From contig JAHFPV010000003.1 of the NCBI GenBank assembly GCA_023266575.1, forward strand, positions 62,001 to 126,000: a DNA stretch of 64,000 nucleotides, written 5' to 3'. The translations under genes were made by a program, and so were the position numbers. Positions 1 to 64,000 of the stretch are shown in pieces; within the stretch, counting starts at the first letter, position 1, and every line of letters begins with the position of its first letter. The notes under the pieces were generated by a model. That model was not told the DNA's origin. It made no database searches and saw only the letters and a list, made by a program, of their open reading frames with translations. This stretch comes from Sphingobium sp. (lineage in GTDB: Bacteria > Pseudomonadota > Alphaproteobacteria > Sphingomonadales > Sphingomonadaceae).

Positions 1-1103
1 CTGGTCAGGTGGCGCTCAATCTGGGCTTCGACCTTGATCTGTGGGGCCGGAACAAGGCCGCGCTGGCCGCCGCCACGTCGCAGGCGCGCGCGGCGCAGTT
101 GGATGCGCAGCAGGCGCGGCTGGCGCTGACCACGGGGATTGCCGACGCCTATGCCGATCTGGCGCGGCTGTATGACGAAGCCGAATTGCAACAACGCACG
201 CTCGATATCCGGGTTGCCAGCCAGAAGCTGGTCGCCGATCGCAGCCGCAATGGCCTTGAAACGCGCGGCAATCTGCGCCAGTCGGACGCGACCGTTGCGG
301 CGGCGCGGGCGCAGCTGGCGGGCGCGCGAATGGCGATTGCGCTGCGCCAGCATCAGATTGCCGCGCTGGTCGGGGCCGGGCCGGATCGTGGCCTGGCGAT
401 CACCCGCCCGCCCAAGGGCCGCTTGATGCCGGTCGGCCTGCCCGCCGATGTCACCACCAATCTGGTCGCCCGCCGCCCGGACATTGCCGCCGCGCTGGCC
501 CGGACGGAAGCCGCAGCTAAACAGGTCAAGGTCGCCCGCGCCGATTTCTACCCGGCGGTGCGGCTGAGCGCGCTGATCGGGGTCCAGTCGCTGGGTTACA
601 ACACTATGTTTAACGGCACCGGCGTCAACGGATCGGCCAAACCCTTCTATAACAGCCTGTTCGACAAGGATTCGCTGTTCGGCAGCGCCGGTCCTGCGAT
701 CAGCCTGCCGATATTCCATGGCGGCGCGTTGCAGGGACAGTATCGCGGCGCGCGCGCCAGCTATGACGAGGCGGTGGCCAATTATGACAAGAGTGTGCTG
801 GCCGCCTATCGCGACGTCGCCGATGCGCTGACCAGCCGCTGCACGCTCGACGATCGGCTGGTGGACGCCCGCGCGGCGCTGGCGGCGTCGCAGGACGCCT
901 ATGGCATTGCGCGCAAACGCTATGATGGTGGTCTGTCCACCTATCTCGACGTGCTGAATGTCGAGGATCAGCTGATCGCTGCGCGCCGGTCCGTTTCCGC
1001 GCTGGAGGCCAGCGCCTTTTCGCTCGATATTGCCCTGATCCGTGCGCTGGGTGGCGGTTTCGTCGCCAGCGCCACCCTGCCCAAGGACGCTGCGCATGGC
1101 TGA
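1..1103 (+). CDS. RND/MFS-type outer-membrane efflux factor, NodT family (5' partial)
   Basis: Outer-membrane channel of a tripartite exporter. The reading frame is open to the left edge, so the signal peptide and N-terminal part of the first repeat are missing. The visible 364 residues contain the NodT-type segment DLDLWGRNKAALAAA, long Ala/Gln/Arg-rich helices typical of the periplasmic alpha-barrel, and the second-repeat segment RPDIAAALARTEAAAKQVKVARADFYP. The stop overlaps the start of the HlyD/EmrA gene by 8 bases, so the two are translationally coupled. Family assignment is firm; the exported substrate is unknown. Confidence 0.9.
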   Translation, partial: GQVALNLGFDLDLWGRNKAALAAATSQARAAQLDAQQARLALTTGIADAYADLARLYDEAELQQRTLDIRVASQKLVADRSRNGLETRGNLRQSDATVAAARAQLAGARMAIALRQHQIAALVGAGPDRGLAITRPPKGRLMPVGLPADVTTNLVARRPDIAAALARTEAAAKQVKVARADFYPAVRLSALIGVQSLGYNTMFNGTGVNGSAKPFYNSLFDKDSLFGSAGPAISLPIFHGGALQGQYRGARASYDEAVANYDKSVLAAYRDVADALTSRCTLDDRLVDARAALAASQDAYGIARKRYDGGLSTYLDVLNVEDQLIAARRSVSALEASAFSLDIALIRALGGGFVASATLPKDAAHG

Positions 1104-2232
1104 TGCCGCCCCCGAATTATCCGACACGCAACAGGCGGATCGCGCGACCGCGCGCAAGACCTGGCTGACCCGGCTGGCGTTGGCGGTGATCGTGCTGGGG
1201 CTGCTGTGGGCGGCATGGTATCTGCTGATCGGGCGCAACCATGTCAGCACGGACAATGCCTATGTGAACGCGGAAATGGCGCAGGTGACGCCGCTGATCT
1301 CCGCGCAGGTGACGCAGGTGCTGGTCAGCGATACCCAGGCGGTGAAGCGTGGTGACGTGCTGGTGCGGCTCGACCCGACCAATGCGCGCATCGCCATTGC
1401 CCAGGCACAGGCCGATCTGGCCGAAGCGCGCCGGAAATTTCGCCAGAGCAGCGCGACCAGCAATGCGCTGGAAGCGCAGGTCGATGCACGCGGCGCGGAC
1501 ATTGCACAGGCGCGCGCCCAGCTGGCGACGGCACAGGCCAATGTCGACAAGGCGCGGATCGACCTGCAACGGCGCGAGGCGCTGGTGGGCGAAGGCGCGG
1601 TGTCGGGCGATGAAGTGACCAGCGCGCGCACCGCCTATGCCGCCGCGCGCGCCGCGCTGGACCTTGCCCGCGCGGGCGTCACCACGGCGCAGGCGACGCG
1701 CAGCGCGGCGAGCGGGCAGCTGGCCGCCAATGATGCGCTGGTCAGCGGATCGAGCGTTGATACCGATCCGGGCGTGATGGTGGCGCAGGCCAAGCTGGAC
1801 GCGGCCAAGCTGGACCTGGACCGCACGGTGATCCGCGCGCCGATCGACGGTGTCATCACCAAGCGGCAGGTGCAGGTCGGCCAGCGCGTCGCGCAGGGCA
1901 GCCCGATCATGACGATCGTGCCGCTGGCGCAGGCCTATGTCGACGCCAATTTCAAGGAACGCCAGCTGCGCCAGGTGAAGGTGGGGATGCCTGCCACGGT
2001 GATCGCTGACATTTACGGCAGCGATGTCGTCTATCATGGCAAGGTGGTGGGCTTTTCCGGCGGGACCGGATCGTCGCTCTCGCTGATCCCGGCGCAAAAT
2101 GCGACCGGCAACTGGATCAAGGTCGTCCAGCGCCTGCCCGTCCGCATCGCGCTGGACCCCAAGGAACTGGCCGCCCACCCGTTGCGTGTCGGCTTTTCGA
2201 CGGAGGTCGAGATCGACCTTTCGCGTCACTGA
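1096..2232 (+). CDS. EmrA-like membrane fusion protein (HlyD family)
   Basis: Periplasmic adaptor linking the MFS pump downstream to the outer-membrane factor upstream. 378 residues: short cytoplasmic N-terminus, one membrane anchor at about residues 23-43 (LALAVIVLGLLWAAWYLLIG), biotinyl-lipoyl half with VSTDNAYV, a long Ala/Gln coiled-coil hairpin (about 95-220), then the second lipoyl half with the EmrA signature APIDGVITKRQVQVGQ. I chose the ATG at 1096, which overlaps the preceding stop; the frame extends further upstream but that part does not resemble the family. The gene order outer-membrane factor, EmrA, EmrB is typical of multidrug or aromatic-acid exporters. Confidence 0.92.
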   Translation: MADAAPELSDTQQADRATARKTWLTRLALAVIVLGLLWAAWYLLIGRNHVSTDNAYVNAEMAQVTPLISAQVTQVLVSDTQAVKRGDVLVRLDPTNARIAIAQAQADLAEARRKFRQSSATSNALEAQVDARGADIAQARAQLATAQANVDKARIDLQRREALVGEGAVSGDEVTSARTAYAAARAALDLARAGVTTAQATRSAASGQLAANDALVSGSSVDTDPGVMVAQAKLDAAKLDLDRTVIRAPIDGVITKRQVQVGQRVAQGSPIMTIVPLAQAYVDANFKERQLRQVKVGMPATVIADIYGSDVVYHGKVVGFSGGTGSSLSLIPAQNATGNWIKVVQRLPVRIALDPKELAAHPLRVGFSTEVEIDLSRH

Positions 2233-2243
2233 AGGGCCGGATC

Positions 2244-3773
2244 GTGAGCGGCGAGGATAATATCTTTAACCGGCTGACGCCGCGCCAGCGCACACTGGCC
2301 GGGCTGGTACTGGCGCTCAGCAATTTCATGGTCGTCCTTGACCTGACCATCGCCAATGTGTCCGTGCCGCATATCGCCGGCAATCTGGGCATCACCCCCG
2401 ATCAGGGGACGTGGATCATCACATCCTACGCGGTCGCCGAAGCGATTTGCGTGCCGCTGACCGGCTGGCTGGCGCAGCGCTTTGGCGTGGTAAAGATGTT
2501 CATCTGGGCGATGATCGGCTTTGGCCTGTTTTCCGTGCTGTGCGGCCTGTCCATGTCGCTCAGCATGATCGTCGTCTGCCGCATCGGCCAGGGGCTGTGC
2601 GGTGGGCCGATCATGCCGATGTCGCAGACGCTGATGCTGCGCGTCTTTCCGCCCGAACGGCGCGCGCGGGCGATGGGCCTGTGGGCGATGACGACGCTGC
2701 TGGGACCGGCGATGGGACCGATTATCGGGGGCTATATCAGCGACAATTGGAGCTGGCACTGGATCTTCTTCATCAACCTGCCGATCGCTGTCCTGTGCGT
2801 GTTCGCGGCGATGGCGCTGCTGCGCCCAGTTGAAACGGAAACGGCGCGGGTGCCGATAGACAAGGTTGGGTTGGGTTTGCTGGTTTTCTGGATCGGCTGC
2901 CTTCAGATCATGCTCGATCTTGGCCGTGACCATGACTGGTTTGCCGATCCGCTGATCGTCATACTGGCGATTCTCGCGCTGATCGGCTTCCTGGCCTTCA
3001 TCATCTGGGAATTGACGGAGGTGCACCCGATCGTCGATCTGCGGGTGTTCCGTCATATCGGCTTTACCACCGGGGTGCTGTCGCTGGCGCTGTGCTTTGG
3101 TGCCTATTTTTCCGGCATCGTCGTCATCCCGCAATGGCTCCAGTCGTCCATGGGCTATACCGCGACCTGGGCTGGCATCGTCACTGCCTTCACCGCGATG
3201 GCCGCGTTGATGAGCGCGCCGATCGCCGCCAGGATGATGGGCCGAGTCGATCCGCGCTTCATGATTTCGGGTGCGGTGTTGTGGCTGGGCCTGATGACCC
3301 TGTGGCGCGCGCACTGGACCAGCTCGGTCGATTTCTGGACGATGGCCGCACCCCAGTTCATCCAGGGGTTCGCCATGCCCTTCTTCATGATCCCGCTGAC
3401 GACGCTGACGTTGGGGTCGGTGCGGCCGGAAGAGACAGCCTCCGCGGCGGGCCTTCAGAATTTCCTGCGCACCATGGCGCTGGCGATTGCGACATCGCTG
3501 GTGCTGACCGGCTGGGGCGATGGCCAGCGTGTATCGCGCAATGAGCTGGCGGGCGCGCTCCAGCCCGCCGACACGCAATCGGCGCTGGCCAATATCGGCA
3601 TGTCGGCCGACCAGGCGCGGCAGGTCATATCGAACATCGTTGATCAGGAAGCGCTGGCGATTGCTGTCGATTATATATTCTTCATATCGGCCATTATCCT
3701 GTTCGTGGCCGCCGCCGTGGTCTGGCTGGCACCGCGCCCGCGCGCCGATGTGGACACGTCAGCGGCGCATTGA
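2244..3773 (+). CDS. DHA2-family drug:H+ antiporter, EmrB/QacA type
   Basis: Inner-membrane pump of the tripartite system, 509 residues with about 14 hydrophobic segments, as expected for the DHA2 family. Motif C-like and antiporter signatures are visible (LDLTIANVSVPHIAGNLG, then GTWIITSYAVAEAICVPLTG). It starts at GTG 2244, 11 bases after the EmrA stop. Substrate range cannot be read from the sequence. No linked TetR or MarR regulator is visible in the window; one may lie to the left. Confidence 0.92.
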   Translation: MSGEDNIFNRLTPRQRTLAGLVLALSNFMVVLDLTIANVSVPHIAGNLGITPDQGTWIITSYAVAEAICVPLTGWLAQRFGVVKMFIWAMIGFGLFSVLCGLSMSLSMIVVCRIGQGLCGGPIMPMSQTLMLRVFPPERRARAMGLWAMTTLLGPAMGPIIGGYISDNWSWHWIFFINLPIAVLCVFAAMALLRPVETETARVPIDKVGLGLLVFWIGCLQIMLDLGRDHDWFADPLIVILAILALIGFLAFIIWELTEVHPIVDLRVFRHIGFTTGVLSLALCFGAYFSGIVVIPQWLQSSMGYTATWAGIVTAFTAMAALMSAPIAARMMGRVDPRFMISGAVLWLGLMTLWRAHWTSSVDFWTMAAPQFIQGFAMPFFMIPLTTLTLGSVRPEETASAAGLQNFLRTMALAIATSLVLTGWGDGQRVSRNELAGALQPADTQSALANIGMSADQARQVISNIVDQEALAIAVDYIFFISAIILFVAAAVVWLAPRPRADVDTSAAH

Positions 3774-3820
3774 CGCGGCGCAGCATCGCGGCCACTTAAG
3801 GCGCGAAGAGGCGGGGACAG

Positions 3821-4402
3821 ATGCGAATCGTCATCATCGATGACAGTGGATTGCGGGCCAGCGTCTTGGAAGAGGGGCTGCATGAGGCGGGCTATGACGA
3901 TATTCATATCGTCCCGCCGCGTGGCGGCTTTGTCGCGCGCCTCGAACGCATGGCCCCCGATGTCGTACTGATGGACCTGGGCAGCCCCAGCCGCGATACG
4001 CTGGAGGAAATGCTGACGGTCAGCCGCGCGCTGGCCCGGCCGATCGCCATGTTCGTGGACCAGTCGGACGAGGCGATGATCGGCGCGGCGATCGACGCAG
4101 GCGTGTCCGCCTATGTCGTCGATGGATTGCGCAAGGAACGGGTCAAGCCGGTGCTGGAACTGGCGGTGCGGCGTTTCAACGCTTTTGCCAAGATCCAGAG
4201 CGAACTGGATGAAGCCCGTAGTGCGTTATCCGACCGCAAGGTTATCGACCGGGCCAAGTCCATCCTGATGAACCAGCGATCGTTGAGTGAACAGGATGCC
4301 TATGCGCTGCTGCGGACGGCGGCGATGAACCAGGGCAAGAAGATTGTGGAAGTGGCGCAGGCGCTGATCACCGCCAGCGACCTGTTGGGAGGGGGATTAT
4401 GA
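3821..4402 (+). CDS. nasT: NasT-type ANTAR antitermination regulator
   Basis: Response-regulator-like RNA-binding antiterminator for nitrate assimilation. 193 residues: receiver domain (about 1-120) with acidic pair D7/D8 and a phosphoacceptor-equivalent D52 (VVLMDLGSPS), linker helix, and a C-terminal ANTAR domain (about 135-187; KVIDRAKSILMNQRSLSEQD, then AYALLRTAAMNQGKKI). Known for the family: NasT binds twin-hairpin leaders and prevents termination, while NasS sequesters it when nitrate is absent. Its stop overlaps the nasS start (ATGA). Two matching leaders lie downstream at 5673 and 8440, which supports the assignment. Confidence 0.93.
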   Translation: MRIVIIDDSGLRASVLEEGLHEAGYDDIHIVPPRGGFVARLERMAPDVVLMDLGSPSRDTLEEMLTVSRALARPIAMFVDQSDEAMIGAAIDAGVSAYVVDGLRKERVKPVLELAVRRFNAFAKIQSELDEARSALSDRKVIDRAKSILMNQRSLSEQDAYALLRTAAMNQGKKIVEVAQALITASDLLGGGL

Positions 4403-5613
4403 CGATAGGGTTGCGCATCGCCTTCCTGCCGCTGACCGATGCTGCCGTTCTGGTGGCGGCGCGGGAGCGGGGTTTTGCCGAGGAAGAGGGGATCGCCCTT
4501 GATCTGGTGCGCACCACCAGTTGGGCGACGCTGCGCGACCGGTTGGTCTATGGCCAGGTGCAGGGCGCGCATATGTTGGCGCCGCTGGCTGTCGCGGTAA
4601 CATTGGGGCTGAGCCAGCAGCCAGCGCCTTTGGCCGCGCCCTACAAGCTGAACGTCAACGGCAATATGCTGGTGATGGCGTGCGATTTTGCTAAGGCGCT
4701 GGAGCCGGTCATCGCCAACCGACTGGCCGATCCGCTGGGCACCGCGCATGATTTTGCCGCCGCGATCGGCCTGTGGCGACGCAAGCCGGTGATCGGCGTG
4801 GTCCATCGCTTTTCCGGCCATGCGATCATGCTGCGTTACTGGCTGGCGAGTGCGGGCGTGGACCCGGACCGCGACGTCGTGCTGCGCGTGCTGCCGCCAT
4901 CGCTGACGGTCGAGGCGATGCACGCGGGCGAGATTGACGGCTTCATCGCGGGCGAACCCTGGGGCAGCGCGGCGGTGGAGGCTGGTTTGGCGGAAGCCGT
5001 GGCGATCGGCGAGCGGATATGGCGGCGCGGGGTCGAAAAGGTGCTGGCTTTCCGCGAATCCTGGCTGGAGGAAAATCCGCAAGCCGTCGACCGGCTGCTG
5101 CGCGCGCTGGTGCGGGCGGCGGCGTGGTGCGATGACCCGGCGCACAGGGATGACCTTGCCAACCTGCTCGCCCGCCCGGATTATGTCGATCAGCCTGCCT
5201 ATCTGATTGAACGCGCGCTGTCGGGCGGCATTGTCGCGCGGGCGGGGGAACCGCCGATCGTCAGCCCGGATTTCATGCTGTTCGGACGGGAGGCGACGCC
5301 CTTTCCGTGGCGCAGTCAGGCGCTGTGGATCTATTCGCAACTGGTGCTTTGGGGTATGGTCGATCACGATCCGGCGACAGCGACACGCGCCGGGGCGGTG
5401 TTCCGTCCCGACATATTCCGCCGCGCACTGGCCGACAGCAATGTGCCGATGCCCGGTGCCAGCATGAAGCTGGAAGGGGCAGTCGCCTCTCCATTGGCGG
5501 TCGGATCACGCCGGGGCGAACTGACGCTGGGACCGGACAGCTTCTTTGACAAGCGGGTGTTTGACCCGGAACGAATCGAAGAGTTTTTGGCAGGATTTGC
5601 GCCGCTACGTTGA
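4399..5613 (+). CDS. nasS: NasS-type nitrate sensor (NrtA-like solute-binding protein)
   Basis: 404-residue protein of the NrtA/CmpA nitrate-binding family. It begins MTIGLRIAFLPLTDAAVLVA and has no signal peptide or lipobox, which separates the cytoplasmic sensor NasS from the periplasmic transporter subunit NrtA. Known role: NasS binds nitrate or nitrite and releases NasT so that the nas leaders are read through. Overlap of 4 bases with nasT fixes the start. No NrtB or NrtD permease or ATPase genes are nearby, again favouring a sensor over a transporter component. Confidence 0.9.
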   Translation: MTIGLRIAFLPLTDAAVLVAARERGFAEEEGIALDLVRTTSWATLRDRLVYGQVQGAHMLAPLAVAVTLGLSQQPAPLAAPYKLNVNGNMLVMACDFAKALEPVIANRLADPLGTAHDFAAAIGLWRRKPVIGVVHRFSGHAIMLRYWLASAGVDPDRDVVLRVLPPSLTVEAMHAGEIDGFIAGEPWGSAAVEAGLAEAVAIGERIWRRGVEKVLAFRESWLEENPQAVDRLLRALVRAAAWCDDPAHRDDLANLLARPDYVDQPAYLIERALSGGIVARAGEPPIVSPDFMLFGREATPFPWRSQALWIYSQLVLWGMVDHDPATATRAGAVFRPDIFRRALADSNVPMPGASMKLEGAVASPLAVGSRRGELTLGPDSFFDKRVFDPERIEEFLAGFAPLR

Positions 5614-5672
5614 TTTGGCGGGAAAAATTGTGCCTTGCAACATGACGCGAATCGCGAGATAAGACATGTAAC

Positions 5673-5735
5673 CGCGCGACGATGCGCGTTTGACAGGAAT
5701 GCGCCATCCCAAGGTCGGGACCGTCATTCCGACCT
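5673..5735 (+). promoter_or_regulatory. NasT-target (ANTAR) leader 1, hairpins P1 and P2
   Basis: P1 is a perfect 5-bp stem (CGCGC/GCGCG, 5673-5688) with hexaloop GACGAT. P2 is a 7-bp stem (AGGTCGG/CCGACCT, 5712-5735) whose loop contains the hexamer ACCGTC, with A1 and G4 as described for ANTAR RNA loops. A terminator follows at 5746-5798, before the nitrate transporter start at 5828. Leader 2 (8440-8491) has the same order and closely similar loops. The function is inferred from this architecture and the adjacent nasT. Confidence 0.8.
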
Positions 5736-5745
5736 ATCATACAGC

Positions 5746-5798
5746 AAAGCCGCTGACCGGACTCCCCATCGGGTGATGTCCGGCCTGCGGCTTTTTTT
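5746..5798 (+). terminator. Leader 1 attenuator terminator
   Basis: AAAGCCGC pairs with GCGGCTTT and CCGGAC pairs with GTCCGG inside it, followed by seven T. It stands 29 bases before the transporter start, so it would stop transcription unless antiterminated. This fits NasT control. Confidence 0.85.
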
Positions 5799-5827
5799 GT
5801 TCATTTTCGAGTCTGGGATGACCTATC

Positions 5828-7072
5828 ATGGCAACTGCTTATTGGGATGGCGACAAGGAGGGTGAACTGGCCCCCGCCACGACCAGCTTCTGGAAGGCCG
5901 GCCATACGCCGACGCTGATTGCGGCCTTTCTCTATTTCGACCTGGCCTTCATGGTGTGGGTGCTGTTGGGGCCGCTAGCCCCGATGATCGCCAAGACGCT
6001 GATGCTGACCCCGGCCGAAAAGGGGCTAATGGTCGCCACGCCCACGCTGATGGGCGCGCTGCTGCGCGTCGTCAACGGGCTGCTGGTCGACCGCATTGGT
6101 CCCAAATTGTCGGGTGCGATCAGTCAGGTCATCGTCATCATCGGCCTGTTCACCGCCTGGGCCATGGGCATCGACAGTTTTGAAGGCACGCTGGCGCTGG
6201 GCGTCGTGCTGGGCTTTGCAGGCGCAAGCTTCGCGATCGCGCTGCCGCTCGCCAGCCGCTGGTATCCCGCCGAGCATCAGGGCAAGGCGATGGGCCTGGC
6301 GGGCATGGGCAATTCGGGCACGGTGCTGGCCGCCCTGTTCGCGCCGGGTCTGGCCAAATTGTTCGGCTGGAACGCGGTGCTGGGCCTCGCCTGCATCCCG
6401 CTCAGCATCGTGTTCGTCATCTATATGATCATGGCGAAGGATGCGCCCAACGCGCCGCCGCCCAAGAAGATGATCGATTATTTCGAGCCGCTCAAGCAGG
6501 CGGATGCCTGGCTGCTGATGGCCTTTTATGCCGTCACTTTCGGCGGTTTCGTTGGCCTTGCCGCCAGCCTGCCGATCTATTTCACCGATCAGTTCGGCCT
6601 GACCCCGGTGATGGCGGGCTATTGCACAGCGGGCTGCGTGTTCGCCGGGTCGCTGGTCCGTCCGATGGGCGGGGCGCTGGCCGACAAGATTGGCGGCGTG
6701 AAGGCGCTGATGATCGTCTATGTCGTGGCCGCGATTGCGCTGGCCGGTGTTGCTTTCGCCACCACGCTAGCTTCTGCGCTTGGCCTCTTCGTCCTCGCCA
6801 TGCTGGCGCTGGGCACTGGCAACGGGTCGGTGTTCCAGCTGGTGCCGCAGCGGTTCCAGGCGGAAATCGGCGTGATGACCGGCCTGGTTGGCATGGCGGG
6901 CGGCATTGGCGGCTTCTATCTCGCCAGTTCGCTGGGCTTTGCCAAGCAACTTACTGGCAGCTTTTCGGCCGGGTTCCTGATTTTCGCCGGGCTGGCGGTC
7001 ATCGCTTTTGTGGGACTTGCGATGGTCAAGGCCCGGTGGCGCGCGACCTGGAGCACGGGCGCGCGCATCTGA
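5828..7072 (+). CDS. Nitrate/nitrite MFS transporter, NarK/NasA family
   Basis: 414-residue inner-membrane nitrate uptake protein. About 12 hydrophobic segments are visible, with the nitrate-porter features GNSGTVLAALFAPGLAKLFGW (shown in part) and the conserved region GNGSVFQLVPQRF in the second half. The start at ATG 5828 lies just past the leader terminator. It is the first structural gene of the nitrate cluster, so uptake would be induced by NasT readthrough. It is short and single, unlike fused two-unit NarK proteins. Direction (nitrate import versus nitrite exchange) is inferred from context. Confidence 0.92.
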   Translation: MATAYWDGDKEGELAPATTSFWKAGHTPTLIAAFLYFDLAFMVWVLLGPLAPMIAKTLMLTPAEKGLMVATPTLMGALLRVVNGLLVDRIGPKLSGAISQVIVIIGLFTAWAMGIDSFEGTLALGVVLGFAGASFAIALPLASRWYPAEHQGKAMGLAGMGNSGTVLAALFAPGLAKLFGWNAVLGLACIPLSIVFVIYMIMAKDAPNAPPPKKMIDYFEPLKQADAWLLMAFYAVTFGGFVGLAASLPIYFTDQFGLTPVMAGYCTAGCVFAGSLVRPMGGALADKIGGVKALMIVYVVAAIALAGVAFATTLASALGLFVLAMLALGTGNGSVFQLVPQRFQAEIGVMTGLVGMAGGIGGFYLASSLGFAKQLTGSFSAGFLIFAGLAVIAFVGLAMVKARWRATWSTGARI

Positions 7073-7092
7073 TTGGAGTTTGGAGGGGCGGG

Positions 7093-7117
7093 GGCGGACC
7101 TTTACAGCAAGGCCGCC
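7093..7117 (+). other. Hairpin between transporter and porin
   Basis: GGCGG and CCTT pair with AAGG and CCGCC (one bulged A) around the hexaloop TACAGC. There is no T tract, so it is not a standard terminator. It could be a processing or stability element that sets porin expression relative to the transporter; function unknown. Confidence 0.45.
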
Positions 7118-7160
7118 TCCTTAAATTGGTCGCAACATCATCCGAGGGGGGATGACTATC

Positions 7161-8381
7161 ATGAAATATCTATACGCAACGGCGGCCACATTGGTCGCCG
7201 CAGGGACCGCCATGTCCACGGCCCAGGCCCAGGACATCAAGCTCAAGCCAGTGGCCGAAGCGCGGTTGCGCTACGAACATGCCGATCAGGACGGGCTGGC
7301 GACGGAAAAGTCCGACGCGCTGACCATCCGCGCCCGCGCCGGGCTGGTCGCGACCAGCGGGGCTTTGAGCGCCACGGTGATCGGGCAGGGCAATCTGGCG
7401 GTGGTCGACAAATATTTTGACGGGCTGAACGGGGCCGCGACCCGGCCGATTGTCGCCGATCCTGAAAATATCGCGCTCTATATCGCGCAGCTCCAGTACA
7501 AGACCAAGATGGTCACGCTGACTGGTGGCCGGCAGAAGATCGCGTTGGATGACGAACGGTTTGTCGGCAATGTCGCCTTCCGCAACAATGGCCAGACGTT
7601 CGACGCGGTGCGGATGGAACTCACCCCGGCCAAAGGGCTGAAACTGGACGTTTCCTATGCGTGGAGCGTGCGCACCATCTGGGGTTTTCAGGGTAAGGGC
7701 GCGCGGCAGCAGGCGGTGAGCGGCGACAATATTTTCGCCAACCTCTCTTATGTCACGCCGGTCGGTACGCTCACGGGCTTTGCCTATCTGGTCGATCAGG
7801 ATGAAGCGGCGATGCAGGCCTACCGCCTGTCGAGCCAGACCTATGGTGTGCGGCTGGCCGGGACGCAGCCTTTGTCCAAGGCGGCGAAACTCTCCTATCA
7901 ACTGAGCTACGCCAGGCAGGCCGACCATCATGCCAACCCCAATAATTACAGCGCGGATTATTGGCTGGCGGACGCGACGTTGGACGTGAAGGGCTGGAAA
8001 CTCAACGCCGGTTACGAAGTGCTGGGCGCCAGCAGCGGCGCGGCCTTCACCAGTTTCCAGACGCCGCTCGGCACCAATTTCAAGTTTCAGGGCTGGGCCG
8101 ACAAATTCCTGACGACGCCGGGCAACGGCATCCGCGACCTTTATGTCGGCGGTGGCTATGGCTGGAAACAGCTGGGTCCGCTGTCCGGCGTGGCGCTGAT
8201 GGCTGTCTGGCATCGGTTCGACAGCGACCGGCTGGACCAGCATTATGGCGATGAAATCAACCTTATCGCATCGGCGAAGGTGAAGAAGACGGCGCTGTCC
8301 GTCCGCTACGCCAAATATGACGCCAAGACGATGGCCACGGACACGCAGAAATTGTGGCTTCAGGCCGACTGGGCCTATTGA
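7161..8381 (+). CDS. Outer-membrane porin of the alginate-export type in the nitrate locus
   Basis: 406 residues: signal peptide (ATAATLVAAGTAMSTAQAQ), then a beta-barrel rich in alternating aromatic strands (LKPVAEARLRYEHADQDG, later LWLQADWAY at the C-terminus with terminal aromatic residue). It resembles the alginate_exp/OprD-like barrel family; alginate itself is not implied. ATG 7161 is preferred over ATG 7152 because the AGGGGGG ribosome site (7145-7151) abuts 7152 but sits 9 bases before 7161. Position between the nitrate transporter and nirB suggests it lets nitrate or nitrite cross the outer membrane (inference). Confidence 0.8.
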   Translation: MKYLYATAATLVAAGTAMSTAQAQDIKLKPVAEARLRYEHADQDGLATEKSDALTIRARAGLVATSGALSATVIGQGNLAVVDKYFDGLNGAATRPIVADPENIALYIAQLQYKTKMVTLTGGRQKIALDDERFVGNVAFRNNGQTFDAVRMELTPAKGLKLDVSYAWSVRTIWGFQGKGARQQAVSGDNIFANLSYVTPVGTLTGFAYLVDQDEAAMQAYRLSSQTYGVRLAGTQPLSKAAKLSYQLSYARQADHHANPNNYSADYWLADATLDVKGWKLNAGYEVLGASSGAAFTSFQTPLGTNFKFQGWADKFLTTPGNGIRDLYVGGGYGWKQLGPLSGVALMAVWHRFDSDRLDQHYGDEINLIASAKVKKTALSVRYAKYDAKTMATDTQKLWLQADWAY

Positions 8382-8390
8382 TCGATCACG

Positions 8391-8424
8391 AACGGAATCG
8401 CTTGAGCCGTCAGGCGATTCCGTT
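8391..8424 (+). terminator. Hairpin after the porin gene
   Basis: A perfect 11-bp stem, AACGGAATCGC with GCGATTCCGTT, and a 12-base loop, beginning 10 bases after the porin stop. Only TTT follows, so termination may be weak. It separates the transporter/porin unit from leader 2. Confidence 0.6.
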
Positions 8425-8439
8425 TATGGTGCATTGCAA

Positions 8440-8491
8440 GAGGGCGATGTTGCCCTTCCAACCATAGCCGAAGCGATCCACGGACGGATCG
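8440..8491 (+). promoter_or_regulatory. NasT-target (ANTAR) leader 2, hairpins P1 and P2
   Basis: P1 is AGGGC/GCCCT (8441-8456) around hexaloop GATGTT. P2 is CGATCC/GGATCG (8474-8491) around hexaloop ACGGAC, with A1 and G4. The P1 loops of the two leaders agree as GAYGNT and the P2 hexamers as AC(C/G)G(T/A)C. A strong terminator follows at 8511-8565. This places nirBD-nasC-cobA under the same antitermination control as nitrate uptake. Confidence 0.85.
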
Positions 8492-8510
8492 GCAAGGCGA
8501 CTATGATGGC

Positions 8511-8565
8511 AAAGCCGCCATCCTGACTTTCGGTTCTCACCGGGGGTCAGGATGGCGGCTTTTTT
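8511..8565 (+). terminator. Leader 2 attenuator terminator
   Basis: A 17-bp perfect stem: bases 8511-8527 pair with 8546-8562, followed by further T. It lies directly before nirB (start 8585), so it would abort nirB transcription unless NasT acts. Confidence 0.9.
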
Positions 8566-8584
8566 GTTTTCCGGAGTGACGAGG

Positions 8585-11107
8585 ATGGAATTTCAGGACG
8601 GATTGAGTCCGGTAACGGACAGCGAGGAGGAAATCCTTGTCCCGGCCGATGACGTGCGCGAACATCTGGTGGTGGTCGGCAACGGTATGGCCGGGTGCCG
8701 CGCGGTCGAGGAATTGCTGGCGCGCGATGCCGGGCGGTATCGTGTCACCATCTTCGGGGCCGAACCGCATGTGAATTATAACCGGATCATGCTGTCCCCA
8801 GTGCTGGCGGGCGAAAAGACGTTCGATGACATCATCATCAATGACCGCGCCTGGTATGATGATAATGGCATCACGCTGATCACGTCCGATCCGGTGTCGG
8901 CGATCGACCGCACGCACAAGAGTGTCACGAGCCAATCGGGTCGCACCATCGGCTATGACAAGCTGCTGATCGCCACGGGGTCCGACCCGTTCATCATCCC
9001 TGTTCCCGGCAAGGATTTGCCCGGCGTCATCAGCTTCCGCGACATGAAAGATGTCGATGTGATGCTGGCGGCGGCTGAGGCGGGCAAGGCCATTGGCGGT
9101 GGTGAAGCCGTGGTGATCGGTGGCGGGCTGCTGGGGCTGGAAGCGGCGCATGGCCTGACCCTGCGCGGCATGAAGGTGACGGTGCTGCACATCATGCCCA
9201 CGCTGATGGAGCGGCAGCTTGATGAAGCCGCCGCCTGGCTGCTCAAGAGCGCGCTGGAAGGGCGGGGCCAGACGATCCTGACCGGTGCCGACACCGCCGA
9301 GATTTACGGCGAAGGCAAGGTTGAAGGCGTGCGCCTGAAGGATGGCACGCAAATCCCGGCCAGCCTGGTGGTGATGGCGGTGGGCATCCGCCCGTCGGTC
9401 GCGCTGGCGCGCGAGGCGGGTCTGGATGTCGGACGCGGCATCAAGGTCGACGACCATATGGTCACCAGCGATGCGGACATATTGGCCGTGGGCGAATGCG
9501 TTGAGCATGACGGCAATGTCTATGGCTTGGTCGCGCCGCTGTGGGACATGTGTCGCAGCCTGGCCGATGGCCTGACCGACCGGCACACAGGCTATAAGGG
9601 CAGCGTCACCTCGACCAAGCTGAAGGTCGCTGGTCTGGACGTCTTTTCCGCAGGGGACTTTTCCGGCGGTGAAGGCTGCGAGGACATCGTCCTGCGCGAT
9701 GCGTCGCGCGGCGTGTACAAGCGGGTCGTGGTGAAGGACGACAGGGTCGTCGGCGCGGTCCTCTATGGCGATACGGCTGATGGCGGTTGGTATTTCGACC
9801 TTTTGAAGCGCGGCGAAAATGTCGCCGACATTCGCGACCTTTTGATCTTCGGCCAAGCCTTCGCCTCTGGAGGAGGCGCTATGGACCCTAAGGCGGCCGT
9901 TGCAGCGCTCTCGGACGATGCCGAGATTTGCGGCTGCAACGGCGTTTCCAAGGGGCAGGTTGTCGCCTGCATCGAAAAGGGGGCGTGCAGCCTGGACGCG
10001 GTGCGCGCGGGCTGCAAGGCATCGGCGAGCTGCGGCAGCTGCACGGGTCTTGTGGAAAATATCCTGGCGTTGACGCTGGGCGACGATGTCCAGTCCGGTC
10101 CCAGGACGATGTGCAAATGCACCAGTTTCGGCCATGACGATGTCCGCCGCGAAATCGTGGCGCAGGACATGCGCTCCATCCCCGAAGTGATGCAGAAGCT
10201 GCACTGGTCCACGCCCGATGGCTGTTCCTCCTGCCGCCCGGCGCTCAATTATTATCTGCTGTGCGCGCTGCCCGGCGTCTATGTCGATGACCAGCAGAGC
10301 CGCTTCGTCAATGAACGGATGCACGCCAATATCCAGAAGGATGGCACTTATTCGGTCGTCCCGCGCATGTGGGGTGGCCTGACCAACCCGCGCGAATTGC
10401 GCGCGATCGCCGATGTGGTGGAGAAATATGACGCGCCGATGGTCAAGGTCACCGGCGGTCAGCGGCTCGACATTTTCGGCATCAAGAAGGAGGATCTGCC
10501 CGCCGTCTGGGCGGAACTGAACGCGGCGGGCATGGTGTCCGGCCACGCCTATGGCAAGTCGCTGCGGACGGTCAAAACCTGTGTCGGGTCCGAATGGTGC
10601 CGCTTTGGCACGCAGGATTCGACCGGCCTTGGCGTCAAGACTGAGCGGATGACCTGGGGATCGTGGATGCCGCACAAGTTCAAGATTGCGGTATCGGGCT
10701 GCCCGCGCAATTGCGCGGAAGCGACGATCAAGGATTTCGGCGTGGTCTGCGTCGATTCCGGCTATGAGCTGCATGTCGGCGGCAATGGCGGCATCCATGT
10801 CCGCGTCACCGACCTGCTGTGCAAGGTCGCGACCGAGCAGGAAGCGCTCGATTATTGCGCGGCCTTCACCCAGCTCTATCGCGAGGAAGCCCGTTATCTG
10901 GAACGGACAGCGCCGTGGATCGAGCGGGTCGGCGTCGACTATGTGAAGCAGCGCATCGTCGAGGATGATGCCGGTCGCGAAGCGCTGCGCGCCCGATTCC
11001 TGTTTTCGCAGCAGTTCATGCAGGACGATCCCTGGGCGGAGCGGGCGGCGGGCGCGAACAGCGACCTGCACCAGCATCTCGACCCCATCTCCATCGCGGC
11101 GGAGTGA
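8585..11107 (+). CDS. nirB: Assimilatory NADH-dependent nitrite reductase, large subunit
   Basis: Reduces nitrite to ammonium with electrons from NADH; cytoplasmic. 840 residues: FAD/NAD(P) disulfide-reductase-type module (HLVVVGNGMAGCRAVEELL, then GGGLLGLEAAHGL), BFD-like [2Fe-2S] domain with ligands C449, C451, C483 and C486, sulfite-reductase half domain, and siroheme/[4Fe-4S] ligands C666, C672, C706 and C710 (GCPRNCAEA). The frame is open from 8552, but that lies in the terminator stem; ATG 8585 has GGAG 8 bases upstream. First gene of nirBD-nasC-cobA. Confidence 0.96.
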   Translation: MEFQDGLSPVTDSEEEILVPADDVREHLVVVGNGMAGCRAVEELLARDAGRYRVTIFGAEPHVNYNRIMLSPVLAGEKTFDDIIINDRAWYDDNGITLITSDPVSAIDRTHKSVTSQSGRTIGYDKLLIATGSDPFIIPVPGKDLPGVISFRDMKDVDVMLAAAEAGKAIGGGEAVVIGGGLLGLEAAHGLTLRGMKVTVLHIMPTLMERQLDEAAAWLLKSALEGRGQTILTGADTAEIYGEGKVEGVRLKDGTQIPASLVVMAVGIRPSVALAREAGLDVGRGIKVDDHMVTSDADILAVGECVEHDGNVYGLVAPLWDMCRSLADGLTDRHTGYKGSVTSTKLKVAGLDVFSAGDFSGGEGCEDIVLRDASRGVYKRVVVKDDRVVGAVLYGDTADGGWYFDLLKRGENVADIRDLLIFGQAFASGGGAMDPKAAVAALSDDAEICGCNGVSKGQVVACIEKGACSLDAVRAGCKASASCGSCTGLVENILALTLGDDVQSGPRTMCKCTSFGHDDVRREIVAQDMRSIPEVMQKLHWSTPDGCSSCRPALNYYLLCALPGVYVDDQQSRFVNERMHANIQKDGTYSVVPRMWGGLTNPRELRAIADVVEKYDAPMVKVTGGQRLDIFGIKKEDLPAVWAELNAAGMVSGHAYGKSLRTVKTCVGSEWCRFGTQDSTGLGVKTERMTWGSWMPHKFKIAVSGCPRNCAEATIKDFGVVCVDSGYELHVGGNGGIHVRVTDLLCKVATEQEALDYCAAFTQLYREEARYLERTAPWIERVGVDYVKQRIVEDDAGREALRARFLFSQQFMQDDPWAERAAGANSDLHQHLDPISIAAE

Positions 11108-11112
11108 GACAT

Positions 11113-11448
11113 ATGACCGACTGGATCGACATCGGCACGCTGGCCGACATTCCGCAGCGCGGTGCGCGCACCGTTCAGATTGGTGGCGAGAAAGAAATCG
11201 CGGTGTTCCGCACCGGCGACGACCAGATTTTCGCCCTGGTCAATGAATGCCCGCACAAAAAGGGACCGCTGAGCCAGGGCATCGTCCATGGCCACAGCGT
11301 CGCTTGCCCGCTGCACAATTGGAACATCGCGCTGAAAAGCGGCGAAGCGCAGGGCGAGGATAAAGGCTGCACCCCGACGATCGCGGTGAAACAGGAGGAT
11401 GGTCGCATCCTGATCGCGCGACCTGAACTGGCGAAGGTGGCCGCCTGA
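11113..11448 (+). CDS. nirD: Nitrite reductase small subunit, Rieske type (NasG-like)
   Basis: 111-residue Rieske-fold protein. Unlike the cluster-less E. coli NirD, it keeps the full ligand set: C46-P-H48 and C65-P-L-H68, so it should bind a [2Fe-2S] centre. In Paracoccus-type systems the equivalent ferredoxin passes electrons from the NADH-oxidising nitrite reductase also to the nitrate reductase. Start at ATG 11113; the stop overlaps the next gene by one base (TGATG). Confidence 0.93.
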   Translation: MTDWIDIGTLADIPQRGARTVQIGGEKEIAVFRTGDDQIFALVNECPHKKGPLSQGIVHGHSVACPLHNWNIALKSGEAQGEDKGCTPTIAVKQEDGRILIARPELAKVAA

Positions 11449-14057
11449 TGAGCCAGGCGATCCGCACCACCTGCGCCTATTGCGGCGTCGGCTGCGGCAT
11501 CGCGGCGACGCCGACCGGCGGCCGCGCCGTGACGATCAGGGGGGATGAGACGCATCCGGCCAATGCGGGCAAGCTCTGTTCCAAGGGTACGCATCTGGGC
11601 GAGACGGTGGGTCTTGAAGGCCGTCTGCTCCATCCCATGACCGGCGACAAGCGCGCCAGTTGGGACAAGGCGCTCGATCTGGTCGCCAGACGCTTTGCCG
11701 ACACGATCGCCAGACATGGTCCCGATAGCGTCGCTTTCTACGTCTCCGGCCAGATCCTGACCGAAGATTATTATGTCGCCAACAAGCTGATGAAGGGCTT
11801 TATCGGGTCGGCCAATATCGACACCAACAGTCGCCTTTGCATGTCGAGCGCGGTCGCCGGGCATAACCGCGCATTCGGCGAAGATGTCGTCCCCGCCAGC
11901 TATGACGATCTGGACGAAGCCGACCTGATCGTCCTCGTCGGCTCCAACACCGCATGGTGCCACCCGATCGTCTATCAGCGGATACAGGCCGCCCGCGCCG
12001 CGCGCGGCACGAAACTGGTGGTGATCGATCCGCGCCGCACCGAAACCTGCGAAGGCGCAGACCTGCATCTGGCGCTGCGGCCCGGCAGTGACGTCGCGCT
12101 GATGAACGGGCTGCTCGCCTGGATGGAGCAGGCAAAGCTGCTCGACGCGGATTTTTTGGCGCGCAGCGTCCATGCGCCCAACGGCTTCTGGGACCATATC
12201 CGGACCGGCCATGACCTGTGGACCACGGCCAAGGCGTGCGATGTCTCGCCTGCCTCGCTCCAGCAATTTTACGAACTGTTCGCCGCGACCCCGCGCACCG
12301 TCACCATGTTCAGCCAGGGGATCAACCAGTCGATCCGCGGCACGGATCAGGTCAATGCGATCATCAACGTCCATCTCGCCACCGGCCGCATCGGCAAGCC
12401 GGGCGCGGCGCCTTTCTCCATCACCGGCCAGCCCAACGCCATGGGCGGGCGCGAAGTCGGCGGCCTTGCTTCCTCGCTGGCGGCGCATATGGATTTCGCA
12501 CCGGACAATGTCGCGCGCGTCGGCCGTTTCTGGGCCGCGCCGACCATGGCGACCAAGCCGGGGCTGAAGGCTGTCGACATGTTCCGCGCCGTCAACGAAG
12601 GCCGGATCAAGGCTTTGTGGGTGATGGCGACCAACCCCGCCGTGTCGATGCCCGACGCCAATCGCGTCCGCGAAGCGCTGGAGACGGTTCCTTTCCTCGT
12701 CGTGTCGGAGGTGATGGCCAACACCGACTCCAGCGTCCACGCCCATGTCCGCCTGCCCGCCGCCGCATGGGGCGAAAAGGACGGCACCGTCACCAATAGC
12801 GACCGCACGATCAGCCGCCAGCGCGCGCTGCTGCCGCTGCCCGCCGAAGCGAAACCCGACTGGTGGATCGTCACGCAAGTCGCCCGCCGCATGGGGTGGC
12901 GCAACGCCTTTGCCTATGATCGTCCCGCCGACATCTGGCGCGAACATGCGCGCCTGACCGCCTATCAGAATGATGGCGTGCGGCTGCTGAACCTGCGCGC
13001 GCAGGCGACACTGGGCAATGACGCCTATGAGGCGATGGAGCCGTTCCGCTGGGGCGGCACGCCCTTTGCCGACGGGCGCTTTTCGACGCCGGATGGCAAG
13101 GCGCGGTTGCTGCCGGTCAGCCAAATGGATGTGCAGGGTCCGCTCAAGGACTGGCCGATGACGCTCAACACGGGTCGGTATCGCGACCAGTGGCACACGA
13201 TGAGTCGCACCGGCCTGTCGCCCAAATTGGCGCGCCACCGGGGGGAGCCACTGGTCGAGGTCCATGCGGACGACGCAGCTGCGCTGGGCATCGCCGACGG
13301 TGATCTGGCCCGCGTATCGACGCCGCAGGGCGACAGCCTGTTCCGCGCGCGGATCAGCGATGGCCAGCGTCCCGGCGACGTCTTTACCCCGATTCACTGG
13401 ACCGACCAGCAATCGACCGGCGGCCGCACCGGCCTGCTGCCGCGCCCGCTGGTCGATCCCCATTCGGGTCAGCCGGGGTTCAAATCCACCCCGGTCAGGG
13501 TCGAAAAAGTCGCCACCGAATGGAAGGGCTTTCTGATCCTGCGCGGGAGCGAACCCGTGCGCGTGCCATGCCTGTGGGCCACGCGCATCACCGTGCCGGG
13601 CGGCGCGCTCTATGAAGTGGCGGGCAATGGCGATCCGGCGCGGCTGGAAGCGTGCCTGCCCAAGGGCGATCGGGTCGAGGCGATCGACATGACGCGCGGC
13701 ACCCGCCGCGTCGCGATCATCCGCGACGGCAAGCTGGCAGGCGTACTGATCGTCACCCGCAGCGGCATATTGCCCACGCGCGACTGGCTGATCGGTCAGT
13801 TGGCGGTGGAAGGTGTGGGCGCATCGGTGCTGGCGGCACGCGGGCCGGGGAGCCAGCCTGACAAGGGCGCGGTGGTGTGCGTCTGTTTCGACATTGGGCT
13901 TAACCAGATTGTTGCGGCCATTCGCGAACAGAGGCTGGTCGATGTTCCCGCGATCGGCGCAGCCTTGGGGGCGGGGACCAATTGCGGGTCATGCCGCCCG
14001 GCGCTGGCCAACATATTGGCCCAGGCCCAACAGGAGACGCTTCATGCAGCCGAATGA
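11448..14057 (+). CDS. Assimilatory nitrate reductase catalytic subunit
   Basis: Cytoplasmic Mo-bisMGD enzyme reducing nitrate to nitrite, 869 residues. N-terminal [4Fe-4S] ligands C9, C12, C16 and C44 (TCAYCGVGC), molybdopterin oxidoreductase core (SSAVAGHNRAFGEDVVPASY), dinucleotide-binding domain (RYRDQWHTMSRTG), and a C-terminal BFD-like [2Fe-2S] domain (VVCVCFDIG, then GTNCGSCRPAL). Called NasA in Klebsiella and NasC in Paracoccus, hence no symbol. No dedicated NADH flavoprotein is encoded nearby, so electrons probably come through NirB and the Rieske NirD. Confidence 0.95.
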   Translation: MSQAIRTTCAYCGVGCGIAATPTGGRAVTIRGDETHPANAGKLCSKGTHLGETVGLEGRLLHPMTGDKRASWDKALDLVARRFADTIARHGPDSVAFYVSGQILTEDYYVANKLMKGFIGSANIDTNSRLCMSSAVAGHNRAFGEDVVPASYDDLDEADLIVLVGSNTAWCHPIVYQRIQAARAARGTKLVVIDPRRTETCEGADLHLALRPGSDVALMNGLLAWMEQAKLLDADFLARSVHAPNGFWDHIRTGHDLWTTAKACDVSPASLQQFYELFAATPRTVTMFSQGINQSIRGTDQVNAIINVHLATGRIGKPGAAPFSITGQPNAMGGREVGGLASSLAAHMDFAPDNVARVGRFWAAPTMATKPGLKAVDMFRAVNEGRIKALWVMATNPAVSMPDANRVREALETVPFLVVSEVMANTDSSVHAHVRLPAAAWGEKDGTVTNSDRTISRQRALLPLPAEAKPDWWIVTQVARRMGWRNAFAYDRPADIWREHARLTAYQNDGVRLLNLRAQATLGNDAYEAMEPFRWGGTPFADGRFSTPDGKARLLPVSQMDVQGPLKDWPMTLNTGRYRDQWHTMSRTGLSPKLARHRGEPLVEVHADDAAALGIADGDLARVSTPQGDSLFRARISDGQRPGDVFTPIHWTDQQSTGGRTGLLPRPLVDPHSGQPGFKSTPVRVEKVATEWKGFLILRGSEPVRVPCLWATRITVPGGALYEVAGNGDPARLEACLPKGDRVEAIDMTRGTRRVAIIRDGKLAGVLIVTRSGILPTRDWLIGQLAVEGVGASVLAARGPGSQPDKGAVVCVCFDIGLNQIVAAIREQRLVDVPAIGAALGAGTNCGSCRPALANILAQAQQETLHAAE

Positions 14058-14826
14058 GTTGATCGCGCCCGGACAGGTGTGGCTGGTGGGCGCGGGGCCG
14101 GGCGACCCGGACCTGCTGACGCGCAAGGCGGACAAGCTGATCGCCGCCGCCGACATCGTCTTTTACGACGCGCTGGTCGGGCCGCAAGTGCTGGACCTGA
14201 TCCCAGCCGGAGTCGAGCGGGTGAGCGTGGGCAAACGCTCCGGTCGTCACAGCAAGCAACAGGACAGCATCAACGATCTGCTGCTGGCCGCCGCCCGTGC
14301 GGGCAAGCGGGTGGTGCGGCTGAAGGGCGGTGATCCGTCGATATTTGGCCGGTCGGCCGAGGAAATGGACCATCTGGGTGACGCAGGGATTGCCGTGCGC
14401 ATCTGCCCCGGCATCACCACCGCCAGCGCGGCGGCGGCAAGCGGCCATGCCTCGCTTACCCTGCGCGGCAAGGCGCGCGGGCTGACTTTGGTGACCGCGC
14501 ATCTGAAGGCGGGCGAACCGTTGAAACTCGACTGGGATGCGCTGGCGCGGCCCGGCGGGACGATCGGCATCTATATGGGCCGCGCGGCGGCGGGCGAAAT
14601 CGCGCGCAACCTGATCGCGGCAGGGCGCGACCCGGAAACCCCGGTGATGGTGGCGGTCAATGTCTCGCTGCCCAGCGAACGGCTGATCCGCGGCAAGCTG
14701 TCGGCGCTGGCCTTTCTGGTGCAGACGATCAGCGACGAAGATCCGACCCTGCTGCTGATCGGCGAAGCGGTGGCGGGGACGCGGGTGCCGGTGCAGATTG
14801 GGGCGAGCGTGGCTTTACCTGCCTAA
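14044..14826 (+). CDS. cobA: Uroporphyrinogen-III C-methyltransferase (SUMT) for siroheme
   Basis: 260-residue S-adenosylmethionine-dependent enzyme that makes precorrin-2, the siroheme (and cobalamin) precursor. It has the SUMT signatures VWLVGAGPGDPDLLTRKA and VVRLKGGDPSIFGRSAEE. ATG 14044 overlaps nasC by 14 bases; the frame continues upstream inside nasC but without family similarity. Supplying siroheme to NirB is its likely role here. The C-terminal half lacks a CysG-like oxidase/ferrochelatase module, so those steps are encoded elsewhere. Confidence 0.94.
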   Translation: MQPNELIAPGQVWLVGAGPGDPDLLTRKADKLIAAADIVFYDALVGPQVLDLIPAGVERVSVGKRSGRHSKQQDSINDLLLAAARAGKRVVRLKGGDPSIFGRSAEEMDHLGDAGIAVRICPGITTASAAAASGHASLTLRGKARGLTLVTAHLKAGEPLKLDWDALARPGGTIGIYMGRAAAGEIARNLIAAGRDPETPVMVAVNVSLPSERLIRGKLSALAFLVQTISDEDPTLLLIGEAVAGTRVPVQIGASVALPA

Positions 14827-14859
14827 CTACCGTCGCTCGAAACGAACGGGTGTTGCGTG

Positions 14860-15381
14860 TTATAACCCCGCCAGATCCTCAGGCCGGTTGATATTGGGCA
14901 TGACCAGCCCCGGCATCTCCACCACCCGCGCGCCGATGCGGTCGAGCCAGCCATAGATGGAGCGGTTATTGTCCGCCGCCAGATGCGCGTCGAGTTCAGG
15001 CGCGAGAGATGCAGGCCACCAGCCGAGCAATTGCTGGCCTTTCAATATCGCCGCATCCGCCCCGATCAGTGCCGCTGGCAGGTCCACCGGATAGAGTGGC
15101 ATGTCGCACCCCGTCGTCAATACCCCGGCAAAGCCGTGGTTCTGCGCATCATGCAGCGCGGCGTTCAGCCCGCCCAATGGTCCCATGTCCGGCGCGGGCC
15201 GATCGGCCAGGCCACCCGCGCGCCCGCAGATCACCACCTGCGCGACATGGGGCGCAAGGCCTGCGATCGCATGGTCCAGCAAGGTCCGTCCATCCGCCAT
15301 CACGGCCAGCGCCTTGTCGCTGCCAAAGCGGCTGGACCGGCCCCCCGCCAGCACCGCGCCCAATATGAGCTGTTCCGTCAT
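14860..15381 (-). CDS. mobA: Molybdenum cofactor guanylyltransferase
   Basis: Attaches GMP to molybdopterin to form MGD, needed by both the nitrate reductase and the formate dehydrogenase here. 173 residues with the nucleotidyltransferase start LILGAVLAGGRSSRFGSDKA and a GPLGGLNAAL segment. ATG at 15381 is chosen since the preceding in-frame residues show no similarity. It is divergent from the LysR gene, with the shared dyad 15392-15410 between them, so it may be co-regulated with formate dehydrogenase. Confidence 0.9.
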   Translation of the reverse strand: MTEQLILGAVLAGGRSSRFGSDKALAVMADGRTLLDHAIAGLAPHVAQVVICGRAGGLADRPAPDMGPLGGLNAALHDAQNHGFAGVLTTGCDMPLYPVDLPAALIGADAAILKGQQLLGWWPASLAPELDAHLAADNNRSIYGWLDRIGARVVEMPGLVMPNINRPEDLAGL

Positions 15382-15391
15382 GATGCTTCCT

Positions 15392-15410
15392 TGATAGCGC
15401 CCTTCTATCA
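15392..15410. promoter_or_regulatory. LysR-type operator, copy 1 (mobA/lysR)
   Basis: Perfect dyad TGATAG-N7-CTATCA, a T-N(17)-A interrupted palindrome between the divergent mobA and lysR starts. The same two half-sites with the same spacing occur at 16327-16345 before fdsG. Identity of both copies flanking one LysR gene makes autoregulation likely; binding is inferred. Confidence 0.75.
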
Positions 15411-15426
15411 GGCCTATACCAAATAT

Positions 15427-16329
15427 ATGCAGACCCGCCTCGTCGAATATTTCCTGGCGCTGGAGCGTGAAGGCCATTTTGCGCGGGCGGCGGCTCTATG
15501 CCATGTGTCGCAACCCACGCTGTCGGCGGGCATCGCTACGCTGGAATCGCAACTGGGCAAAAGGCTGATCCGGCGCGACCGCAAATATGCCGGATTGACG
15601 CCGGAGGGCGAGGCGATTTTGCCATGGGCGCGGCAATTGGTCGCGGCGGCCGAGGCGCTGGGGCAGGCGGCGGAGACGGCGCGCGGGCCGCTTAAGGGCG
15701 AATTGCGGCTGGGCGCAATCCCCGCCGCCATGCCGGCGATCGGCTGTCTGGCGACCGCGATGCTGGAACGACATCCGGGGCTGAACATTTCCGTCCGGGC
15801 GCTGACATCGCGCCAGATCGAGCGCGAACTGGCCGCGTTCGAGCTGGACGCGGGCCTCACCTATCTCGATTTCGAACCGCCCGCCCACGCACTGTCGGTG
15901 CCGCTCTATGCCGAGCGGGCGATGCTGGTGAGCGCGGTGGATGGCGTGCCGATTCCCGCTGTCGTCGATTGGGCCGACCTCGCCAGCCTGCCGCTCTGCC
16001 TGTTGCATCAGGGGATGCAGAACCGGCGGATATTGGACGCGCGGCTGGCCGATCGAGGACTGGCGCTGCGGCCCTTGGTGACCGCCGACTCTTATGTCGC
16101 GCTGTTGGGGCTGGTGCAGCAGGGGCGGCTCTGTTCGATCATTCCCGACAGCCATGCCGCCTTGCTGGACGGTCTGCGCTGGGCGCGCACGACGCCGCTG
16201 CCGGACATGGGGGATGGCAGCCGGGTTGGCGTCATCGTGTCGGACAGTGCGCCGATGGGCCCATTGGCGCAGGCGGTGCTGGCGGTGGCGCGCGGGTTGC
16301 GCCTGCCGCCCGGATTCGGATCGCTTTGA
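15427..16329 (+). CDS. LysR-family regulator of the formate dehydrogenase cluster
   Basis: 300 residues: winged helix-turn-helix at about 1-60 (VEYFLALEREGHFARAAALC, then VSQPTLSAGIATLE), then a periplasmic-binding-like effector domain. Start ATG 15427 gives the usual LysR length; the longer open frame upstream runs antisense through mobA. Similar regulators (FdsR) accompany fds operons in Cupriavidus. Matching dyads at 15392 and 16327 flank the gene. Its effector (formate, or the state of molybdate supply) is unknown. Confidence 0.9.
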   Translation: MQTRLVEYFLALEREGHFARAAALCHVSQPTLSAGIATLESQLGKRLIRRDRKYAGLTPEGEAILPWARQLVAAAEALGQAAETARGPLKGELRLGAIPAAMPAIGCLATAMLERHPGLNISVRALTSRQIERELAAFELDAGLTYLDFEPPAHALSVPLYAERAMLVSAVDGVPIPAVVDWADLASLPLCLLHQGMQNRRILDARLADRGLALRPLVTADSYVALLGLVQQGRLCSIIPDSHAALLDGLRWARTTPLPDMGDGSRVGVIVSDSAPMGPLAQAVLAVARGLRLPPGFGSL

Positions 16330-16345
16330 TAGACTATCTCTATCA
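16327..16345. promoter_or_regulatory. LysR-type operator, copy 2 (fds operon)
   Basis: TGATAG-N7-CTATCA, same half-sites and spacing as 15392-15410. It overlaps the lysR stop codon and lies about 84-102 bases before the fdsG start, a normal position for LysR control of fds transcription. Confidence 0.75.
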
Positions 16346-16362
16346 AGCATCGCTGGCTTCGA

Positions 16363-16401
16363 TTTGACCGGCGCGCCCCGCTGCCGCACTATCCGGTCAA
16401 A
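16363..16401. promoter_or_regulatory. Inverted repeat in the fdsG upstream region
   Basis: Perfect 9-bp arms TTTGACCGG and CCGGTCAAA separated by 21 bases, ending 27 bases before fdsG. It could be a second regulator site or a leader hairpin; no T run follows, so it is not an obvious terminator. Confidence 0.5.
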
Positions 16402-16428
16402 ATTGCGGCCATAAGGCAGGGTATCGGG

Positions 16429-16881
16429 ATGGAAGAGTTTATCGAAGGCTGGACCGCGCGCCACGGCGCGACCCGCGACCAGTTGCTGCCGCTGCTCCAT
16501 GCGGTGCAGGAAGAGGCTGGCTATGTACAGGATGCGCTCGTGCCGGTCATCGCTCGCGCGCTGAACTTGTCGCGCGCTGACGTGCATGGCGTCGTCACCT
16601 TCTACCATGATTTTCGCCGGACGCCTGCGGGTCGCCATGTCGTCAAGCTGTGCCGGGCCGAAAGCTGTCAGGCGCGGGGCGGCGCGGCGATCGAGGCGGC
16701 GGCGGCGCAACGGCTGGGCGTGGCGATGGGGGAGACGCGCAGCGACGGCGCGGTCAGTCTGGAGCCGGTCTATTGCCTGGGCCTGTGCGCGGTCGGCCCC
16801 AATGCGCTGGTCGATGGTCGTCCCATGGCGCGGATCGACACGGCCGCGCTGGATCGGATCGCAGCGGAGGTGGCGGCATGA
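16429..16881 (+). CDS. fdsG: NAD-dependent formate dehydrogenase gamma subunit (NuoE-like)
   Basis: 150-residue thioredoxin-fold [2Fe-2S] protein; ligands C75, C80 (CRAESC), C116 and C120 (CLGLC). It passes electrons between the iron-sulfur chain of FdsA and the FMN subunit FdsB in the soluble cytoplasmic complex. First gene of the operon. Its stop overlaps fdsB (ATGA). Confidence 0.93.
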   Translation: MEEFIEGWTARHGATRDQLLPLLHAVQEEAGYVQDALVPVIARALNLSRADVHGVVTFYHDFRRTPAGRHVVKLCRAESCQARGGAAIEAAAAQRLGVAMGETRSDGAVSLEPVYCLGLCAVGPNALVDGRPMARIDTAALDRIAAEVAA

Positions 16882-18527
16882 AAATTTATGTGAGCCGCGA
16901 CATGGCATCAGTTGCGCTGGGCGCGGATGACGTTGCGCAGGCCTTTGCCGACGCCGGGTGCGAGGTAATCCGCACCGGATCGCGCGGGCTGTTCAGCATC
17001 GAGCCTTTGGTAGAGGTGGAGACGGCGGACGGCCGCATCGGCTATGGTCCGGTCGGGCCGTGGGATGTCGCGGCGGTGCTGGATGGCAGCCACCCCAACC
17101 GGCTGGGAGCGGTCGATCAACTCTCCTTCTTCGCCGGGCAGCAGCGTTTCACCTTTGCCCGGTGCGGCATGATCGACCCGCTGAGCCTGACCGATTACGC
17201 CGCGCAGGACGGCTGGAAAGGGCTGGACGCCGCGCGCGCGATGGCGCCACAGGCCGTGGTCGATGCCGTCAAGGCGTCGGGCCTGCGTGGGCGCGGCGGG
17301 GCAGGTTTCCCGACCGGCATCAAATGGCAGACGGTGCTGGATGCGCCGGGGACGCAAAAATATATCGTCTGCAACGCCGACGAGGGCGACAGCGGCACCT
17401 TTGCCGACCGGATGCTGATGGAGGGCGATCCCTATTGCCTGATCGAGGGCATGGCGATCGCCGCCCATGCCGTGGGCGCGCATCATGGCTATATCTATAT
17501 CCGCTCCGAATATCCCTTCGCCATCTACACGATGCGGCTGGCGATCGAGCGATCGGCGCATCGGATCGCGCCCTTCACGCTGGAAGTGCGTGAGGGCGCG
17601 GGCGCCTATGTCTGCGGCGAAGAAACGGCTTTGCTCGATTCGATCGAGGGCAAGCGCGGCCAAGTGCGCGCCAAGCCACCCTTGCCTGCGCTCAAAGGCC
17701 TGTTCGGACAGCCGACGGTGATCAACAATGTGCTGAGCCTCGCTGCCGTGCCGTTCATTCTGGCCGAAGGGGCGGATGCCTATGCGGCGGTCGGCTTTGG
17801 CCGGTCGCGCGGGACGATGCCGGTGCAGCTGGCAGGCAATGTGCGACATGGCGGGCTGTACGAAATCGGCTTTGGCATCACGTTGGGCGAACTGGTGAAC
17901 GATATTGGCGGCGGCACCGCGAATGGCCGCCCGGTGCGCGCGGTGCAGGTGGGCGGGCCGCTGGGGGCTTATTTTCCGCCAAGCATGTTCCATCTGCCCT
18001 TCGATTATGAAAGCTTCGCCGCTGCTGGTGGCCTCATCGGTCATGCCGGGATCACGGTGTTCGATGACAGTGTCGATATGGCGCATATGGCCCGCTTCGC
18101 GATGGAATTTTGCGCTGCGGAAAGCTGCGGCAAATGCACGCCCTGCCGCATCGGATCGACGCGCGGAGTGGAGATTGTCGACCGGATCATGGCGGCGCGG
18201 CCAACTCCCCCATCCGTCATGCCAGCGAGGGCTGGCATCTCACTTGCTGAAGGTGGCGCGGAAGAAAAGGGGGATCCCAGCGTGCGCTGGGATGACGGGG
18301 TTTTGGGCAAAGCCCTCTACTCCCGTTCCCCATCCCGGATCGACAGCTCGCTCGATGCGCAAACCACGCTTCTCCGCGACCTGTGCGATACGATGAAATA
18401 TGGGTCGCTCTGCGCGCTGGGGGGCTTCACCCCCTATCCGGTGCTGAGTGCTCTGGACTATTTTCCAGAGGATTTCGGCGCGAGTCCAAGTCCGAATTTG
18501 GCGCCGTTGAAGGAGGCTGCGGAATGA
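16878..18527 (+). CDS. fdsB: NAD-dependent formate dehydrogenase beta subunit (NuoF-like), with REPIN-derived insertion
   Basis: FMN/NAD-binding diaphorase subunit, 549 residues. N-terminal thioredoxin-like region (about 1-120), then the NuoF core with GLRGRGGAGFPTGIKW (FMN), NADEGDSGTFADR and GAGAYVCGEETALLDSIEG, and the C-terminal [4Fe-4S] ligands C417, C420, C423 and C512. The last spacing is 89 residues, against about 41 in Nqo1/NuoF, so roughly 48 residues are extra. Part of them (about 446-474) is the translated palindrome 18214-18298. The frame stays open through it. Start ATG 16878 overlaps fdsG. Confidence 0.93.
   Translation: MKIYVSRDMASVALGADDVAQAFADAGCEVIRTGSRGLFSIEPLVEVETADGRIGYGPVGPWDVAAVLDGSHPNRLGAVDQLSFFAGQQRFTFARCGMIDPLSLTDYAAQDGWKGLDAARAMAPQAVVDAVKASGLRGRGGAGFPTGIKWQTVLDAPGTQKYIVCNADEGDSGTFADRMLMEGDPYCLIEGMAIAAHAVGAHHGYIYIRSEYPFAIYTMRLAIERSAHRIAPFTLEVREGAGAYVCGEETALLDSIEGKRGQVRAKPPLPALKGLFGQPTVINNVLSLAAVPFILAEGADAYAAVGFGRSRGTMPVQLAGNVRHGGLYEIGFGITLGELVNDIGGGTANGRPVRAVQVGGPLGAYFPPSMFHLPFDYESFAAAGGLIGHAGITVFDDSVDMAHMARFAMEFCAAESCGKCTPCRIGSTRGVEIVDRIMAARPTPPSVMPARAGISLAEGGAEEKGDPSVRWDDGVLGKALYSRSPSRIDSSLDAQTTLLRDLCDTMKYGSLCALGGFTPYPVLSALDYFPEDFGASPSPNLAPLKEAAE
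18214..18298. repeat. REPIN-like palindromic repeat inside fdsB
   Basis: Two REP-type hairpins, GCCAGC-gagg-GCTGGC and TCCCAGCG-tg-CGCTGGGA, enclosed by the inverted ends CCGTCAT and ATGACGG. This is the usual intergenic two-hairpin repeat architecture, but here it lies wholly in coding sequence and is read in frame as SVMPARAGISL, a linker and DPSVRWDDG. Confidence 0.85.
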
Positions 18528-21370
18528 CCTTTACCCGCGAAACCGACCATGGCACCCCGGCTGCAATCGCTACCGGCAAGTCCGTCACCCTGACCATCGA
18601 CGGGCAGGCCGTGACCCTGCCCGAAGGCACCAGTATCATGCGCGCCGCGTCGCTGCTGGGCGGCTCCATCCCCAAACTCTGCGCCACCGACAGTGTCGAG
18701 AGTTTCGGCTCCTGCCGCCTTTGCCTGGTCGAGGTGGAAGGGCGCAACGGCTATCCCGCCTCCTGCACCACACCGGTGGCCGAAGGCATGGTCGTGCACA
18801 CCCAGACCGATCGGCTGAAAAAGCTGCGGCGCGGGGTGATGGAACTCTATATTTCCGATCATCCGCTCGACTGCCTGACCTGCGGCGCTAATGGCGATTG
18901 CGAATTGCAGGATCAGGCCGGCGCGGTTGGCCTGCGCGACGTGCGCTACGGCTATGACGGCGCGACCAATATGGGGCAGGCGAAGGACCAGTCGAACCCC
19001 TATTTCGATTTCGACCCCAGCAAGTGCATCGTCTGCTCCCGCTGCGTGCGTGCCTGCGACGAAGTGCAGGGGACGTTCGCGCTGACGATCGAGGGGATGG
19101 GGTTCGATTCCAAAGTCTCCGCGTCGCAGGGCGAGGGATTTCTGGGGTCCGAATGTGTCTCCTGCGGTGCCTGCGTGCAGGCCTGCCCCACCGCATCGCT
19201 GATCGAAAAGAAGGTGGTCGAGGTCGGCACCCCCGACCGCGCTGTCGTCACCACCTGCGCCTATTGCGGCGTCGGCTGCACCTTCCGCGCGGAAATGCGG
19301 GGCGAGGAACTGGTGCGCATGGTGCCGTGGAAGGATGGCAAGGCCAATCGCGGCCATAGCTGCGTCAAGGGCCGCTTCGCCTGGGGCTATGCCCAGCATC
19401 AGGATCGCATCCTCAACCCCATGATCCGCGCCAGCGTCGATCAGCCATGGCGCGAAGTGTCATGGGATGAGGCGATCGACTATACCGCGTCGGAATTCCG
19501 CCGTATCCAGGCCAAATATGGCACCCGCTCCATCGGCGGCATCACGTCCAGCCGCTGCACCAACGAAGAAACCTTCCTGGTCCAGAAACTGATCCGGCAG
19601 GGCTTCGGCAATAATAATGTCGATACCTGCGCCCGCGTCTGCCACTCGCCGACCGGCTATGGCCTGAGCCAGACCTTCGGCACATCGGCTGGCACGCAGG
19701 ATTTCGACAGCGTCATGCAGGCGGACGTGATCCTGGTCATCGGCGCGAACCCGACCGACGGCCACCCGGTATTTGCCAGCCGCATGAAAAGGCGGTTGCG
19801 GCAGGGCGCGAAGCTGATCGTCATGGACCCGCGCCGCACCGATCTGGTCAAATCCCCCCATGTCGAGGCGGACCATCATCTGCCCCTGCGCCCCGGCACC
19901 AATGTCGCGATGCTGACCGCGATGGCGCATGTGATCGTCACCGAAAAACTCTATGACGAGGCGTTCATTCGCGAGCGCTGCGATTGGGACGAGTTTGCCG
20001 ACTGGGCCGATTTCGTCTCCCAACCCGCCCGCTCGCCCGAAGCCATCGAGCCGCTGACCGGCGTGAAGGCGGATGAGGTGCGCGCCGCCGCCCGGCTTTA
20101 CGCCACCGGCGGCAATGGTGCCATTTACTATGGCCTTGGCGTGACCGAGCATAGCCAGGGGTCATCGACCGTCATGGCCATCGCCAACCTCGCCATGGCC
20201 ACCGGCAATGTCGGGCGAGAGGGCGTTGGCGTGAATCCGCTGCGTGGCCAGAATAATGTCCAGGGCGCCTGCGACATGGGCAGCTTCCCGCATGAATTTT
20301 CCGGCTATCGCCATGTGTCGGACGTGGCCACGCGCAGCCTGTTCGAGCAGGCATGGGGCGTGTCGCTCGACGGCGAGCCGGGGCTGCGCATCCCCAACAT
20401 GCTGGACGCGGCGACCGACGGGACGTTCAAGGGGCTGTTCGTGCAGGGTGAGGATATTCTCCAATCCGATCCCAATACCCATCATGTCGCGGCGGGGCTG
20501 GCGGCGATGGAGTGCGTGGTGGTGCAGGACCTGTTCCTCAACGAAACCGCCAATTACGCCCATATCTTTCTGCCCGGTTCGACCTTCCTGGAGAAGGACG
20601 GCACCTTCACCAACGCCGAACGCCGCATCCAGCGGGTGCGCAAGGTGATGGCGCCCCTGAACGGCTATGCCGACTGGGAAATCGTTCAGCTGGTCGCCAA
20701 TGCCATGGGCCTCAATTGGACCTATGATCACCCCTCCCAGATCATGGATGAGATTGCGGCGTTGACCCCGACCTTTGCCGGTGTCCATTATGACCGGCTG
20801 GAGGCAGAGGGATCGCTGCAATGGCCCGCCAATGACGCTGCGCCGGACGGCACGCCGACGATGCATATGGGCGGCTTCGTGCGGGGCAAGGGTAAGTTCG
20901 TCGTCACCGATTATGTGCCGACCGATGAAAAGACCGGCCCGCGCTTCCCGCTGCTGCTGACGACCGGACGCATCCTGTCCCACTATAATGTCGGCGCGCA
21001 GACGCGGCGCACCGCCAACACCGCCTGGCACCCGGAGGACCGGCTGGAAATCCATCCGTCGGACGCCGAGAATCGCGGGATCAAGGAGGGCGACTGGGTC
21101 GCGCTGAAGAGCCGCGCGGGGGAAACGACGCTGCGCGCGCAAGTGACCGAACGGGTTGCGCCGGGCGTGGTCTATACCACCTTCCACCACCCCGAAACGC
21201 AGGCTAATGTCATCACCACCGACTATAGCGACTGGGCGACCAACTGCCCGGAATATAAGGTGACGGCGGTGCAGGTCATGCCATCCAACGGGCCGAGCGA
21301 CTGGCAACAGGATTATGCGCAGAAGGCCCGGATGAGCCGCCGCATTGCACCACTGGAAGCAGCGGAATAG
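18524..21370 (+). CDS. fdsA: NAD-dependent formate dehydrogenase alpha (catalytic) subunit
   Basis: Mo-bisMGD enzyme oxidising formate to CO2, 948 residues. NuoG-like N-terminus with a [2Fe-2S] domain (SFGSCRLCLVEVEG), two ferredoxin clusters (C168/171/174/178 and C211/214/217/221), a further cluster with C245, C248 and C252 (TCAYCGVGC), then the catalytic domain with active-site C373 (Mo ligand) followed by H374 (CARVCHSPTGYGLSQ). The Mo ligand is cysteine, not selenocysteine. ATG 18524 overlaps the fdsB stop. Cytoplasmic, part of the FdsABGD complex. Confidence 0.96.
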   Translation: MTFTRETDHGTPAAIATGKSVTLTIDGQAVTLPEGTSIMRAASLLGGSIPKLCATDSVESFGSCRLCLVEVEGRNGYPASCTTPVAEGMVVHTQTDRLKKLRRGVMELYISDHPLDCLTCGANGDCELQDQAGAVGLRDVRYGYDGATNMGQAKDQSNPYFDFDPSKCIVCSRCVRACDEVQGTFALTIEGMGFDSKVSASQGEGFLGSECVSCGACVQACPTASLIEKKVVEVGTPDRAVVTTCAYCGVGCTFRAEMRGEELVRMVPWKDGKANRGHSCVKGRFAWGYAQHQDRILNPMIRASVDQPWREVSWDEAIDYTASEFRRIQAKYGTRSIGGITSSRCTNEETFLVQKLIRQGFGNNNVDTCARVCHSPTGYGLSQTFGTSAGTQDFDSVMQADVILVIGANPTDGHPVFASRMKRRLRQGAKLIVMDPRRTDLVKSPHVEADHHLPLRPGTNVAMLTAMAHVIVTEKLYDEAFIRERCDWDEFADWADFVSQPARSPEAIEPLTGVKADEVRAAARLYATGGNGAIYYGLGVTEHSQGSSTVMAIANLAMATGNVGREGVGVNPLRGQNNVQGACDMGSFPHEFSGYRHVSDVATRSLFEQAWGVSLDGEPGLRIPNMLDAATDGTFKGLFVQGEDILQSDPNTHHVAAGLAAMECVVVQDLFLNETANYAHIFLPGSTFLEKDGTFTNAERRIQRVRKVMAPLNGYADWEIVQLVANAMGLNWTYDHPSQIMDEIAALTPTFAGVHYDRLEAEGSLQWPANDAAPDGTPTMHMGGFVRGKGKFVVTDYVPTDEKTGPRFPLLLTTGRILSHYNVGAQTRRTANTAWHPEDRLEIHPSDAENRGIKEGDWVALKSRAGETTLRAQVTERVAPGVVYTTFHHPETQANVITTDYSDWATNCPEYKVTAVQVMPSNGPSDWQQDYAQKARMSRRIAPLEAAE

Positions 21371-21380
21371 GATCGGGCGG

Positions 21381-21686
21381 ATGAGCGACGAAACCGAAAT
21401 CATGTCCACCACCGACCGGTTGGTCTATATGGCGCACCAGATTGCCCGCAATCTGGAAACCATGGGTGAGGCGAAGGCGGTGGCGGCGCTGGTCGAGCAT
21501 CTGACCCGTTTCTGGGATCCGCGCATGAAGGCGCAGATCATTGCCATCGCGCAAGACCGGCCCGAACGCCTGTCGCCCATCGTGGCGGCAGCCGTGGCGC
21601 GCATGGCGCAGGGCTGGTCAGCGCCGCAGGTGGATGCGGCCCAGTTCAACGCGGTGGGCGAGACCGGTCATTGCGACGCCGGATGA
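21381..21686 (+). CDS. fdsD: Formate dehydrogenase delta subunit
   Basis: 101-residue helical protein, matching FdsD: MSTTDRLVYMAHQIARNLET, then HLTRFWDPRMKAQI. It stabilises FdsA and supports cofactor retention in related complexes. The start ATG 21381 lies 10 bases after fdsA. Order here is G-B-A-D then fdhD, a swap relative to fdsGBACD of Cupriavidus. Confidence 0.9.
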   Translation: MSDETEIMSTTDRLVYMAHQIARNLETMGEAKAVAALVEHLTRFWDPRMKAQIIAIAQDRPERLSPIVAAAVARMAQGWSAPQVDAAQFNAVGETGHCDAG

Positions 21687-21696
21687 GCGCCGCACT

Positions 21697-22503
21697 GTGA
21701 CGGATCATGATGCGGGCAGCATGGCGTGGCTGCCCTTTGACCGCCTGACGCCGGACGGCGAAACCGTGACGATGGATCGGGCGCTGGCCGACGAAGTGCC
21801 GGTCGCGATCGAGTTTAACGGTATCGGCTATGCCGTGTTGATGGCGACGCCGACCGATATTGGCGATCTGGTGCTGGGCTTTGCGCTGGCCGAGCGACTG
21901 GTCGGGCCGGATGATGTCCCGTTCGATGTCGATACCCATCGCACCGATCAAGGCATTGTTGCCCGCGCCACCCTGCCGCCGTCGCGGACGGACCTGTTGC
22001 TGGACCGGGTGCGGCACCGGGCGTCGGACTCCTCGTGCGGCATATGCGGCATTGAAAATCTGGAGCAGGCGATCCGGCCCCTGCCACAGGTAGCGGAGCG
22101 TTCGCGCGCCGACCGGGCGGCGATTTTTCGCGCGCTCGATGGGCTGGCGGTGCATCAGCCGCTCAACGCCGCCACCGGTGCGGCCCATGCCGCCGCCTGG
22201 GTCGGTGCGGACGGGGCGATCCGTCTGGCGCGCGAGGATGTTGGGCGGCACAATGCGTTCGACAAGCTGATCGGCGCGATGAAGCGGGCGGGCGCGGACT
22301 GGGACGGCGGTTTTGCCCTGCTGTCGTCGCGCTGTTCCTACGAACTGGTGGAAAAAGCGGTGCTGAGCCAATGCCCGCTGCTGGTGACCATCTCCGCCCC
22401 CACGAGGCTGGCGGCGGCGCGCGCGGCGCAGGCCGGGCTGCCGCTGGTCGTGCTGGCGCGGCCAGACGCGGTGTTGCATCAGGGCAACGCACTGCTGGCG
22501 TAG
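21697..22503 (+). CDS. fdhD: Formate dehydrogenase sulfurtransferase/accessory protein FdhD (FdsC)
   Basis: Sulfurates the Mo-bisMGD cofactor before insertion in FdsA. With GTG 21697 as start the protein has 268 residues; ATG 21721 (260 residues) is an alternative and both fit the family. The conserved CGxCG persulfide motif is present (SSCGICGIENL, C114 and C117), as are the family segments EDVGRHNAFDKLIG and SSRCSYELVEKA. Last gene of the formate operon. Confidence 0.9.
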   Translation: MTDHDAGSMAWLPFDRLTPDGETVTMDRALADEVPVAIEFNGIGYAVLMATPTDIGDLVLGFALAERLVGPDDVPFDVDTHRTDQGIVARATLPPSRTDLLLDRVRHRASDSSCGICGIENLEQAIRPLPQVAERSRADRAAIFRALDGLAVHQPLNAATGAAHAAAWVGADGAIRLAREDVGRHNAFDKLIGAMKRAGADWDGGFALLSSRCSYELVEKAVLSQCPLLVTISAPTRLAAARAAQAGLPLVVLARPDAVLHQGNALLA

Positions 22504-22582
22504 CGCAACTGGCCGCTTGGCATCACCCGGCCTTTCCCCTAGAGCGCGCGACGCGGCGGGGTTTCCCCGTCGTGCTAGATCG

Positions 22583-22776
22583 CGCCGGTGTCCCGCAAGG
22601 GGCTTAAAATGGGAATGCGGTGCGGGCGTGCAAGCGCCCAATTCCGTGGCTGTCCCTGCAACTGTAAGCGGTGAGCATGATGCACGCGGGTCGCAAGACC
22701 CGGCCACTGGACAGCCTATGTCTGGGAAGGTCCGTGCGTCATTGCCCTGACCCGCGAGCCAGGAGACCTGCCGGCG
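22583..22776 (+). promoter_or_regulatory. Cobalamin (B12) riboswitch
   Basis: Closing stem CGCCGG (22583-22588) with CCGGCG (22771-22776), internal conserved GCCACTGG and GGGAAGG, and the B12 box AGCCAGGAGACCTGCC at 22757-22772. It lies 184 bases before btuB. A GC-rich hairpin (22843-22858) without T tract follows and may belong to the expression platform. The rest of the gene-free stretch 22504-22960 shows only a small CGGGG/CCCCG hairpin near 22557. Confidence 0.95.
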
Positions 22777-22960
22777 TCTGGTCGCTCTTGCCCTGATCCA
22801 GGGGATGGTCATGGCACGGTGGTTTTCCGTCGAGCGACGCTGTGCGGCCGGGGCCGCATCGTGCCGTGCGGCGGGGGCTGGCGTCATCCCGCATCATGGC
22901 GCGACCGTTTGCGCGGACGCCCCGGCCTTGAAGTCGCAAATGACGCTCAGGGCTTATATC

Positions 22961-24796
22961 ATGGTAAAAACAGGCATTTCTCTTATCGCGCTGCTGGCGG
23001 CAACGCCCGCTCTGGCGCAGGACGATAACATCGTCGTCACCGCGTCGGGCATCGAACAGTCGCGGGACGAGGTGGGGCAGGCGATCACCGTCATCGACGC
23101 GCAGACCATCCAGACGCGGCAGGCGGTCGATGTGGTCGATCTGCTGGCGACGACGCCGGGCGTGCGCTTCAACCGCAACGGTTCCACCGGCGGCGTGACC
23201 GGGGTGTCGCTGCGCGGCGCGGAAACAACGCAGACATTGGTGCTGATCGACGGGGTGAAGGTCAACGACCCCAGCGGCATCGGCGATGGCTATGATTTCG
23301 GCCATTTGCTGACCGGCAATATCAAGCGGATCGAAGTGCTGCGCGGCTCCAACTCGGTCGTCCATGGCAGCCAGGCGATCGGCGGCGTGGTCAACATCAT
23401 GACTGGCGTGCCTGCCGAGGGCTTTGGAGCGAACGCTTCGGTCGATTATGGCTATAGCGATACGCTGAACGCCAAGGCGGACGTTTCCGGCACCAGCGGG
23501 ATCGCGTCGGGCGGGGTGGGCGCGGCCTATTTCCGCACCGATGGCATTTCCTCGGCGGCGGGCGGCACGGAGAAGGATGGCTATGAAAATATCGCCACCA
23601 ATGCCCGGCTGAAACTGGCGTTCAGCGATGCGCTGAGCCTCGACCTGCGCGGCTATTATATCCATGCCGACCTGGACTATGACAGCTTCTTCGGCGCGCC
23701 TGCCGACAGCAGCGATGTGAGCAAGCTCGACCAATATGTGGGCTATGCGGGTCTCAACTTCGCCCTGCTGGATGGGAAGCTGACCAACCGTGCGGCGGTC
23801 ACTTATCTGCGCAACGACCGCGACTATTATTTCGTGCGCGGCACCGACCCGGACTATGGCTATTCCGGCACCAACCTGCGCTTCGACTATGAAGGCGTCT
23901 ATGCCCCGGTCGATCAGGCCAGGCTGGTGTTCGGCTATGAGCATGAACGGCCCGACTATGATTTCTTCGGTTTCGGCAGCACGTCGTCGGCGAAGATCAA
24001 CATCGACAGCGTCTATGCCCTTGCCATCGTCAAGCCCTTCACCGGCCTGTCGGTCACAGGTGGGGTGCGGCATGACGATCATAGCCAGTTTGGCGGCGCA
24101 ACCACATTCGGCGCGAACGCAAACTACACGCCGAACGCTGGCGCGACCAACATCCGCCTGAGCTATGGCGAAGGGTTCAAGGCACCCTCGCTCTATCAGC
24201 TTTACGACATGTTCAGCGGCAACAGCGCGCTGCGCCCCGAACGGTCGAAAAGCTATGATGTCGGTTTCGACCAGAGCCTGGACGGCGGGCGGGCGACAGT
24301 GTCGGTCACGGCGTTCCTGCGCAATACCACCGACCAGATCAATTATGACAATGCGACCTTCAGCTACAGCAATCTGGACCGCACCCGCGCCAAGGGGGTG
24401 GAGGCCAGCATTGCCTTAAAGCCGGTGGACGCACTGACCGTGACCGGCAGCTATAGCTATGTCGATGCGCGTGACCGGTCGGGCGGGATCAATGATGGCA
24501 ACCGCCTGCCGCGCCGCGCGGTCAATGCGGTCAGCGTCTCGGCGGACTATGTCTGGTCCTTCGGCCTGTCGACTGGTGCCACGGTGACGATGGTGGGCGA
24601 CAGTTTCGACAATGCCGCCAACACCCGCCGTCTGGATGGCTATGCGCTTGCCGGTTTGCGCGCCTCGCTGCCGCTGGGCGAGCATCTGGAAGTCTATGGC
24701 CGCATCGACAATCTGTTCGATGAAGCCTACGCCACCGCCTATGGCTATGGCGTCTATGGCCGCTCCGCCTTTGGCGGTGTGCGTGTCCGCTTCTGA
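22961..24796 (+). CDS. btuB: TonB-dependent cobalamin receptor
   Basis: Outer-membrane vitamin B12 uptake channel, 611 residues. Signal peptide MVKTGISLIALLAATPALAQ, TonB-box region DDNIVVTASGIEQ, plug domain (VVDLLATTPGVRFNRNGST, VLIDGVKVNDPSG) and a 22-strand barrel ending in the terminal aromatic GGVRVRF. ATG 22961 is chosen as it starts the signal peptide; the open frame continues to 22805 without signal-peptide character. The upstream B12 riboswitch fixes the substrate. Confidence 0.95.
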   Translation: MVKTGISLIALLAATPALAQDDNIVVTASGIEQSRDEVGQAITVIDAQTIQTRQAVDVVDLLATTPGVRFNRNGSTGGVTGVSLRGAETTQTLVLIDGVKVNDPSGIGDGYDFGHLLTGNIKRIEVLRGSNSVVHGSQAIGGVVNIMTGVPAEGFGANASVDYGYSDTLNAKADVSGTSGIASGGVGAAYFRTDGISSAAGGTEKDGYENIATNARLKLAFSDALSLDLRGYYIHADLDYDSFFGAPADSSDVSKLDQYVGYAGLNFALLDGKLTNRAAVTYLRNDRDYYFVRGTDPDYGYSGTNLRFDYEGVYAPVDQARLVFGYEHERPDYDFFGFGSTSSAKINIDSVYALAIVKPFTGLSVTGGVRHDDHSQFGGATTFGANANYTPNAGATNIRLSYGEGFKAPSLYQLYDMFSGNSALRPERSKSYDVGFDQSLDGGRATVSVTAFLRNTTDQINYDNATFSYSNLDRTRAKGVEASIALKPVDALTVTGSYSYVDARDRSGGINDGNRLPRRAVNAVSVSADYVWSFGLSTGATVTMVGDSFDNAANTRRLDGYALAGLRASLPLGEHLEVYGRIDNLFDEAYATAYGYGVYGRSAFGGVRVRF

Positions 24797-24809
24797 TATG
24801 GCACAAGGG

Positions 24810-24832
24810 GGGACGGGCGTCAGGCTCGTCCC
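24810..24832. terminator. Hairpin between convergent btuB and btuF
   Basis: GGGACG/CGTCCC stem around an 11-base loop, placed in the 37-base gap between the two converging stops. The T content after it is poor, so it may be a weak bidirectional terminator. Confidence 0.5.
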
Positions 24833-24833
24833 T

Positions 24834-25670
24834 TCACTTTGGCGCGTTCAGCCGCGTCGCGCTTTTGCTGCGTGGCGCCCCAAGTTGCGCCACGATGGCC
24901 CGCGCCGCCTGTACATAGGCGGGGCCGCCGCATACGGTCCAGCTTTGCGGCAGGCTGATGCGCGGGATGCTCTTGATCGCTGGATGCTGAAGCATTTCGG
25001 TCCCCTGATCGACCACCGCTTCGCTGCCGCTTTCGACGATCAGCCAGTCGGGCCGGGCCGCGACCATCGCCTCCAGCGGCACCTGCGCCAGCGCAGGCTT
25101 ACCGAGTTTCGCGGCGAGGTTTGTGAGGCCCACCCGGCGCATCAGGTCATCGACCAATGTGCCGGTGCCGGTCATGTAGCCGCGCCGCTGATAATAGGCC
25201 GCCACGCCGTTACGTTTTGCTTTGGGCAGTGCCGCCAGTTCGCGGTTGATCTGCGCGATCAGCTTTTCGCCCCGGTCGACATGCCCGACCGCGCGCGCGA
25301 CCTGCCGTATCTGATCGAGAATCGCGGCATAGCTGTCCGCACTGGCCAACCCCAGCGTGGTCCATTGCCCCGGCGGCGCGCCAGCCACCATGTTCGGCCC
25401 GATGGGATAGCCCAGGATCAGGTCGGGCCGGATCGCCAGCACCTCCTCCGAAGCGCGCCGCAGCACGCGATAGCTCCGCGCCTTGTCCGCCGCCGCCGAC
25501 AATTCGGGATCGCGCGCATTGCTGCTGAGCGCGGCGATCTGCCCCTCGTCGGCCAGCGCGACGAGATATTGGTCGGCGCAGACATTGAGCGAGACAATGC
25601 GGCGCGGCGTTGCGTTCGCTGCGCTGGTGAGTGTCAGGGCAGTAATGGCAAGGGTCAGCGGACGGATCAT
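24834..25670 (-). CDS. btuF: Periplasmic cobalamin-binding protein (BtuF-like)
   Basis: 278-residue class III solute-binding protein of the vitamin B12/iron-siderophore type. Signal peptide (MIRPLTLAITALTLTSAANA), then PRRIVSLNVCADQYLVALAD, the BtuF/FecB opening. ATG 25670 chosen; the longer frame runs into the palindrome upstream. It lies next to btuCD and a riboswitch-controlled btuB, so cobalamin is the likely ligand, though no riboswitch precedes this gene. Confidence 0.85.
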   Translation of the reverse strand: MIRPLTLAITALTLTSAANATPRRIVSLNVCADQYLVALADEGQIAALSSNARDPELSAAADKARSYRVLRRASEEVLAIRPDLILGYPIGPNMVAGAPPGQWTTLGLASADSYAAILDQIRQVARAVGHVDRGEKLIAQINRELAALPKAKRNGVAAYYQRRGYMTGTGTLVDDLMRRVGLTNLAAKLGKPALAQVPLEAMVAARPDWLIVESGSEAVVDQGTEMLQHPAIKSIPRISLPQSWTVCGGPAYVQAARAIVAQLGAPRSKSATRLNAPK

Positions 25671-25689
25671 GGAGCCTGTCTTGTAGTAG

Positions 25690-25761
25690 GACGTGTTCCC
25701 GCGAAGGCGGGAACCCAGTCCCGCGCTCAGAACTGGGTTCCTGCCTTCGCAGGAACACGTC
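25690..25761. repeat. REPIN-like palindrome between btuF and btuC
   Basis: Long near-perfect palindrome of 72 bases: ends GACGTGTTCC and GGAACACGTC, two inner hairpins (TTCCCGCGAAGGCGGGAA and TTCCTGCCTTCGCAGGAA) and ACCCAGT/ACTGGGT nearest the centre. It fills 72 of the 119 bases between the divergent btuF and btuC starts. Confidence 0.9.
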
Positions 25762-25789
25762 GCTTTGCCAACCGCCAAGGGGAGCGCCC

Positions 25790-26785
25790 ATGACGGCCCG
25801 CCGTCACCCCTTCCTCGTCCCGACGCTGCTGCTTCTGCTGGTCGCCGCAGCAATGGGTTCCGTGATGCTGGGCGCGGTCGCGATCAGTCCGGCGCGGATA
25901 TGGGCGGTGCTGACTGGCGGCGGCGATGATGTTGCGCGCGCGATCATCATCGACCTGCGACTGCCGCGGATGCTGCTTGGCCTGCTGGTCGGCGCGATGC
26001 TGGGCCTGTCGGGCGCGGCGTTGCAGGGCTATTTGCGCAATCCGCTGGCCGAACCCTCCGTGCTGGGTGCGTCCAATGCGGCGGCTTTGGGCGCGGTCTG
26101 TGCGCTCTATTTTGGTCTTAGCGCCTTGCACCCGCTGGTCCTGCCGTTGCTGGCGATCACCACTGCGCTGATCGCCATTGCCGGGCTGTTTCTGCTGGCG
26201 GGACCATCAGAAAGCCCGTTGACGTTGATTCTTGCGGGCATTGCCGTCGCGACGCTGGCGGGAGCGGGGATCAGCCTGTCGCTCAACCTGTCGCCCAATC
26301 CCTTTGCGGCGATGGAGATTATGAGCTGGTTGATGGGCAGTCTGGAAAACCGCAGCTATGTGCATGTCGTCGTCGCCTTGCCCTGTATTGCCATCGGCGC
26401 GGCGCTGCTGCTGGCCGACGGGCGGACGCTGGACGCGCTGACGCTGGGTGAGGAAGGCGCGCAGGCGCTGGGCGTGAACCTCAACGCCGCGCGGTTGCGG
26501 ATGATGCTGGGCGTCGCGATCGGCGTGGGCGGCGCGGTGGCGGTGTCGGGGGCGATCGGCTTTGTTGGCCTGATCGTGCCGCATATCGTGCGCCCGCTGA
26601 CCGACCGGTCGCCCTCAGCCGTGCTATTGCCCTCGCTGCTCGGCGGCGCGGTGCTGCTGACGCTGGCCGACATTGGCGTGCGGCTGATCCCGTCGGCCAA
26701 TGAATTGAAGCTCGGCGTCGTCACCGCGATGCTGGGCGTGCCGGTGTTCCTGGTCCATCTGATGCGGGAGCGGCGGCTATGGTGA
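25790..26785 (+). CDS. btuC: Cobalamin ABC transporter permease (FecCD family)
   Basis: 331-residue inner-membrane permease with about 10 hydrophobic segments. Family signatures: RLPRMLLGLLVGAMLGLSGA, QGYLRNPLAEPSVLGASNAA and the C-terminal FVGLIVPHIVRPLTDR ATPase-contact loop. It overlaps btuD by 7 bases. B12 specificity rests on the neighbouring btuB riboswitch; a siderophore substrate cannot be excluded from the sequence alone. Confidence 0.9.
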   Translation: MTARRHPFLVPTLLLLLVAAAMGSVMLGAVAISPARIWAVLTGGGDDVARAIIIDLRLPRMLLGLLVGAMLGLSGAALQGYLRNPLAEPSVLGASNAAALGAVCALYFGLSALHPLVLPLLAITTALIAIAGLFLLAGPSESPLTLILAGIAVATLAGAGISLSLNLSPNPFAAMEIMSWLMGSLENRSYVHVVVALPCIAIGAALLLADGRTLDALTLGEEGAQALGVNLNAARLRMMLGVAIGVGGAVAVSGAIGFVGLIVPHIVRPLTDRSPSAVLLPSLLGGAVLLTLADIGVRLIPSANELKLGVVTAMLGVPVFLVHLMRERRLW

Positions 26786-27570
26786 GCCTGGCGGTAGAGG
26801 GATTGTCGGTCCGGCTTGGCCGTCATGCGGCGGTGCGCGATGTGAGCATGACGCTGGAGCCGGGCCAGCTGGTCGGCATCATCGGACCCAATGGCGCGGG
26901 CAAATCGACGCTGATCCGGGCGATGCTGGGGCTGGCTAGGCCGCAGGCGGGCCGGGTGCTGATCGACGGGCAGGATGTCGCACGGATCGACCGGCGGAGC
27001 ATCGCGCGTGCCATCGCCTATCTACCACAGGGCCAGACATTGCACTGGCCCTTGAGCGTCGAGCGGCTGGTGGCGCTGGGGCGGCTGCCGCATCTGGGGC
27101 CACTCTCCCGCCTGTCGGATGAGGATGAGGCGGCGGTGGAGGCTGCGATGGCGCGGGCCGATGTGCTGCATCTGAAAGGCCGGATCGCCACCGAATTGTC
27201 GGGCGGGGAGCGGGCGCGGGTGCTGCTGGCGCGGGCGCTGGCGGTGGGTGCGCGCGGGCTGATCGCCGACGAGCCACTTGCGGCGCTGGACCCCGGTCAC
27301 CAGATCGATGTCATGGACCTGTTGCGCGACGAGGCGCGGGGCGGGGCGCTGGTGGTGACGGTGCTGCACGACCTCAGCATGGCGGCACGCTGGTGCGACC
27401 GGCTGCTGCTGATGGACGGCGGCGCGCTTGTCGCGGATGGCGCGCCGATGGACGTGCTGACCGCGCAGGCGCTTGCGGATGTCTATGGCATCACCGCGTG
27501 CATCGATCCGGGCAATGGCTGGCCGCTGATCCTGCCGACCGGGCGGGTGCCCCGGTCGGCAGCGGACTGA
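26779..27570 (+). CDS. btuD: Cobalamin ABC transporter ATP-binding protein
   Basis: 263-residue ABC ATPase: Walker A GPNGAGKST, Q-loop YLPQG, signature LSGGERARVLLARAL, Walker B LIADEPLAALDPGH and switch His in VTVLHDLSMAARWCD. Pairs with BtuC. Its stop touches the stop of the convergent LpoA-like gene at 27571. Confidence 0.9.
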   Translation: MVSLAVEGLSVRLGRHAAVRDVSMTLEPGQLVGIIGPNGAGKSTLIRAMLGLARPQAGRVLIDGQDVARIDRRSIARAIAYLPQGQTLHWPLSVERLVALGRLPHLGPLSRLSDEDEAAVEAAMARADVLHLKGRIATELSGGERARVLLARALAVGARGLIADEPLAALDPGHQIDVMDLLRDEARGGALVVTVLHDLSMAARWCDRLLLMDGGALVADGAPMDVLTAQALADVYGITACIDPGNGWPLILPTGRVPRSAAD

Positions 27571-28776
27571 TTATTCCGCGAAGCTGCGGGGAGCAGGGGC
27601 GATGACCGTGACGTTGCCAGCGCCCACTTCGGATACTTCCAGCGCGCGTTCGGCAACGCCGGTGCGGCCAAAACGGAATGCGCCGTCAATGCCGGAAAAG
27701 CCGCCCGAATCGCGCAGGCGCGTGGCGGGGAACGGGCTGCCCGGTTTCCAGTCCTGGGCGATCCGCACCGTCAGCAGGACCGAATCATAGCCGAGCGACG
27801 ACAGGCGGAAGGGCGACGTGCCGTAACGGGCACGATATTTGCCCGCGAGCTGGCCGTAGAGCGTGTCCGACACGCTGGCGAACCAGGCACCGCGCAGCAC
27901 CGGGCTGGCGGCCAGCGTGCCTTCGGTATTCCACAATTCCGTGCCGAGCAGCCGCGCGGTCGCGCCGCCATTTTTGCGCACGATCGGTGCGACCTGGAGC
28001 GCCACCTTGCCGCTGTCGGCGATCAGGAGCGCGTCATAGCTGGACGAGGCTTGCAACTTCTTGACCGCTGCGGTGATCGAAGCGGGGCTGCGGTCGAAAT
28101 TCTGCATCGACACGACCGTGCCGCCCGCCTGCTCGACCGCGCGCAGCAGCGCATTGCCCGCCCGTTCGCCATAGGTGCCGCGCGGGATGAGCGCGGCGAA
28201 GCGCGACAGCCCCTTGTCGCGGGCGAAACCGACGACCCGCTCGATCGACTGATTGGGGTTATAGCCCATGATATATACGCCGCTGCCCGCTGCGCTGGCG
28301 TCGTTGGAGAAGCTGATCACCGGCACATTGGTGCGCGCGGCGATCGGCCCGATAATGCGGGCATCTTCGGCGAGCAAGGGGCCAAGGATCAGGCGGTTGC
28401 CTTCGGCCAGCGCGCGGTTCGCCGCTGCCGCCGCGCCCAGGGCGGTGTCATAGGTGGTGATGCGGATCTTGTCGGTTTTGGTGTCCATCAGCGCCAGCGT
28501 GGTGGCGTTGGCGATCGACTGGCCGACGCCTGCATTGGGACCGCTCATCGGCACCAGCAGCGCGACGCGGTGGCGCAGCGTGTCGGTCGGCAGGCCTTGC
28601 GTCACGTCCGGGCCGCTTGGCCCAACCGGGCCGGTCGGGGTGGTGGGTGCCGGTCCCTTGGGCACGATCGACTGGCAGGCGGCGAGCAGCAATGTGCCCG
28701 CTGCAAGCGCAATACGCGCGCCACGCTTCAATGAAGCGAACAAGTCCGCTTGCCGGGAGGCATCCGTCTCTGTCAT
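27571..28776 (-). CDS. Penicillin-binding protein activator-like lipoprotein (LpoA/YraM family)
   Basis: 401 residues: lipoprotein signal with lipobox LLAAC (Cys34), a Pro/Gly/Thr-rich linker (about 40-60), then a type I periplasmic-binding fold (VALLVPMSGPNAGVGQSIAN, ILGPLLAEDARIIGPIAART, PVISFSNDASAAG). Family members anchor in the outer membrane and stimulate PBP1A. It is much shorter than E. coli LpoA because the N-terminal TPR domain is absent. It is divergent from rsmI and yraN, which also neighbour lpoA in enterobacteria, supporting the assignment. Confidence 0.85.
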   Translation of the reverse strand: MTETDASRQADLFASLKRGARIALAAGTLLLAACQSIVPKGPAPTTPTGPVGPSGPDVTQGLPTDTLRHRVALLVPMSGPNAGVGQSIANATTLALMDTKTDKIRITTYDTALGAAAAANRALAEGNRLILGPLLAEDARIIGPIAARTNVPVISFSNDASAAGSGVYIMGYNPNQSIERVVGFARDKGLSRFAALIPRGTYGERAGNALLRAVEQAGGTVVSMQNFDRSPASITAAVKKLQASSSYDALLIADSGKVALQVAPIVRKNGGATARLLGTELWNTEGTLAASPVLRGAWFASVSDTLYGQLAGKYRARYGTSPFRLSSLGYDSVLLTVRIAQDWKPGSPFPATRLRDSGGFSGIDGAFRFGRTGVAERALEVSEVGAGNVTVIAPAPRSFAE

Positions 28777-28787
28777 CTGGCGTCCTT

Positions 28788-29630
28788 ATGGAAACTCAAT
28801 CTTCGGGTCTTGAACCTGGGCTTTATATCGTCGCGGGGCCGATCGGCAACCTTGGTGACCTTACCCCGCGCGCGGCGGAGGTGCTGCGGCTGGCGGACGT
28901 GGTCGCCGTGGAAGATACACGGGTAAGCGCGCGGCTGCTGCGCCATGCTGGCTCTGATCGGCCAATGCTGCCCTATCATGACCATAGCGGCGAAAATGTG
29001 CGGGCGCGGCTGGTGGAGCGGATGGCGGGCGAATCGGTCGCCCTGCTGTCGGACGCGGGGACGCCGCTCATTTCCGATCCGGGCTATAAGCTGGTGCGCG
29101 ATGCGCGGGCGGCGGGGCGGCGGATCACGACCCTGCCCGGTCCCAACGCGGCGATTGCGGCGCTGACGCTGTCGGGCCTGCCGACCGATCGTTTCCTGTT
29201 CATGGGCTTCCTGCCCAGCAAGGCCAAGGCGCGGGGGGATGTGCTGGATGAGGTAGCCGGGCTGCGGGCGACGTTGGTGTTCTACGAAAGCGGCCCGCGC
29301 CTGTCGGAAAGCCTGTCCGCCATGGCCGCGCATCTGGGCGACCGGGACGCGGCGGTCAGCCGGGAGATCAGCAAGACATTCGAGGAAACCGCCTGCGGGA
29401 CGCTGAGCCTATTGTCCGCCCGCTATGCCGATGCGCCGCCCAAGGGGGAGATTGTCGTGACGGTCGGCCCGCCCGGCGAAGCGCCGCCCGCCAGTGCCGA
29501 GGATGCCGACGCAGCTTTGCTGGAGGCGCTGACCCGGCTGTCGGTGTCGAAGGCGGCGGGAGAGGTCGCCAAGAAATTGGGGCTGGACCGGCGCGCACTC
29601 TATGACCGGGCGACGGAATTGAAGGGGTGA
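28788..29630 (+). CDS. rsmI: 16S rRNA (cytidine1402-2'-O)-methyltransferase
   Basis: 280-residue tetrapyrrole-methylase-fold rRNA enzyme: LYIVAGPIGNLGDLTPRAAE, VAVEDTRVSARLL and LLSDAGTPLISDPGYKLVR. Start ATG 28788 lies 11 bases from the divergent lipoprotein start, so the promoters must overlap the coding ends. Overlaps yraN by 4 bases. Confidence 0.95.
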   Translation: METQSSGLEPGLYIVAGPIGNLGDLTPRAAEVLRLADVVAVEDTRVSARLLRHAGSDRPMLPYHDHSGENVRARLVERMAGESVALLSDAGTPLISDPGYKLVRDARAAGRRITTLPGPNAAIAALTLSGLPTDRFLFMGFLPSKAKARGDVLDEVAGLRATLVFYESGPRLSESLSAMAAHLGDRDAAVSREISKTFEETACGTLSLLSARYADAPPKGEIVVTVGPPGEAPPASAEDADAALLEALTRLSVSKAAGEVAKKLGLDRRALYDRATELKG

Positions 29631-29995
29631 AGCGCCCAATTCCTGCCAGACTGGCCGCCGAACGACGCGGGCGTCAGGCCGAGCGGATCGCGGCCTGGTG
29701 GCTGCGCTTGAAAGGCTGGCAGATTGTCGGACGGCGGATGCGCACGCCGGCGGGCGAGGTTGATCTGGTCGCGCGCAAGGGCGGGATGCTGGCCTTTGTC
29801 GAGGTGAAGGCGCGCGCCACGGCGGCGGAACTGGACCTGGCGATCGACGAGCGGCGATTGCGCCGGGTCGCGGCGGCGGCGGAAATCCTCTGGCATGATC
29901 TGGGCAAAGCGGGGGACGATATGCGAATCGACGTCATCCTCCTTGCGCCGGGCCGCGCGCCACGCCATCTGGCCAATGTCTGGCATGGGGGGTGA
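29627..29995 (+). CDS. YraN/UPF0102 endonuclease-like protein
   Basis: 122-residue protein with a restriction-endonuclease-like core: RRGRQAERIAAWWLRLKGWQ, then GEVDLVARKGGMLAFVEVKAR, where E and D of GEVDLVA and EVK form the PD-(D/E)xK site. Start GTG 29627 overlaps the rsmI stop. Function of the family is not settled; conserved linkage to rsmI is typical. Confidence 0.9.
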   Translation: MKRPIPARLAAERRGRQAERIAAWWLRLKGWQIVGRRMRTPAGEVDLVARKGGMLAFVEVKARATAAELDLAIDERRLRRVAAAAEILWHDLGKAGDDMRIDVILLAPGRAPRHLANVWHGG

Positions 29996-30012
29996 TGTGC
30001 CGCTCCCCAAAA

Positions 30013-30116
30013 CCGTTCGGGCTGAGCGAAGTCGAAGCCCTCGCCTGAGCGCAAGCGAAGGCAAAGCACCTCGCTAACGCTCGGCGGAGCCCTTCGACTT
30101 CGCTCAGGGCGAACGG
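30013..30116. repeat. Inverted repeat between yraN and gshB
   Basis: Outer arms begin CCGTTCG (30013) and end CGAACGG (30116). The arms share GCTGAGCGAAGTCGAAG-type sequence, about 25 of 31 bases matching, and the 40-base centre holds further short hairpins. It fills nearly the whole intergenic gap and ends 13 bases before the gshB start. Confidence 0.8.
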
Positions 30117-30129
30117 AAAAGGAATGAAG

Positions 30130-31104
30130 ATGACCGAACTCAACCCCCTGACCGTCGCCGTGCAGATGGACCCGATGGAGGGCATCAAGATTGCGGGCGA
30201 TTCGACCTTTCACATCATGCTGGCGGGGCAGGCGCGGGGGCACAGGCTCTACCATTATCTCGCCCCTGACCTGACCTATCGCGATGGCCGGGTGCTGGCC
30301 AAGGCGCGGCCGGTGAAGGTCCAGAAAGTGGAGGGCGATTATTTCGCCTTTGGCGAGGCGGAGATGCTGGACCTGGGCCGCGATGTCGATGTCGTGCTGA
30401 TGCGGCAGGACCCGCCGTTCGACCTGAGCTACATCACCGCCACCCATTTGCTGGAGCGGGTGCAGGCCGAAACGCTGGTGGTCAATGATCCTGCCAGCGT
30501 CCGCAATGCGCCGGAAAAGCTGTTCGTGCTGGACTATGCCCGCTTCATGCCGCCGACGATGATCACCCGTGATCTGGCCGAAGTGCGCAGTTTTCTGGCC
30601 CAGCATGGCGAGATTGTTGTGAAACCGCTTTATGGCAATGCGGGTAACGCCGTGTTCCATGTCGATGCCAAAGGATCGAATCTTTCCGCGCTGGTGGAAA
30701 TCTTCAACGCGTCATGGGTTGAGCCATTCATGGTACAGGCCTTCATCCCCGGCGTCGCCCAAGGCGACAAGCGTATCGTCCTGATCGATGGCGAGGTCGC
30801 GGGCGCGATCAACCGGATTCCGGGCGCGGGCGAAATCCGATCCAACCTGGCGGTCGGCGGGTCTGCGGCCAAGACGGTGCTGACCGACAAAGAACGCGAA
30901 ATCTGCGCCGCTATGGGACCAGAATTGAAGGCGCGCGGATTGCTGTTCGTGGGTATCGATGTGATTGGCGGCGAATGGCTGACTGAGATCAACGTGACCT
31001 CGCCCACCGGCATCGTGGCGATCGACGCCTTTGATGGCACGGATACGGGCGGGCTGATCTGGGACGCGATCGACGCCCGGCTGGCGGCACGGGCGGCGGC
31101 TTGA
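30130..31104 (+). CDS. gshB: Glutathione synthase
   Basis: ATP-grasp ligase joining gamma-glutamylcysteine and glycine, 324 residues. Family segments: MDPMEGIKIAGDSTFHIMLA, LMRQDPPFDLSYI, GEIVVKPLYGNAG and FVGIDVIGGEWLTEINVTSP. ATG 30130 is preferred to 30124 because the AAAAGGA ribosome site lies 6 bases before it. gamma-glutamylcysteine ligase is not in the window. Confidence 0.95.
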   Translation: MTELNPLTVAVQMDPMEGIKIAGDSTFHIMLAGQARGHRLYHYLAPDLTYRDGRVLAKARPVKVQKVEGDYFAFGEAEMLDLGRDVDVVLMRQDPPFDLSYITATHLLERVQAETLVVNDPASVRNAPEKLFVLDYARFMPPTMITRDLAEVRSFLAQHGEIVVKPLYGNAGNAVFHVDAKGSNLSALVEIFNASWVEPFMVQAFIPGVAQGDKRIVLIDGEVAGAINRIPGAGEIRSNLAVGGSAAKTVLTDKEREICAAMGPELKARGLLFVGIDVIGGEWLTEINVTSPTGIVAIDAFDGTDTGGLIWDAIDARLAARAAA

Positions 31105-31132
31105 TCATAGTGCGCCACTGGGATGACAGGGT

Positions 31133-31732
31133 TTGACCGACTGGGTTCTCCGCCTGATCGACGCGGGCGGCTATTGGGGCATTTTTGCGCTGATGGTGCT
31201 GGAAAATGTCTTTCCGCCGATCCCGTCGGAATTGATCATGGGCATTGGCGGTATTCGCGTGGGTCAAGGCCGGATGGCGATGGAGTGGTTGCTGTTGGCG
31301 GGGACGCTTGGCACCACGGTCGGCAATTATTTCTGGTATATGGTCGGGCATGTGCTGGGCTTTGGCCGGTTGAAGCCTTTGGTCGATCGCTATGGCCGCT
31401 GGGCGACGCTGGAATGGCGCGATGTCGAGGCGCTGGACCGATTGTTCGGCAAATATGGCCAGATCGTCGTGTTCGTGTTCCGCTTCATGCCCGCGTTGCG
31501 GACGATGGTGTCACTGCCCGCCGGACTGTTCCGCATGGGGCATATGAAATTTCTGGCGTGGACGGCCGGGGGCGCGCTGATCTGGAATATCATCCTGGCC
31601 TATGCCGGTTTCGTGCTGGGCAAGAATTTCAGCGAGATTGATAAATATATCGGCCCCGCCGCCACGGTATGCGTCGTGGGGGCGGTGCTGGTCTATCTGT
31701 GGCGGCTGGCTACCTGGCGGCCCAAGGGCTGA
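31133..31732 (+). CDS. DedA-family membrane protein
   Basis: 199-residue inner-membrane protein of the DedA/VTT family: GGYWGIFALMVLENVFPPIP near the N-terminus, the GxxxG-rich TTVGNYFWYMVGHVLG, and FRFMPALRTMVSLPAGLFRM. TTG 31133 is the only start that gives the normal N-terminus; the nearby ATG 31123 is in another frame. The family moves undecaprenyl phosphate or other lipids across the membrane in studied cases. Confidence 0.88.
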   Translation: MTDWVLRLIDAGGYWGIFALMVLENVFPPIPSELIMGIGGIRVGQGRMAMEWLLLAGTLGTTVGNYFWYMVGHVLGFGRLKPLVDRYGRWATLEWRDVEALDRLFGKYGQIVVFVFRFMPALRTMVSLPAGLFRMGHMKFLAWTAGGALIWNIILAYAGFVLGKNFSEIDKYIGPAATVCVVGAVLVYLWRLATWRPKG

Positions 31733-31736
31733 GTGT

Positions 31737-32012
31737 TCAGAACGGTATTTTCACGCCGACCATGACCCGCTGCGATGTGGTGCCGTTCCCCATGCCCTGG
31801 CTTTCCACATGCAGATTGCCCTTAACCTTGCCAAACAGGCCCATCTCCGCGCGACCGAGCGGGGGTTCATCACTAACCGGTGCGCGCTCGATCCGCTGGC
31901 TTTGCCTTCGCGCGGTGACGACGATCGAATCGACGCTGGGCTGAACCGATTTGAGGTCGAAGTCGGGCGGGATTGCGCCGACACTTTGCAAGGTCAGGAT
32001 AAAACATAGCAT
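31737..32012 (-). CDS. Small hypothetical exported protein
   Basis: 91 residues beginning MLCFILTLQSVGAIPPDFD, a short signal-like hydrophobic start, then a Ser/Arg stretch (VDSIVVTARRQSQRIER) and the C-terminal NGTTSQRVMVGVKIPF, which looks like a closing beta strand. It lies 4 bases after the convergent dedA stop and downstream of xerC on the same strand. A GCTTTCC/GGAAAGC hairpin overlaps its ribosome-site region. I do not recognise a named family. Confidence 0.6.
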   Translation of the reverse strand: MLCFILTLQSVGAIPPDFDLKSVQPSVDSIVVTARRQSQRIERAPVSDEPPLGRAEMGLFGKVKGNLHVESQGMGNGTTSQRVMVGVKIPF

Positions 32013-32064
32013 CGGCTTTCCACCGCTGGGAAAGCACGAGGCTGACGCAGGAATGCGGCGAATT

Positions 32065-32958
32065 TCAGGCGCGCGGATGGGCGTTGCGATAGACGTCCAT
32101 CAGATGGGCGGCGTCGACCTGGGTATAGACTTGAGTTGAGGACAGGCTGGCATGGCCGAGCAGTTCCTGCAGACTGCGCAGATCCGCGCCGCGGCCCAGC
32201 AAATGGGTGGCGAAGCTGTGGCGGAGCGCGTGGGGGGTGGTGCGGTCCGAGAGGCCGAGGCGTCCGCGTGCGCCCTGTACCGCGCGGCGGATGAGGGCGG
32301 GGGAGAGGGGGCCGCCGCGTGCGCCGCGAAACAGCATTTCGTCGCGGTTCATGGGATAGGGGCAAAGCGCCACATAGGCGTCGATCGCGGCACGGACCTG
32401 CGGCAGCAGCGGGACGACGCGCATCTTGCCCCGCTTGCCGGTGACGCGCAGGGTTTCGCTTAAAGGGAGCACCGCGCCGGTCAGGCCCATTGCTTCGCCG
32501 ATGCGCAGGCCCGCGCCATAGAGCAGCAGCAGCACCGCCCAGTCGCGCGCGCCGATCCACGGTTCGCGTGCGCCCTCGGCAATGTCCTGCGCCAGCGCGA
32601 CGGCTTCGTCGGGGGAGATGGGGCGGGGCAGGCCGCGCTTGGTGCGCGGGCCTTTGAGTAGGGGCACGCGGGCGTCCTCACCCCCGATGAAGCGCAGGAA
32701 ACCGCGCACGGCGGACAGTTCGCGCGCCGCCGACAGATTGCCGATGCCATCCATCCGCCGCGCGGTGAGGAAGGCGCGCAGGTCCGCTTGCTCCAGCCGG
32801 GTGAGCAACGGGACGGTAACTTGTTCGCCATGATGCGCCTCCAGAAAGGCGACCAGCCGCTCGGCGGTCGCGACATAGGCGCGCACCGTATGGGTCGATC
32901 GCCTCCGGTCGAGGCTGAGATGATTACGCCAGCGTTCGATAAGGTCTGGGGAGGGCAT
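32065..32958 (-). CDS. xerC: Tyrosine recombinase XerC
   Basis: 297-residue chromosome dimer resolution recombinase. SAM-like N-terminal domain (HLSLDRRRSTHTVRAYVATA), catalytic domain with Arg in GAGLRIGEAMGL, the box TPHALRHSFATHLL, GHASLSSTQVY and nucleophile Y278. ATG 32958 gives standard XerC length; the frame upstream runs through a repeat and is not included. No integrase-like flanking att sites are visible, so this is the housekeeping enzyme. Confidence 0.92.
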   Translation of the reverse strand: MPSPDLIERWRNHLSLDRRRSTHTVRAYVATAERLVAFLEAHHGEQVTVPLLTRLEQADLRAFLTARRMDGIGNLSAARELSAVRGFLRFIGGEDARVPLLKGPRTKRGLPRPISPDEAVALAQDIAEGAREPWIGARDWAVLLLLYGAGLRIGEAMGLTGAVLPLSETLRVTGKRGKMRVVPLLPQVRAAIDAYVALCPYPMNRDEMLFRGARGGPLSPALIRRAVQGARGRLGLSDRTTPHALRHSFATHLLGRGADLRSLQELLGHASLSSTQVYTQVDAAHLMDVYRNAHPRA

Positions 32959-33043
32959 GGCAGGAGGATAGGGCAGGTTGGACAAAATGGGAAATGGTGA
33001 CCCGATGTTCCGCAATGTATGTTGCCTGGGATCAAGCCATCCT

Positions 33044-33161
33044 ATCCTCCCCTTGCAAGGGAGGTGTCGGGCCGAAGGCCAGACGGAGGGGTGTCGCGCT
33101 ATCGATGGGGTGACACCCCTCCACCGGCTCCGCCGGTCCCCCTCCCCTTGCAGGGGAGGAT
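33044..33161. repeat. Inverted repeat, CCTCCCC type, between xerC and the MBL gene
   Basis: Arms ATCCTCCCCTTGCAAGGGAGG (shown in part) and its inverse near 33141-33161, with GGAGGGGTGTC/GACACCCCTCC inside and a CCGGCTCCGCCGG hairpin. Non-coding; it lies between the divergent xerC and MBL starts. Confidence 0.8.
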
Positions 33162-33220
33162 TAAGGGTGGGATCCTTGCACGCCAGACCTCCACCTTGAA
33201 ATCCGGCGGGAAATAGGCAC

Positions 33221-34105
33221 ATGGGAAGCATGGCACCCCCTTTTGATCTGGCCGACCTGCCGACGGGCGTGGCGATGCCGCTGTCGCCGCTGGTCGCCCG
33301 CGTGCTGGCGCCCAATCCGTCGCCCTTCACCTTTACCGGCACCCAGACCTATGTGGTCGGGAGCAGCGACGTGGCGGTGATCGATCCCGGCCCGGACGAG
33401 GCGGACCATCTGGCGGCGCTGATGGCGGCGATCGCCGGGCGGCAGGTTGTGGCGATCGTCTGCACCCATACCCATCGCGACCATAGCCCGGCGGCGCGGC
33501 CATTGAGCGAGATGACCGGTGCGCCGGTGATCGGCTGCGCGCCGTTGACGCTGGACGATGACGGGCCGCGCGCCGATGCGGCGTTCGATGCGGCCTATCG
33601 CCCCGACCGGGTGCTGGCCGATGGCGAACGGCTGGCGGGCGACGGCTGGACATTGGAGGCGGTGGCGACGCCGGGGCATACGTCTAATCATCTCTGCTTT
33701 GCGCTGGTCGAGGAACAGGCGCTGTTTACCGGCGATCATGTCATGGGCTGGTCCACCAGCGTGATTTCTCCGCCCGATGGCGACATGGCCGATTATATGC
33801 GGTCGATGCAGCGGCTGCTGGAGCGCGAGGATGCGGTCTATTATCCCGCTCATGGCGAGCCGATCGACAATCCGCAGCGGCTGGTGCGCGGCATGATGGG
33901 ACATCGCAAGCAGCGCGAGGGGCAGATATTGCGCTTTCTGGAGCGCAATGGCGACAGCGTCATCCCCGACATGGTGGCCGAAATGTATAAGGGCGTCGAT
34001 CCGCGCCTGCATCCCGCCGCCGGGCGATCGGTGCTGGCGCATCTGATCGACCTTGATCAGCGCGGGATCGTGCGCGCGGCGGACGGCCTGTGGCAGATGC
34101 GCTGA
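33221..34105 (+). CDS. MBL-fold metallo-hydrolase (LACTB2-like)
   Basis: 294 residues with the metallo-beta-lactamase zinc site H83-x-H85-x-D87-H88 (CTHTHRDH), further His in TPGHTSNHLCFAL and FTGDHVMGW, and a C-terminal winged-helix-like extension after residue 225 (GQILRFLERNGDSVIPDMV), as in the LACTB2 ribonuclease-like group. Substrate unknown. Start at ATG 33221 or 33230. Its end overlaps the DUF4230 gene. Confidence 0.85.
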   Translation: MGSMAPPFDLADLPTGVAMPLSPLVARVLAPNPSPFTFTGTQTYVVGSSDVAVIDPGPDEADHLAALMAAIAGRQVVAIVCTHTHRDHSPAARPLSEMTGAPVIGCAPLTLDDDGPRADAAFDAAYRPDRVLADGERLAGDGWTLEAVATPGHTSNHLCFALVEEQALFTGDHVMGWSTSVISPPDGDMADYMRSMQRLLEREDAVYYPAHGEPIDNPQRLVRGMMGHRKQREGQILRFLERNGDSVIPDMVAEMYKGVDPRLHPAAGRSVLAHLIDLDQRGIVRAADGLWQMR

Positions 34106-34809
34106 AACGCTATGCCGGGCCGGTTGCGGCTGGGCTGCTGCTGCTGTTCGTGGCCGGGGCGATGTGGCTGGGCTGGCAGCGCTATGACCGCGATTATGTC
34201 GTGGCGGTGGAGGAGGACGGGTCTGCGGTCACCAAGGTGATCGCGGCCAAGCTGTCCGGGGTCAGCAGCCTCAAAGTCTCCGAACTCAACGGCACGATTC
34301 AGAGCAGCGCGCAGGATGTGCGCGGCTTTGGTCTGCTCAAGTCCGATCAGGTCGTGAAAATGCCCTTCTCGGTCGATTATTTCGTCGATGTCAGCGGGTT
34401 GGACGCGGGCGATCTGGAATGGAACGGGCAGACCCGCACGCTGATCGTCAATGCGCCGGACGTGATGCCGGGCAAGCCCAATGTCGACGAAAGCCGCCGC
34501 ACTTTGGTGCAGACCAACGGCCTGTTCGTGACCCGGCAGGCGAGCGAGGCGCTGAGCCGCCGTGTGTCCGCCCATGCGCAGAGCCGCGCGCTGGCGACGG
34601 CACGCTCGCCCGAACGCATGGCGCAGGCGCGCGATTATGGCCGGGCGGCGATCGGCAAGCTGATGACGGCACCGCTCACTGCGGCGGGCTATGGCGATGC
34701 GCGGGTGATCGTGACCTTTCCGCCGGAGCGCAAGGGCAGGAAGGACGAGCGCTGGGATGTCACCACGCCGATCAACGAGGTGCTGGCCAACCGGCAACGG
34801 CAGCGTTAG
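34090..34809 (+). CDS. DUF4230 domain membrane protein
   Basis: 239 residues: N-terminal membrane anchor (about 9-27, GPVAAGLLLLFVAGAMWLGW), then an exported domain matching DUF4230 (LKVSELNGTIQSSAQDVRG, ending in VTTPINEV). Starts at GTG 34090, overlapping the MBL gene by 16 bases. Function unknown; co-transcription with the MBL protein is likely. Confidence 0.8.
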   Translation: MADALKRYAGPVAAGLLLLFVAGAMWLGWQRYDRDYVVAVEEDGSAVTKVIAAKLSGVSSLKVSELNGTIQSSAQDVRGFGLLKSDQVVKMPFSVDYFVDVSGLDAGDLEWNGQTRTLIVNAPDVMPGKPNVDESRRTLVQTNGLFVTRQASEALSRRVSAHAQSRALATARSPERMAQARDYGRAAIGKLMTAPLTAAGYGDARVIVTFPPERKGRKDERWDVTTPINEVLANRQRQR

Positions 34810-34842
34810 GGCGCTCATCAGGGACCGAGGAGTTTTAGGCAT

Positions 34843-35829
34843 ATGAACGCTTTTACCGGCATTCCGCAGGGCACCGACCTGCGCGCAGAGATTGAGCGGC
34901 TGCGCAAGGAGCGCAACGCCGTGATCCTGGGTCATTATTATCAAAGCCCTGAAATTCAGGACCTGTCCGATTTCGTCGGCGATTCGCTGGAGCTGTCGCG
35001 CAAGGCGGCGGAGACGGATGCGGACGTGATCGCCTTTTGCGGCGTGCGCTTCATGGCGGAGACAGCCAAGATTTTGTCGCCCGACAAGATCGTCGTTCTG
35101 CCCGACATGGATGCCGGTTGCAGTCTGGAGGACAGCTGCCCGCCCGCCCAGTTCAAGGCGTTCCGCGAGGCGCATCCCGACCATATTGCGCTCAGCTACA
35201 TCAACTGTTCGGCCGAGGTGAAGGCGCTGTCCGACATCATCGTGACATCCTCGTCCGCCGAGAAAATCCTGTCGCAAATCCCCAGGGACCAGAAGATCAT
35301 CTTCGGTCCCGACAAGCATCTGGGCGGCTATCTGAAGCGCAAGCTGGGCCGCGACATGCTGCTCTGGCCGGGCGTATGCATCGTGCATGAGGCGTTCAGC
35401 GAGACGGAGTTGCTCAAGCTCAAGGTCCAGCATCCCGACGCACCGATCGCCGCACACCCAGAATGTCCGCCCTATATCGTCGATCATGCCGATTATGTCG
35501 GATCGACGAGCGGCATCCTTGATTTCGCCAAGACGATGCCCGGCGACACGCTGATCGTTGCGACCGAACCGCATATCATCCACCAGATGGAAAAGGCGGT
35601 GCCGGAAAAGACGTTCATCGGCGCGCCCGGTGCGGACGGCAACTGCAACTGCAATATCTGCCCCTATATGGCGCTCAACACGATGGAGAAGCTGTATCTG
35701 GCGCTGCGCGACCTACAGCCGCGGATCGAGATGGACGAGACGCTGCGTCTGGGCGCGAAGAAGAGCCTGGACCGGATGCTGGAAATGGCGAGTGCGACGG
35801 TGGGGTTGGGGGATTTGGGGGCGCGGTGA
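34843..35829 (+). CDS. nadA: Quinolinate synthase A
   Basis: 328-residue [4Fe-4S] enzyme condensing iminoaspartate with dihydroxyacetone phosphate. It opens with ILGHYYQSPEIQDLSDFVGD and carries SCPPAQF and the C-terminal CNCNICPYM cluster ligand region (C268, C270, C273). GAGGAG ribosome site precedes ATG 34843. Overlaps nadC (TGATG). nadB, which usually provides iminoaspartate, is not adjacent. Confidence 0.96.
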   Translation: MNAFTGIPQGTDLRAEIERLRKERNAVILGHYYQSPEIQDLSDFVGDSLELSRKAAETDADVIAFCGVRFMAETAKILSPDKIVVLPDMDAGCSLEDSCPPAQFKAFREAHPDHIALSYINCSAEVKALSDIIVTSSSAEKILSQIPRDQKIIFGPDKHLGGYLKRKLGRDMLLWPGVCIVHEAFSETELLKLKVQHPDAPIAAHPECPPYIVDHADYVGSTSGILDFAKTMPGDTLIVATEPHIIHQMEKAVPEKTFIGAPGADGNCNCNICPYMALNTMEKLYLALRDLQPRIEMDETLRLGAKKSLDRMLEMASATVGLGDLGAR

Positions 35830-36677
35830 TGACCTTCTCCCTCCCCCATTTCGACCTTGCCGCTTTCGTCGCTTCCACCCTCGCCGAAGATCTCGGCCCG
35901 GACGGGCGGGACGTCACCAGCGAGGCGGTGATCCCGGCTGATGCGATGTTCGACGGGGTGATGGATACGCGCGATGCGGTGACGCTGGCGGGATTGTCGG
36001 TGGCGGTGGCGTTTTTTCGGGCGCTTGATCCCGATGTGGTGATTGAACAGCTGCGTCAGGATGGGGATCAGGTTGCGGGGGGGACCGATATTTTGCGGAT
36101 TCGCGGGAAGGCGCGGGCGATGCTGACGGCGGAGCGATCGGCGCTCAATACGGTCCAGCATCTGAGCGGCATCGCGACGATGACGCGGGCCTATGTCGAT
36201 GCGATCGCGGGGACGGGCGCGACGCTGCTCGACACGCGCAAGACCATTCCGGGGCTGCGTGTCCTTGAGAAATATGCGACGCGGATGGGCGGGGCGACCA
36301 ATCATCGCATGGGGCTGTGGGACGCGGCGATGATCAAGGATAATCATGTCGCGGTGGCCGGATCGGTCGGCGAAGCGGTGCGCCGCGCGGTCGATGCCGG
36401 AGTGCAGCAGATCATTGTCGAGGTCGACCGGATCGACCAGATCGAACCGGCGCTGGCCGCCGGGGCGACGCATTTGCTGCTCGACAATATGGACGCGGCG
36501 ATGCTGCGTCAGGCGACGGCATTGGTCGCCGGGCGGGTGCCGACCGAGGCGTCGGGCGGGGTGACGCTGGAGACGATCCGGGCGAAGGCGGAAACGGGCG
36601 TCACCTATATCAGCGTCGGGCGGCTGACCCAGTCGGCCCCTGCGGCGGACATCGGGCTGGATTTTGCTTATGCTTGA
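35829..36677 (+). CDS. nadC: Nicotinate-nucleotide pyrophosphorylase
   Basis: 282-residue enzyme forming nicotinate mononucleotide from quinolinate and PRPP. Signatures: LAEDLGPDGRDVTSEAVIP, AERSALNTVQHLSGIATMT, LLDTRKTIPGLRVLEKYA, and the C-terminal EASGGVTLETIRAKAETGV. ATG 35829 overlaps the nadA stop; GTG 35826 is a possible alternative. Next step of the same pathway as nadA. Confidence 0.95.
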   Translation: MTFSLPHFDLAAFVASTLAEDLGPDGRDVTSEAVIPADAMFDGVMDTRDAVTLAGLSVAVAFFRALDPDVVIEQLRQDGDQVAGGTDILRIRGKARAMLTAERSALNTVQHLSGIATMTRAYVDAIAGTGATLLDTRKTIPGLRVLEKYATRMGGATNHRMGLWDAAMIKDNHVAVAGSVGEAVRRAVDAGVQQIIVEVDRIDQIEPALAAGATHLLLDNMDAAMLRQATALVAGRVPTEASGGVTLETIRAKAETGVTYISVGRLTQSAPAADIGLDFAYA

Positions 36678-37512
36678 GCGGCTGGTCGTGCTGGCGCTGA
36701 TCACAGTGCCGGGGACGGCGCTGGCGCAATCGGCCCAGTGCAGTCCGCCTGCCCAGGTCGCCCGGCCCGATTTGGAAGGGCCAAGCGCGGAGGAACCCAG
36801 GCGCATTCTGCCGATCGGCAGCTATACGCTGGCGCTCAGCTGGTCGCCGCAATATTGTTCGACAGCGAAGGGCGGGCGCAGCGTGCTTCAGTGCGGGGGG
36901 CGGAATGGCCGTTTCGGCTTCACCCTGCACGGGTTGTGGCCCGATGGTTTTGGCAAGGAATGGCCGCAATATTGCCGCGCCGCCGATCTGGTGCCGCGGC
37001 AAGTGATCCGGCAAAATCTGTGCGCGACGCCCTCGGTCCAGCTGATCCAGCATGAATGGGCCAAGCATGGCACCTGCATGACGAGCAAGCCGGAGCTGTA
37101 TTTCAACCTGTCGCGGGCTTTGTACCAGTCGGTCCGCTATCCCGACATGGGGGCGCTGGCGCGGACGAAGAATTTGACTGTGGGGCAGTTTGCGCAAGCC
37201 TTCGCACGCGCCAACCGGGGGCTGAGGCCGGACATGCTGCGCGTCACGACGACGCGCGGCAATTGGCTGAGCGAAGTGTGGCTGTGCATGGACCGGGCGA
37301 TGGAATTTACCCGCTGCCCGGCGCATCAGGGCGGCGCGCCGATCGCAAGCTATGTGCGGATACAGCCAGGGCCAAATATTCCCAATCCGCGCAGACCCGC
37401 GACGCAGACCATGCCACGCGAGGTGCCGGTGCCGGCGCGCAAGCCGGGGCTGATCCTGGACCTTGATCCCAATGTCCAGACGCTGGGGAATAGCGCGGGG
37501 GCCAATCCCTAG
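36670..37512 (+). CDS. Ribonuclease T2 family protein
   Basis: 280-residue secreted acid-type RNase. Signal peptide (LERLVVLALITVPGTALAQS), active-site boxes CAS I FTLHGLWPDG and CAS II HEWAKHGTCM, plus several paired cysteines as expected for disulfides. ATG 36670 overlaps nadC by 8 bases. Its stop overlaps the convergent DUF4112 gene. The Pro-rich C-terminal tail after about residue 235 is outside the core fold. Confidence 0.92.
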   Translation: MLERLVVLALITVPGTALAQSAQCSPPAQVARPDLEGPSAEEPRRILPIGSYTLALSWSPQYCSTAKGGRSVLQCGGRNGRFGFTLHGLWPDGFGKEWPQYCRAADLVPRQVIRQNLCATPSVQLIQHEWAKHGTCMTSKPELYFNLSRALYQSVRYPDMGALARTKNLTVGQFAQAFARANRGLRPDMLRVTTTRGNWLSEVWLCMDRAMEFTRCPAHQGGAPIASYVRIQPGPNIPNPRRPATQTMPREVPVPARKPGLILDLDPNVQTLGNSAGANP

Positions 37513-37931
37513 CCGTCGATCGTCACGGTCGAGGGATGATGCTTGTCGAGATGCTTGCGGATGATGCGCAGGTTGCGGCTGTTCGATCGGAAGGCGAAGT
37601 CGAACAGGTCGCCGACAAGGGGGATGGCGCCCAGCAGCGTATCGATCCCGACATTGGCCGACATGCGGGTCAGCTGCCATTTGGACATGCCCAGATTGCG
37701 CGCTTCCCAGATCATCCAGATGCCCATCGACGCGGTCGCCAGGTCACCGATGACCGGCACCAACCCGACGATGCTGTCGATGCCGACCGGGCGGTTGATG
37801 CCGGGAACGACGAAGAGCCGCTCCAGCACCTCCTCCATCGTTTCGATGCGACGGCGGACCGAAGCAGGGTCGCGGCCAAAGCCCGGCATGGCGCGGGCGC
37901 CAGCCTTTGCGGGATCGGGCGAAATCGGCAT
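37509..37931 (-). CDS. DUF4112 membrane protein
   Basis: 140 residues: NRPVGIDSIVGLVPVIGDLA and GIDTLLGAIPLVGDLFDFAF are the two glycine-hinged hydrophobic repeats of DUF4112, ending in RNLRIIRKHLDKH. ATG 37931 is used. The MITE at 37961 lies only 29 bases upstream, so it may supply or disturb the promoter. Function unknown. Confidence 0.85.
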   Translation of the reverse strand: MPISPDPAKAGARAMPGFGRDPASVRRRIETMEEVLERLFVVPGINRPVGIDSIVGLVPVIGDLATASMGIWMIWEARNLGMSKWQLTRMSANVGIDTLLGAIPLVGDLFDFAFRSNSRNLRIIRKHLDKHHPSTVTIDG

Positions 37932-37960
37932 GGGCAAAGCGTCTCCTGTTGCCAACTCTA

Positions 37961-38227
37961 GGGTGCAGACCCACATATTACGAGGATCGAGACAGGATTG
38001 TCCGGGATGCTGTGGGAGGAGAAGCGCGAAGAGCGGGCAAAATTGCCCGTTCGAGAGCTTCGACGTGCCACAGGGCCCGGACAATCCTGCCCCGGAGGGG
38101 TGGGACGAAAATGGCCGGTGGAGCGGTCGAACGCTTGCAAGATAGTGCCGCTATCTCGCGGCGCGCTCTCCCTCCCACCAGCCATTTTCGTCTCCATCTC
38201 GACCTCGTAATATGTGGGTCTGCACCC
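37961..38227. mobile_element. MITE with 24-bp perfect terminal inverted repeats and TA flanks
   Basis: 267-bp non-coding element. The terminal repeats 37961-37984 and 38204-38227 are perfect inverse copies, starting GGGTGCAGACCC. TA stands on both sides (37959-37960 and 38228-38229), the target duplication typical of IS630/Tc1-mariner-type movers. Inside, further stems: CAGGATTGTCCGGG (37993) with its inverse ending 38089, GACGAAAATGGC (38104) with its inverse near 38190, and GGGCAAAATTGCCC. No transposase is encoded. A related end lies at 54178. Confidence 0.85.
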
Positions 38228-39723
38228 TAATTGGTGCGGCGGAACAGATGGTTCAATGGGTGGCGCGCACGGGGCGAGGGGAGGAAGCCGTTGAGTCGCT
38301 TGGACACGAGCGACCAGCGGATTGGCGCGCCAAGCGGGATATAGCCATTATGGGCGACCATCAGCGCTTCGGCCTGCGCGATGCGGGCGGTGCGATCGGC
38401 AAGTGAACTGGCGAGGCTCGCGGCCTGAAGCTGGGCATCGGCTTCATTGCTGCAATGGATTTTGCGGGCGCAGCCGACCCGGCCCAGATACCAGAGCGCG
38501 CTGTCATAGGCGGCGACTTCGTCGATCAGCCGCAGGTCCGCATCGCTAGTGAGGGGGACGCGGCGGACGGCCAAGCCGATTGCGCCAAGATCGCGGCGCA
38601 GCAGCCCGAACAGCAGGGTCGCGCCCGGACCCTGCGGCAGGGCGATACGCAGCGGCGGCGGCGCGCCGCGATCGGTGCGCCAGCGGTCGATGGTCGCGCG
38701 CGCCTGCGCCCGTCGATCCTCCAGCGACAGCGCGGCCCAGTCTGGCTCGGTCGGCGGTCGGCCAAGGTCAAGCTGGTCGGGGACGATGCGGTTGCTGGTT
38801 GCCCAGCCGCCGATGGGCAGCAGGGCGGGAATCTGGCTGCGGTCGATCGCCATGTTGATCGCGGCGCGCACCCCGTCATCGTCCAGCAGGCGGCCCCGGC
38901 CGGTCACCGCCAGCCCCAGCAAGCCCTGCACCGGATCGGCGCGCACCGCGTCGCGATCGATCCCCGCTGGCACCAGCAGCGGCAGTTCGGCCAGGCGTCC
39001 GCCCAGCACCAGCGCGGCCTGGCGTTCGCGGAAGCGTATGATCGCCAGCGCTGCCCGTTCGGAACGCACGACCCGCGTCTGCCAGGCGGGGACGGGCGTT
39101 TCTTCCGGCTCATCCCCGCCGCTCAGACGATCGACCGGGGTCAAGATTACGGCCTTGCCCCATATCTTGCGCCGATAGGGTCCAGTGCCGCCGTCGCGCG
39201 AGACGATGGCCATTTGCGGCTGGGCGAGCATCTGGAGGATGTGAGGGCGGGCGGCGGCGAGGCGGATTTCGATCACTTCGCCGGTCATCGGGATGACGGC
39301 CTGCACCGCGTCCAGCGGTCCGTCAGGATCGAAGCGGCGCAGCGATTCGATCCGCGCCATCAGCATCCGCGCGACGTCGGGCGCGGTGACGCGCGCGCCA
39401 TTGGCCCAGAAGGCGCGGCGCAGACGGAAAATATAGCTGCGTCCGTCATCTTCCACGATCCAGCGCTGCGCCAACGCCGGTAATATGTCGCCGCGGGCGT
39501 CGAACGCGACCAAGCCCTGTGCGGTCGCTTCCAGGATCAGCTTGGCGCCGGGATCGGGCAGATGTTGCAAGGGTTTGGCGAAATCATCGCGGTCGCCCAC
39601 GACGCTGACGACCACCGGGTCGTTATTCTCGCTGGAGCAGCCGCCAAGCAGCGCAAGCAGGCCGGGCAGCGCGGCAAGGGCAAGGCGGTGGAAGCGCCGA
39701 CGGGGGATGGGCACGGTCGACAT
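38227..39723 (-). CDS. Peptide/oligopeptide-type ABC solute-binding lipoprotein (SBP family 5)
   Basis: 498 residues: lipoprotein signal with Cys29 (LLALLGGCSS), then the family 5 fold (LILEATAQGLVAFDARGDIL, PALAQRWIVEDDGRSYIFRL, VRAAINMAIDRSQI). No permease or ATPase genes are adjacent, so it is an orphan binding protein. The TAG stop at 38227-38229 is made by the last base of the MITE terminal repeat and the TA flank. The C-terminus FLPSPRARHPLNHLFRRTN looks normal for the family, so little was lost. Confidence 0.85.
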   Translation of the reverse strand: MSTVPIPRRRFHRLALAALPGLLALLGGCSSENNDPVVVSVVGDRDDFAKPLQHLPDPGAKLILEATAQGLVAFDARGDILPALAQRWIVEDDGRSYIFRLRRAFWANGARVTAPDVARMLMARIESLRRFDPDGPLDAVQAVIPMTGEVIEIRLAAARPHILQMLAQPQMAIVSRDGGTGPYRRKIWGKAVILTPVDRLSGGDEPEETPVPAWQTRVVRSERAALAIIRFRERQAALVLGGRLAELPLLVPAGIDRDAVRADPVQGLLGLAVTGRGRLLDDDGVRAAINMAIDRSQIPALLPIGGWATSNRIVPDQLDLGRPPTEPDWAALSLEDRRAQARATIDRWRTDRGAPPPLRIALPQGPGATLLFGLLRRDLGAIGLAVRRVPLTSDADLRLIDEVAAYDSALWYLGRVGCARKIHCSNEADAQLQAASLASSLADRTARIAQAEALMVAHNGYIPLGAPIRWSLVSKRLNGFLPSPRARHPLNHLFRRTN

Positions 39724-39786
39724 GATGGCCCGCTACCCTAGCCCGCTATCGGGCCGCCGCCAACCGCCATGGCCGGGCGATGGCGA

Positions 39787-41349
39787 TCATTCCGACACCA
39801 TGCCGGGATCGCGCGCCACCGCCATGGGCAGGTGCAGGATGAAGCAGGCGCCGCTCTGGGCGTCCTGCCGATCGGCGATGCTGATGCGGCCCTGATGGCC
39901 GTCGATGATGGAGCGGGCAATGGCCAGGCCAAGGCCGGAATGTTTGCCGAAAGTTTCGCCTTCGGGGCGGACGCTGTGGAATCGGCGGAACACATGTTCG
40001 CGCTCCGATTCCGGGACGCCCGGCCCTTCATCCTCGACACTGACCAGCACCTGATCGTCAGCCACGGTGGCGACCACCTGAACCAGTCCGCCATCGGGCG
40101 AGAAGGAAATGGCGTTGTCGATCAGATTTTCCAGCACCCGCACCAGCCGCTGTTCTTCGCCCAGCACCACCGCGACATCCTTGCGCGGGCGAGCGAAGGC
40201 GAGGCGGACGCCGCGCGGCACGCCGCGCGCTTCATGGGCGCCGACGATCTTTTCGATCAGCTGGCCCAGATCGATCGGCTCGAACCGGGTGCGGGAAAGT
40301 TCGGCATCGACGCGGGAGGCTTCGGCAATGTCGGTGACCAGCCGGTCGAGGCGGCGGACATCGTCCTGCGCGATCGCCATCAACTGCGCGCGCAGGTCGG
40401 GCCGCTCGACCCGGTCGAGTGCATCGAGGGCGGATCGGAGCGAGGCGATGGGGTTTTTAAGCTCATGGCTGACATCGGCGGCAAAGGCGTCGGTCGCGTC
40501 GATCCGCTGGCGCAGTGCCTGGCTCATGTCCGACAAAGCGCGCGCCAGCATCCCGATTTCGTCCCGCCGTTCGGGCAGGCGCGGCACGGTGACCTGCCGC
40601 GCCCGGCCCAGCCGCACCCGCACGGCGGCGCGGGCAAGGCGCTGGAGCGGCAGTACGATGGTGCGGGCCAGGAACAGCGAGAGCAGCACCGAGGCGAGCG
40701 CGGCGACGGCCAGCACCATGCCCAGCCGCAGCCGCTCCGCCCGGACGGTGCGGGTGATGTCGCGAGCATTTTCGGTCGCCAGCAGGCTGGTGCCGTCGCG
40801 CATCACCATGGCGGCGGAAATCACGAAGGTCCGGTCGGGGGCATAGCGATTGACTGCCTGGGGTCGCCCGGTCTTGCGCGCCAGCTGCACTTCGGGCCAG
40901 GCATCGGCGCGATCGACGGTCGGTTCGGTAAAGTCTGGCGGACGGTCAGCCGATACGACCCGGTCCATCGCCTTGTCCAGGAAGCGGGCGACATGGCGCT
41001 GCCAGCCTTCTTCCGATGGCTGGCGCAGCCGATAGCGCGGCGCGTTCATGGCGAAACTGTCGGACAGGCGATGGCCGTCGGGGGCGTAGCGGCGCACCCG
41101 GTCGCCGGTCTGGCGGGCATAGGCGGCGATCAGTTGACCCTGCCGTTCGGGCGGGGCGCTTTCCAGCCCGATCGCCAGCAATTGCAGTTCCCGCGCCGAC
41201 TGTTCCAGCCGTGCGTCGACGATGCGCGTGCGATAGCTGTCGAGATAGAAGAATCCCCCCGCCAGCAGCGCCAGCGCAAAGACGTTGACGGCCAGAATGC
41301 GCGGCGTGAGGCTGATCCGCCCGGACCAGCGCAGGCCGTCAGCACCCAT
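39787..41349 (-). CDS. chvG: ChvG-type sensor histidine kinase
   Basis: 520 residues: first membrane segment about 20-40, a periplasmic sensor domain of about 190 residues, second segment near LGMVLAVAALASVLLSLFLA, HAMP, phosphoacceptor box FAADVSHELKNPIASLRSAL, N box ENLIDNAISFSP and GLGLAIARSI. ATG 41349 sits 4 bases after the chvI stop. Senses envelope or acid stress in relatives. Unlike many alphaproteobacteria, hprK and PTS genes do not follow. Confidence 0.92.
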   Translation of the reverse strand: MGADGLRWSGRISLTPRILAVNVFALALLAGGFFYLDSYRTRIVDARLEQSARELQLLAIGLESAPPERQGQLIAAYARQTGDRVRRYAPDGHRLSDSFAMNAPRYRLRQPSEEGWQRHVARFLDKAMDRVVSADRPPDFTEPTVDRADAWPEVQLARKTGRPQAVNRYAPDRTFVISAAMVMRDGTSLLATENARDITRTVRAERLRLGMVLAVAALASVLLSLFLARTIVLPLQRLARAAVRVRLGRARQVTVPRLPERRDEIGMLARALSDMSQALRQRIDATDAFAADVSHELKNPIASLRSALDALDRVERPDLRAQLMAIAQDDVRRLDRLVTDIAEASRVDAELSRTRFEPIDLGQLIEKIVGAHEARGVPRGVRLAFARPRKDVAVVLGEEQRLVRVLENLIDNAISFSPDGGLVQVVATVADDQVLVSVEDEGPGVPESEREHVFRRFHSVRPEGETFGKHSGLGLAIARSIIDGHQGRISIADRQDAQSGACFILHLPMAVARDPGMVSE

Positions 41350-41353
41350 GCCG

Positions 41354-42058
41354 TCACTCTTCGGAGAAGCGATATCCGGCGCCATAGAGTGTGTCGATTG
41401 CGTTGAAATCGGAATCTACCTCGCGGAATTTGCGCCGCAGCCGCTTGATATGGCTGTCGATGGTGCGGTCGTCGACATAGACGTCATCCTGATAGGCGGC
41501 GTCCATCAACTGGTTGCGGTTCTTGACCACGCCGGGGCGGGCGGCCAGCGTTTCGAGGATGAGAAATTCGGTGACGGTCAGCGTCACGTCCTGCCCGTTC
41601 CATTTGACCCGGTGGCGCGCCGGGTCCATTTCCAGCCGCCCGCGGATGATAGGGTCGGCGACGGGCTGGTCGGGGGTTTCGGGCGTGCGGCTGACTTCGG
41701 CGCGGCGCAGGATCGCGCGGATGCGGGCGATCAGCAGCCGCTGCGAAAAGGGTTTGGAAATATAGTCGTCCGCGCCCATCGCCAGCCCCAGCGCCTCGTC
41801 CAGTTCGTCGGCCTTCGACGTCAGGAAAATGACCGGCATCGGGCTTTTCTCACGCAGGCGGCGCAGCAGTTCAAGGCCGTCCATACGCGGCATTTTGATG
41901 TCGAACACGGCCAGATCGGCGGGATTGTCGAGCAGCGCTTTCAGCGCGCCTTCGGGATCGGAATAGACCCGCGTCATGAAGCCTTCGGTCTGGAGCGCGA
42001 TCGACACGGACGTCAGGATATTCTTGTCGTCATCCACCAGGGCGATGGTTGCTGTCAT
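41354..42058 (-). CDS. chvI: ChvI-type OmpR-family response regulator
   Basis: 234 residues: receiver with [20 protein letters not shown] and phosphoacceptor Asp in [13 protein letters not shown], then an OmpR/PhoB winged helix ending [20 protein letters not shown] and GAGYRF. Forms an operon with chvG and is divergent from pckA, a known ChvI target in Agrobacterium. The synteny is conserved in alphaproteobacteria. Confidence 0.94.
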
Positions 42059-42069
42059 GCGGCATCCCA

Positions 42070-42097
42070 GAAATATGTGTGGCCAGGAATATGTGAG
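42070..42097. promoter_or_regulatory. Possible tandem regulator site upstream of chvI
   Basis: Two direct copies of a GAATATGTG-like sequence (GAAATATGTGTGG and GGAATATGTGAGG, same orientation, about 16 bases apart) just before the chvI start. Spacing of one and a half helical turns would suit an OmpR-type dimer. No measured consensus was used. The rest of 42098-42351 shows no clear signal apart from the AGGAG site of pckA at 42340-42344. Confidence 0.3.
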
Positions 42098-42351
42098 GAC
42101 GGGGGCGACAGAGCGTTAGACCATGCCAGCGCGCGCTGCAAGGAAGGCAGGTGCAGCCGATCCTGCGGCATAAGAGTCGCTATTCGGGACAAACGCCGGA
42201 CCACAGGGATTTGACGCACCATCCGCAAAGCCTTATGCCCCCAAATGTCTGCAGGAATGACGCCGCGCACAAGACAGCGGCGCTGAGGGGCGGACCGGTC
42301 GCGAATATGCAGATGTTTGTGACACGGAATTATTACATCAGGAGCAAAGGC

Positions 42352-43956
42352 GTGCAGGCCAAATCCTCAATCACCCTGGTCAACCAGGGCATTACGACCA
42401 ATGCCGTCCAGTTCTGGAATCTCGGCACCGCGCCTTTGGTCGAGGCGGCGATCCGCAACGGCGAAGGCATATTGTCGAAGGACGGCCCGCTGGTCGTCAA
42501 GACCGGCAAGCATACCGGCCGCAGCGCCAAGGACAAGTTCATCGTCCGCGACGCCGAAACCGAATCGACGGTGTGGTGGGGCGATACCAATCGCGGGATG
42601 ACGCCGGAGCAGTTCGCTGCGCTGAAGGAAGATTTCTTCAAGGCGCTGGGCGAGAAAGACACGCTCTATGTCGCCGACCTGTTTGGCGGTTCGCAGCCTG
42701 AACATCGCGTCAATGTGCGCGTCATCAACGAACGTGCCTGGCACAATCTGTTCATCCGCACCCTGCTGGTCCGTCCGACCGCGGAAGAATTGGCGGACTT
42801 TGCGCCTGAATATACGATCATCGACCTGCCGACTTTCAAGGCCGATCCGGCGCGTCATGGCTGCCGCAGCGAGACGGTGGTGGCGGTCAACTTCACCGAG
42901 AAGCTGATCCTGATCGGCGGCACCGCCTATGCCGGTGAAATGAAGAAGTCGGTGTTCGGCATCCTCAACTATCTGCTGCCGGTGAAGGGCGTGATGCCGA
43001 TGCATTGTTCGGCCAATATCGGCCCGAACGGCGACACCGCTGTGTTTTTCGGCCTGTCCGGTACAGGCAAGACCACCCTGTCGGCGGACGCCAGCCGCAC
43101 GCTGATCGGCGATGACGAGCATGGCTGGTCGGACACCGCCGTGTTCAATTTCGAGGGCGGCTGCTACGCCAAGATGATCAACCTGTCGGCCGAGGCGGAG
43201 CCTGAGATTTTCGCCACCACCAAGCGTTTTGGCACGGTTCTGGAAAATGTCGTGATCGACGAGGAGACTCGCGAGATCGACCTGGACGACAATAGCCTGG
43301 CCGAAAACAGCCGCGGTTCCTACCCGATCGATTTCATTCCCAACACGTCCGAAAAGAATCTGGGTCCGGTCCCGAAGAATATCATCTTCCTGACCGCCGA
43401 CGCCTATGGCGTGCTGCCCCCGATTGCGCGGCTGACCCCGGAACAGGCGATGTACCACTTCCTGTCGGGTTATACCGCGCGGGTCGCTGGCACCGAAATC
43501 GGCGTGACCGAGCCGACCGCGACCTTCTCCACCTGCTTTGGCGCGCCCTTCATGCCGCGTCACCCCAGCGTCTATGGCAATCTGCTGAAAGAGCGGATCA
43601 ACAAGGGCGGGGTCACCTGCTGGCTGGTCAATACCGGCTGGGCCGGTGGCAAGGCGACGATGCCGGGGATCAAGCGGATGCCGATCAAGGTTACCCGCGC
43701 GCTGCTCAACGCCGCGCTCGACGGCAGCCTGAACCAGGCCGAATTCCGCACCGATCCCAATTTCGGCTTCGACGTGCCGGTGGCGGTCGCTGGTGTCGAA
43801 TCGACCATCCTGGATCCGCGCGCGATGTGGGCGGACGCCAACGCCTATGACGAAACCGCCGCCGTGCTGGTCAAGCAGTTCGTCGACAATTTCGCGCAGT
43901 TTGAGGATCATGTGGACGAAGGCGTCCGCAGCGCGGCGCTGACCGTCGCCGCCTGA
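42352..43956 (+). CDS. pckA: Phosphoenolpyruvate carboxykinase (ATP)
   Basis: 534-residue gluconeogenic enzyme converting oxaloacetate to phosphoenolpyruvate. P-loop [11 protein letters not shown], metal/phosphate segment [11 protein letters not shown], and [19 protein letters not shown] 42352 is preferred over upstream in-frame ATGs (42307, 42313) because AGGAG lies 7 bases before it and the length then fits the family. Divergent from chvI. Confidence 0.93.
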
Positions 43957-43979
43957 TCCGGCGCAATCATGAAAAATCG

Positions 43980-44016
43980 GGGCCGGGGGAGCGATCCTTC
44001 CGGCCCTTTTTCTTTT
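43980..44016 (+). terminator. pckA terminator
   Basis: GGGCCGG (43980-43986) pairs with CCGGCCC (44000-44006), followed by TTTTTCTTTTT. A run of A stands before the stem, so it may work on both strands. Confidence 0.88.
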
Positions 44017-44068
44017 TGCACATGCGTAACGATGCTATGCTGCGCGTCGTGGTGAAGCAGGAGTGACG

Positions 44069-44389
44069 ATGATGGGCATGTTCGACGATCTCATTGGCAA
44101 GGTAGGCGGTCTGGAAGCGATCGCGGCGCAGATCGGCGTGACGCCGGAACAGATGCAGGGATTGATGACCGAAATCAGCGGCAAGATCGGGTCGGGTGAA
44201 ACCAGCGTGGCCGCGCTCGCTGAAACGGCGGCGGAACATGGCGTGTCGGCGGACAAGTTGCAGGAATTGCTGGGCCAGTTCGGCGGTCCCGAAGCGATAT
44301 TGGGCAAGCTTGGCGGCATGTTCGATCGCGATGGCGACGGCAATCCGCTCAATGAACTGGGCGGCCTGGCCAAAGGGCTGTTCGGCTGA
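44069..44389 (+). CDS. Small helical protein with EF-hand-like loop
   Basis: 106 residues, amphipathic helices (MFDDLIGKVGGLEAIAAQIG), then ADKLQELLGQFGGPEAILGK and a C-terminal acidic loop FDRDGDGNPLNEL resembling the DxDxDG core of a calcium-binding EF hand, ending LGGLAKGLFG. No signal peptide. AGGAG precedes ATG 44069 by 5 bases (ATG 44072 is also possible). Bounded by terminators on both sides, so it is a single-gene unit. Family not certain; YidB/DUF937-like proteins are similar in composition. Confidence 0.7.
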   Translation: MMGMFDDLIGKVGGLEAIAAQIGVTPEQMQGLMTEISGKIGSGETSVAALAETAAEHGVSADKLQELLGQFGGPEAILGKLGGMFDRDGDGNPLNELGGLAKGLFG

Positions 44390-44404
44390 AGCCAGCCCGA
44401 TGAC

Positions 44405-44436
44405 GGGGGGCAGCTATCGGCCCCCCAAGTTTTTTT
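44405..44436 (+). terminator. Terminator after the small EF-hand-like gene
   Basis: GGGGGGC pairs with GCCCCCC (44405-44411 and 44420-44426), followed by a run of seven T. Confidence 0.9.
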
Positions 44437-44534
44437 CGCCTTGCCTTCATGCGGCGTTGGCTCCATTCGCGGCTGATATCAGTTGTTGCGAACGATACGC
44501 AACTGGCGTTGCCTGCCCCGGCAGGCGCGCGTAG

Positions 44535-45371
44535 ATGGCAAGGAAGAAGGTCTTGACCGACGTGACGATTGAAAAGCCGCACCTGGAACCCACCGGCGCG
44601 CTGAGCGTGGAAACGGTGCTGTCGGTGCGGCACTGGAACGAGCATCTGTTCAGTTTCCGCATCAGCCGCCCGGCCAGCTTCCGCTTCCGCTCCGGCGAGT
44701 TTGTGATGATCGGCCTGAAGGGCGAAAATGGCAAGCCGCTGCTGCGCGCCTATTCGGTCGCCAGTCCTTCGTGGGACGAGGAGCTGGAATTTCTGTCGAT
44801 CAAGGTCGAGGATGGTCCGCTGACGTCCAAGCTCCAGCTGATCGAGCCGGGCGACCAGATTTATCTGGGCCGCAAGCCGACCGGCACGCTGGTGACCGAC
44901 GCGCTGCTGCCGGGCAAGCGGCTGTTCATGCTGTCGACCGGCACGGGCCTCGCCCCCTTCCTCAGCCTGTCGCGCGACCCGGACGTCTATGAATTTTACG
45001 AGCAGGTCGTCGCGATCCATTCGGTGCGGCGGGTGAGCGATCTGGCCTTCCGCGAGGAGCTGGAATCCAAATGGGCGGAGGATCCGCTGGTGTCCGAACA
45101 GGCGCCCGCCCAGTTCCATTATGTGCCGACCGTGACCCGCGAGCCGTTTGACGGCCACACCGCACGGATCGACAAGCTGGTCGAGAGCGGCGTGCTGTTC
45201 GAGGGCATTCCGGGTGCGCCGAAGTTTGACCCCGAAACCGACCGGATCATGATGTGCGGCAGCATGGAGATGATCAAGCAGTTCGCGGCCTGGTTCGAAG
45301 CCAATGGCTTTACCGAAGGGTCGAATGCCGCGCCGGGGCAGTTTGTGATCGAACGGGCGTTTGTGGGGTAA
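44535..45371 (+). CDS. fpr: Ferredoxin--NADP+ reductase
   Basis: 278-residue FAD enzyme exchanging electrons between NADPH and ferredoxin or flavodoxin. FAD-binding FRFRSGEFVMIGLKGENGKP and LLRAYSVASPSW, NADP site MLSTGTGLAPFLSLSRDP, C-terminal MCGSMEMIKQF and FVIERAFVG ending. Single transcription unit; the flanking region 45372-45724 is repeat DNA. Confidence 0.93.
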   Translation: MARKKVLTDVTIEKPHLEPTGALSVETVLSVRHWNEHLFSFRISRPASFRFRSGEFVMIGLKGENGKPLLRAYSVASPSWDEELEFLSIKVEDGPLTSKLQLIEPGDQIYLGRKPTGTLVTDALLPGKRLFMLSTGTGLAPFLSLSRDPDVYEFYEQVVAIHSVRRVSDLAFREELESKWAEDPLVSEQAPAQFHYVPTVTREPFDGHTARIDKLVESGVLFEGIPGAPKFDPETDRIMMCGSMEMIKQFAAWFEANGFTEGSNAAPGQFVIERAFVG

Positions 45372-45427
45372 AGGTGGTTTATCCTCTCCCTTGAGGGAGA
45401 GGTTGCGCAGACTTGGCAGCTGCTGCC

Positions 45428-45504
45428 TAGTGGTCCGATTCTGACATTTGCTACCCTATGGGATAAGGCGTGTTCAAATGTCAGAATCTTTTCGGACCAC
45501 TAGC
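45428..45504. repeat. CTAG-bounded stem-loop A
   Basis: Arms 45428-45451 and 45476-45504 pair over 24 bases, with one 4-base bulge (tttt) in the right arm. They begin and end with CTAG and share CTAGTGG and GATTCTGACATTTG with stem-loop B. The loop is 24 bases. AT-richer than its surroundings; non-coding. Confidence 0.85.
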
Positions 45505-45517
45505 ATTCTTTTGATTC

Positions 45518-45596
45518 TAGTGGATTTTACGATTTTGACATTTGCAGACCCATCCCAGCCGCCAGGGGATGCAAATGTCAAAATCAATCCACTAGT
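45518..45596. repeat. CTAG-bounded stem-loop B
   Basis: Arms 45518-45547 and 45571-45596 pair over 26 bases with a 4-base bulge in the left arm. CTAGTGG at the outside and GATTTTGACATTTGCA inside, a diverged copy of stem-loop A, 13 bases away. No coding capacity. Confidence 0.85.
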
Positions 45597-45724
45597 CGCA
45601 GCTGGTGAGGGTGTCCGACTTGTCGGAAGCGTGCCATCATGGCGTAGCACACCCTCATCCAACTTCGCCTAACTGGCTGCGCCAGTAAGGCTGCATATCC
45701 TTCTCCCTTGAGGGAGAAGGTTTG

Positions 45725-47551
45725 TCACGATCGCCGCTCCGCCACCCATGCCTCGACATGCCCGGCCAGCACAGTCATCGGCACGCCGCCGCCCTTGACT
45801 ACCGCGTCGTTGAACAGGCGAAAGTCGAAGCGGTCGCCCAGCGCGGTTTTCGCCATGCTGCGCAGGCGGTTGATTTCGCCATGGCCAACCTTGTAGCCGC
45901 AGGCCTGCCCCGGCCAGGCGCAGTAACGATCGACCTCGCCCTGCACATCCTCGACCGTGGAGCCATTGGTGGTGGCGAACCAGTGGATGGCATGATCGCG
46001 GGTCCAGCGCTTGGCGTGGAGGCCGGTATCGACCACCAGACGGCAGCAGCGATAGGCGATCGACTGGAGATAGCCCAGCCGCCCGGCGACATCGCCGTCA
46101 TAGGCACCAAGCTCGTCGCCCAGTTGCTCGGCATAGAGCGCCCAGCCCTCGCTATAGGCGTTGAAGGCGAGCAGGGAGCGGATCAGCGGCAGTTTATACG
46201 TATATTCGCCCTGCCAGATATGGCCCGGTATGCCTTCATGATAGGTGAGCGTCGGCAGGCCGTAACGCGGCCAGATGCTGGTATCGCGCAGGTTGATATA
46301 ATAGTTGCCGGGCGTCGATCCGTCGATGGAGCCGGCCCCGGCATAGGCACCGGGCGCGCCCGCCTCTATCTCCACCGGGACGCGCTTGACGATCAGTTTG
46401 GCCGGGACCAGCGTGGCGAAGGCGTTGGGCAGGCGGGTGCGGATGTCGGTGAGGCGGCCGTCAATATAGGCGAGGATCTGCGCGCGGCCCTTATCGTCAT
46501 TGGGGAAGAGGTAGCGCGGGTCTTTCCCCATTGCGGTCATCCGTTCGCCCACGGTCCCCTGGGTCATGCCCAGACCCTTGAGCAGCCCGTCCATTTCCGA
46601 TTGCAGCGCGGCGAGTTGCTCCAGCCCCAGTCTATGCACGTCGTCCGGGGTCATAGTGGTCGTGGTCCCGGCTTTGAGCGCCCAGGCATAATAGGCCTCG
46701 CCCTGCGGCAGCTTCCACACGCCTGCGTCCATAGTGGCGGTGGTGCGCTGGCGTTTGAGTTCGGCGACTTGCGCGGAGAGCGCCGGGGCGACTTTGGTGC
46801 GGACGATCTGGAGCGCCTTTGCCCCATAGTCGCCGGGCATGGACGCGGTGCGGCGGGCGATGGAGACGACCGGCACCCACTGGTCGAGGGGGAGGGCGCG
46901 CACCGCCTCCATCTGGGCGATGCTCTTGTCGAGCAGGAAGGCGGGGGCGGAGACGCCAATGCCTGCGTCATGGCGGAGCCGCTCCGTCTCGCCCGCCAGA
47001 TTGGCGGCATAGGCGGTGAGGCGATCGAGATAGGCGTCGGCATCGGCGGGGGTGGCGATGGCGTGGTTGGAATCGAGGAAATCGGGGGTCTCGACGAAGC
47101 TGCCGGTGTTTTGCGCGACGGCATAGGGCGCGTTGCGGTAGGACCAGTTGCTGTTCATCATCGCCATGTCGCCAAAGGGGAAGGCGAACCCTTCCGCCGC
47201 CAGTTCGTGCGCGGCGCGGGTCACCTCCACACTGGTGCGGGTGACGGGGGAGAGCGGAGCAAGATCGATGGCGCGGAGTTTGCTCAGGCGATCGGTCACA
47301 TGGGCGGCGATCTGCGCCTGACCTGCCGGGCTTTTATTGCCGAGCCGGTGCTTGAGCGCGGCGCGGGGGCCGGTGTCGATGCCAAGCCCGCTGGCGCTTT
47401 CGGGGGCATCGGCGAGCATTGCTTCGGCCATGGCGGCAAGGGTCGCTTCGGCGCGGGCATCTGGTGTTTGGGTGGCGGCGCGGGCGGGCAGCGCGGCCAG
47501 CGCGAAGGCGGAGGAACCGGCGACGAGGAAATCGCGGCGAGTGGCGGTCAT
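45725..47551 (-). CDS. DUF885 family protein, Tat-exported, peptidase-like
   Basis: 608 residues. Twin-arginine signal MTATRRDFLVAGSSAFALAA. Zinc-peptidase-like HEGIPGH at about 438-444, ending GGVPMTVLAGHVEAWVAERR. GGAG precedes ATG 47551. The DUF885 family includes bacterial proteins of proposed metallopeptidase type; substrate unknown. Periplasmic location is inferred from the Tat signal. Confidence 0.85.
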   Translation of the reverse strand: MTATRRDFLVAGSSAFALAALPARAATQTPDARAEATLAAMAEAMLADAPESASGLGIDTGPRAALKHRLGNKSPAGQAQIAAHVTDRLSKLRAIDLAPLSPVTRTSVEVTRAAHELAAEGFAFPFGDMAMMNSNWSYRNAPYAVAQNTGSFVETPDFLDSNHAIATPADADAYLDRLTAYAANLAGETERLRHDAGIGVSAPAFLLDKSIAQMEAVRALPLDQWVPVVSIARRTASMPGDYGAKALQIVRTKVAPALSAQVAELKRQRTTATMDAGVWKLPQGEAYYAWALKAGTTTTMTPDDVHRLGLEQLAALQSEMDGLLKGLGMTQGTVGERMTAMGKDPRYLFPNDDKGRAQILAYIDGRLTDIRTRLPNAFATLVPAKLIVKRVPVEIEAGAPGAYAGAGSIDGSTPGNYYINLRDTSIWPRYGLPTLTYHEGIPGHIWQGEYTYKLPLIRSLLAFNAYSEGWALYAEQLGDELGAYDGDVAGRLGYLQSIAYRCCRLVVDTGLHAKRWTRDHAIHWFATTNGSTVEDVQGEVDRYCAWPGQACGYKVGHGEINRLRSMAKTALGDRFDFRLFNDAVVKGGGVPMTVLAGHVEAWVAERRS

Positions 47552-47636
47552 GCAAGCGCTCCGGGATAGGATATTTGCCGCTTAACTTCGCATATTTCCC
47601 GGTAAATGCGACATGATATTTCCTATTGGCGACAGA

Positions 47637-48098
47637 TCATAACAAATGGCTGCGCGCCTGTTCCGCCTCCTCGCGCTGGTCGATCCGCACGCGATGGGGC
47701 ATGGCGGCGCGCAGCCCTTCCACATCGCCCGCCAGTGACCGCAGCGCCGCGAACATGATGCGATGGTCCGTCCCGGTGCGATAGCCAACCTCCCGCCCGC
47801 CCCGGAAGATCGGTCGCGGCGCGGCGTCATGGATCAGCGCCATGGCGCGATCCCGCGCGGCATCCAGCCCCATTTCGATCGCCCAGTCCCACGCCGCAGC
47901 GAAACTGTCCGCGCCGGGCCGCGCGCGCAGATGATAGGCAGACCGCGGCGAACAGCCGACGCTGCGCGCCGCATGCGCGACGATGCCGCACTGGGCCAGC
48001 GCGGCGATGAACGCCGCCTGCGCATCAGGCGTCCAGCCGCGCGCGCGGCGCTGGAGCGGGACCGGGGTGAAGTGGAGAAGATCGGGAGAGTCGGGCAT
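47637..48098 (-). CDS. Hypothetical protein with helix-turn-helix-like segment
   Basis: 153 residues from ATG 48098 (ATG 48110 also possible). The segment FIAALAQCGIVAHAARSVGC, then SPRSAYHLRARPGADSFAAA resembles a resolvase- or terminase-type HTH, followed by an Arg-rich C-terminal part. No partner gene or metal site is visible. It is transcribed away from the divergent VapBC pair and may be a DNA-binding regulator; function not known. Confidence 0.65.
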   Translation of the reverse strand: MPDSPDLLHFTPVPLQRRARGWTPDAQAAFIAALAQCGIVAHAARSVGCSPRSAYHLRARPGADSFAAAWDWAIEMGLDAARDRAMALIHDAAPRPIFRGGREVGYRTGTDHRIMFAALRSLAGDVEGLRAAMPHRVRIDQREEAEQARSHLL

Positions 48099-48152
48099 GA
48101 CGGGGAGCATGGCATGGGAGGCGGGTTGTAGGACAGGGGGGAGGGCGGAGCG

Positions 48153-48181
48153 TTGACAGCGGGACAACGACATATTATGTC
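48153..48181 (+). promoter_or_regulatory. vapBC promoter and operator
   Basis: TTGACA (48153) and TATGTC (48176) at 17-base spacing form a near-consensus promoter. The -10 lies in a perfect palindrome GACATA-T-TATGTC (48169-48181). AACGACATAT occurs twice, at 48166 and 48189. Such a layout suits autorepression by the antitoxin-toxin complex. Confidence 0.6.
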
Positions 48182-48209
48182 TGTATGTAACGACATATGG
48201 GATATGCCG

Positions 48210-48461
48210 ATGACCGCGACCTTCACCAGCCGGGAATTCAACCGCGACCCCGGCAGCATCAAGCGGGCGGCGCAGTCCGGCCCGGTGTTCATCACCGACC
48301 GCAACAAGCCCTCGCTCGTCGTGCTGGCGATCCGCGATTATGAGCGGCTGGCGGGGCATGGCGCGTCGCTGTTCGACCTGCTGATGCCCGATGATGATCA
48401 GGATTTCGATTTCGACCCGCCCAAGGCGCAGATCGCATCGCGTGCCGCCGAGCTGGATTGA
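48210..48461 (+). CDS. vapB: VapB/Phd-type antitoxin
   Basis: 83 residues: N-terminal DNA-binding Phd/YefM-like domain (MTATFTSREFNRDPGSIKRA, then GPVFITDRNKPSLVVLAIRD), and an acidic C-terminal tail (LMPDDDQDFDFDPPKAQI) that probably wraps the toxin. ATG 48210 gives the family N-terminus; ATG 48204 is also possible. The stop overlaps vapC (TGATG). Confidence 0.85.
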   Translation: MTATFTSREFNRDPGSIKRAAQSGPVFITDRNKPSLVVLAIRDYERLAGHGASLFDLLMPDDDQDFDFDPPKAQIASRAAELD

Positions 48462-48880
48462 TGTTCCTGATCGACACCAATGTGATTTCCGAAAGCCGCA
48501 AGATGCGGTCGGGCCGCGCCGCGCCGCAGGTTGTGGCGTGGCTCAAGGCGACCGACCCCAGCACGACCTTTGTTTCGGCGATGACCCTGTTCGAGCTGGA
48601 ACTGGGCGTGGTGCGTATCGAGCGCCGCGATACCGCGCAGGGGACAAGCCTGCGCCGCTGGCTCGATCAGATCGTCAAACCCGGCTTTGCGGGGCGGGTG
48701 CTGGCGATGGACGGCGCGGTGGCGGTGGCCTGTGCCGGACTGCACGTCCCCGACCCGGTGAGCGAACGCGACGGCTGGATCGCGGCGACGGCGCTGGTCC
48801 ATGGGCTGACCGTGGTGACGCGCAATGTTCGGGATTTCGAGGGGACGGGGGTCGGGGTGGTTGATCCTTGGGTGGGGTAG
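48461..48880 (+). CDS. vapC: VapC/FitB-type PIN-domain toxin
   Basis: 139-residue PIN ribonuclease. Acidic site D5 (FLIDTNVIS), E45 (TLFELELG), D104 (SERDGWIAAT) and D125 (TRNVRDFEGTG), all intact, so probably active. Start ATG 48461 overlaps vapB. RNA target (tRNA or rRNA) unknown. Confidence 0.9.
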   Translation: MFLIDTNVISESRKMRSGRAAPQVVAWLKATDPSTTFVSAMTLFELELGVVRIERRDTAQGTSLRRWLDQIVKPGFAGRVLAMDGAVAVACAGLHVPDPVSERDGWIAATALVHGLTVVTRNVRDFEGTGVGVVDPWVG

Positions 48881-48991
48881 GCGTGGTGATAGCGGCTTTG
48901 GCCGAACACAATTGGCCGATTGCGGAATGGCGGGTTTATGGCGAGTAACCTTAGCAAGCGGACCTTCGAGTCTAGGCCAGGCGAGAAGCCG

Positions 48992-49927
48992 TCAACGCGT
49001 CCTCTGCGTTCTCGCCAAATCTTCTAGCTTGCGATAATAATTCTCAAGCATCCCAAGGTTTTCGAGCATTCGAAGCGGATTTCCTTGTGCCGCTTCTAAA
49101 GCATGGTCTTCCGAAATGCTGCACCACGGGCACAAGCTCGAATTCGATAAAACTGGTTCCGCGCAACTTTTGCACACTTTTACCGCCGGACATATTTCAG
49201 TGCCGTCGAACACGGCGCGCGCGCCATTCTCCGCTTCCAAGAATGGCTGCGCCATCGATTTTCCGATAAGGGCATGGAACCAGCTTATGCCACTTTCAGC
49301 AGCAATATCCTTGGTACGTGAGATAGTTGTGGGTGCGGCACCCTTGCCGACGATGATCGCTGTACAGCAGTTTATGGGTACTTGCAGAATTTTATGGTCG
49401 CCAATCGTCTCGCAATAATCTTCCTGATCTAGCAGCCGACATTCCTGTTCATAACTCCAAGCGACATCTTTTGAAAAATAAGCCGTATTCAGAACGGCCT
49501 GCTGCAAGAAATAGGCGTGTCGCGGTTTTTTTGTCCCGACTGCCCTTTGCAAATGACCAGCAATATCAGGACTCGGTTCGGTCCGGTAAGTCACATCCAT
49601 GATGACGATGTTTGGGAAGTTGGACTTAACTGTATCGACGTCGAACTCGACCACGAATCCCGAATGATTGTCGCCATAGTGTGCCCACATCGGCGCGACG
49701 ACTGGTGACGCGGAAAAACAGGATGTAGGCCACTGCGGCAGTTCATCCACCAGTTCACGATAAGCGGCTAACAAATCCGGCGTGACGGTGAGGTCGACCC
49801 CAAGGAACAGCTCGTAAGGGTCGTTGTAATCTTTTGGAAACGAGCATTTAATACCGCAGATGCTCGGTCGCGTGAAAACGAATTCGATGACGTTGGCCGA
49901 AAAATATTTGTAGATTTTCCGTCCCAT
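48992..49927 (-). CDS. DUF2971 protein with C-terminal zinc ribbon
   Basis: 311 residues. N-terminal DUF2971 (IYKYFSANVIEFVFTRPSIC, SFPKDYNDPYELFLG, MWAHYGDNHSGFVVEFD), then a C-terminal zinc-ribbon-like CKSCAEPVLSNSSLCPWC. ATG 49927 has GAGG 5 bases before it; GTG 49933 is the other choice. Codon use is AT-richer than the neighbours, suggesting recent transfer. The family occurs in accessory and defence-type regions; its activity is unknown. The neighbouring gap 49928-50167 shows no convincing gene. Confidence 0.78.
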   Translation of the reverse strand: MGRKIYKYFSANVIEFVFTRPSICGIKCSFPKDYNDPYELFLGVDLTVTPDLLAAYRELVDELPQWPTSCFSASPVVAPMWAHYGDNHSGFVVEFDVDTVKSNFPNIVIMDVTYRTEPSPDIAGHLQRAVGTKKPRHAYFLQQAVLNTAYFSKDVAWSYEQECRLLDQEDYCETIGDHKILQVPINCCTAIIVGKGAAPTTISRTKDIAAESGISWFHALIGKSMAQPFLEAENGARAVFDGTEICPAVKVCKSCAEPVLSNSSLCPWCSISEDHALEAAQGNPLRMLENLGMLENYYRKLEDLARTQRTR

Positions 49928-50167
49928 ATTCACCTCGTCAGCACTTCGGCGTGTACTCGCCCATTTTTGGTCAACGCTCCGTTCGCGTCAAGCATCAACT
50001 CGCCCGGTTTAGAGCGGAATGCTGGCCAGCAGATCTGATGCTGTGGATTTTGCCTATATGGCCGCTCGGCGACCGACAACTTTTGCTGGGTGGGCATGGG
50101 GAAGGACTGACCGCTTTTAAGAATCCATCATAGTTTGCCGAACGTCCAAAACTGGCGCGATCCCGCC

Positions 50168-50611
50168 CTAAACCCCCTCCACCCTTAACACCGTCCCCTC
50201 AGCCGCGATCACGCGCACCCGTGCGCCGACCTCCGCGTCCGCGCCGACCGCGCTCCAGACGCTGTCGCCGACTTTGACGCGGCCTTCGCCGCCGGTGATG
50301 GCTTCCACCACGGTGACGGTCTGGCCGATCAGGCGGGCGGTGCGGTCGTTGAGGAGGGGGTCGGTGGAGGCGACGGGGTGGTCGGTATACCAGCGGCGAC
50401 CGGCCCAGACGGCGGCGATGCTCAAGGCAGCGAAGATCAGCAGTTGCAGGGGCAGGCCGATCGGCAGCGCCAGCGCGGTCAGGCCGGTGATGGCGGCGGC
50501 GATGGCGATCCAGATCAGGAATACGCCGGGGATCATCACTTCGGCGATCCCCAGCAAGGCGGCGAGGACCAGCCAGGCCCAATGATCTTCGAGCAGGGTG
50601 GTTAGGGTCAT
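50168..50611 (-). CDS. NfeD family membrane protein
   Basis: 147 residues: two to three hydrophobic segments (WLVLAALLGIAEVMIPGVFL, then TALALPIGLPLQLLIFAALS), and a C-terminal OB-fold beta domain (GGEGRVKVGDSVWSAVGAD). Short NfeD form without the serine peptidase domain. It partners the SPFH protein upstream on the same strand, the conserved nfeD-stomatin pair. ATG 50611 is used. Confidence 0.9.
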   Translation of the reverse strand: MTLTTLLEDHWAWLVLAALLGIAEVMIPGVFLIWIAIAAAITGLTALALPIGLPLQLLIFAALSIAAVWAGRRWYTDHPVASTDPLLNDRTARLIGQTVTVVEAITGGEGRVKVGDSVWSAVGADAEVGARVRVIAAEGTVLRVEGV

Positions 50612-50648
50612 GAGGTGGGGGTCCGGGGGTTGGGTTGGTGTTGAGGAT

Positions 50649-50756
50649 TTAAGCCCCTCCCCTTCAGGGGAGGGGTTGGGGTGGGGGTTATCGTCGTAGA
50701 ACTGCGTCTGGGGCACGCCCCCACCCCCAACCCCTCCCCTAAAGGGGAGGGGCTAA
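50649..50756. repeat. Inverted repeat, CCCCTCCCC type
   Basis: Arms beginning TTAAGCCCCTCCCC (50649) and ending GGGGAGGGGCTAAG (to 50756), each a hairpin itself, with GGGGTGGGGG/CCCCCACCCC towards the centre. It lies between nfeD and the SPFH gene. Confidence 0.8.
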
Positions 50757-50780
50757 GTGAGGATTGCGCACCCATCGACC

Positions 50781-51755
50781 TTATCCCTGGCTTTGGCCGA
50801 AGGGGCCACGGCGTGGCGCTGGCGGGGGGGGCGTTGGGGCATTGTCGCCGCCCAGGGCTTCGCGCGCCAGGGCGCCGATGCCGCCCAGCGTGCCGATCAG
50901 CTGGGTGGCTTCGACCGGGAAGAGGATGGTCTTGGCATTGGGGCTGGTGGCGAACTGGCTGACGGCTTCGGTGTATTTTTGGGCGATGAAGTAATTGAGC
51001 GCCTGCGGGTTGCCGGCGGAAATCGCGTCGGAGACCATCTGGGTCGCCTTGGCTTCGGCCTCTGCCTCGCGCTCGCGGGCTTCGGCGTCGCGGAAGGCGG
51101 CTTCGCGGCGGCCTTCGGCTTGCAATATCTGGCCCTGCTTCTCCCCCTCGGCGCGCAGGATTTCGGCGGCGCGTGCGCCTTCGGCATCCAATATGTTGGC
51201 GCGCTTTTCGCGTTCGGCCTTCATCTGGCGGCCCATGGCGTTGACGATGTCGGCGGGCGGACGGATGTCCTTCAGTTCGACGCGGGTGATCTTGATGCCC
51301 CAGGCGTTGGTGGCGTGATCGACCACGGACAGCAGCCGCGCGTTGATCTCGTCGCGTTTGGACAGGGTTTCGTCGAGGTCCATCGATCCCATGACGGTGC
51401 GCAGGTTGGTGGTGGCGAGCTGCATGATCGCGACATAGAGTTCGGACACTTCATAGGCCGCTTTCGCCGCGTCCAGCACCTGGAAGAATACGACGCCGTC
51501 GACCGACACCATGGCATTGTCCTTGGTGATGATCTCCTGCCCCGGAATATCGACCACCTGCTCCATCATGTTGATCTTGCGCCCGACGGCGTAGAAGAAG
51601 GCGGGGTAGAAATTGAGGCCGGGGCGGGCGACTTCGGTGAAGCGGCCGAAGCGTTCGATCGTATATTGATAGCCCTGCCGCACCACCTTCACACTGACGG
51701 CGAGGTAGAAGAGGACGAGCGCGGTGAGGGTGAGGGCGAAGGTCGTCAGCATCAT
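50781..51755 (-). CDS. SPFH/band 7 (stomatin-like) membrane protein
   Basis: 324 residues: N-terminal membrane anchor (FALTLTALVLFYLAVSVKVV), SPFH domain (IERFGRFTEVARPGLNFYPA), a long Ala/Glu coiled coil (about 180-245, AEREKRANILDAEGARAAEI), and a Pro-rich tail. QmcA-like. Organises membrane microdomains in related bacteria. Paired with nfeD. Confidence 0.92.
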   Translation of the reverse strand: MMLTTFALTLTALVLFYLAVSVKVVRQGYQYTIERFGRFTEVARPGLNFYPAFFYAVGRKINMMEQVVDIPGQEIITKDNAMVSVDGVVFFQVLDAAKAAYEVSELYVAIMQLATTNLRTVMGSMDLDETLSKRDEINARLLSVVDHATNAWGIKITRVELKDIRPPADIVNAMGRQMKAEREKRANILDAEGARAAEILRAEGEKQGQILQAEGRREAAFRDAEAREREAEAEAKATQMVSDAISAGNPQALNYFIAQKYTEAVSQFATSPNAKTILFPVEATQLIGTLGGIGALAREALGGDNAPTPPPPAPRRGPFGQSQG

Positions 51756-51829
51756 GGTCTCCCCGAAAGAGGCTTGGACTATGCGCCTTATTCGTTAACG
51801 GGGAAAGTCAAACCGAGGAGAGTCTGCCC

Positions 51830-52645
51830 ATGTTGCTGCGCCATGCCCGTTCGCTGCTGTTCCTGCCCGCGTCCAACCCGCGCGCCATCGCCAAGGCGCG
51901 GACTTTGCCGTGCGACATGGTGATATTGGACCTGGAGGATGCGGTGGTGGACGAAGCGAAAGCGGACGCGCGCGCCGGGGCGGTGGCGGCGCTGGCCGAG
52001 GGGTTCGGGCCGCGGTTGACCGGCGTGCGGATCAATGTCGAGGGGACGCCCTGGCATGGGGCGGAGATGGTCGCGATGAAGGCGACGGCGGTGGACTATG
52101 TCGTGCTGCCCAAGGTGGAGAGCGCCAAGCAGGTGCGCGATGTGTTCAGCGTGGCGCAAAAGCCGGTGATCGCGATGATCGAGAGCGCGAAAGGCGTGCT
52201 GGCCGCGCCGTCCATCGCGGCGGGCGAGGGGTGTGCGGGGCTGTTCATGGGGGTGAACGACCTGCGCCGCGACCTTGGCATACCGGCGGGCGCTGGGCGC
52301 GAGGGGCTGAGCCATGCGATGCAGGCCGTGCTGCTGGCGGCGCGTGCGGCGGGGATCGCGGTGTTCGACGGGGTCTATAATCGGCTGGATGATCTGGACG
52401 GGCTGGCGGCGGAGTGCGTGGCGGGCCATGCCCTGGGCTTCGATGGCAAGACTTTGATCCATCCGGCGCAGGTGGAGGTGGCGAACGGTGTGTTCGGGCC
52501 GGACGCGCAGGCGCTGGCCGATGCAAGGCGGCTGATCGAAGCGGCGACCGGCGGGGCGGAGCGGTTCGAGGGGCGGATGATTGAGGCGATGCATGTCGAG
52601 GAAGCGCGCGCTCTGGTCGCAAGGGCGGACGCGGTGGGGGGATAG
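51830..52645 (+). CDS. CitE/HpcH-like CoA-ester lyase
   Basis: 271 residues of the HpcH/HpaI aldolase family: LFLPASNPRAIAKARTLPCD, DMVILDLEDAVVDEAKADAR (metal and CoA site), ALGFDGKTLIHPAQVEVANG near the C-terminus. GAGGAG precedes ATG 51830. Substrate could be malyl-CoA, citramalyl-CoA or citryl-CoA; there is no citDEFX context, so it is not citrate lyase proper. Confidence 0.88.
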   Translation: MLLRHARSLLFLPASNPRAIAKARTLPCDMVILDLEDAVVDEAKADARAGAVAALAEGFGPRLTGVRINVEGTPWHGAEMVAMKATAVDYVVLPKVESAKQVRDVFSVAQKPVIAMIESAKGVLAAPSIAAGEGCAGLFMGVNDLRRDLGIPAGAGREGLSHAMQAVLLAARAAGIAVFDGVYNRLDDLDGLAAECVAGHALGFDGKTLIHPAQVEVANGVFGPDAQALADARRLIEAATGGAERFEGRMIEAMHVEEARALVARADAVGG

Positions 52646-52655
52646 GGCTTTCGCG

Positions 52656-54089
52656 TCACACCCTCTGCCGCGATGACGGGGCGAGGACGATGTTGGCGAG
52701 CAGCGCGGCATTGCGCCCGAAATGATGACCGCCCGGCACGATAATCTGCGTTGCGAAGCGGCGCGGGATGGCCGGGCAGGCGCTTTCCTCCTCCAGCGTG
52801 CCGCGGATGCAGCGGATGGGGACGTCGCGCAGGCGCATGATCGCGGGCACGGTCGGCTGGGCCTGGGCCGAATCGAGGTCCAGCCATGAGGCGAGGTGGA
52901 ACTGAAAATCGGCGGTCGGCCCAAGCCCCAGCAGCGACAGGCTGGCGATATGGTCGCGCGTTTGCGGATCGAGCGTGCCGACGATCGCGGGCAGCACGTC
53001 CGCGCCGAAACTATAGCCGATCAGCATGACGCGCGGCCGGTGCCAGCGCGCGCTGTAGGCCGCAATGATGTGGCGCAGATCCTGTCCCGCGCCAGATGGC
53101 GTGCGCTGGCTCCAGAAATAGGACAGGCTGTCGATGCCGACGACCGGGATGCCCTTGGCCGCCAGCTGGCTGGCGATGTCGCGGTCCAGCCCGACCCAGC
53201 CGCCGTCGCCCGAATAGATGACCGCCATCCTGTCGTCATGGTCGCCGCGCCTGGCTGGCGGCACGATGGTCAGGGGGAGGTCGGCGACATTGGCGGCGTC
53301 GACGGGCGCACGCATCGGCCCCAGCGCGGCCATCAGCCGGGGCATCCAGCGGGTGCGGTCGGCAAAGCTGTGGTCGCCCTGGGGCAGGTCGATCAGGCGG
53401 GCGTGCGGCACGTCCGCGACGAAGCGCCGGGCGGCGGCAAAATCGACCACCGTGTCGCGCCGACCCTGTACCACGATCCAGGGCAGGCTGATCCGGCGAT
53501 TGGCGGCGAACAGCCAGCCGCGGCTGGGCTTTGTAATGGCGTGGGCGGTAAAGCCCGGTGCGGAACACCAGCGCTTGCGGCCGGGCATGTCCGCGCTGAA
53601 GCCCAGCGATATGACGGCGCGGTAGGCGCCGTCCGGCCATTGCGCCAGACTGGCATAGGCGAGCGTCGCGCCTGCCGAATAGCCGATGATGATGGGCTTC
53701 CTATAGGCACGGACGCCCGCGCGATGCTGGACGTCGCGCGCCAGTGCGACCAGCGCATAGTTGGGATTGATGCAGCGCTCCCGCCCCCGCTCCAGCGCGC
53801 GCAGGAAGGTGGGGGTGGATACGCCCGCTACCAATATGCCGCGCTCTGCCATATCATGGGCGATGGCGACGGTGCCTGCGTTCCACCCGCCATCCCCGGA
53901 CAGGAACAGGGCCGTCGCGCGGGGCGGGTCGCCGGGGCGATAGAGGCGGATTCCGCCAAATGGTGCCAGGCTATAGGCCGATACCGTCACCCCCCGGTTC
54001 GCTAAAGCGCTGACCGGCGCGCCGACCCCAGTGGCGACCAGCAGGCCGCCTGCGATGAGGGTGGAGATGGTCCGAATGATCCTGCGCAT
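52656..54089 (-). CDS. acvB: AcvB/VirJ-type periplasmic lysyl-phosphatidylglycerol hydrolase-like protein
   Basis: 477 residues: signal peptide (MRRIIRTISTLIAGGLLVAT), an N-terminal VirJ-like half (ATALFLSGDGGWNAGTVAIA, IIGYSAGATLAYASL), and a C-terminal VirJ half with AVIYSGDGGWVGLDRDIASQ and the nucleophile elbow IGYSFGADVLP. In Agrobacterium AcvB hydrolyses lysyl-phosphatidylglycerol made by LpiA, and the two are neighbours as here. Predicted serine alpha/beta hydrolase. Last gene of the lipid module. ATG 54089 has CGGAG 9 bases upstream. Confidence 0.88.
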   Translation of the reverse strand: MRRIIRTISTLIAGGLLVATGVGAPVSALANRGVTVSAYSLAPFGGIRLYRPGDPPRATALFLSGDGGWNAGTVAIAHDMAERGILVAGVSTPTFLRALERGRERCINPNYALVALARDVQHRAGVRAYRKPIIIGYSAGATLAYASLAQWPDGAYRAVISLGFSADMPGRKRWCSAPGFTAHAITKPSRGWLFAANRRISLPWIVVQGRRDTVVDFAAARRFVADVPHARLIDLPQGDHSFADRTRWMPRLMAALGPMRAPVDAANVADLPLTIVPPARRGDHDDRMAVIYSGDGGWVGLDRDIASQLAAKGIPVVGIDSLSYFWSQRTPSGAGQDLRHIIAAYSARWHRPRVMLIGYSFGADVLPAIVGTLDPQTRDHIASLSLLGLGPTADFQFHLASWLDLDSAQAQPTVPAIMRLRDVPIRCIRGTLEEESACPAIPRRFATQIIVPGGHHFGRNAALLANIVLAPSSRQRV

Positions 54090-54177
54090 GACCGGCAACT
54101 CCGTTTCAACCGGCAGGCATGATGGGCCGACGCGACTGTCCCGCCATTTACGGGCGGATGACAAGTTCGTCATTTAT

Positions 54178-54191
54178 GGGTCTGCACCCTA
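54178..54191. repeat. Solo MITE end after mprF
   Basis: GGGTCTGCACCC followed by TA, the same outer end as the element at 37961-38227. The mprF stop codon (TAG, 54189-54191 minus strand) is built from its last base and the TA, as for the peptide-binding gene. Upstream, CCGCC/GGCGG and TGAC/GTCA short stems extend to about 54140. The opposite end of the element is not found. Confidence 0.6.
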
Positions 54192-56753
54192 TCCGCCGCC
54201 GCTGCCTATCAGCGCCTGAAGATCGATCAGGGTGCGGGCGAAGGTCACGCCCTGGGGTCCAGCAACGAAGCGCGCATCCCATTCGGGCGAGAATTTCTCC
54301 TTATAGGCGCGCAATCCTTCAAAGCCGTAGAGCGCATTGCCATGCTGATAGAGCATCGCGCCCAGCCGCGACCAGAAGGGGGCCAGCCGCCGCGCGTCCA
54401 GCCCCGAAAGCGGCGCCATGCCAAGGTTGAACCAGGCATAGCCCTGCGCCTGTCCCCATTGCATCAGATGGATGAACAGAAAATCCATCGTGCCATAGGG
54501 CATGTCGTCGCGGTGGCGCATCAGATCGACCGACAGTTCCGACCGGTCCTGCGTTTTCCATATATTGGCGAAGGCGACGATCCGTCCCTGCACGCGCACG
54601 ACCGCGCAATCGAAATGCGCCAGATAGGCGGGATCGAAGCGACCGACGCTGAACCCTTTTTCCCGATGCCGCTTGGCCGCCAGCCAGCGCGCCGAAATCT
54701 CCGCCAGTTCGTCGATGATGTCAGGCAGGTCGGTCGTCGCGACGATGGCGAAGGTCGCGCCTTCGCGCGTCGCGCGCCGTTCGGCGTAGCGCAACGGCTT
54801 GGCGTCCGGCCCCTCCAGCGTGAAACGGTCGAGCGGGACATGCGCCTCTTCACCATATTTGGTGATCTGCAACCCCAATTCGATCGCCAGCGGCAGGGCG
54901 GCGGCACTGATCTGATAGAGCAGCAGACGGCCCTGCGCGGCATCCACCTGTTCGCGCAGGGTCCAGAGAAGGTCGCTCCATTCCGCGACTGCGCCGACAG
55001 GATCGCCCATCACGATCCAGCTATGCCCGCGTATCTGATACATCAGGAAGGCCTGGCCCGTGGCCGACAGCAGGAAGCGCTTGTCGCCGGTCAGGGCCAG
55101 ATTGGCGTCGGTCCGCTGGGCCAGCGCCATGGCCGCTTCGCTTGGGCCGATGGCGGCGTTGACATCCTGCCGGGCGGGTGCGGCGGGCCGGAAAAGGCGC
55201 AGAAATGCGACGCCCGCCAGCAGGATCGCCACGGCAAAGCTGGCCCGCAGGAAACGCGACGCATCCCCACGCCGGGCAAATTGCCACCACAGGTCGTTCT
55301 GATAATCGACATGCTTGTAGGCGAAAAAGCCGATCCAGATCGACAGGCCGACCATCACCGCGACGGTCGCCAGCCAGCCCGGCGAGAAGGCTTCGGCCAG
55401 CAGATGCGTCCGGCGATAAAAGGCCGGGCGGGTCCATTGCAGGGCCGCTGCGATCAGCAGCATTACCACCGCTTCCTCATAGTCCAGACCCTTGAGCAGC
55501 GAAAAGGCCGCGCCCGCGATCAACAACAGGCGCGTCAGCCAGAAGGCGCCGTCCAGCCGTCGATAGAGGCCAGCCGACAGGATCAGCAGCGCAGCGCCCA
55601 CAAGGCTGCCGGCCAGATGCGATATCTCGGTCAAGGGCAGGGGCAGCAGGGTGGAGAGGGTTGCGGCCCGGCCCGGCACGGTCGGCAGTGATCCCGACAC
55701 CAGCAGCACCGCGCCGCCCAGAAAGACCAGCGCGGCCATCATCATGGGTGCAAGACCGGATGCGATGGCCCGCATACCGATCAGTGTGCGCGCGATCGGC
55801 CGGTGCCATCGGCTGCCCTCCTGCAACAGGACGATCACAACGGCCAGGAGCAAAGGCGCGACATAATAGATCAGGCGATAGGCGAGCAGCGCCGCGACCA
55901 GTTCAGGCCGTCCCGTGCCGGGCAGTGCGGCCAGCATCACCGCTTCGAACACGCCGATGCCGCCTGGCACATGGGTAATAAGGACGGCGATGATCGCCAG
56001 CGTATAGCCGATGAAGAAGGCGGGCCATTGGTCGAGGCTGATGCCGGGGACGAGGACGAACAGCGCGGCGCTGGCGGCGGCGAGGTCGATCGCGCCGATG
56101 CCGACCTGCGCCATGATGCCCGTTGCTGGCGGAACCGGCGCGCTCCAGCCGTGCAGCCGGATCGTGCGTCCACGCGGCCCGGTCCAGACGACGAGGCCCG
56201 CCATTGCCAGCAGCAGCGCGATGCCAAGCCCCCGCAGCAGCTCCGCCGATCCCGCCAGCGCACCGATCGCCATGACCTGCGGACGCCACACCAGCATAGC
56301 GCCCGCCAGCACGAACACCCCGCTCCAGAAGGTCGCGCTCGCGATCATCACCACGCGGGCGATATCGCTTAAGGGAAGGCCAGCCGCGCTGTAGATGCGG
56401 TAGCGCGCCGACCCGCCGGTCAGCAGCGACAGGCCAAGATTATGGCTGAGCGTGTAGCTGGTGAAGGATGCAAGGGCGGCTATGCGATAGGGGAGCGGTC
56501 GGCCGATCGCCCGCAATGCCGATACGTCGTAGAGCGTCAGCGTGAGATAGCTGATCGCCGTCAGCGCTGCTGCCGCCAGCAGGCTGGCGGTGGGCAGCAT
56601 GTGCCAGGCCAGCCGGACCTGATGCAGGCGAACATCCTGCAACAGATGGTCGAGCGCCACGAAACCCAAAGCGGCCAGCAGCAGAACGATGCCGACCGAG
56701 AGGGTCATGCGATGACGCTGGAACAGGCGGGCCGCCGTCATGCGATCGATCAT
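54189..56753 (-). CDS. mprF: MprF/LpiA-type lysyl-phosphatidylglycerol synthase and flippase
   Basis: 854 residues: an N-terminal membrane region of about 14 helices (flippase; LGLSLLTGGSARYRIYSAAG, ITHVPGGIGVFEAVMLA), then a C-terminal cytoplasmic GNAT-like DUF2156 domain (GHSWIVMGDPVGAVAEWSDL, ELSVDLMRHRDDMPYGTMDF, FNLGMAPLSGLDARRLAPFW). It transfers an aminoacyl group from tRNA to phosphatidylglycerol and exposes the lipid outside, lowering membrane charge. GAGG precedes ATG 56753. Its substrate amino acid (Lys, Ala or other) cannot be read off. Confidence 0.92.
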   Translation of the reverse strand: MIDRMTAARLFQRHRMTLSVGIVLLLAALGFVALDHLLQDVRLHQVRLAWHMLPTASLLAAAALTAISYLTLTLYDVSALRAIGRPLPYRIAALASFTSYTLSHNLGLSLLTGGSARYRIYSAAGLPLSDIARVVMIASATFWSGVFVLAGAMLVWRPQVMAIGALAGSAELLRGLGIALLLAMAGLVVWTGPRGRTIRLHGWSAPVPPATGIMAQVGIGAIDLAAASAALFVLVPGISLDQWPAFFIGYTLAIIAVLITHVPGGIGVFEAVMLAALPGTGRPELVAALLAYRLIYYVAPLLLAVVIVLLQEGSRWHRPIARTLIGMRAIASGLAPMMMAALVFLGGAVLLVSGSLPTVPGRAATLSTLLPLPLTEISHLAGSLVGAALLILSAGLYRRLDGAFWLTRLLLIAGAAFSLLKGLDYEEAVVMLLIAAALQWTRPAFYRRTHLLAEAFSPGWLATVAVMVGLSIWIGFFAYKHVDYQNDLWWQFARRGDASRFLRASFAVAILLAGVAFLRLFRPAAPARQDVNAAIGPSEAAMALAQRTDANLALTGDKRFLLSATGQAFLMYQIRGHSWIVMGDPVGAVAEWSDLLWTLREQVDAAQGRLLLYQISAAALPLAIELGLQITKYGEEAHVPLDRFTLEGPDAKPLRYAERRATREGATFAIVATTDLPDIIDELAEISARWLAAKRHREKGFSVGRFDPAYLAHFDCAVVRVQGRIVAFANIWKTQDRSELSVDLMRHRDDMPYGTMDFLFIHLMQWGQAQGYAWFNLGMAPLSGLDARRLAPFWSRLGAMLYQHGNALYGFEGLRAYKEKFSPEWDARFVAGPQGVTFARTLIDLQALIGSGGG

Positions 56754-56760
56754 GCTGTCC

Positions 56761-57168
56761 TCACCCCCTCTGTCGCGTCCAGATCTGGCTCTTGCACAGC
56801 CAGCCGCGCAGCAGGCAGCCCGATATCTTCAAACGGTCGGCGTCGAGCTGCTCGATCGTGGATGAAAAGCTGCGGCCCCGGTCGGGTACAAAGACATAGC
56901 CGGCCCATCGCCCCGGCCCGCGGGAATGATAATTTTGGAGCAATGCGGTGCCGACCAGATGGGTGACGCCCGCGTCGGCGGCATCGGCGATGGCGTGGGC
57001 GTCGGCCCAGCGAACCCAGCCGCATAGCGCATCGCGGCAGGCGCCCGTCGTCACCACCACGCTGCCATGCGGATTGACCCAATTGCCCTCGATCGGGGCC
57101 ATGTCAAAGGCAGCCTGCGGCAGCAGCAACGCTCCGGCGAAGATCAGCCACGGGCGGAGGCGCGGCAT
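56761..57168 (-). CDS. DUF2147 exported protein
   Basis: 135 residues: signal peptide (MPRLRPWLIFAGALLLPQAA), then DUF2147 lipocalin-like fold (MAPIEGNWVNPHGSVVVTTG, YVFVPDRGRSFSSTIEQLD, GCLLRGWLCKSQIWTR). Two or more disulfides likely (ACRDALCGW, SGCLLRGWLCKS). Member of the four-gene module with mprF and the VirJ proteins; 7 bases before mprF. Could bind a lipid in the periplasm (inference). Confidence 0.85.
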   Translation of the reverse strand: MPRLRPWLIFAGALLLPQAAFDMAPIEGNWVNPHGSVVVTTGACRDALCGWVRWADAHAIADAADAGVTHLVGTALLQNYHSRGPGRWAGYVFVPDRGRSFSSTIEQLDADRLKISGCLLRGWLCKSQIWTRQRG

Positions 57169-57171
57169 GGG

Positions 57172-57906
57172 TCACGCCCTTCCGATAAGGTGGGCGCGCA
57201 TCATCGCCGCGCGCAACACGCCATAAACGGCATCGACATCGCCGTTCAGCCGATGGCCTCCGGGCAATGCGACCGACTGGGCGTTGGGTTGATGCAGCAA
57301 GGGACACAGGCTCGCCGTCTCGTCGCGCCCCTGAATACAGAGCAAGGACGTCCAGCTCAGCTGACGCGCGGTCGGCAGCGCGTCGGACTCCGCCATGGCG
57401 AAGGTGAAGATTTCCGATGGCGACGCCCGATATTCGACCGTCGCCCCCGGCACCACCAGCGCCACCAGCCCGATCGAGGATCGGTCGGCGCGCGGCAGCT
57501 GGCTGAGCGCAACATGCATCATGTCCGCGCCATAGGACTGGCCGACCAGCAGCAGCCGCGCCTTGGGGTTGATCCTGTGCGCCTGGCCGATCGCCGCCTC
57601 CAGCAGGGCTGAGGCATCGGATGCGGTTCGGGTCGTGCGGAAATAGCGCAGCGAATTGACGCCGACGACAGGTATGCCGTCGGCGACCAGCCTGGCTGCG
57701 ACATTGGGCGCCATCCCGACACGAAATCCCATGTCGCCCGACCACAGGATCGCGACCGGTGCGCCTGGCCGGGGATGATAAGGGACAGGGCGCATCGGCG
57801 TGAAGAGGCCGCCACCCAGATAGCCGATCCAGGCAAATTCCAGCAGGATCGCCACCAGCAGCGCGCCGATGGCCACCATCCATCGCCTATTACGCCTGCG
57901 CATCAT
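57172..57906 (-). CDS. Single-domain VirJ-like alpha/beta hydrolase, membrane-anchored
   Basis: 244 residues: N-terminal anchor (about 10-28, WMVAIGALLVAILLEFAWIG), then one VirJ domain (VAILWSGDMGFRVGMAPNVA, VGQSYGADMMHVALSQLP with Ser nucleophile, and CIQGRDETASLCPLL). It corresponds to the C-terminal half of the AcvB four genes downstream. ATG 57906 follows AGAGG by 8 bases. First gene of the module. Two VirJ-type hydrolases in one operon with MprF suggests lipid turnover. Confidence 0.85.
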   Translation of the reverse strand: MMRRRNRRWMVAIGALLVAILLEFAWIGYLGGGLFTPMRPVPYHPRPGAPVAILWSGDMGFRVGMAPNVAARLVADGIPVVGVNSLRYFRTTRTASDASALLEAAIGQAHRINPKARLLLVGQSYGADMMHVALSQLPRADRSSIGLVALVVPGATVEYRASPSEIFTFAMAESDALPTARQLSWTSLLCIQGRDETASLCPLLHQPNAQSVALPGGHRLNGDVDAVYGVLRAAMMRAHLIGRA

Positions 57907-57974
57907 CGATCGGACCTCTGCTCTGTTATCGTCGTCCTTCTGCACCCCTCTATCCATCGGATCGGTGACCTTTG

Positions 57975-57992
57975 CATGAACTCTATGTCATG
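57975..57992. promoter_or_regulatory. Dyad between the lipid module and the PDZ/two-component operon
   Basis: CATGA-N8-TCATG lies midway in the 131-base gap between divergent starts (57906 and 58038). It could bind the response regulator encoded at 58426. Single occurrence, so weak. Confidence 0.3.
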
Positions 57993-58037
57993 TAGCGGAC
58001 AGCGCGGCGACAGGCGGTGGTGGCTAGAAGCGCGGTG

Positions 58038-58412
58038 ATGATCTGGTCCGCCCGCCCCTTCTACGCGGCCGCCATGGTGCTGGCGTCCTTTGCGCCGCTG
58101 TTGGCGACCCGGCTGGAGCGTGCCCCTTCGTCACCTACGGCGGTCAGCGATGCCATGGGCCTGACTTTGGGCGAGGATGACCGCCACCGCATCGTGGTGA
58201 CCAGCCTGCGCAGCGGCGGCATCGCCGATCGCCATGGTATTCAGGTCGGGGACCAGCTGACCGGCATGGCGGGCCGACCGACGGTGACGCTGGAGGCGGC
58301 GCGCAAATTGGTGCGCGCGCCGGGCCATTGCGCCATGCCGCTCATGCTCGACCGCCACGGCATTCCCTATCGGGCGATAATCTGGCAGTGCGGCAAGGCC
58401 GGCATCGGTTAG
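58038..58412 (+). CDS. Small membrane-anchored PDZ-domain protein
   Basis: 124 residues: N-terminal signal/anchor (FYAAAMVLASFAPLLATRLE), then a PDZ fold (RIVVTSLRSGGIADRHGIQV, GDQLTGMAGRPTVTLEAARK). No protease domain. It is 13 bases before the response-regulator gene, so it probably modulates the sensor kinase or a periplasmic partner (inference). Confidence 0.78.
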   Translation: MIWSARPFYAAAMVLASFAPLLATRLERAPSSPTAVSDAMGLTLGEDDRHRIVVTSLRSGGIADRHGIQVGDQLTGMAGRPTVTLEAARKLVRAPGHCAMPLMLDRHGIPYRAIIWQCGKAGIG

Positions 58413-58425
58413 AAGGATCATTCCC

Positions 58426-59106
58426 ATGGGTCGCAAGATTTTGCTGGTAGAGGATGACCGGACGACCGCCGACTTCATACGCAAGGGGCTGGCCGAACAT
58501 GGCCATGTCGGCGACCATGCGGCCAATGGCCGCGACGGCCTGTTCATGGCGACCGACGGTGGCTATGACGCGATCATCCTCGACCGGATGCTGCCGGGCA
58601 TGGACGGGCTGGCAGTACTCAGCGCGCTGCGGGCGGCGGGGATCGAAACGCCGGTCATCCTGCTGTCTGCGCTGGGATCGGTCGATGACCGGGTGACGGG
58701 GCTGACCGCGGGATCGGACGATTATCTGGTTAAGCCCTTTGCCTTTGCCGAACTGCTTGCCCGCCTTGAACTGCTGATGCGCAGGCGGGGGAGCGGTACC
58801 CATGTCGAGACCGTCCTCACCTGCGCCACGCTGCGCATGGACCTGCTCAAGCGCGAGGTGAAGCGCGGCGAACGCGCCATCGACCTGCAACCGCGCGAAT
58901 TTCGCCTGCTCGAATATCTGATGCGTCATGCCGGACAGGTCGTTACCCGGACGATGTTGCTGGAAGGGGTGTGGGATTATCATTTCGACCCCGGCACCAA
59001 TGTCATCGATGTTCATATCAGCCGCCTGCGTCGCAAGGTCGATGCCGATGGCGACCAACCCCTGATCCATACCGTGCGCGGCGCGGGTTATCGGTTGGGC
59101 GAATGA
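58426..59106 (+). CDS. OmpR-family response regulator
   Basis: 226 residues: receiver (ILLVEDDRTTADFIRKGLAE, phosphoacceptor D53 in ILDRMLPGMDG, GSDDYLVKPFAFAEL), and OmpR winged helix (VETVLTCATLRMDLLKREVK, FDPGTNVIDVHISRLRRKVD, GAGYRLGE). AAGGA precedes ATG 58426. Forms an operon with the PDZ protein and the kinase and is divergent from the lipid module, which is the obvious target. Confidence 0.93.
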   Translation: MGRKILLVEDDRTTADFIRKGLAEHGHVGDHAANGRDGLFMATDGGYDAIILDRMLPGMDGLAVLSALRAAGIETPVILLSALGSVDDRVTGLTAGSDDYLVKPFAFAELLARLELLMRRRGSGTHVETVLTCATLRMDLLKREVKRGERAIDLQPREFRLLEYLMRHAGQVVTRTMLLEGVWDYHFDPGTNVIDVHISRLRRKVDADGDQPLIHTVRGAGYRLGE

Positions 59107-59116
59107 GGCGGGCCGC

Positions 59117-60481
59117 ATGACCGCAAACCGCGCCCTGCGCTGGCTGCGATCGTCCCATGCGCGCTTCATCGGCCTGATCCTGCTGTTGGAACTGGTCTTT
59201 GGCGGCGCGCTGTTGCTGTCGGTCACGCAGCTGGTCCACGCCAGTCTGGATGCGGCGGACAATGCCATCGCGCGCGACACGCGCGACACCTTGCTGGAAA
59301 TCGAACGGCAGGAAGGCCGCCGGGCGCTGGCCGGCGCCGTCACCGCCCATGCGCAGGACGAAAGCGACGCCGTGCTGCTGCTGGCGCAAGCGAATGGCCG
59401 CCGGATCGCGGGCAATCTGTCGGGCTGGCCGCCGGTCATTCCCGCCGATACCGCCGGGGTTACGGCGAAGCTCTATCGCATCGGGGACACCGACGCTGCC
59501 CCCTATACCATCACCGCGACCCGGTTGCGGGACGGCGCTCGTCTGCTGGTGGGTGTAAGCACCGACGACAGCGACCAGATCCGCCAGACGGTGGAGCGCA
59601 CGCTGTTGACTGCATTGCTGATGGCGCTGCCTCTGGCCATCGTCGCCGCATGGCTTGTGGTCCATATCATCGACCGGCGGATCGGGCATATCGCCGCCAC
59701 CGCCGCACGGGTTGGCGCGGGTGAGATCGACCGGCGCGTGCCGCTCGACGGATCGGGCGACAGTTTCGACACGCTGGGCCGCACGATCAACCGGATGCTC
59801 GATCAGATCGGCGCGCTGCTGGCCGAATTGCGCACCGTCACGGACAGCATCGCCCACGACCTGCGATCGCCATTGACCCGGTTGCGGACGCGGATCGACC
59901 GGGCGATGCAGTCGGATAATCCGGCGGTGCTGCGCGAGGCGATCGACGGGATCAGTCGGGAAGCGGACCAGTTGCTGGCGATGCTCGCCACCGCGCTGGA
60001 GGTCAGTCGGATGGAGGCGGGGATCGGGCGGGATCGCTTCGTCGCGACCGATCTGGCGGCCATGCTGATCGACATGGGCGAACTGTACGAACCGGTGAGC
60101 GAGGAACAGGGCCGCGCCCTGGCGATATCCATCGCGCATCCCGCAACGCTGCCGGTCCATCGCGAACTGCTGGGCCAGGCGCTGGCGAACCTGATCGACA
60201 ATGCGCTCAAATATGGGGCGGGGACGATGACATTGTATCTGAAGGGCGAAGGGGATGAGATTATCGTCGGGCTGGCGGACGAAGGGGCGGGCATCGCGCC
60301 CGAACGAGAGGCCGAGGCATTGCGCCGCTTCGGGCGTCTGGACCCTGCCAGGGGGATAGCAGGGGCGGGCCTCGGCCTCTCTCTCGTCGCGGCGGTGGCC
60401 CGGATGCACGGAGGGGACGTGCGTTTCGACCGTCGCGACGAATATTTTGCCGTGGAAATGCTGCTCAGGCGGCAGGCTTAG
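59117..60481 (+). CDS. Sensor histidine kinase
   Basis: 454 residues: first membrane segment (FIGLILLLELVFGGALLLSV), a periplasmic sensor region (about 35-160), second segment (LLTALLMALPLAIVAAWLVV), HAMP, phosphoacceptor H247 (IAHDLRSPLTRLRTRI), N box LANLIDNALKYGAGT and GLADEGAGIAP. Signal unknown; membrane-charge or cationic-peptide stress would suit the divergent mprF module (inference). Confidence 0.92.
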   Translation: MTANRALRWLRSSHARFIGLILLLELVFGGALLLSVTQLVHASLDAADNAIARDTRDTLLEIERQEGRRALAGAVTAHAQDESDAVLLLAQANGRRIAGNLSGWPPVIPADTAGVTAKLYRIGDTDAAPYTITATRLRDGARLLVGVSTDDSDQIRQTVERTLLTALLMALPLAIVAAWLVVHIIDRRIGHIAATAARVGAGEIDRRVPLDGSGDSFDTLGRTINRMLDQIGALLAELRTVTDSIAHDLRSPLTRLRTRIDRAMQSDNPAVLREAIDGISREADQLLAMLATALEVSRMEAGIGRDRFVATDLAAMLIDMGELYEPVSEEQGRALAISIAHPATLPVHRELLGQALANLIDNALKYGAGTMTLYLKGEGDEIIVGLADEGAGIAPEREAEALRRFGRLDPARGIAGAGLGLSLVAAVARMHGGDVRFDRRDEYFAVEMLLRRQA

Positions 60482-60599
60482 AAGCAGATAGCAGTAAGGC
60501 CATGTCCGAGCGACGGGAGCCGGGTCGGGTCAACAGGGGGACACCCGATGCCGACTCCCTGTCGGCAGGGCTTATACCAACGTGCGATGATTGTGACTC

Positions 60600-60712
60600 A
60601 TCTCCCCTCCCCGGCGGGGAGGGGCGGGGGAGGGGGAGCGAGGCGAAGCCGAGCGTCCACGCTGGCGGCGGCACACCCCCCCCACAACCTCCCCCTCAAG
60701 GGGGAGGAGTCT
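60600..60712. repeat. Inverted repeat, CTCCCC type, after the kinase gene
   Basis: Arms CTCCCCTCCCCGGCGGGGAG (60602) and CCTCCCCCTCAAGGGGGAGG (60688), with GAGCGAGGCGAAGCCGAGCG between. Non-coding filler between the kinase and the small peptide gene; 60482-60599 shows no other signal. Confidence 0.75.
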
Positions 60713-60740
60713 GACAGGTCACGATCATTGCACGGTGGTA

Positions 60741-60920
60741 TTAGTTGGAGGCTGGCTTCGATGCGGTCGTGGTGGTCGTGGTCTTCGAGACCTTCTTGGC
60801 GGCCTTGTGCTTTGCTACATGATGCGTCGGCTTGGACGAGGCAGTGGCGGCCGATGCAGCGAGCGGGGTTGCGAGAACGGCCAGCGAAGCCAGGCTGGTG
60901 AAGATCAGGCGGGTTTTCAT
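60741..60920 (-). CDS. 59-residue His/Lys/Thr-rich secreted peptide
   Basis: Signal peptide MKTRLIFTSLASLAVLATPL then AASA with a likely cleavage near residue 24. The mature part, about 35 residues, is rich in Lys, His and Thr (PTHHVAKHKAAKKVSK, then six Thr and ASKPASN), with net positive charge and no Cys. AGGAG lies 7 bases before the ATG, a strong ribosome site. It lies behind the kinase operon on the opposite strand. Resembles small alanine/lysine exported proteins in alphaproteobacteria; possible metal-binding or charge-buffering role is inference. Confidence 0.75.
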   Translation of the reverse strand: MKTRLIFTSLASLAVLATPLAASAATASSKPTHHVAKHKAAKKVSKTTTTTTASKPASN

Positions 60921-61088
60921 GGTTCAACTCCTATCAAGCGGTCCGTCCTGGACTGCCTGTTCCTTATGACGCCGACCCTCTGTCGCCAGCGTGACGGGAA
61001 GATGAACTTTCAGACAGGCGCCATGGGGATCACCGCTGCCCGCCTATCCAGCGTCCCCTGTGGGTGAAGGGTAGAATGAGGGTTGACC

Positions 61089-61919
61089 TTAATCACCCAA
61101 CCAACCGGATATTATCTCGCCCTTATGCCCTTGCGGCGCCAACGCCGCGCGCAGAGCCTCCAGCAGTGGCGGCAGTGCCTGGGTGAAGGCGTAAGGCGGA
61201 TTGACGATGAAGAGACCCGCGCCGTTATAGAGTCCGGGCTGCTCGCTATCGTATAGCCAATGCTCGGTCCGCAGCAATTTGGGTATGCCAAGATTGCGCA
61301 ATTGCGTCACCCACCGCGAGTGCGTGGCCCGGTCTTTCAGCGGAAACCAGATCACCGTAACACCATGCGCCCATTTGCGGTGAGCGGCGGCCAGGGTGGC
61401 GGTGATGCGGGCGCGTTCGTCCGGCTGCTCGTAGGGCGGATCGACCACCACCACGCCGCGAGGCGTTCGGGGCGGCAGCATCGCGAGCCACAGTTCGTAG
61501 GCGTCGCGTTCATGCACGGCGGCGCGGCTGTTCCGCATCACGCCGCGCAGGGCGTAAGCGTCCTGCGGGTGCTTTTCGTTGAGGATCAGCAAATCCTGCG
61601 GACGCAAAAGCTGCGCCAGTATCTGCGGCGATCCGGGGTAAAGATGCGGCTCACCATCCATATTCACCGCCTGCACGGCGGCGCGATAGTCGTCCAGCAA
61701 AGGGTTCGGGTCGGCAAAGGCTCGGCGCACGCCCTGCATGGCCTCGCCGGTGCGTTGGGCTTCGTCGCCGCCAAGGTCGTAAAGCCCGCAGCCGGCATGG
61801 GTATCGATCAGCGTCAGCGCGCCCTGCTTGAGTTGCAAGGCCCGCACCAAGGCAATCAGAAGGCTGTGTTTTACGACATCGGCGCTGTTGCCGGCATGGA
61901 AGGAATGGCGGTAATTCAT
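61089..61919 (-). CDS. rlmJ: 23S rRNA (adenine2030-N6)-methyltransferase
   Basis: 276 residues: MNYRHSFHAGNSADVVKHSL start typical of RlmJ, LIDTHAGCGLYDLGGDEA, and the catalytic VVVDPPYEQPDE (DPPY). Housekeeping rRNA modification. The next 260 bases upstream (61920-62179) show no gene or clear signal. Confidence 0.95.
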   Translation of the reverse strand: MNYRHSFHAGNSADVVKHSLLIALVRALQLKQGALTLIDTHAGCGLYDLGGDEAQRTGEAMQGVRRAFADPNPLLDDYRAAVQAVNMDGEPHLYPGSPQILAQLLRPQDLLILNEKHPQDAYALRGVMRNSRAAVHERDAYELWLAMLPPRTPRGVVVVDPPYEQPDERARITATLAAAHRKWAHGVTVIWFPLKDRATHSRWVTQLRNLGIPKLLRTEHWLYDSEQPGLYNGAGLFIVNPPYAFTQALPPLLEALRAALAPQGHKGEIISGWLGD

Positions 61920-62179
61920 TGTGACCCAAAAACCTTGACGACCGGCCTTTACACGAGCGGATGGACTTTCCGCAAAGCGAAGTTACGGCAGCGCCGCTAT
62001 GGCTGTGCGCGCCAGGCGAGGTGACCGATCCGGTGCCTGCATAAGGGGCGGGCGGAAACCGGATCGCGGATGACGATTACGCCGCAAGGGTCACGAAGCG
62101 TCTTTCCTTGCAGTTTCCGATCGACGAGATGGCGTTCCAGTGAGAAATTTTTGTTTAATTTCAATTATTGATAACCAGG

Positions 62180-62270
62180 TGGCGGAGCGGCAGGGATTCG
62201 AACCCTGGATACGCTTTTGGCGTATACTCACTTTCCAGGCGAGCGCCTTCGACCACTCGGCCACCGCTCC
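62180..62270 (-). tRNA. tRNA-Ser (anticodon GGA)
   Basis: Reads from 62270 towards 62180: acceptor GGAGCGG pairs with CCGCTCC, anticodon loop CTGGAAA, a long variable arm (GTATACGC/GCGTATCC region), T-loop GGTTCGAATCC and encoded CCA at the 3' end. Long variable arm and GGA anticodon identify tRNA-Ser. Confidence 0.97.
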
Positions 62271-62363
62271 GCATTGCACTGGAAGTCGCGCTCCCTATCG
62301 CGGCGAAGGCGGCTAGGCAAGGGGATGCTTTACTTTCCTGTGCGGTGGCGCTCTGATCGGCGT

Positions 62364-63254
62364 ATGATCCGTTTTTTCGCGCCCGCGCTGCTCGCTTTTG
62401 TCGCTGCTTCTGCCGCTATCGCCGCTGATCCGCCCGCAACCCCCGCTGCCGTCGTGGCGACTGCGCCAGCCAGCGCCTGGCGCGCGATCGCGGCGGAGGA
62501 TATGCTGGTGATGACGATCGAGGGGGGCAAGCGGGTGGTGATCCAGGTCGCGCCCGGCTTTGCGCCGCGCCATGTTGCCAATATTCGCGCGCTGGCCAGG
62601 GCGCATTGGTGGGACGGGACCAGCATCAACCGGGTGCAGGATAATTATGTCGTGCAATGGGGCGATGTGACGGAAAAGAAGCCGCTGCCGCCCGGCCTGT
62701 CGTCGACCAGTTCCGCCGATTATGTCCGATCGATCGCCAATGTGCGGCTGGCGATCACGCCATCGCCCTCGGCCGACGCCTATGCGCCCCAGACCGGCTA
62801 TGTCGACGGCTGGCCGATGGCGATGGACGGCGACGGGGCGTGGCTGCCACATTGCTACGGCTTTGTGGGCGTAGGCCGCAATGTTTCGCCCGACGCGGGG
62901 ACGGGGGCGGAACTCTATGCGGTGAACGGGCAGGCGCCGCGCCAGCTTGACCGCAATATCGCCGTGGTCGGCCGGGTGATCGAGGGGATGGCGCATCTGT
63001 CCAGCCTGCCGCGCGGGTCAGGCGAACTGGGTTTCTACACGGCGGACGAGAAAAAAGTGCCGATCCTGTCGGCGCGGCTGGCGAGCGACTTGCCCGACGC
63101 CCAAAGGCCGCGTTTTCAGGCGATGGACGTCGCCTCGCCCAGCTTTGCCACCTATCTGCACCTACGCGCCAACCGGAAGGATGATTTTTATGATCGGCCC
63201 GCTGGCGGGGTCGATCTGTGCAATGCGCCGGTGCCCGTAAGGGCCGCGCCTTAA
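62364..63254 (+). CDS. Cyclophilin-type peptidyl-prolyl isomerase, exported
   Basis: 296 residues: signal peptide (MIRFFAPALLAFVAASAAIA), then cyclophilin-like domain (MLVMTIEGGKRVVIQVAPGF, APRHVANIRALARAHWWDGT), ending with AGGVDLCNAPV. Divergent insertion of YVDGWPMAMDGDGAWLPHCY compared with short cyclophilins. ATG 62364 starts the signal peptide. Probable periplasmic foldase. Confidence 0.85.
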   Translation: MIRFFAPALLAFVAASAAIAADPPATPAAVVATAPASAWRAIAAEDMLVMTIEGGKRVVIQVAPGFAPRHVANIRALARAHWWDGTSINRVQDNYVVQWGDVTEKKPLPPGLSSTSSADYVRSIANVRLAITPSPSADAYAPQTGYVDGWPMAMDGDGAWLPHCYGFVGVGRNVSPDAGTGAELYAVNGQAPRQLDRNIAVVGRVIEGMAHLSSLPRGSGELGFYTADEKKVPILSARLASDLPDAQRPRFQAMDVASPSFATYLHLRANRKDDFYDRPAGGVDLCNAPVPVRAAP

Positions 63255-63312
63255 CGGAACATTCGTCGCGTCATTCGCGCTATAGCCGCAACAGGATAGC
63301 GGGAGAGAGCGG

Positions 63313-64000
63313 ATGATCGTCGGCACCGTCAAGGAAATCAAGAATCACGAATATCGCGTCGGCCTGACCCCCGAAAGCGTCCATGAACTGACCGCGCATG
63401 GCCATGACGTGCTGGTGGAGACGGGCGCAGGCGAGGGGATTGGGGCGCATGACGCGCTGTACGAGAAAGCGGGCGCGCGGATCGTCGCGACCGCGGCGGC
63501 GGTGTTCGCCAGCGCCGACATGATCGTCAAGGTCAAGGAGCCGCAGGTCGATGAGCGCGCCATGCTGCGGTCGGGGCAGATCCTCTACACCTATCTGCAT
63601 CTGGCCCCCGATCCCGACCAGACCCGCGACCTGATCGCCAGCCGGGCCATCTGCATCGCCTATGAAACGGTGACGGACGATCATGGCGGCCTGCCCTTGC
63701 TCAAACCCATGAGCCAGGTCGCGGGCCGCATGGCGATACAGGCCGGGGCGACCGCGCTGGAAAAGGCGCATGGCGGGCGTGGCGTGCTGCTGGGCGGAGT
63801 GCCGGGCGTGCTGCCTGCCAAGGTCGCGGTGATCGGTGGCGGTGTGGTGGGCTTCAACGCGGCGCAGATGGCGGCGGGTCTTGGCGCGGACGTCACCATC
63901 CTCGATCGCAGCCCCGAAGTGCTGGAGCGGCTGGGCATGTATTTCGAGGCGCGGGCCAAGACGCGCTTTTCCAACCGCGCGAACCTCGCCGAATGTGTCG
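63313..64000 (+). CDS. ald: Alanine dehydrogenase (3' partial)
   Basis: At least 229 residues; the frame is open at the right edge. N-terminal [48 protein letters not shown], and the NAD-binding [20 protein letters not shown]. It deaminates alanine to pyruvate and ammonium or runs in reverse. No Lrp-type regulator upstream is seen within the 58-base gap. Confidence 0.93.

Follow-up and report, generated by a model that had tools for sequence, protein, structure and literature searches.

Palindromic repeats of several families within one linker of the formate dehydrogenase subunit FdsB of Sphingobium and its relatives

How does a dispersed palindromic repeat come to lie in frame within an otherwise intact enzyme gene, and what becomes of it there? 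The question is raised by fdsB in a 64,000-nt stretch of Sphingobium sp. DNA (hereafter the window, meaning the whole stretch). An initial annotation, made from the sequence alone, had placed an 85-bp two-hairpin palindrome within this gene, between the third and fourth [4Fe-4S] cysteines, and we see it there at 18214-18298, between C423 and C512. The relevant features, in window positions, are as follows.

16429-16881, plus strand: fdsG, the upstream neighbour, overlapping fdsB by 4 nt
16878-18527 (stop included), plus strand: fdsB, an open frame for the beta subunit (diaphorase) of NAD+-dependent formate dehydrogenase, 549 aa
18126-18146, plus strand: codons C417 to C423, including the first three cluster cysteines C417, C420 and C423 (conserved CxxCxxC)
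18214-18298, plus strand: CGTC-type double-hairpin palindrome (family A), in frame, residues 446-474 (SVMPARAGISLAEGGAEEKGDPSVRWDDG)
18215-18238, plus strand: first hairpin, with CGTC tag, 8-bp stem and 4-nt loop (CGTC-ATGCCAGC-GAGG-GCTGGCAT)
18274-18297, minus strand: second hairpin, inverted, with 8-bp stem and 4-nt loop (ATCCCAGC-GTGC-GCTGGGAT-GACG) and its CGTC tag on the minus strand
18300-18362 (boundaries approximate), plus strand: lineage-specific part of the linker (VLGKALYSRSPSRIDSSLDAQ), with a counterpart also in palindrome-free relatives
18411-18413, plus strand: codon of C512, the fourth cluster cysteine
18524-21370, plus strand: fdsA, 948 aa, with its ATG start at 18524 and a 4-nt overlap with the end of fdsB

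Apart from the palindrome, the gene reads as an intact fdsB. Its product, read from the ATG at 16878, contains the Pfam domains Complex1_51K and NADH_4Fe-4S and four cysteines which, beside the conserved CxxCxxC, we take to be the cluster ligands, as established for NuoF/FdsB; fdsG and fdsA adjoin it, with the 4-nt fdsB/fdsA overlap that is also usual at other Sphingobium loci. The best solved relative is 6tg9_B, a formate dehydrogenase subunit beta, to which residues 1-440 and 497-535 align while the insert stretch remains unaligned, and 32 aligned relatives are 66-96% identical. A pseudogene reading was rejected, as the open frame and the cluster cysteines are kept.

The arms of the 85-nt inverted repeat (18214-18245 and 18267-18298) are 78% complementary. 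CGTC at 18215-18218 and GACG at 18294-18297 put the tags at the outer ends of the palindrome, and both 8-bp stems (ATGCCAGC/GCTGGCAT and ATCCCAGC/GCTGGGAT) start with AT and enclose 4-nt loops, GAGG and GTGC, respectively. The tails are CTC and CCC; those of CGTC-1 repeats are mostly, not all, CCA in the accessible part of Di Nocera 2013 (PMC3733652). As far as that part of the source describes it, the published CGTC-1 type of REP dimer is one that the window palindrome appears to fit. Folded as RNA, the insert gives −50.5 kcal/mol (z −2.8), a value reached by 2 of 200 shuffles. The hairpins do not stand out by a stem scan of the window, in which 23 stems with up to three mismatches were found for 18.8 expected, not above chance, and only the second hairpin matched exactly; likewise, the ungapped inverted-repeat score of the element is only 11, below the cut-offs of the palindrome scans described below.

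The window holds other long palindromes, at 50652-50754, 25690-25761 and 30013-30116, with scores of 27, 24 and 19 that were not reached in 10 shuffles. The first lies just ahead of an open frame at 50757, the second falls within the end of the open frame 24612-25793, and the third is inside the minus-strand open frame 29674-30660. Two further inverted repeats, related to each other and with arms resembling GACATTTG/CAAATGTC, lie at 45437-45488 and 45531-45585, separated by some 40 nt; they may mark a site for a regulator or a transposase.

It had been proposed that the fdsB repeat should recur elsewhere in the genome, and it does. A 106-nt stretch containing it matches 34 places in its own genome at E≤10 and, by hand count from the match table and with fdsB itself included, about 16 distinct places at E≤0.1. 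Five copies besides that in fdsB match across 87-92 nt at 74-78% identity, giving six dispersed places of dimer length, self included, as expected for CGTC-1. A Pfam scan of 10 open frames over eight other matching loci returned domains for one only (L013:611-1588), at whose 3′ end the repeat sits; none of the 10 shows a second clear mid-gene insertion of family A.

The name REPIN, given to the element in the initial annotation, is not supported. The tag is CGTC and not of GTAG type, and the RAYT-type transposase domain Y1_Tnp (PF01797) has no match at E≤10 in the window's own genome, which is estimated to be 99.96% complete. A Y1_Tnp match at E≤0.001 was seen in only 8 of the 24 genomes examined. 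On both results a REPIN/RAYT identity was rejected. The CGTC class is apparently without a dedicated transposase, according to the accessible part of Di Nocera 2013 (PMC3733652).

The length of the linker had been taken as a further sign of the insert, with 89 residues between the third and fourth cysteines set against about 41 in NuoF/Nqo1. The value of 89 for C423 to C512 is correct, but the comparison overstates the share of the palindrome, since palindrome-free Sphingobium and Sphingopyxis loops already span 68-73 residues. Long spacing was therefore rejected as proof of a palindrome, palindrome-free linkers of 60-73 being common. The spacing in Nqo1 is about 41. In FdsB of other alphaproteobacterial families we read 38-50 in 48 of 48 loops (29 plus 19 of 20, as L351 was not found; 62 such genomes had a match), none of which contains a long insert; two Rhodobacter relatives (L131 and L132) have 38. 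Among the surveyed loops the spacings cluster at 40, 60-61 and 68-70. Many of the 60-61 class bear a ‘PQMHNA’-like segment, and the 68-70 class bears a ‘GYLGKALYSRSPxRID’-like segment. The 89 residues of the window are thus a 68-70 linker plus about 20, and the palindrome itself accounts for no more than about 20 of the surplus.

To place the insert among its relatives, we compared 208 distinct FdsB loops from 243 loci, identical DNA being collapsed; most are from Sphingomonadaceae, with a few from outside the family. The spacing survey missed L038, L129, L134, L155 and L255, which were inspected by eye; no open frame was recovered for L134, and L129, added later, may hold a decayed palindrome. 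We see palindromes in 26 of the 208 loops, and these belong to eight types, A to H. Type A is carried by the window, L061 of Sphingobium sp. AS12, L062, L065 and L128, and type B has 13 carriers, including the decayed remnants L071 and L079 and the half copy L077, all three of which have undergone in-frame loss. Types C (L064), D (L094), E (L113) and H (L162) have one carrier each, type F has two (L098 and L142), and type G, a single hairpin, is found in L066 and L067. Type H is a 134-nt G+C-rich palindrome in the fdsB linker of genome G392 (L162/L290), where a TGA occurs elsewhere in the matched stretch.

The eight types occupy essentially one site. In 22 of the 26 carriers the element starts 59-77 nt past the start of the third-cysteine codon, the exceptions being both carriers of G, the remnant L079, and L159, for which the second half alone was matched. 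Nine elements measured individually start 58-72 nt past the same point, whatever the backbone. Inverted-repeat scores separate the two kinds of loop: nothing above 12 is found in the 182 palindrome-free loops, and 17 of the 26 carriers score at least 13. An unrelated insert of the same length in all close relatives had been named in the initial annotation as evidence against its reading. One close relative, L063, does carry such an insert, of type B and at the identical spacing of 89, yet type B is a dispersed palindrome family too, so the finding is widened rather than refuted. A single insert common to all relatives was rejected, as the types differ between them.

A PQMHN-like motif is present in 98 of the 208 loops, none of which carries a palindrome; this linker type may do something, being common yet never palindrome-bearing. 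An earlier form of the comparison, that 0 of 99 loops of spacing 60-61 carry a palindrome (Fisher test), was withdrawn as circular, because the palindrome itself changes the spacing and the D and F carriers nest among spacing-60 relatives.

Several fds loci differ in other ways. Two fdsB-like matches per genome occur in Sphingobium lactosutens (L072 and L129, one with a linker of 69 and the other of 88) and in G048, G275 and G294. In L155 (G341) a frame change in the fdsB linker, either real or a sequencing error, puts the cysteine motif and the fourth cysteine in different frames. In L119 and L120, fdsB and fdsA are 519 nt apart, and the beginning of this gap appears MobA-like; a similar open frame lies near fds in the window (14860-15477, minus strand).

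As the types were defined within the linker, a scan blind to families was run over 78 named loci (570,428 bases), with inverted repeats scored as matches minus twice the mismatches, a cut-off of 16 and a span of up to 170; gene spans were taken from tblastn, and the L129 loop was delimited manually. The scan misses the window's own element (score 11). It found 20 strong palindromes. Of these, 8 fall within the fdsB linker, which totals 15.6 kb, whereas the remainder of fdsB (105 kb), together with fdsG (32 kb) and fdsA (213 kb), yielded none in 350.6 kb; the other 12 are spread over the 204 kb outside these genes. The conditional p for enrichment in the linker is about 1e-11, a figure that ignores relatedness, and the eight linker hits are not independent, with A found twice and B three times. 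Codon-shuffled copies gave no hits in a first round, and one locus in five further rounds of 78.

Types A to F are also repeated elsewhere in their own genomes. These counts are of matches, and as palindromes match both strands, the number of places is smaller. For type A there are 7-15 matches at E≤1e-5 in five carriers and 2-15 in six other genomes, obtained with a query lying partly in flank. For type B, each of the 14 genomes searched, whether or not it carries B in fdsB, has at least 6 to 58 matches, with up to 40 candidates scored per genome; at least 58 are in the window's genome, none of them in fdsB. Type C gave 21 matches in G495 and 15 in the window's own genome, and type D gave 67 in G508 and 26 in the window's own genome. 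Types E (31 matches in G510) and F (80 and 82 in two carriers) have none in the window's own genome.

The history of the linker was followed on a DNA tree built by a quick search from 87 fdsB genes, with the linker excluded and with L128 (a frameshift elsewhere, on a long branch) and 12 far rows left out; a protein tree was poorly resolved inside Sphingobium, and the DNA tree was relied on instead, of whose 84 inner branches 33 are unresolved. Parsimony on this tree requires 17 changes of insert state, or 10 if presence alone is scored. The window groups with L061 and L062, all of type A (support 97), and these three are joined by L063, of type B, and L064, of type C (support 99). The two nearest relatives of the window thus share its type, and the next two carry others. 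In a clade of 17 (support 95), 16 members have a palindrome or a remnant and only L117 is empty. Type B also appears in L110, in L077 and in a well separated group with a 40-residue backbone (L288 and L289), whose neighbours L293 and L294 lack a palindrome. The closest company of the D and F carriers is loci of spacing 60. These distributions suggest that palindromes were gained many times in the linker, putatively by insertion, and were apparently exchanged for one another.

What the protein makes of such inserts can be approached from the coding sequence. The frame continues through the palindrome of this conserved gene, as in the Rickettsia-type elements, and in nine examined elements the frame used has no stop; of the frames that are open, one of the least basic tends to be used (exact p 0.019, by a measure chosen post hoc). 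The family A segment is probably read into protein. With the open frame, the genomic copies and the conserved alignment taken together, the original proposal is supported to this extent: fdsB, intact in other respects, now includes a dispersed palindrome within its reading frame. AlphaFold gives residues 445-485 of the window FdsB pLDDT values below 50, between helices 421-440 and 492-509, and residues 446-498 of L094 (type D) are likewise of low confidence; the alignments used were shallow (33-36 sequences) and the conserved stretch 241-273 also has low pLDDT, making this a weak indicator of disorder. The models suggest that the linker is probably disordered. Among the window, L061 and L062, synonymous/nonsynonymous codon differences in the insert are 1/2, 0/4 and 1/2, compared to 66/16, 60/12 and 64/13 for the same pairs in 400 upstream codons (Fisher p 0.0014 for one pair and 0.11 for another), with small insert counts and events that are not independent. 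On these few events the insert shows no apparent sign of amino-acid constraint.

The best explanation for these observations is, in our view and with a probability of about 0.7, a permissive linker, probably disordered, in which palindromes are taken up time and again and exchanged for one another. A CGTC-type REP dimer would insert in frame between two helices of the C-terminal iron-sulphur domain of FdsB, where the linker would form a permissive pocket in Sphingobium and its kin on which dispersed palindromes land repeatedly. An inserted palindrome would stay when its frame is open and its peptide tolerated. Retained inserts would then drift near-neutrally, under little amino-acid constraint, shrink through in-frame deletions, and be replaced by palindromes of other families. 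Against this reading, we found neither a transposase nor a target duplication nor a mechanism of insertion for these elements, and the retention of palindromes or remnants in 16 of 17 members of one clade is more than simple neutral drift suggests. Palindromes next to fdsB in Novosphingobium, described below, hint at an RNA role.

The same retention, in which palindromes seem swapped and not simply lost, fits an alternative in which selection favours an RNA hairpin in the 3′ region of fdsB, supplied by any palindrome family and with the peptide as a by-product; putative roles would be in mRNA decay, in ribosome pausing before the fourth cysteine, or in coupling to fdsA. The z of −2.8 for the window insert points the same way, as does the location of REPs mostly near gene 3′ ends in the accessible part of Di Nocera 2013 (PMC3733652). 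Five Novosphingobium loci (L095, L096, L100, L101 and L105) have a palindrome in a fdsB-fdsA spacer of 118-176 nt, those of L095, L100 and L101 having been read by eye, while the spacer is 6 nt in L097, L099, L125 and L137; Sphingobium, in which the genes usually overlap, has a palindrome in the linker instead. In L127, palindromes lie just after fdsB (4593-4680). We nevertheless consider selection on the hairpin unlikely as the main cause, as 182 of the 208 distinct FdsB loops have no palindrome, L071, L077 and L079 persist despite in-frame loss of much of the hairpin, and some 225 nt separate the end of the hairpin from fdsA. The Novosphingobium spacer palindromes and the high clade retention still leave some probability to an RNA role. 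A more specific version, which we also consider unlikely, would make the fdsB linker a standing Sphingobium niche, where selection keeps a hairpin between the third and fourth cysteine codons, ahead of fdsA, as the supplying family is exchanged; in genomes with a gene spacer, such as some Novosphingobium, the spacer would house the palindrome instead.

That unrelated families start within a few codons of each other could also reflect insertion machinery that prefers a DNA feature here, rather than survival of the inserts. We regard such a target-site preference as improbable: a common target is unlikely for eight types of which several have no ends in common, copies of a single family are scattered over many further sites of these genomes, and backbones of 40, 60 and 69 residues have all been hit. 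Recruitment of the inserted peptide for a protein function, for example as a contact or regulatory handle, would suit its in-frame presence in 26 of 208 distinct loops but is very improbable given eight unrelated peptides, the use of more than one frame (A versus C), the variable length and the replacement-rich substitutions.

The fdsB linker offers an opportunity that earlier examples do not. REPs in genes are known mostly as single cases, which cannot tell chance from tolerance. Eight unrelated types in one loop are natural replicates, with the same site, different DNA and peptides, and empty neighbours, and with them the conversion of mobile palindromes into protein, and the question of protein versus RNA filtering, can be tested directly. 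The loop also lets the movement of CGTC repeats, which are not known to have a transposase, be probed, and it shows where a formate dehydrogenase naturally takes insertions.

Compared to known systems, the nearest likeness is to the intragenic CGTC/GTAG REPs of Di Nocera, De Gregorio and Rocco 2013 (PMC3733652), with which, in the accessible part of that paper, the fdsB element shares the CGTC tag, 8-bp stem, 4-nt loop and dimers, as well as alphaproteobacterial hosts, including S. wittichii and S. chlorophenolicum. The same part of the paper reports REPs inside open frames, where dimers code for 20-30 aa, and a recB gene that in two Xanthomonas species holds different REPs at roughly one position; fdsB goes unmentioned in it. 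Unlike the cases described there, fdsB has eight types at one site, 26 distinct loops and turnover inside one genus. REPs inside genes were thus already known, and the novel part would appear to be the many palindrome families at one site; none of the open papers listed in our literature searches reports the fdsB site, although single cases may stand in the intragenic-REP supplement of PMC3733652. REPINs with RAYT, as presented in the accessible part of PMC3116915, likewise consist of two inverted REP hairpins and are dispersed, but the fdsB element has the CGTC tag and a host genome in which no RAYT-type gene was found. The R. capsulatus FdsB in RcFDH (PDB 6tg9; PMC7171172, in the part available) is the same subunit as that of the window and has no counterpart to the palindrome-bearing stretch. 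The comparison with Rickettsia made in the initial annotation is apt. The Rickettsia palindromic elements (Ogata 2000, 2002, as summarised in the accessible part of the review PMC10969869) lie in frame in metabolic genes as translational fusions, and RPE-6 and RPE-4 of R. conorii are equated with CGTC-1 and CGTC-4 REPs in the accessible part of PMC3733652. To the extent that these sources describe them, few families enter many genes in Rickettsia, whereas in fdsB many families enter one gene at one place.
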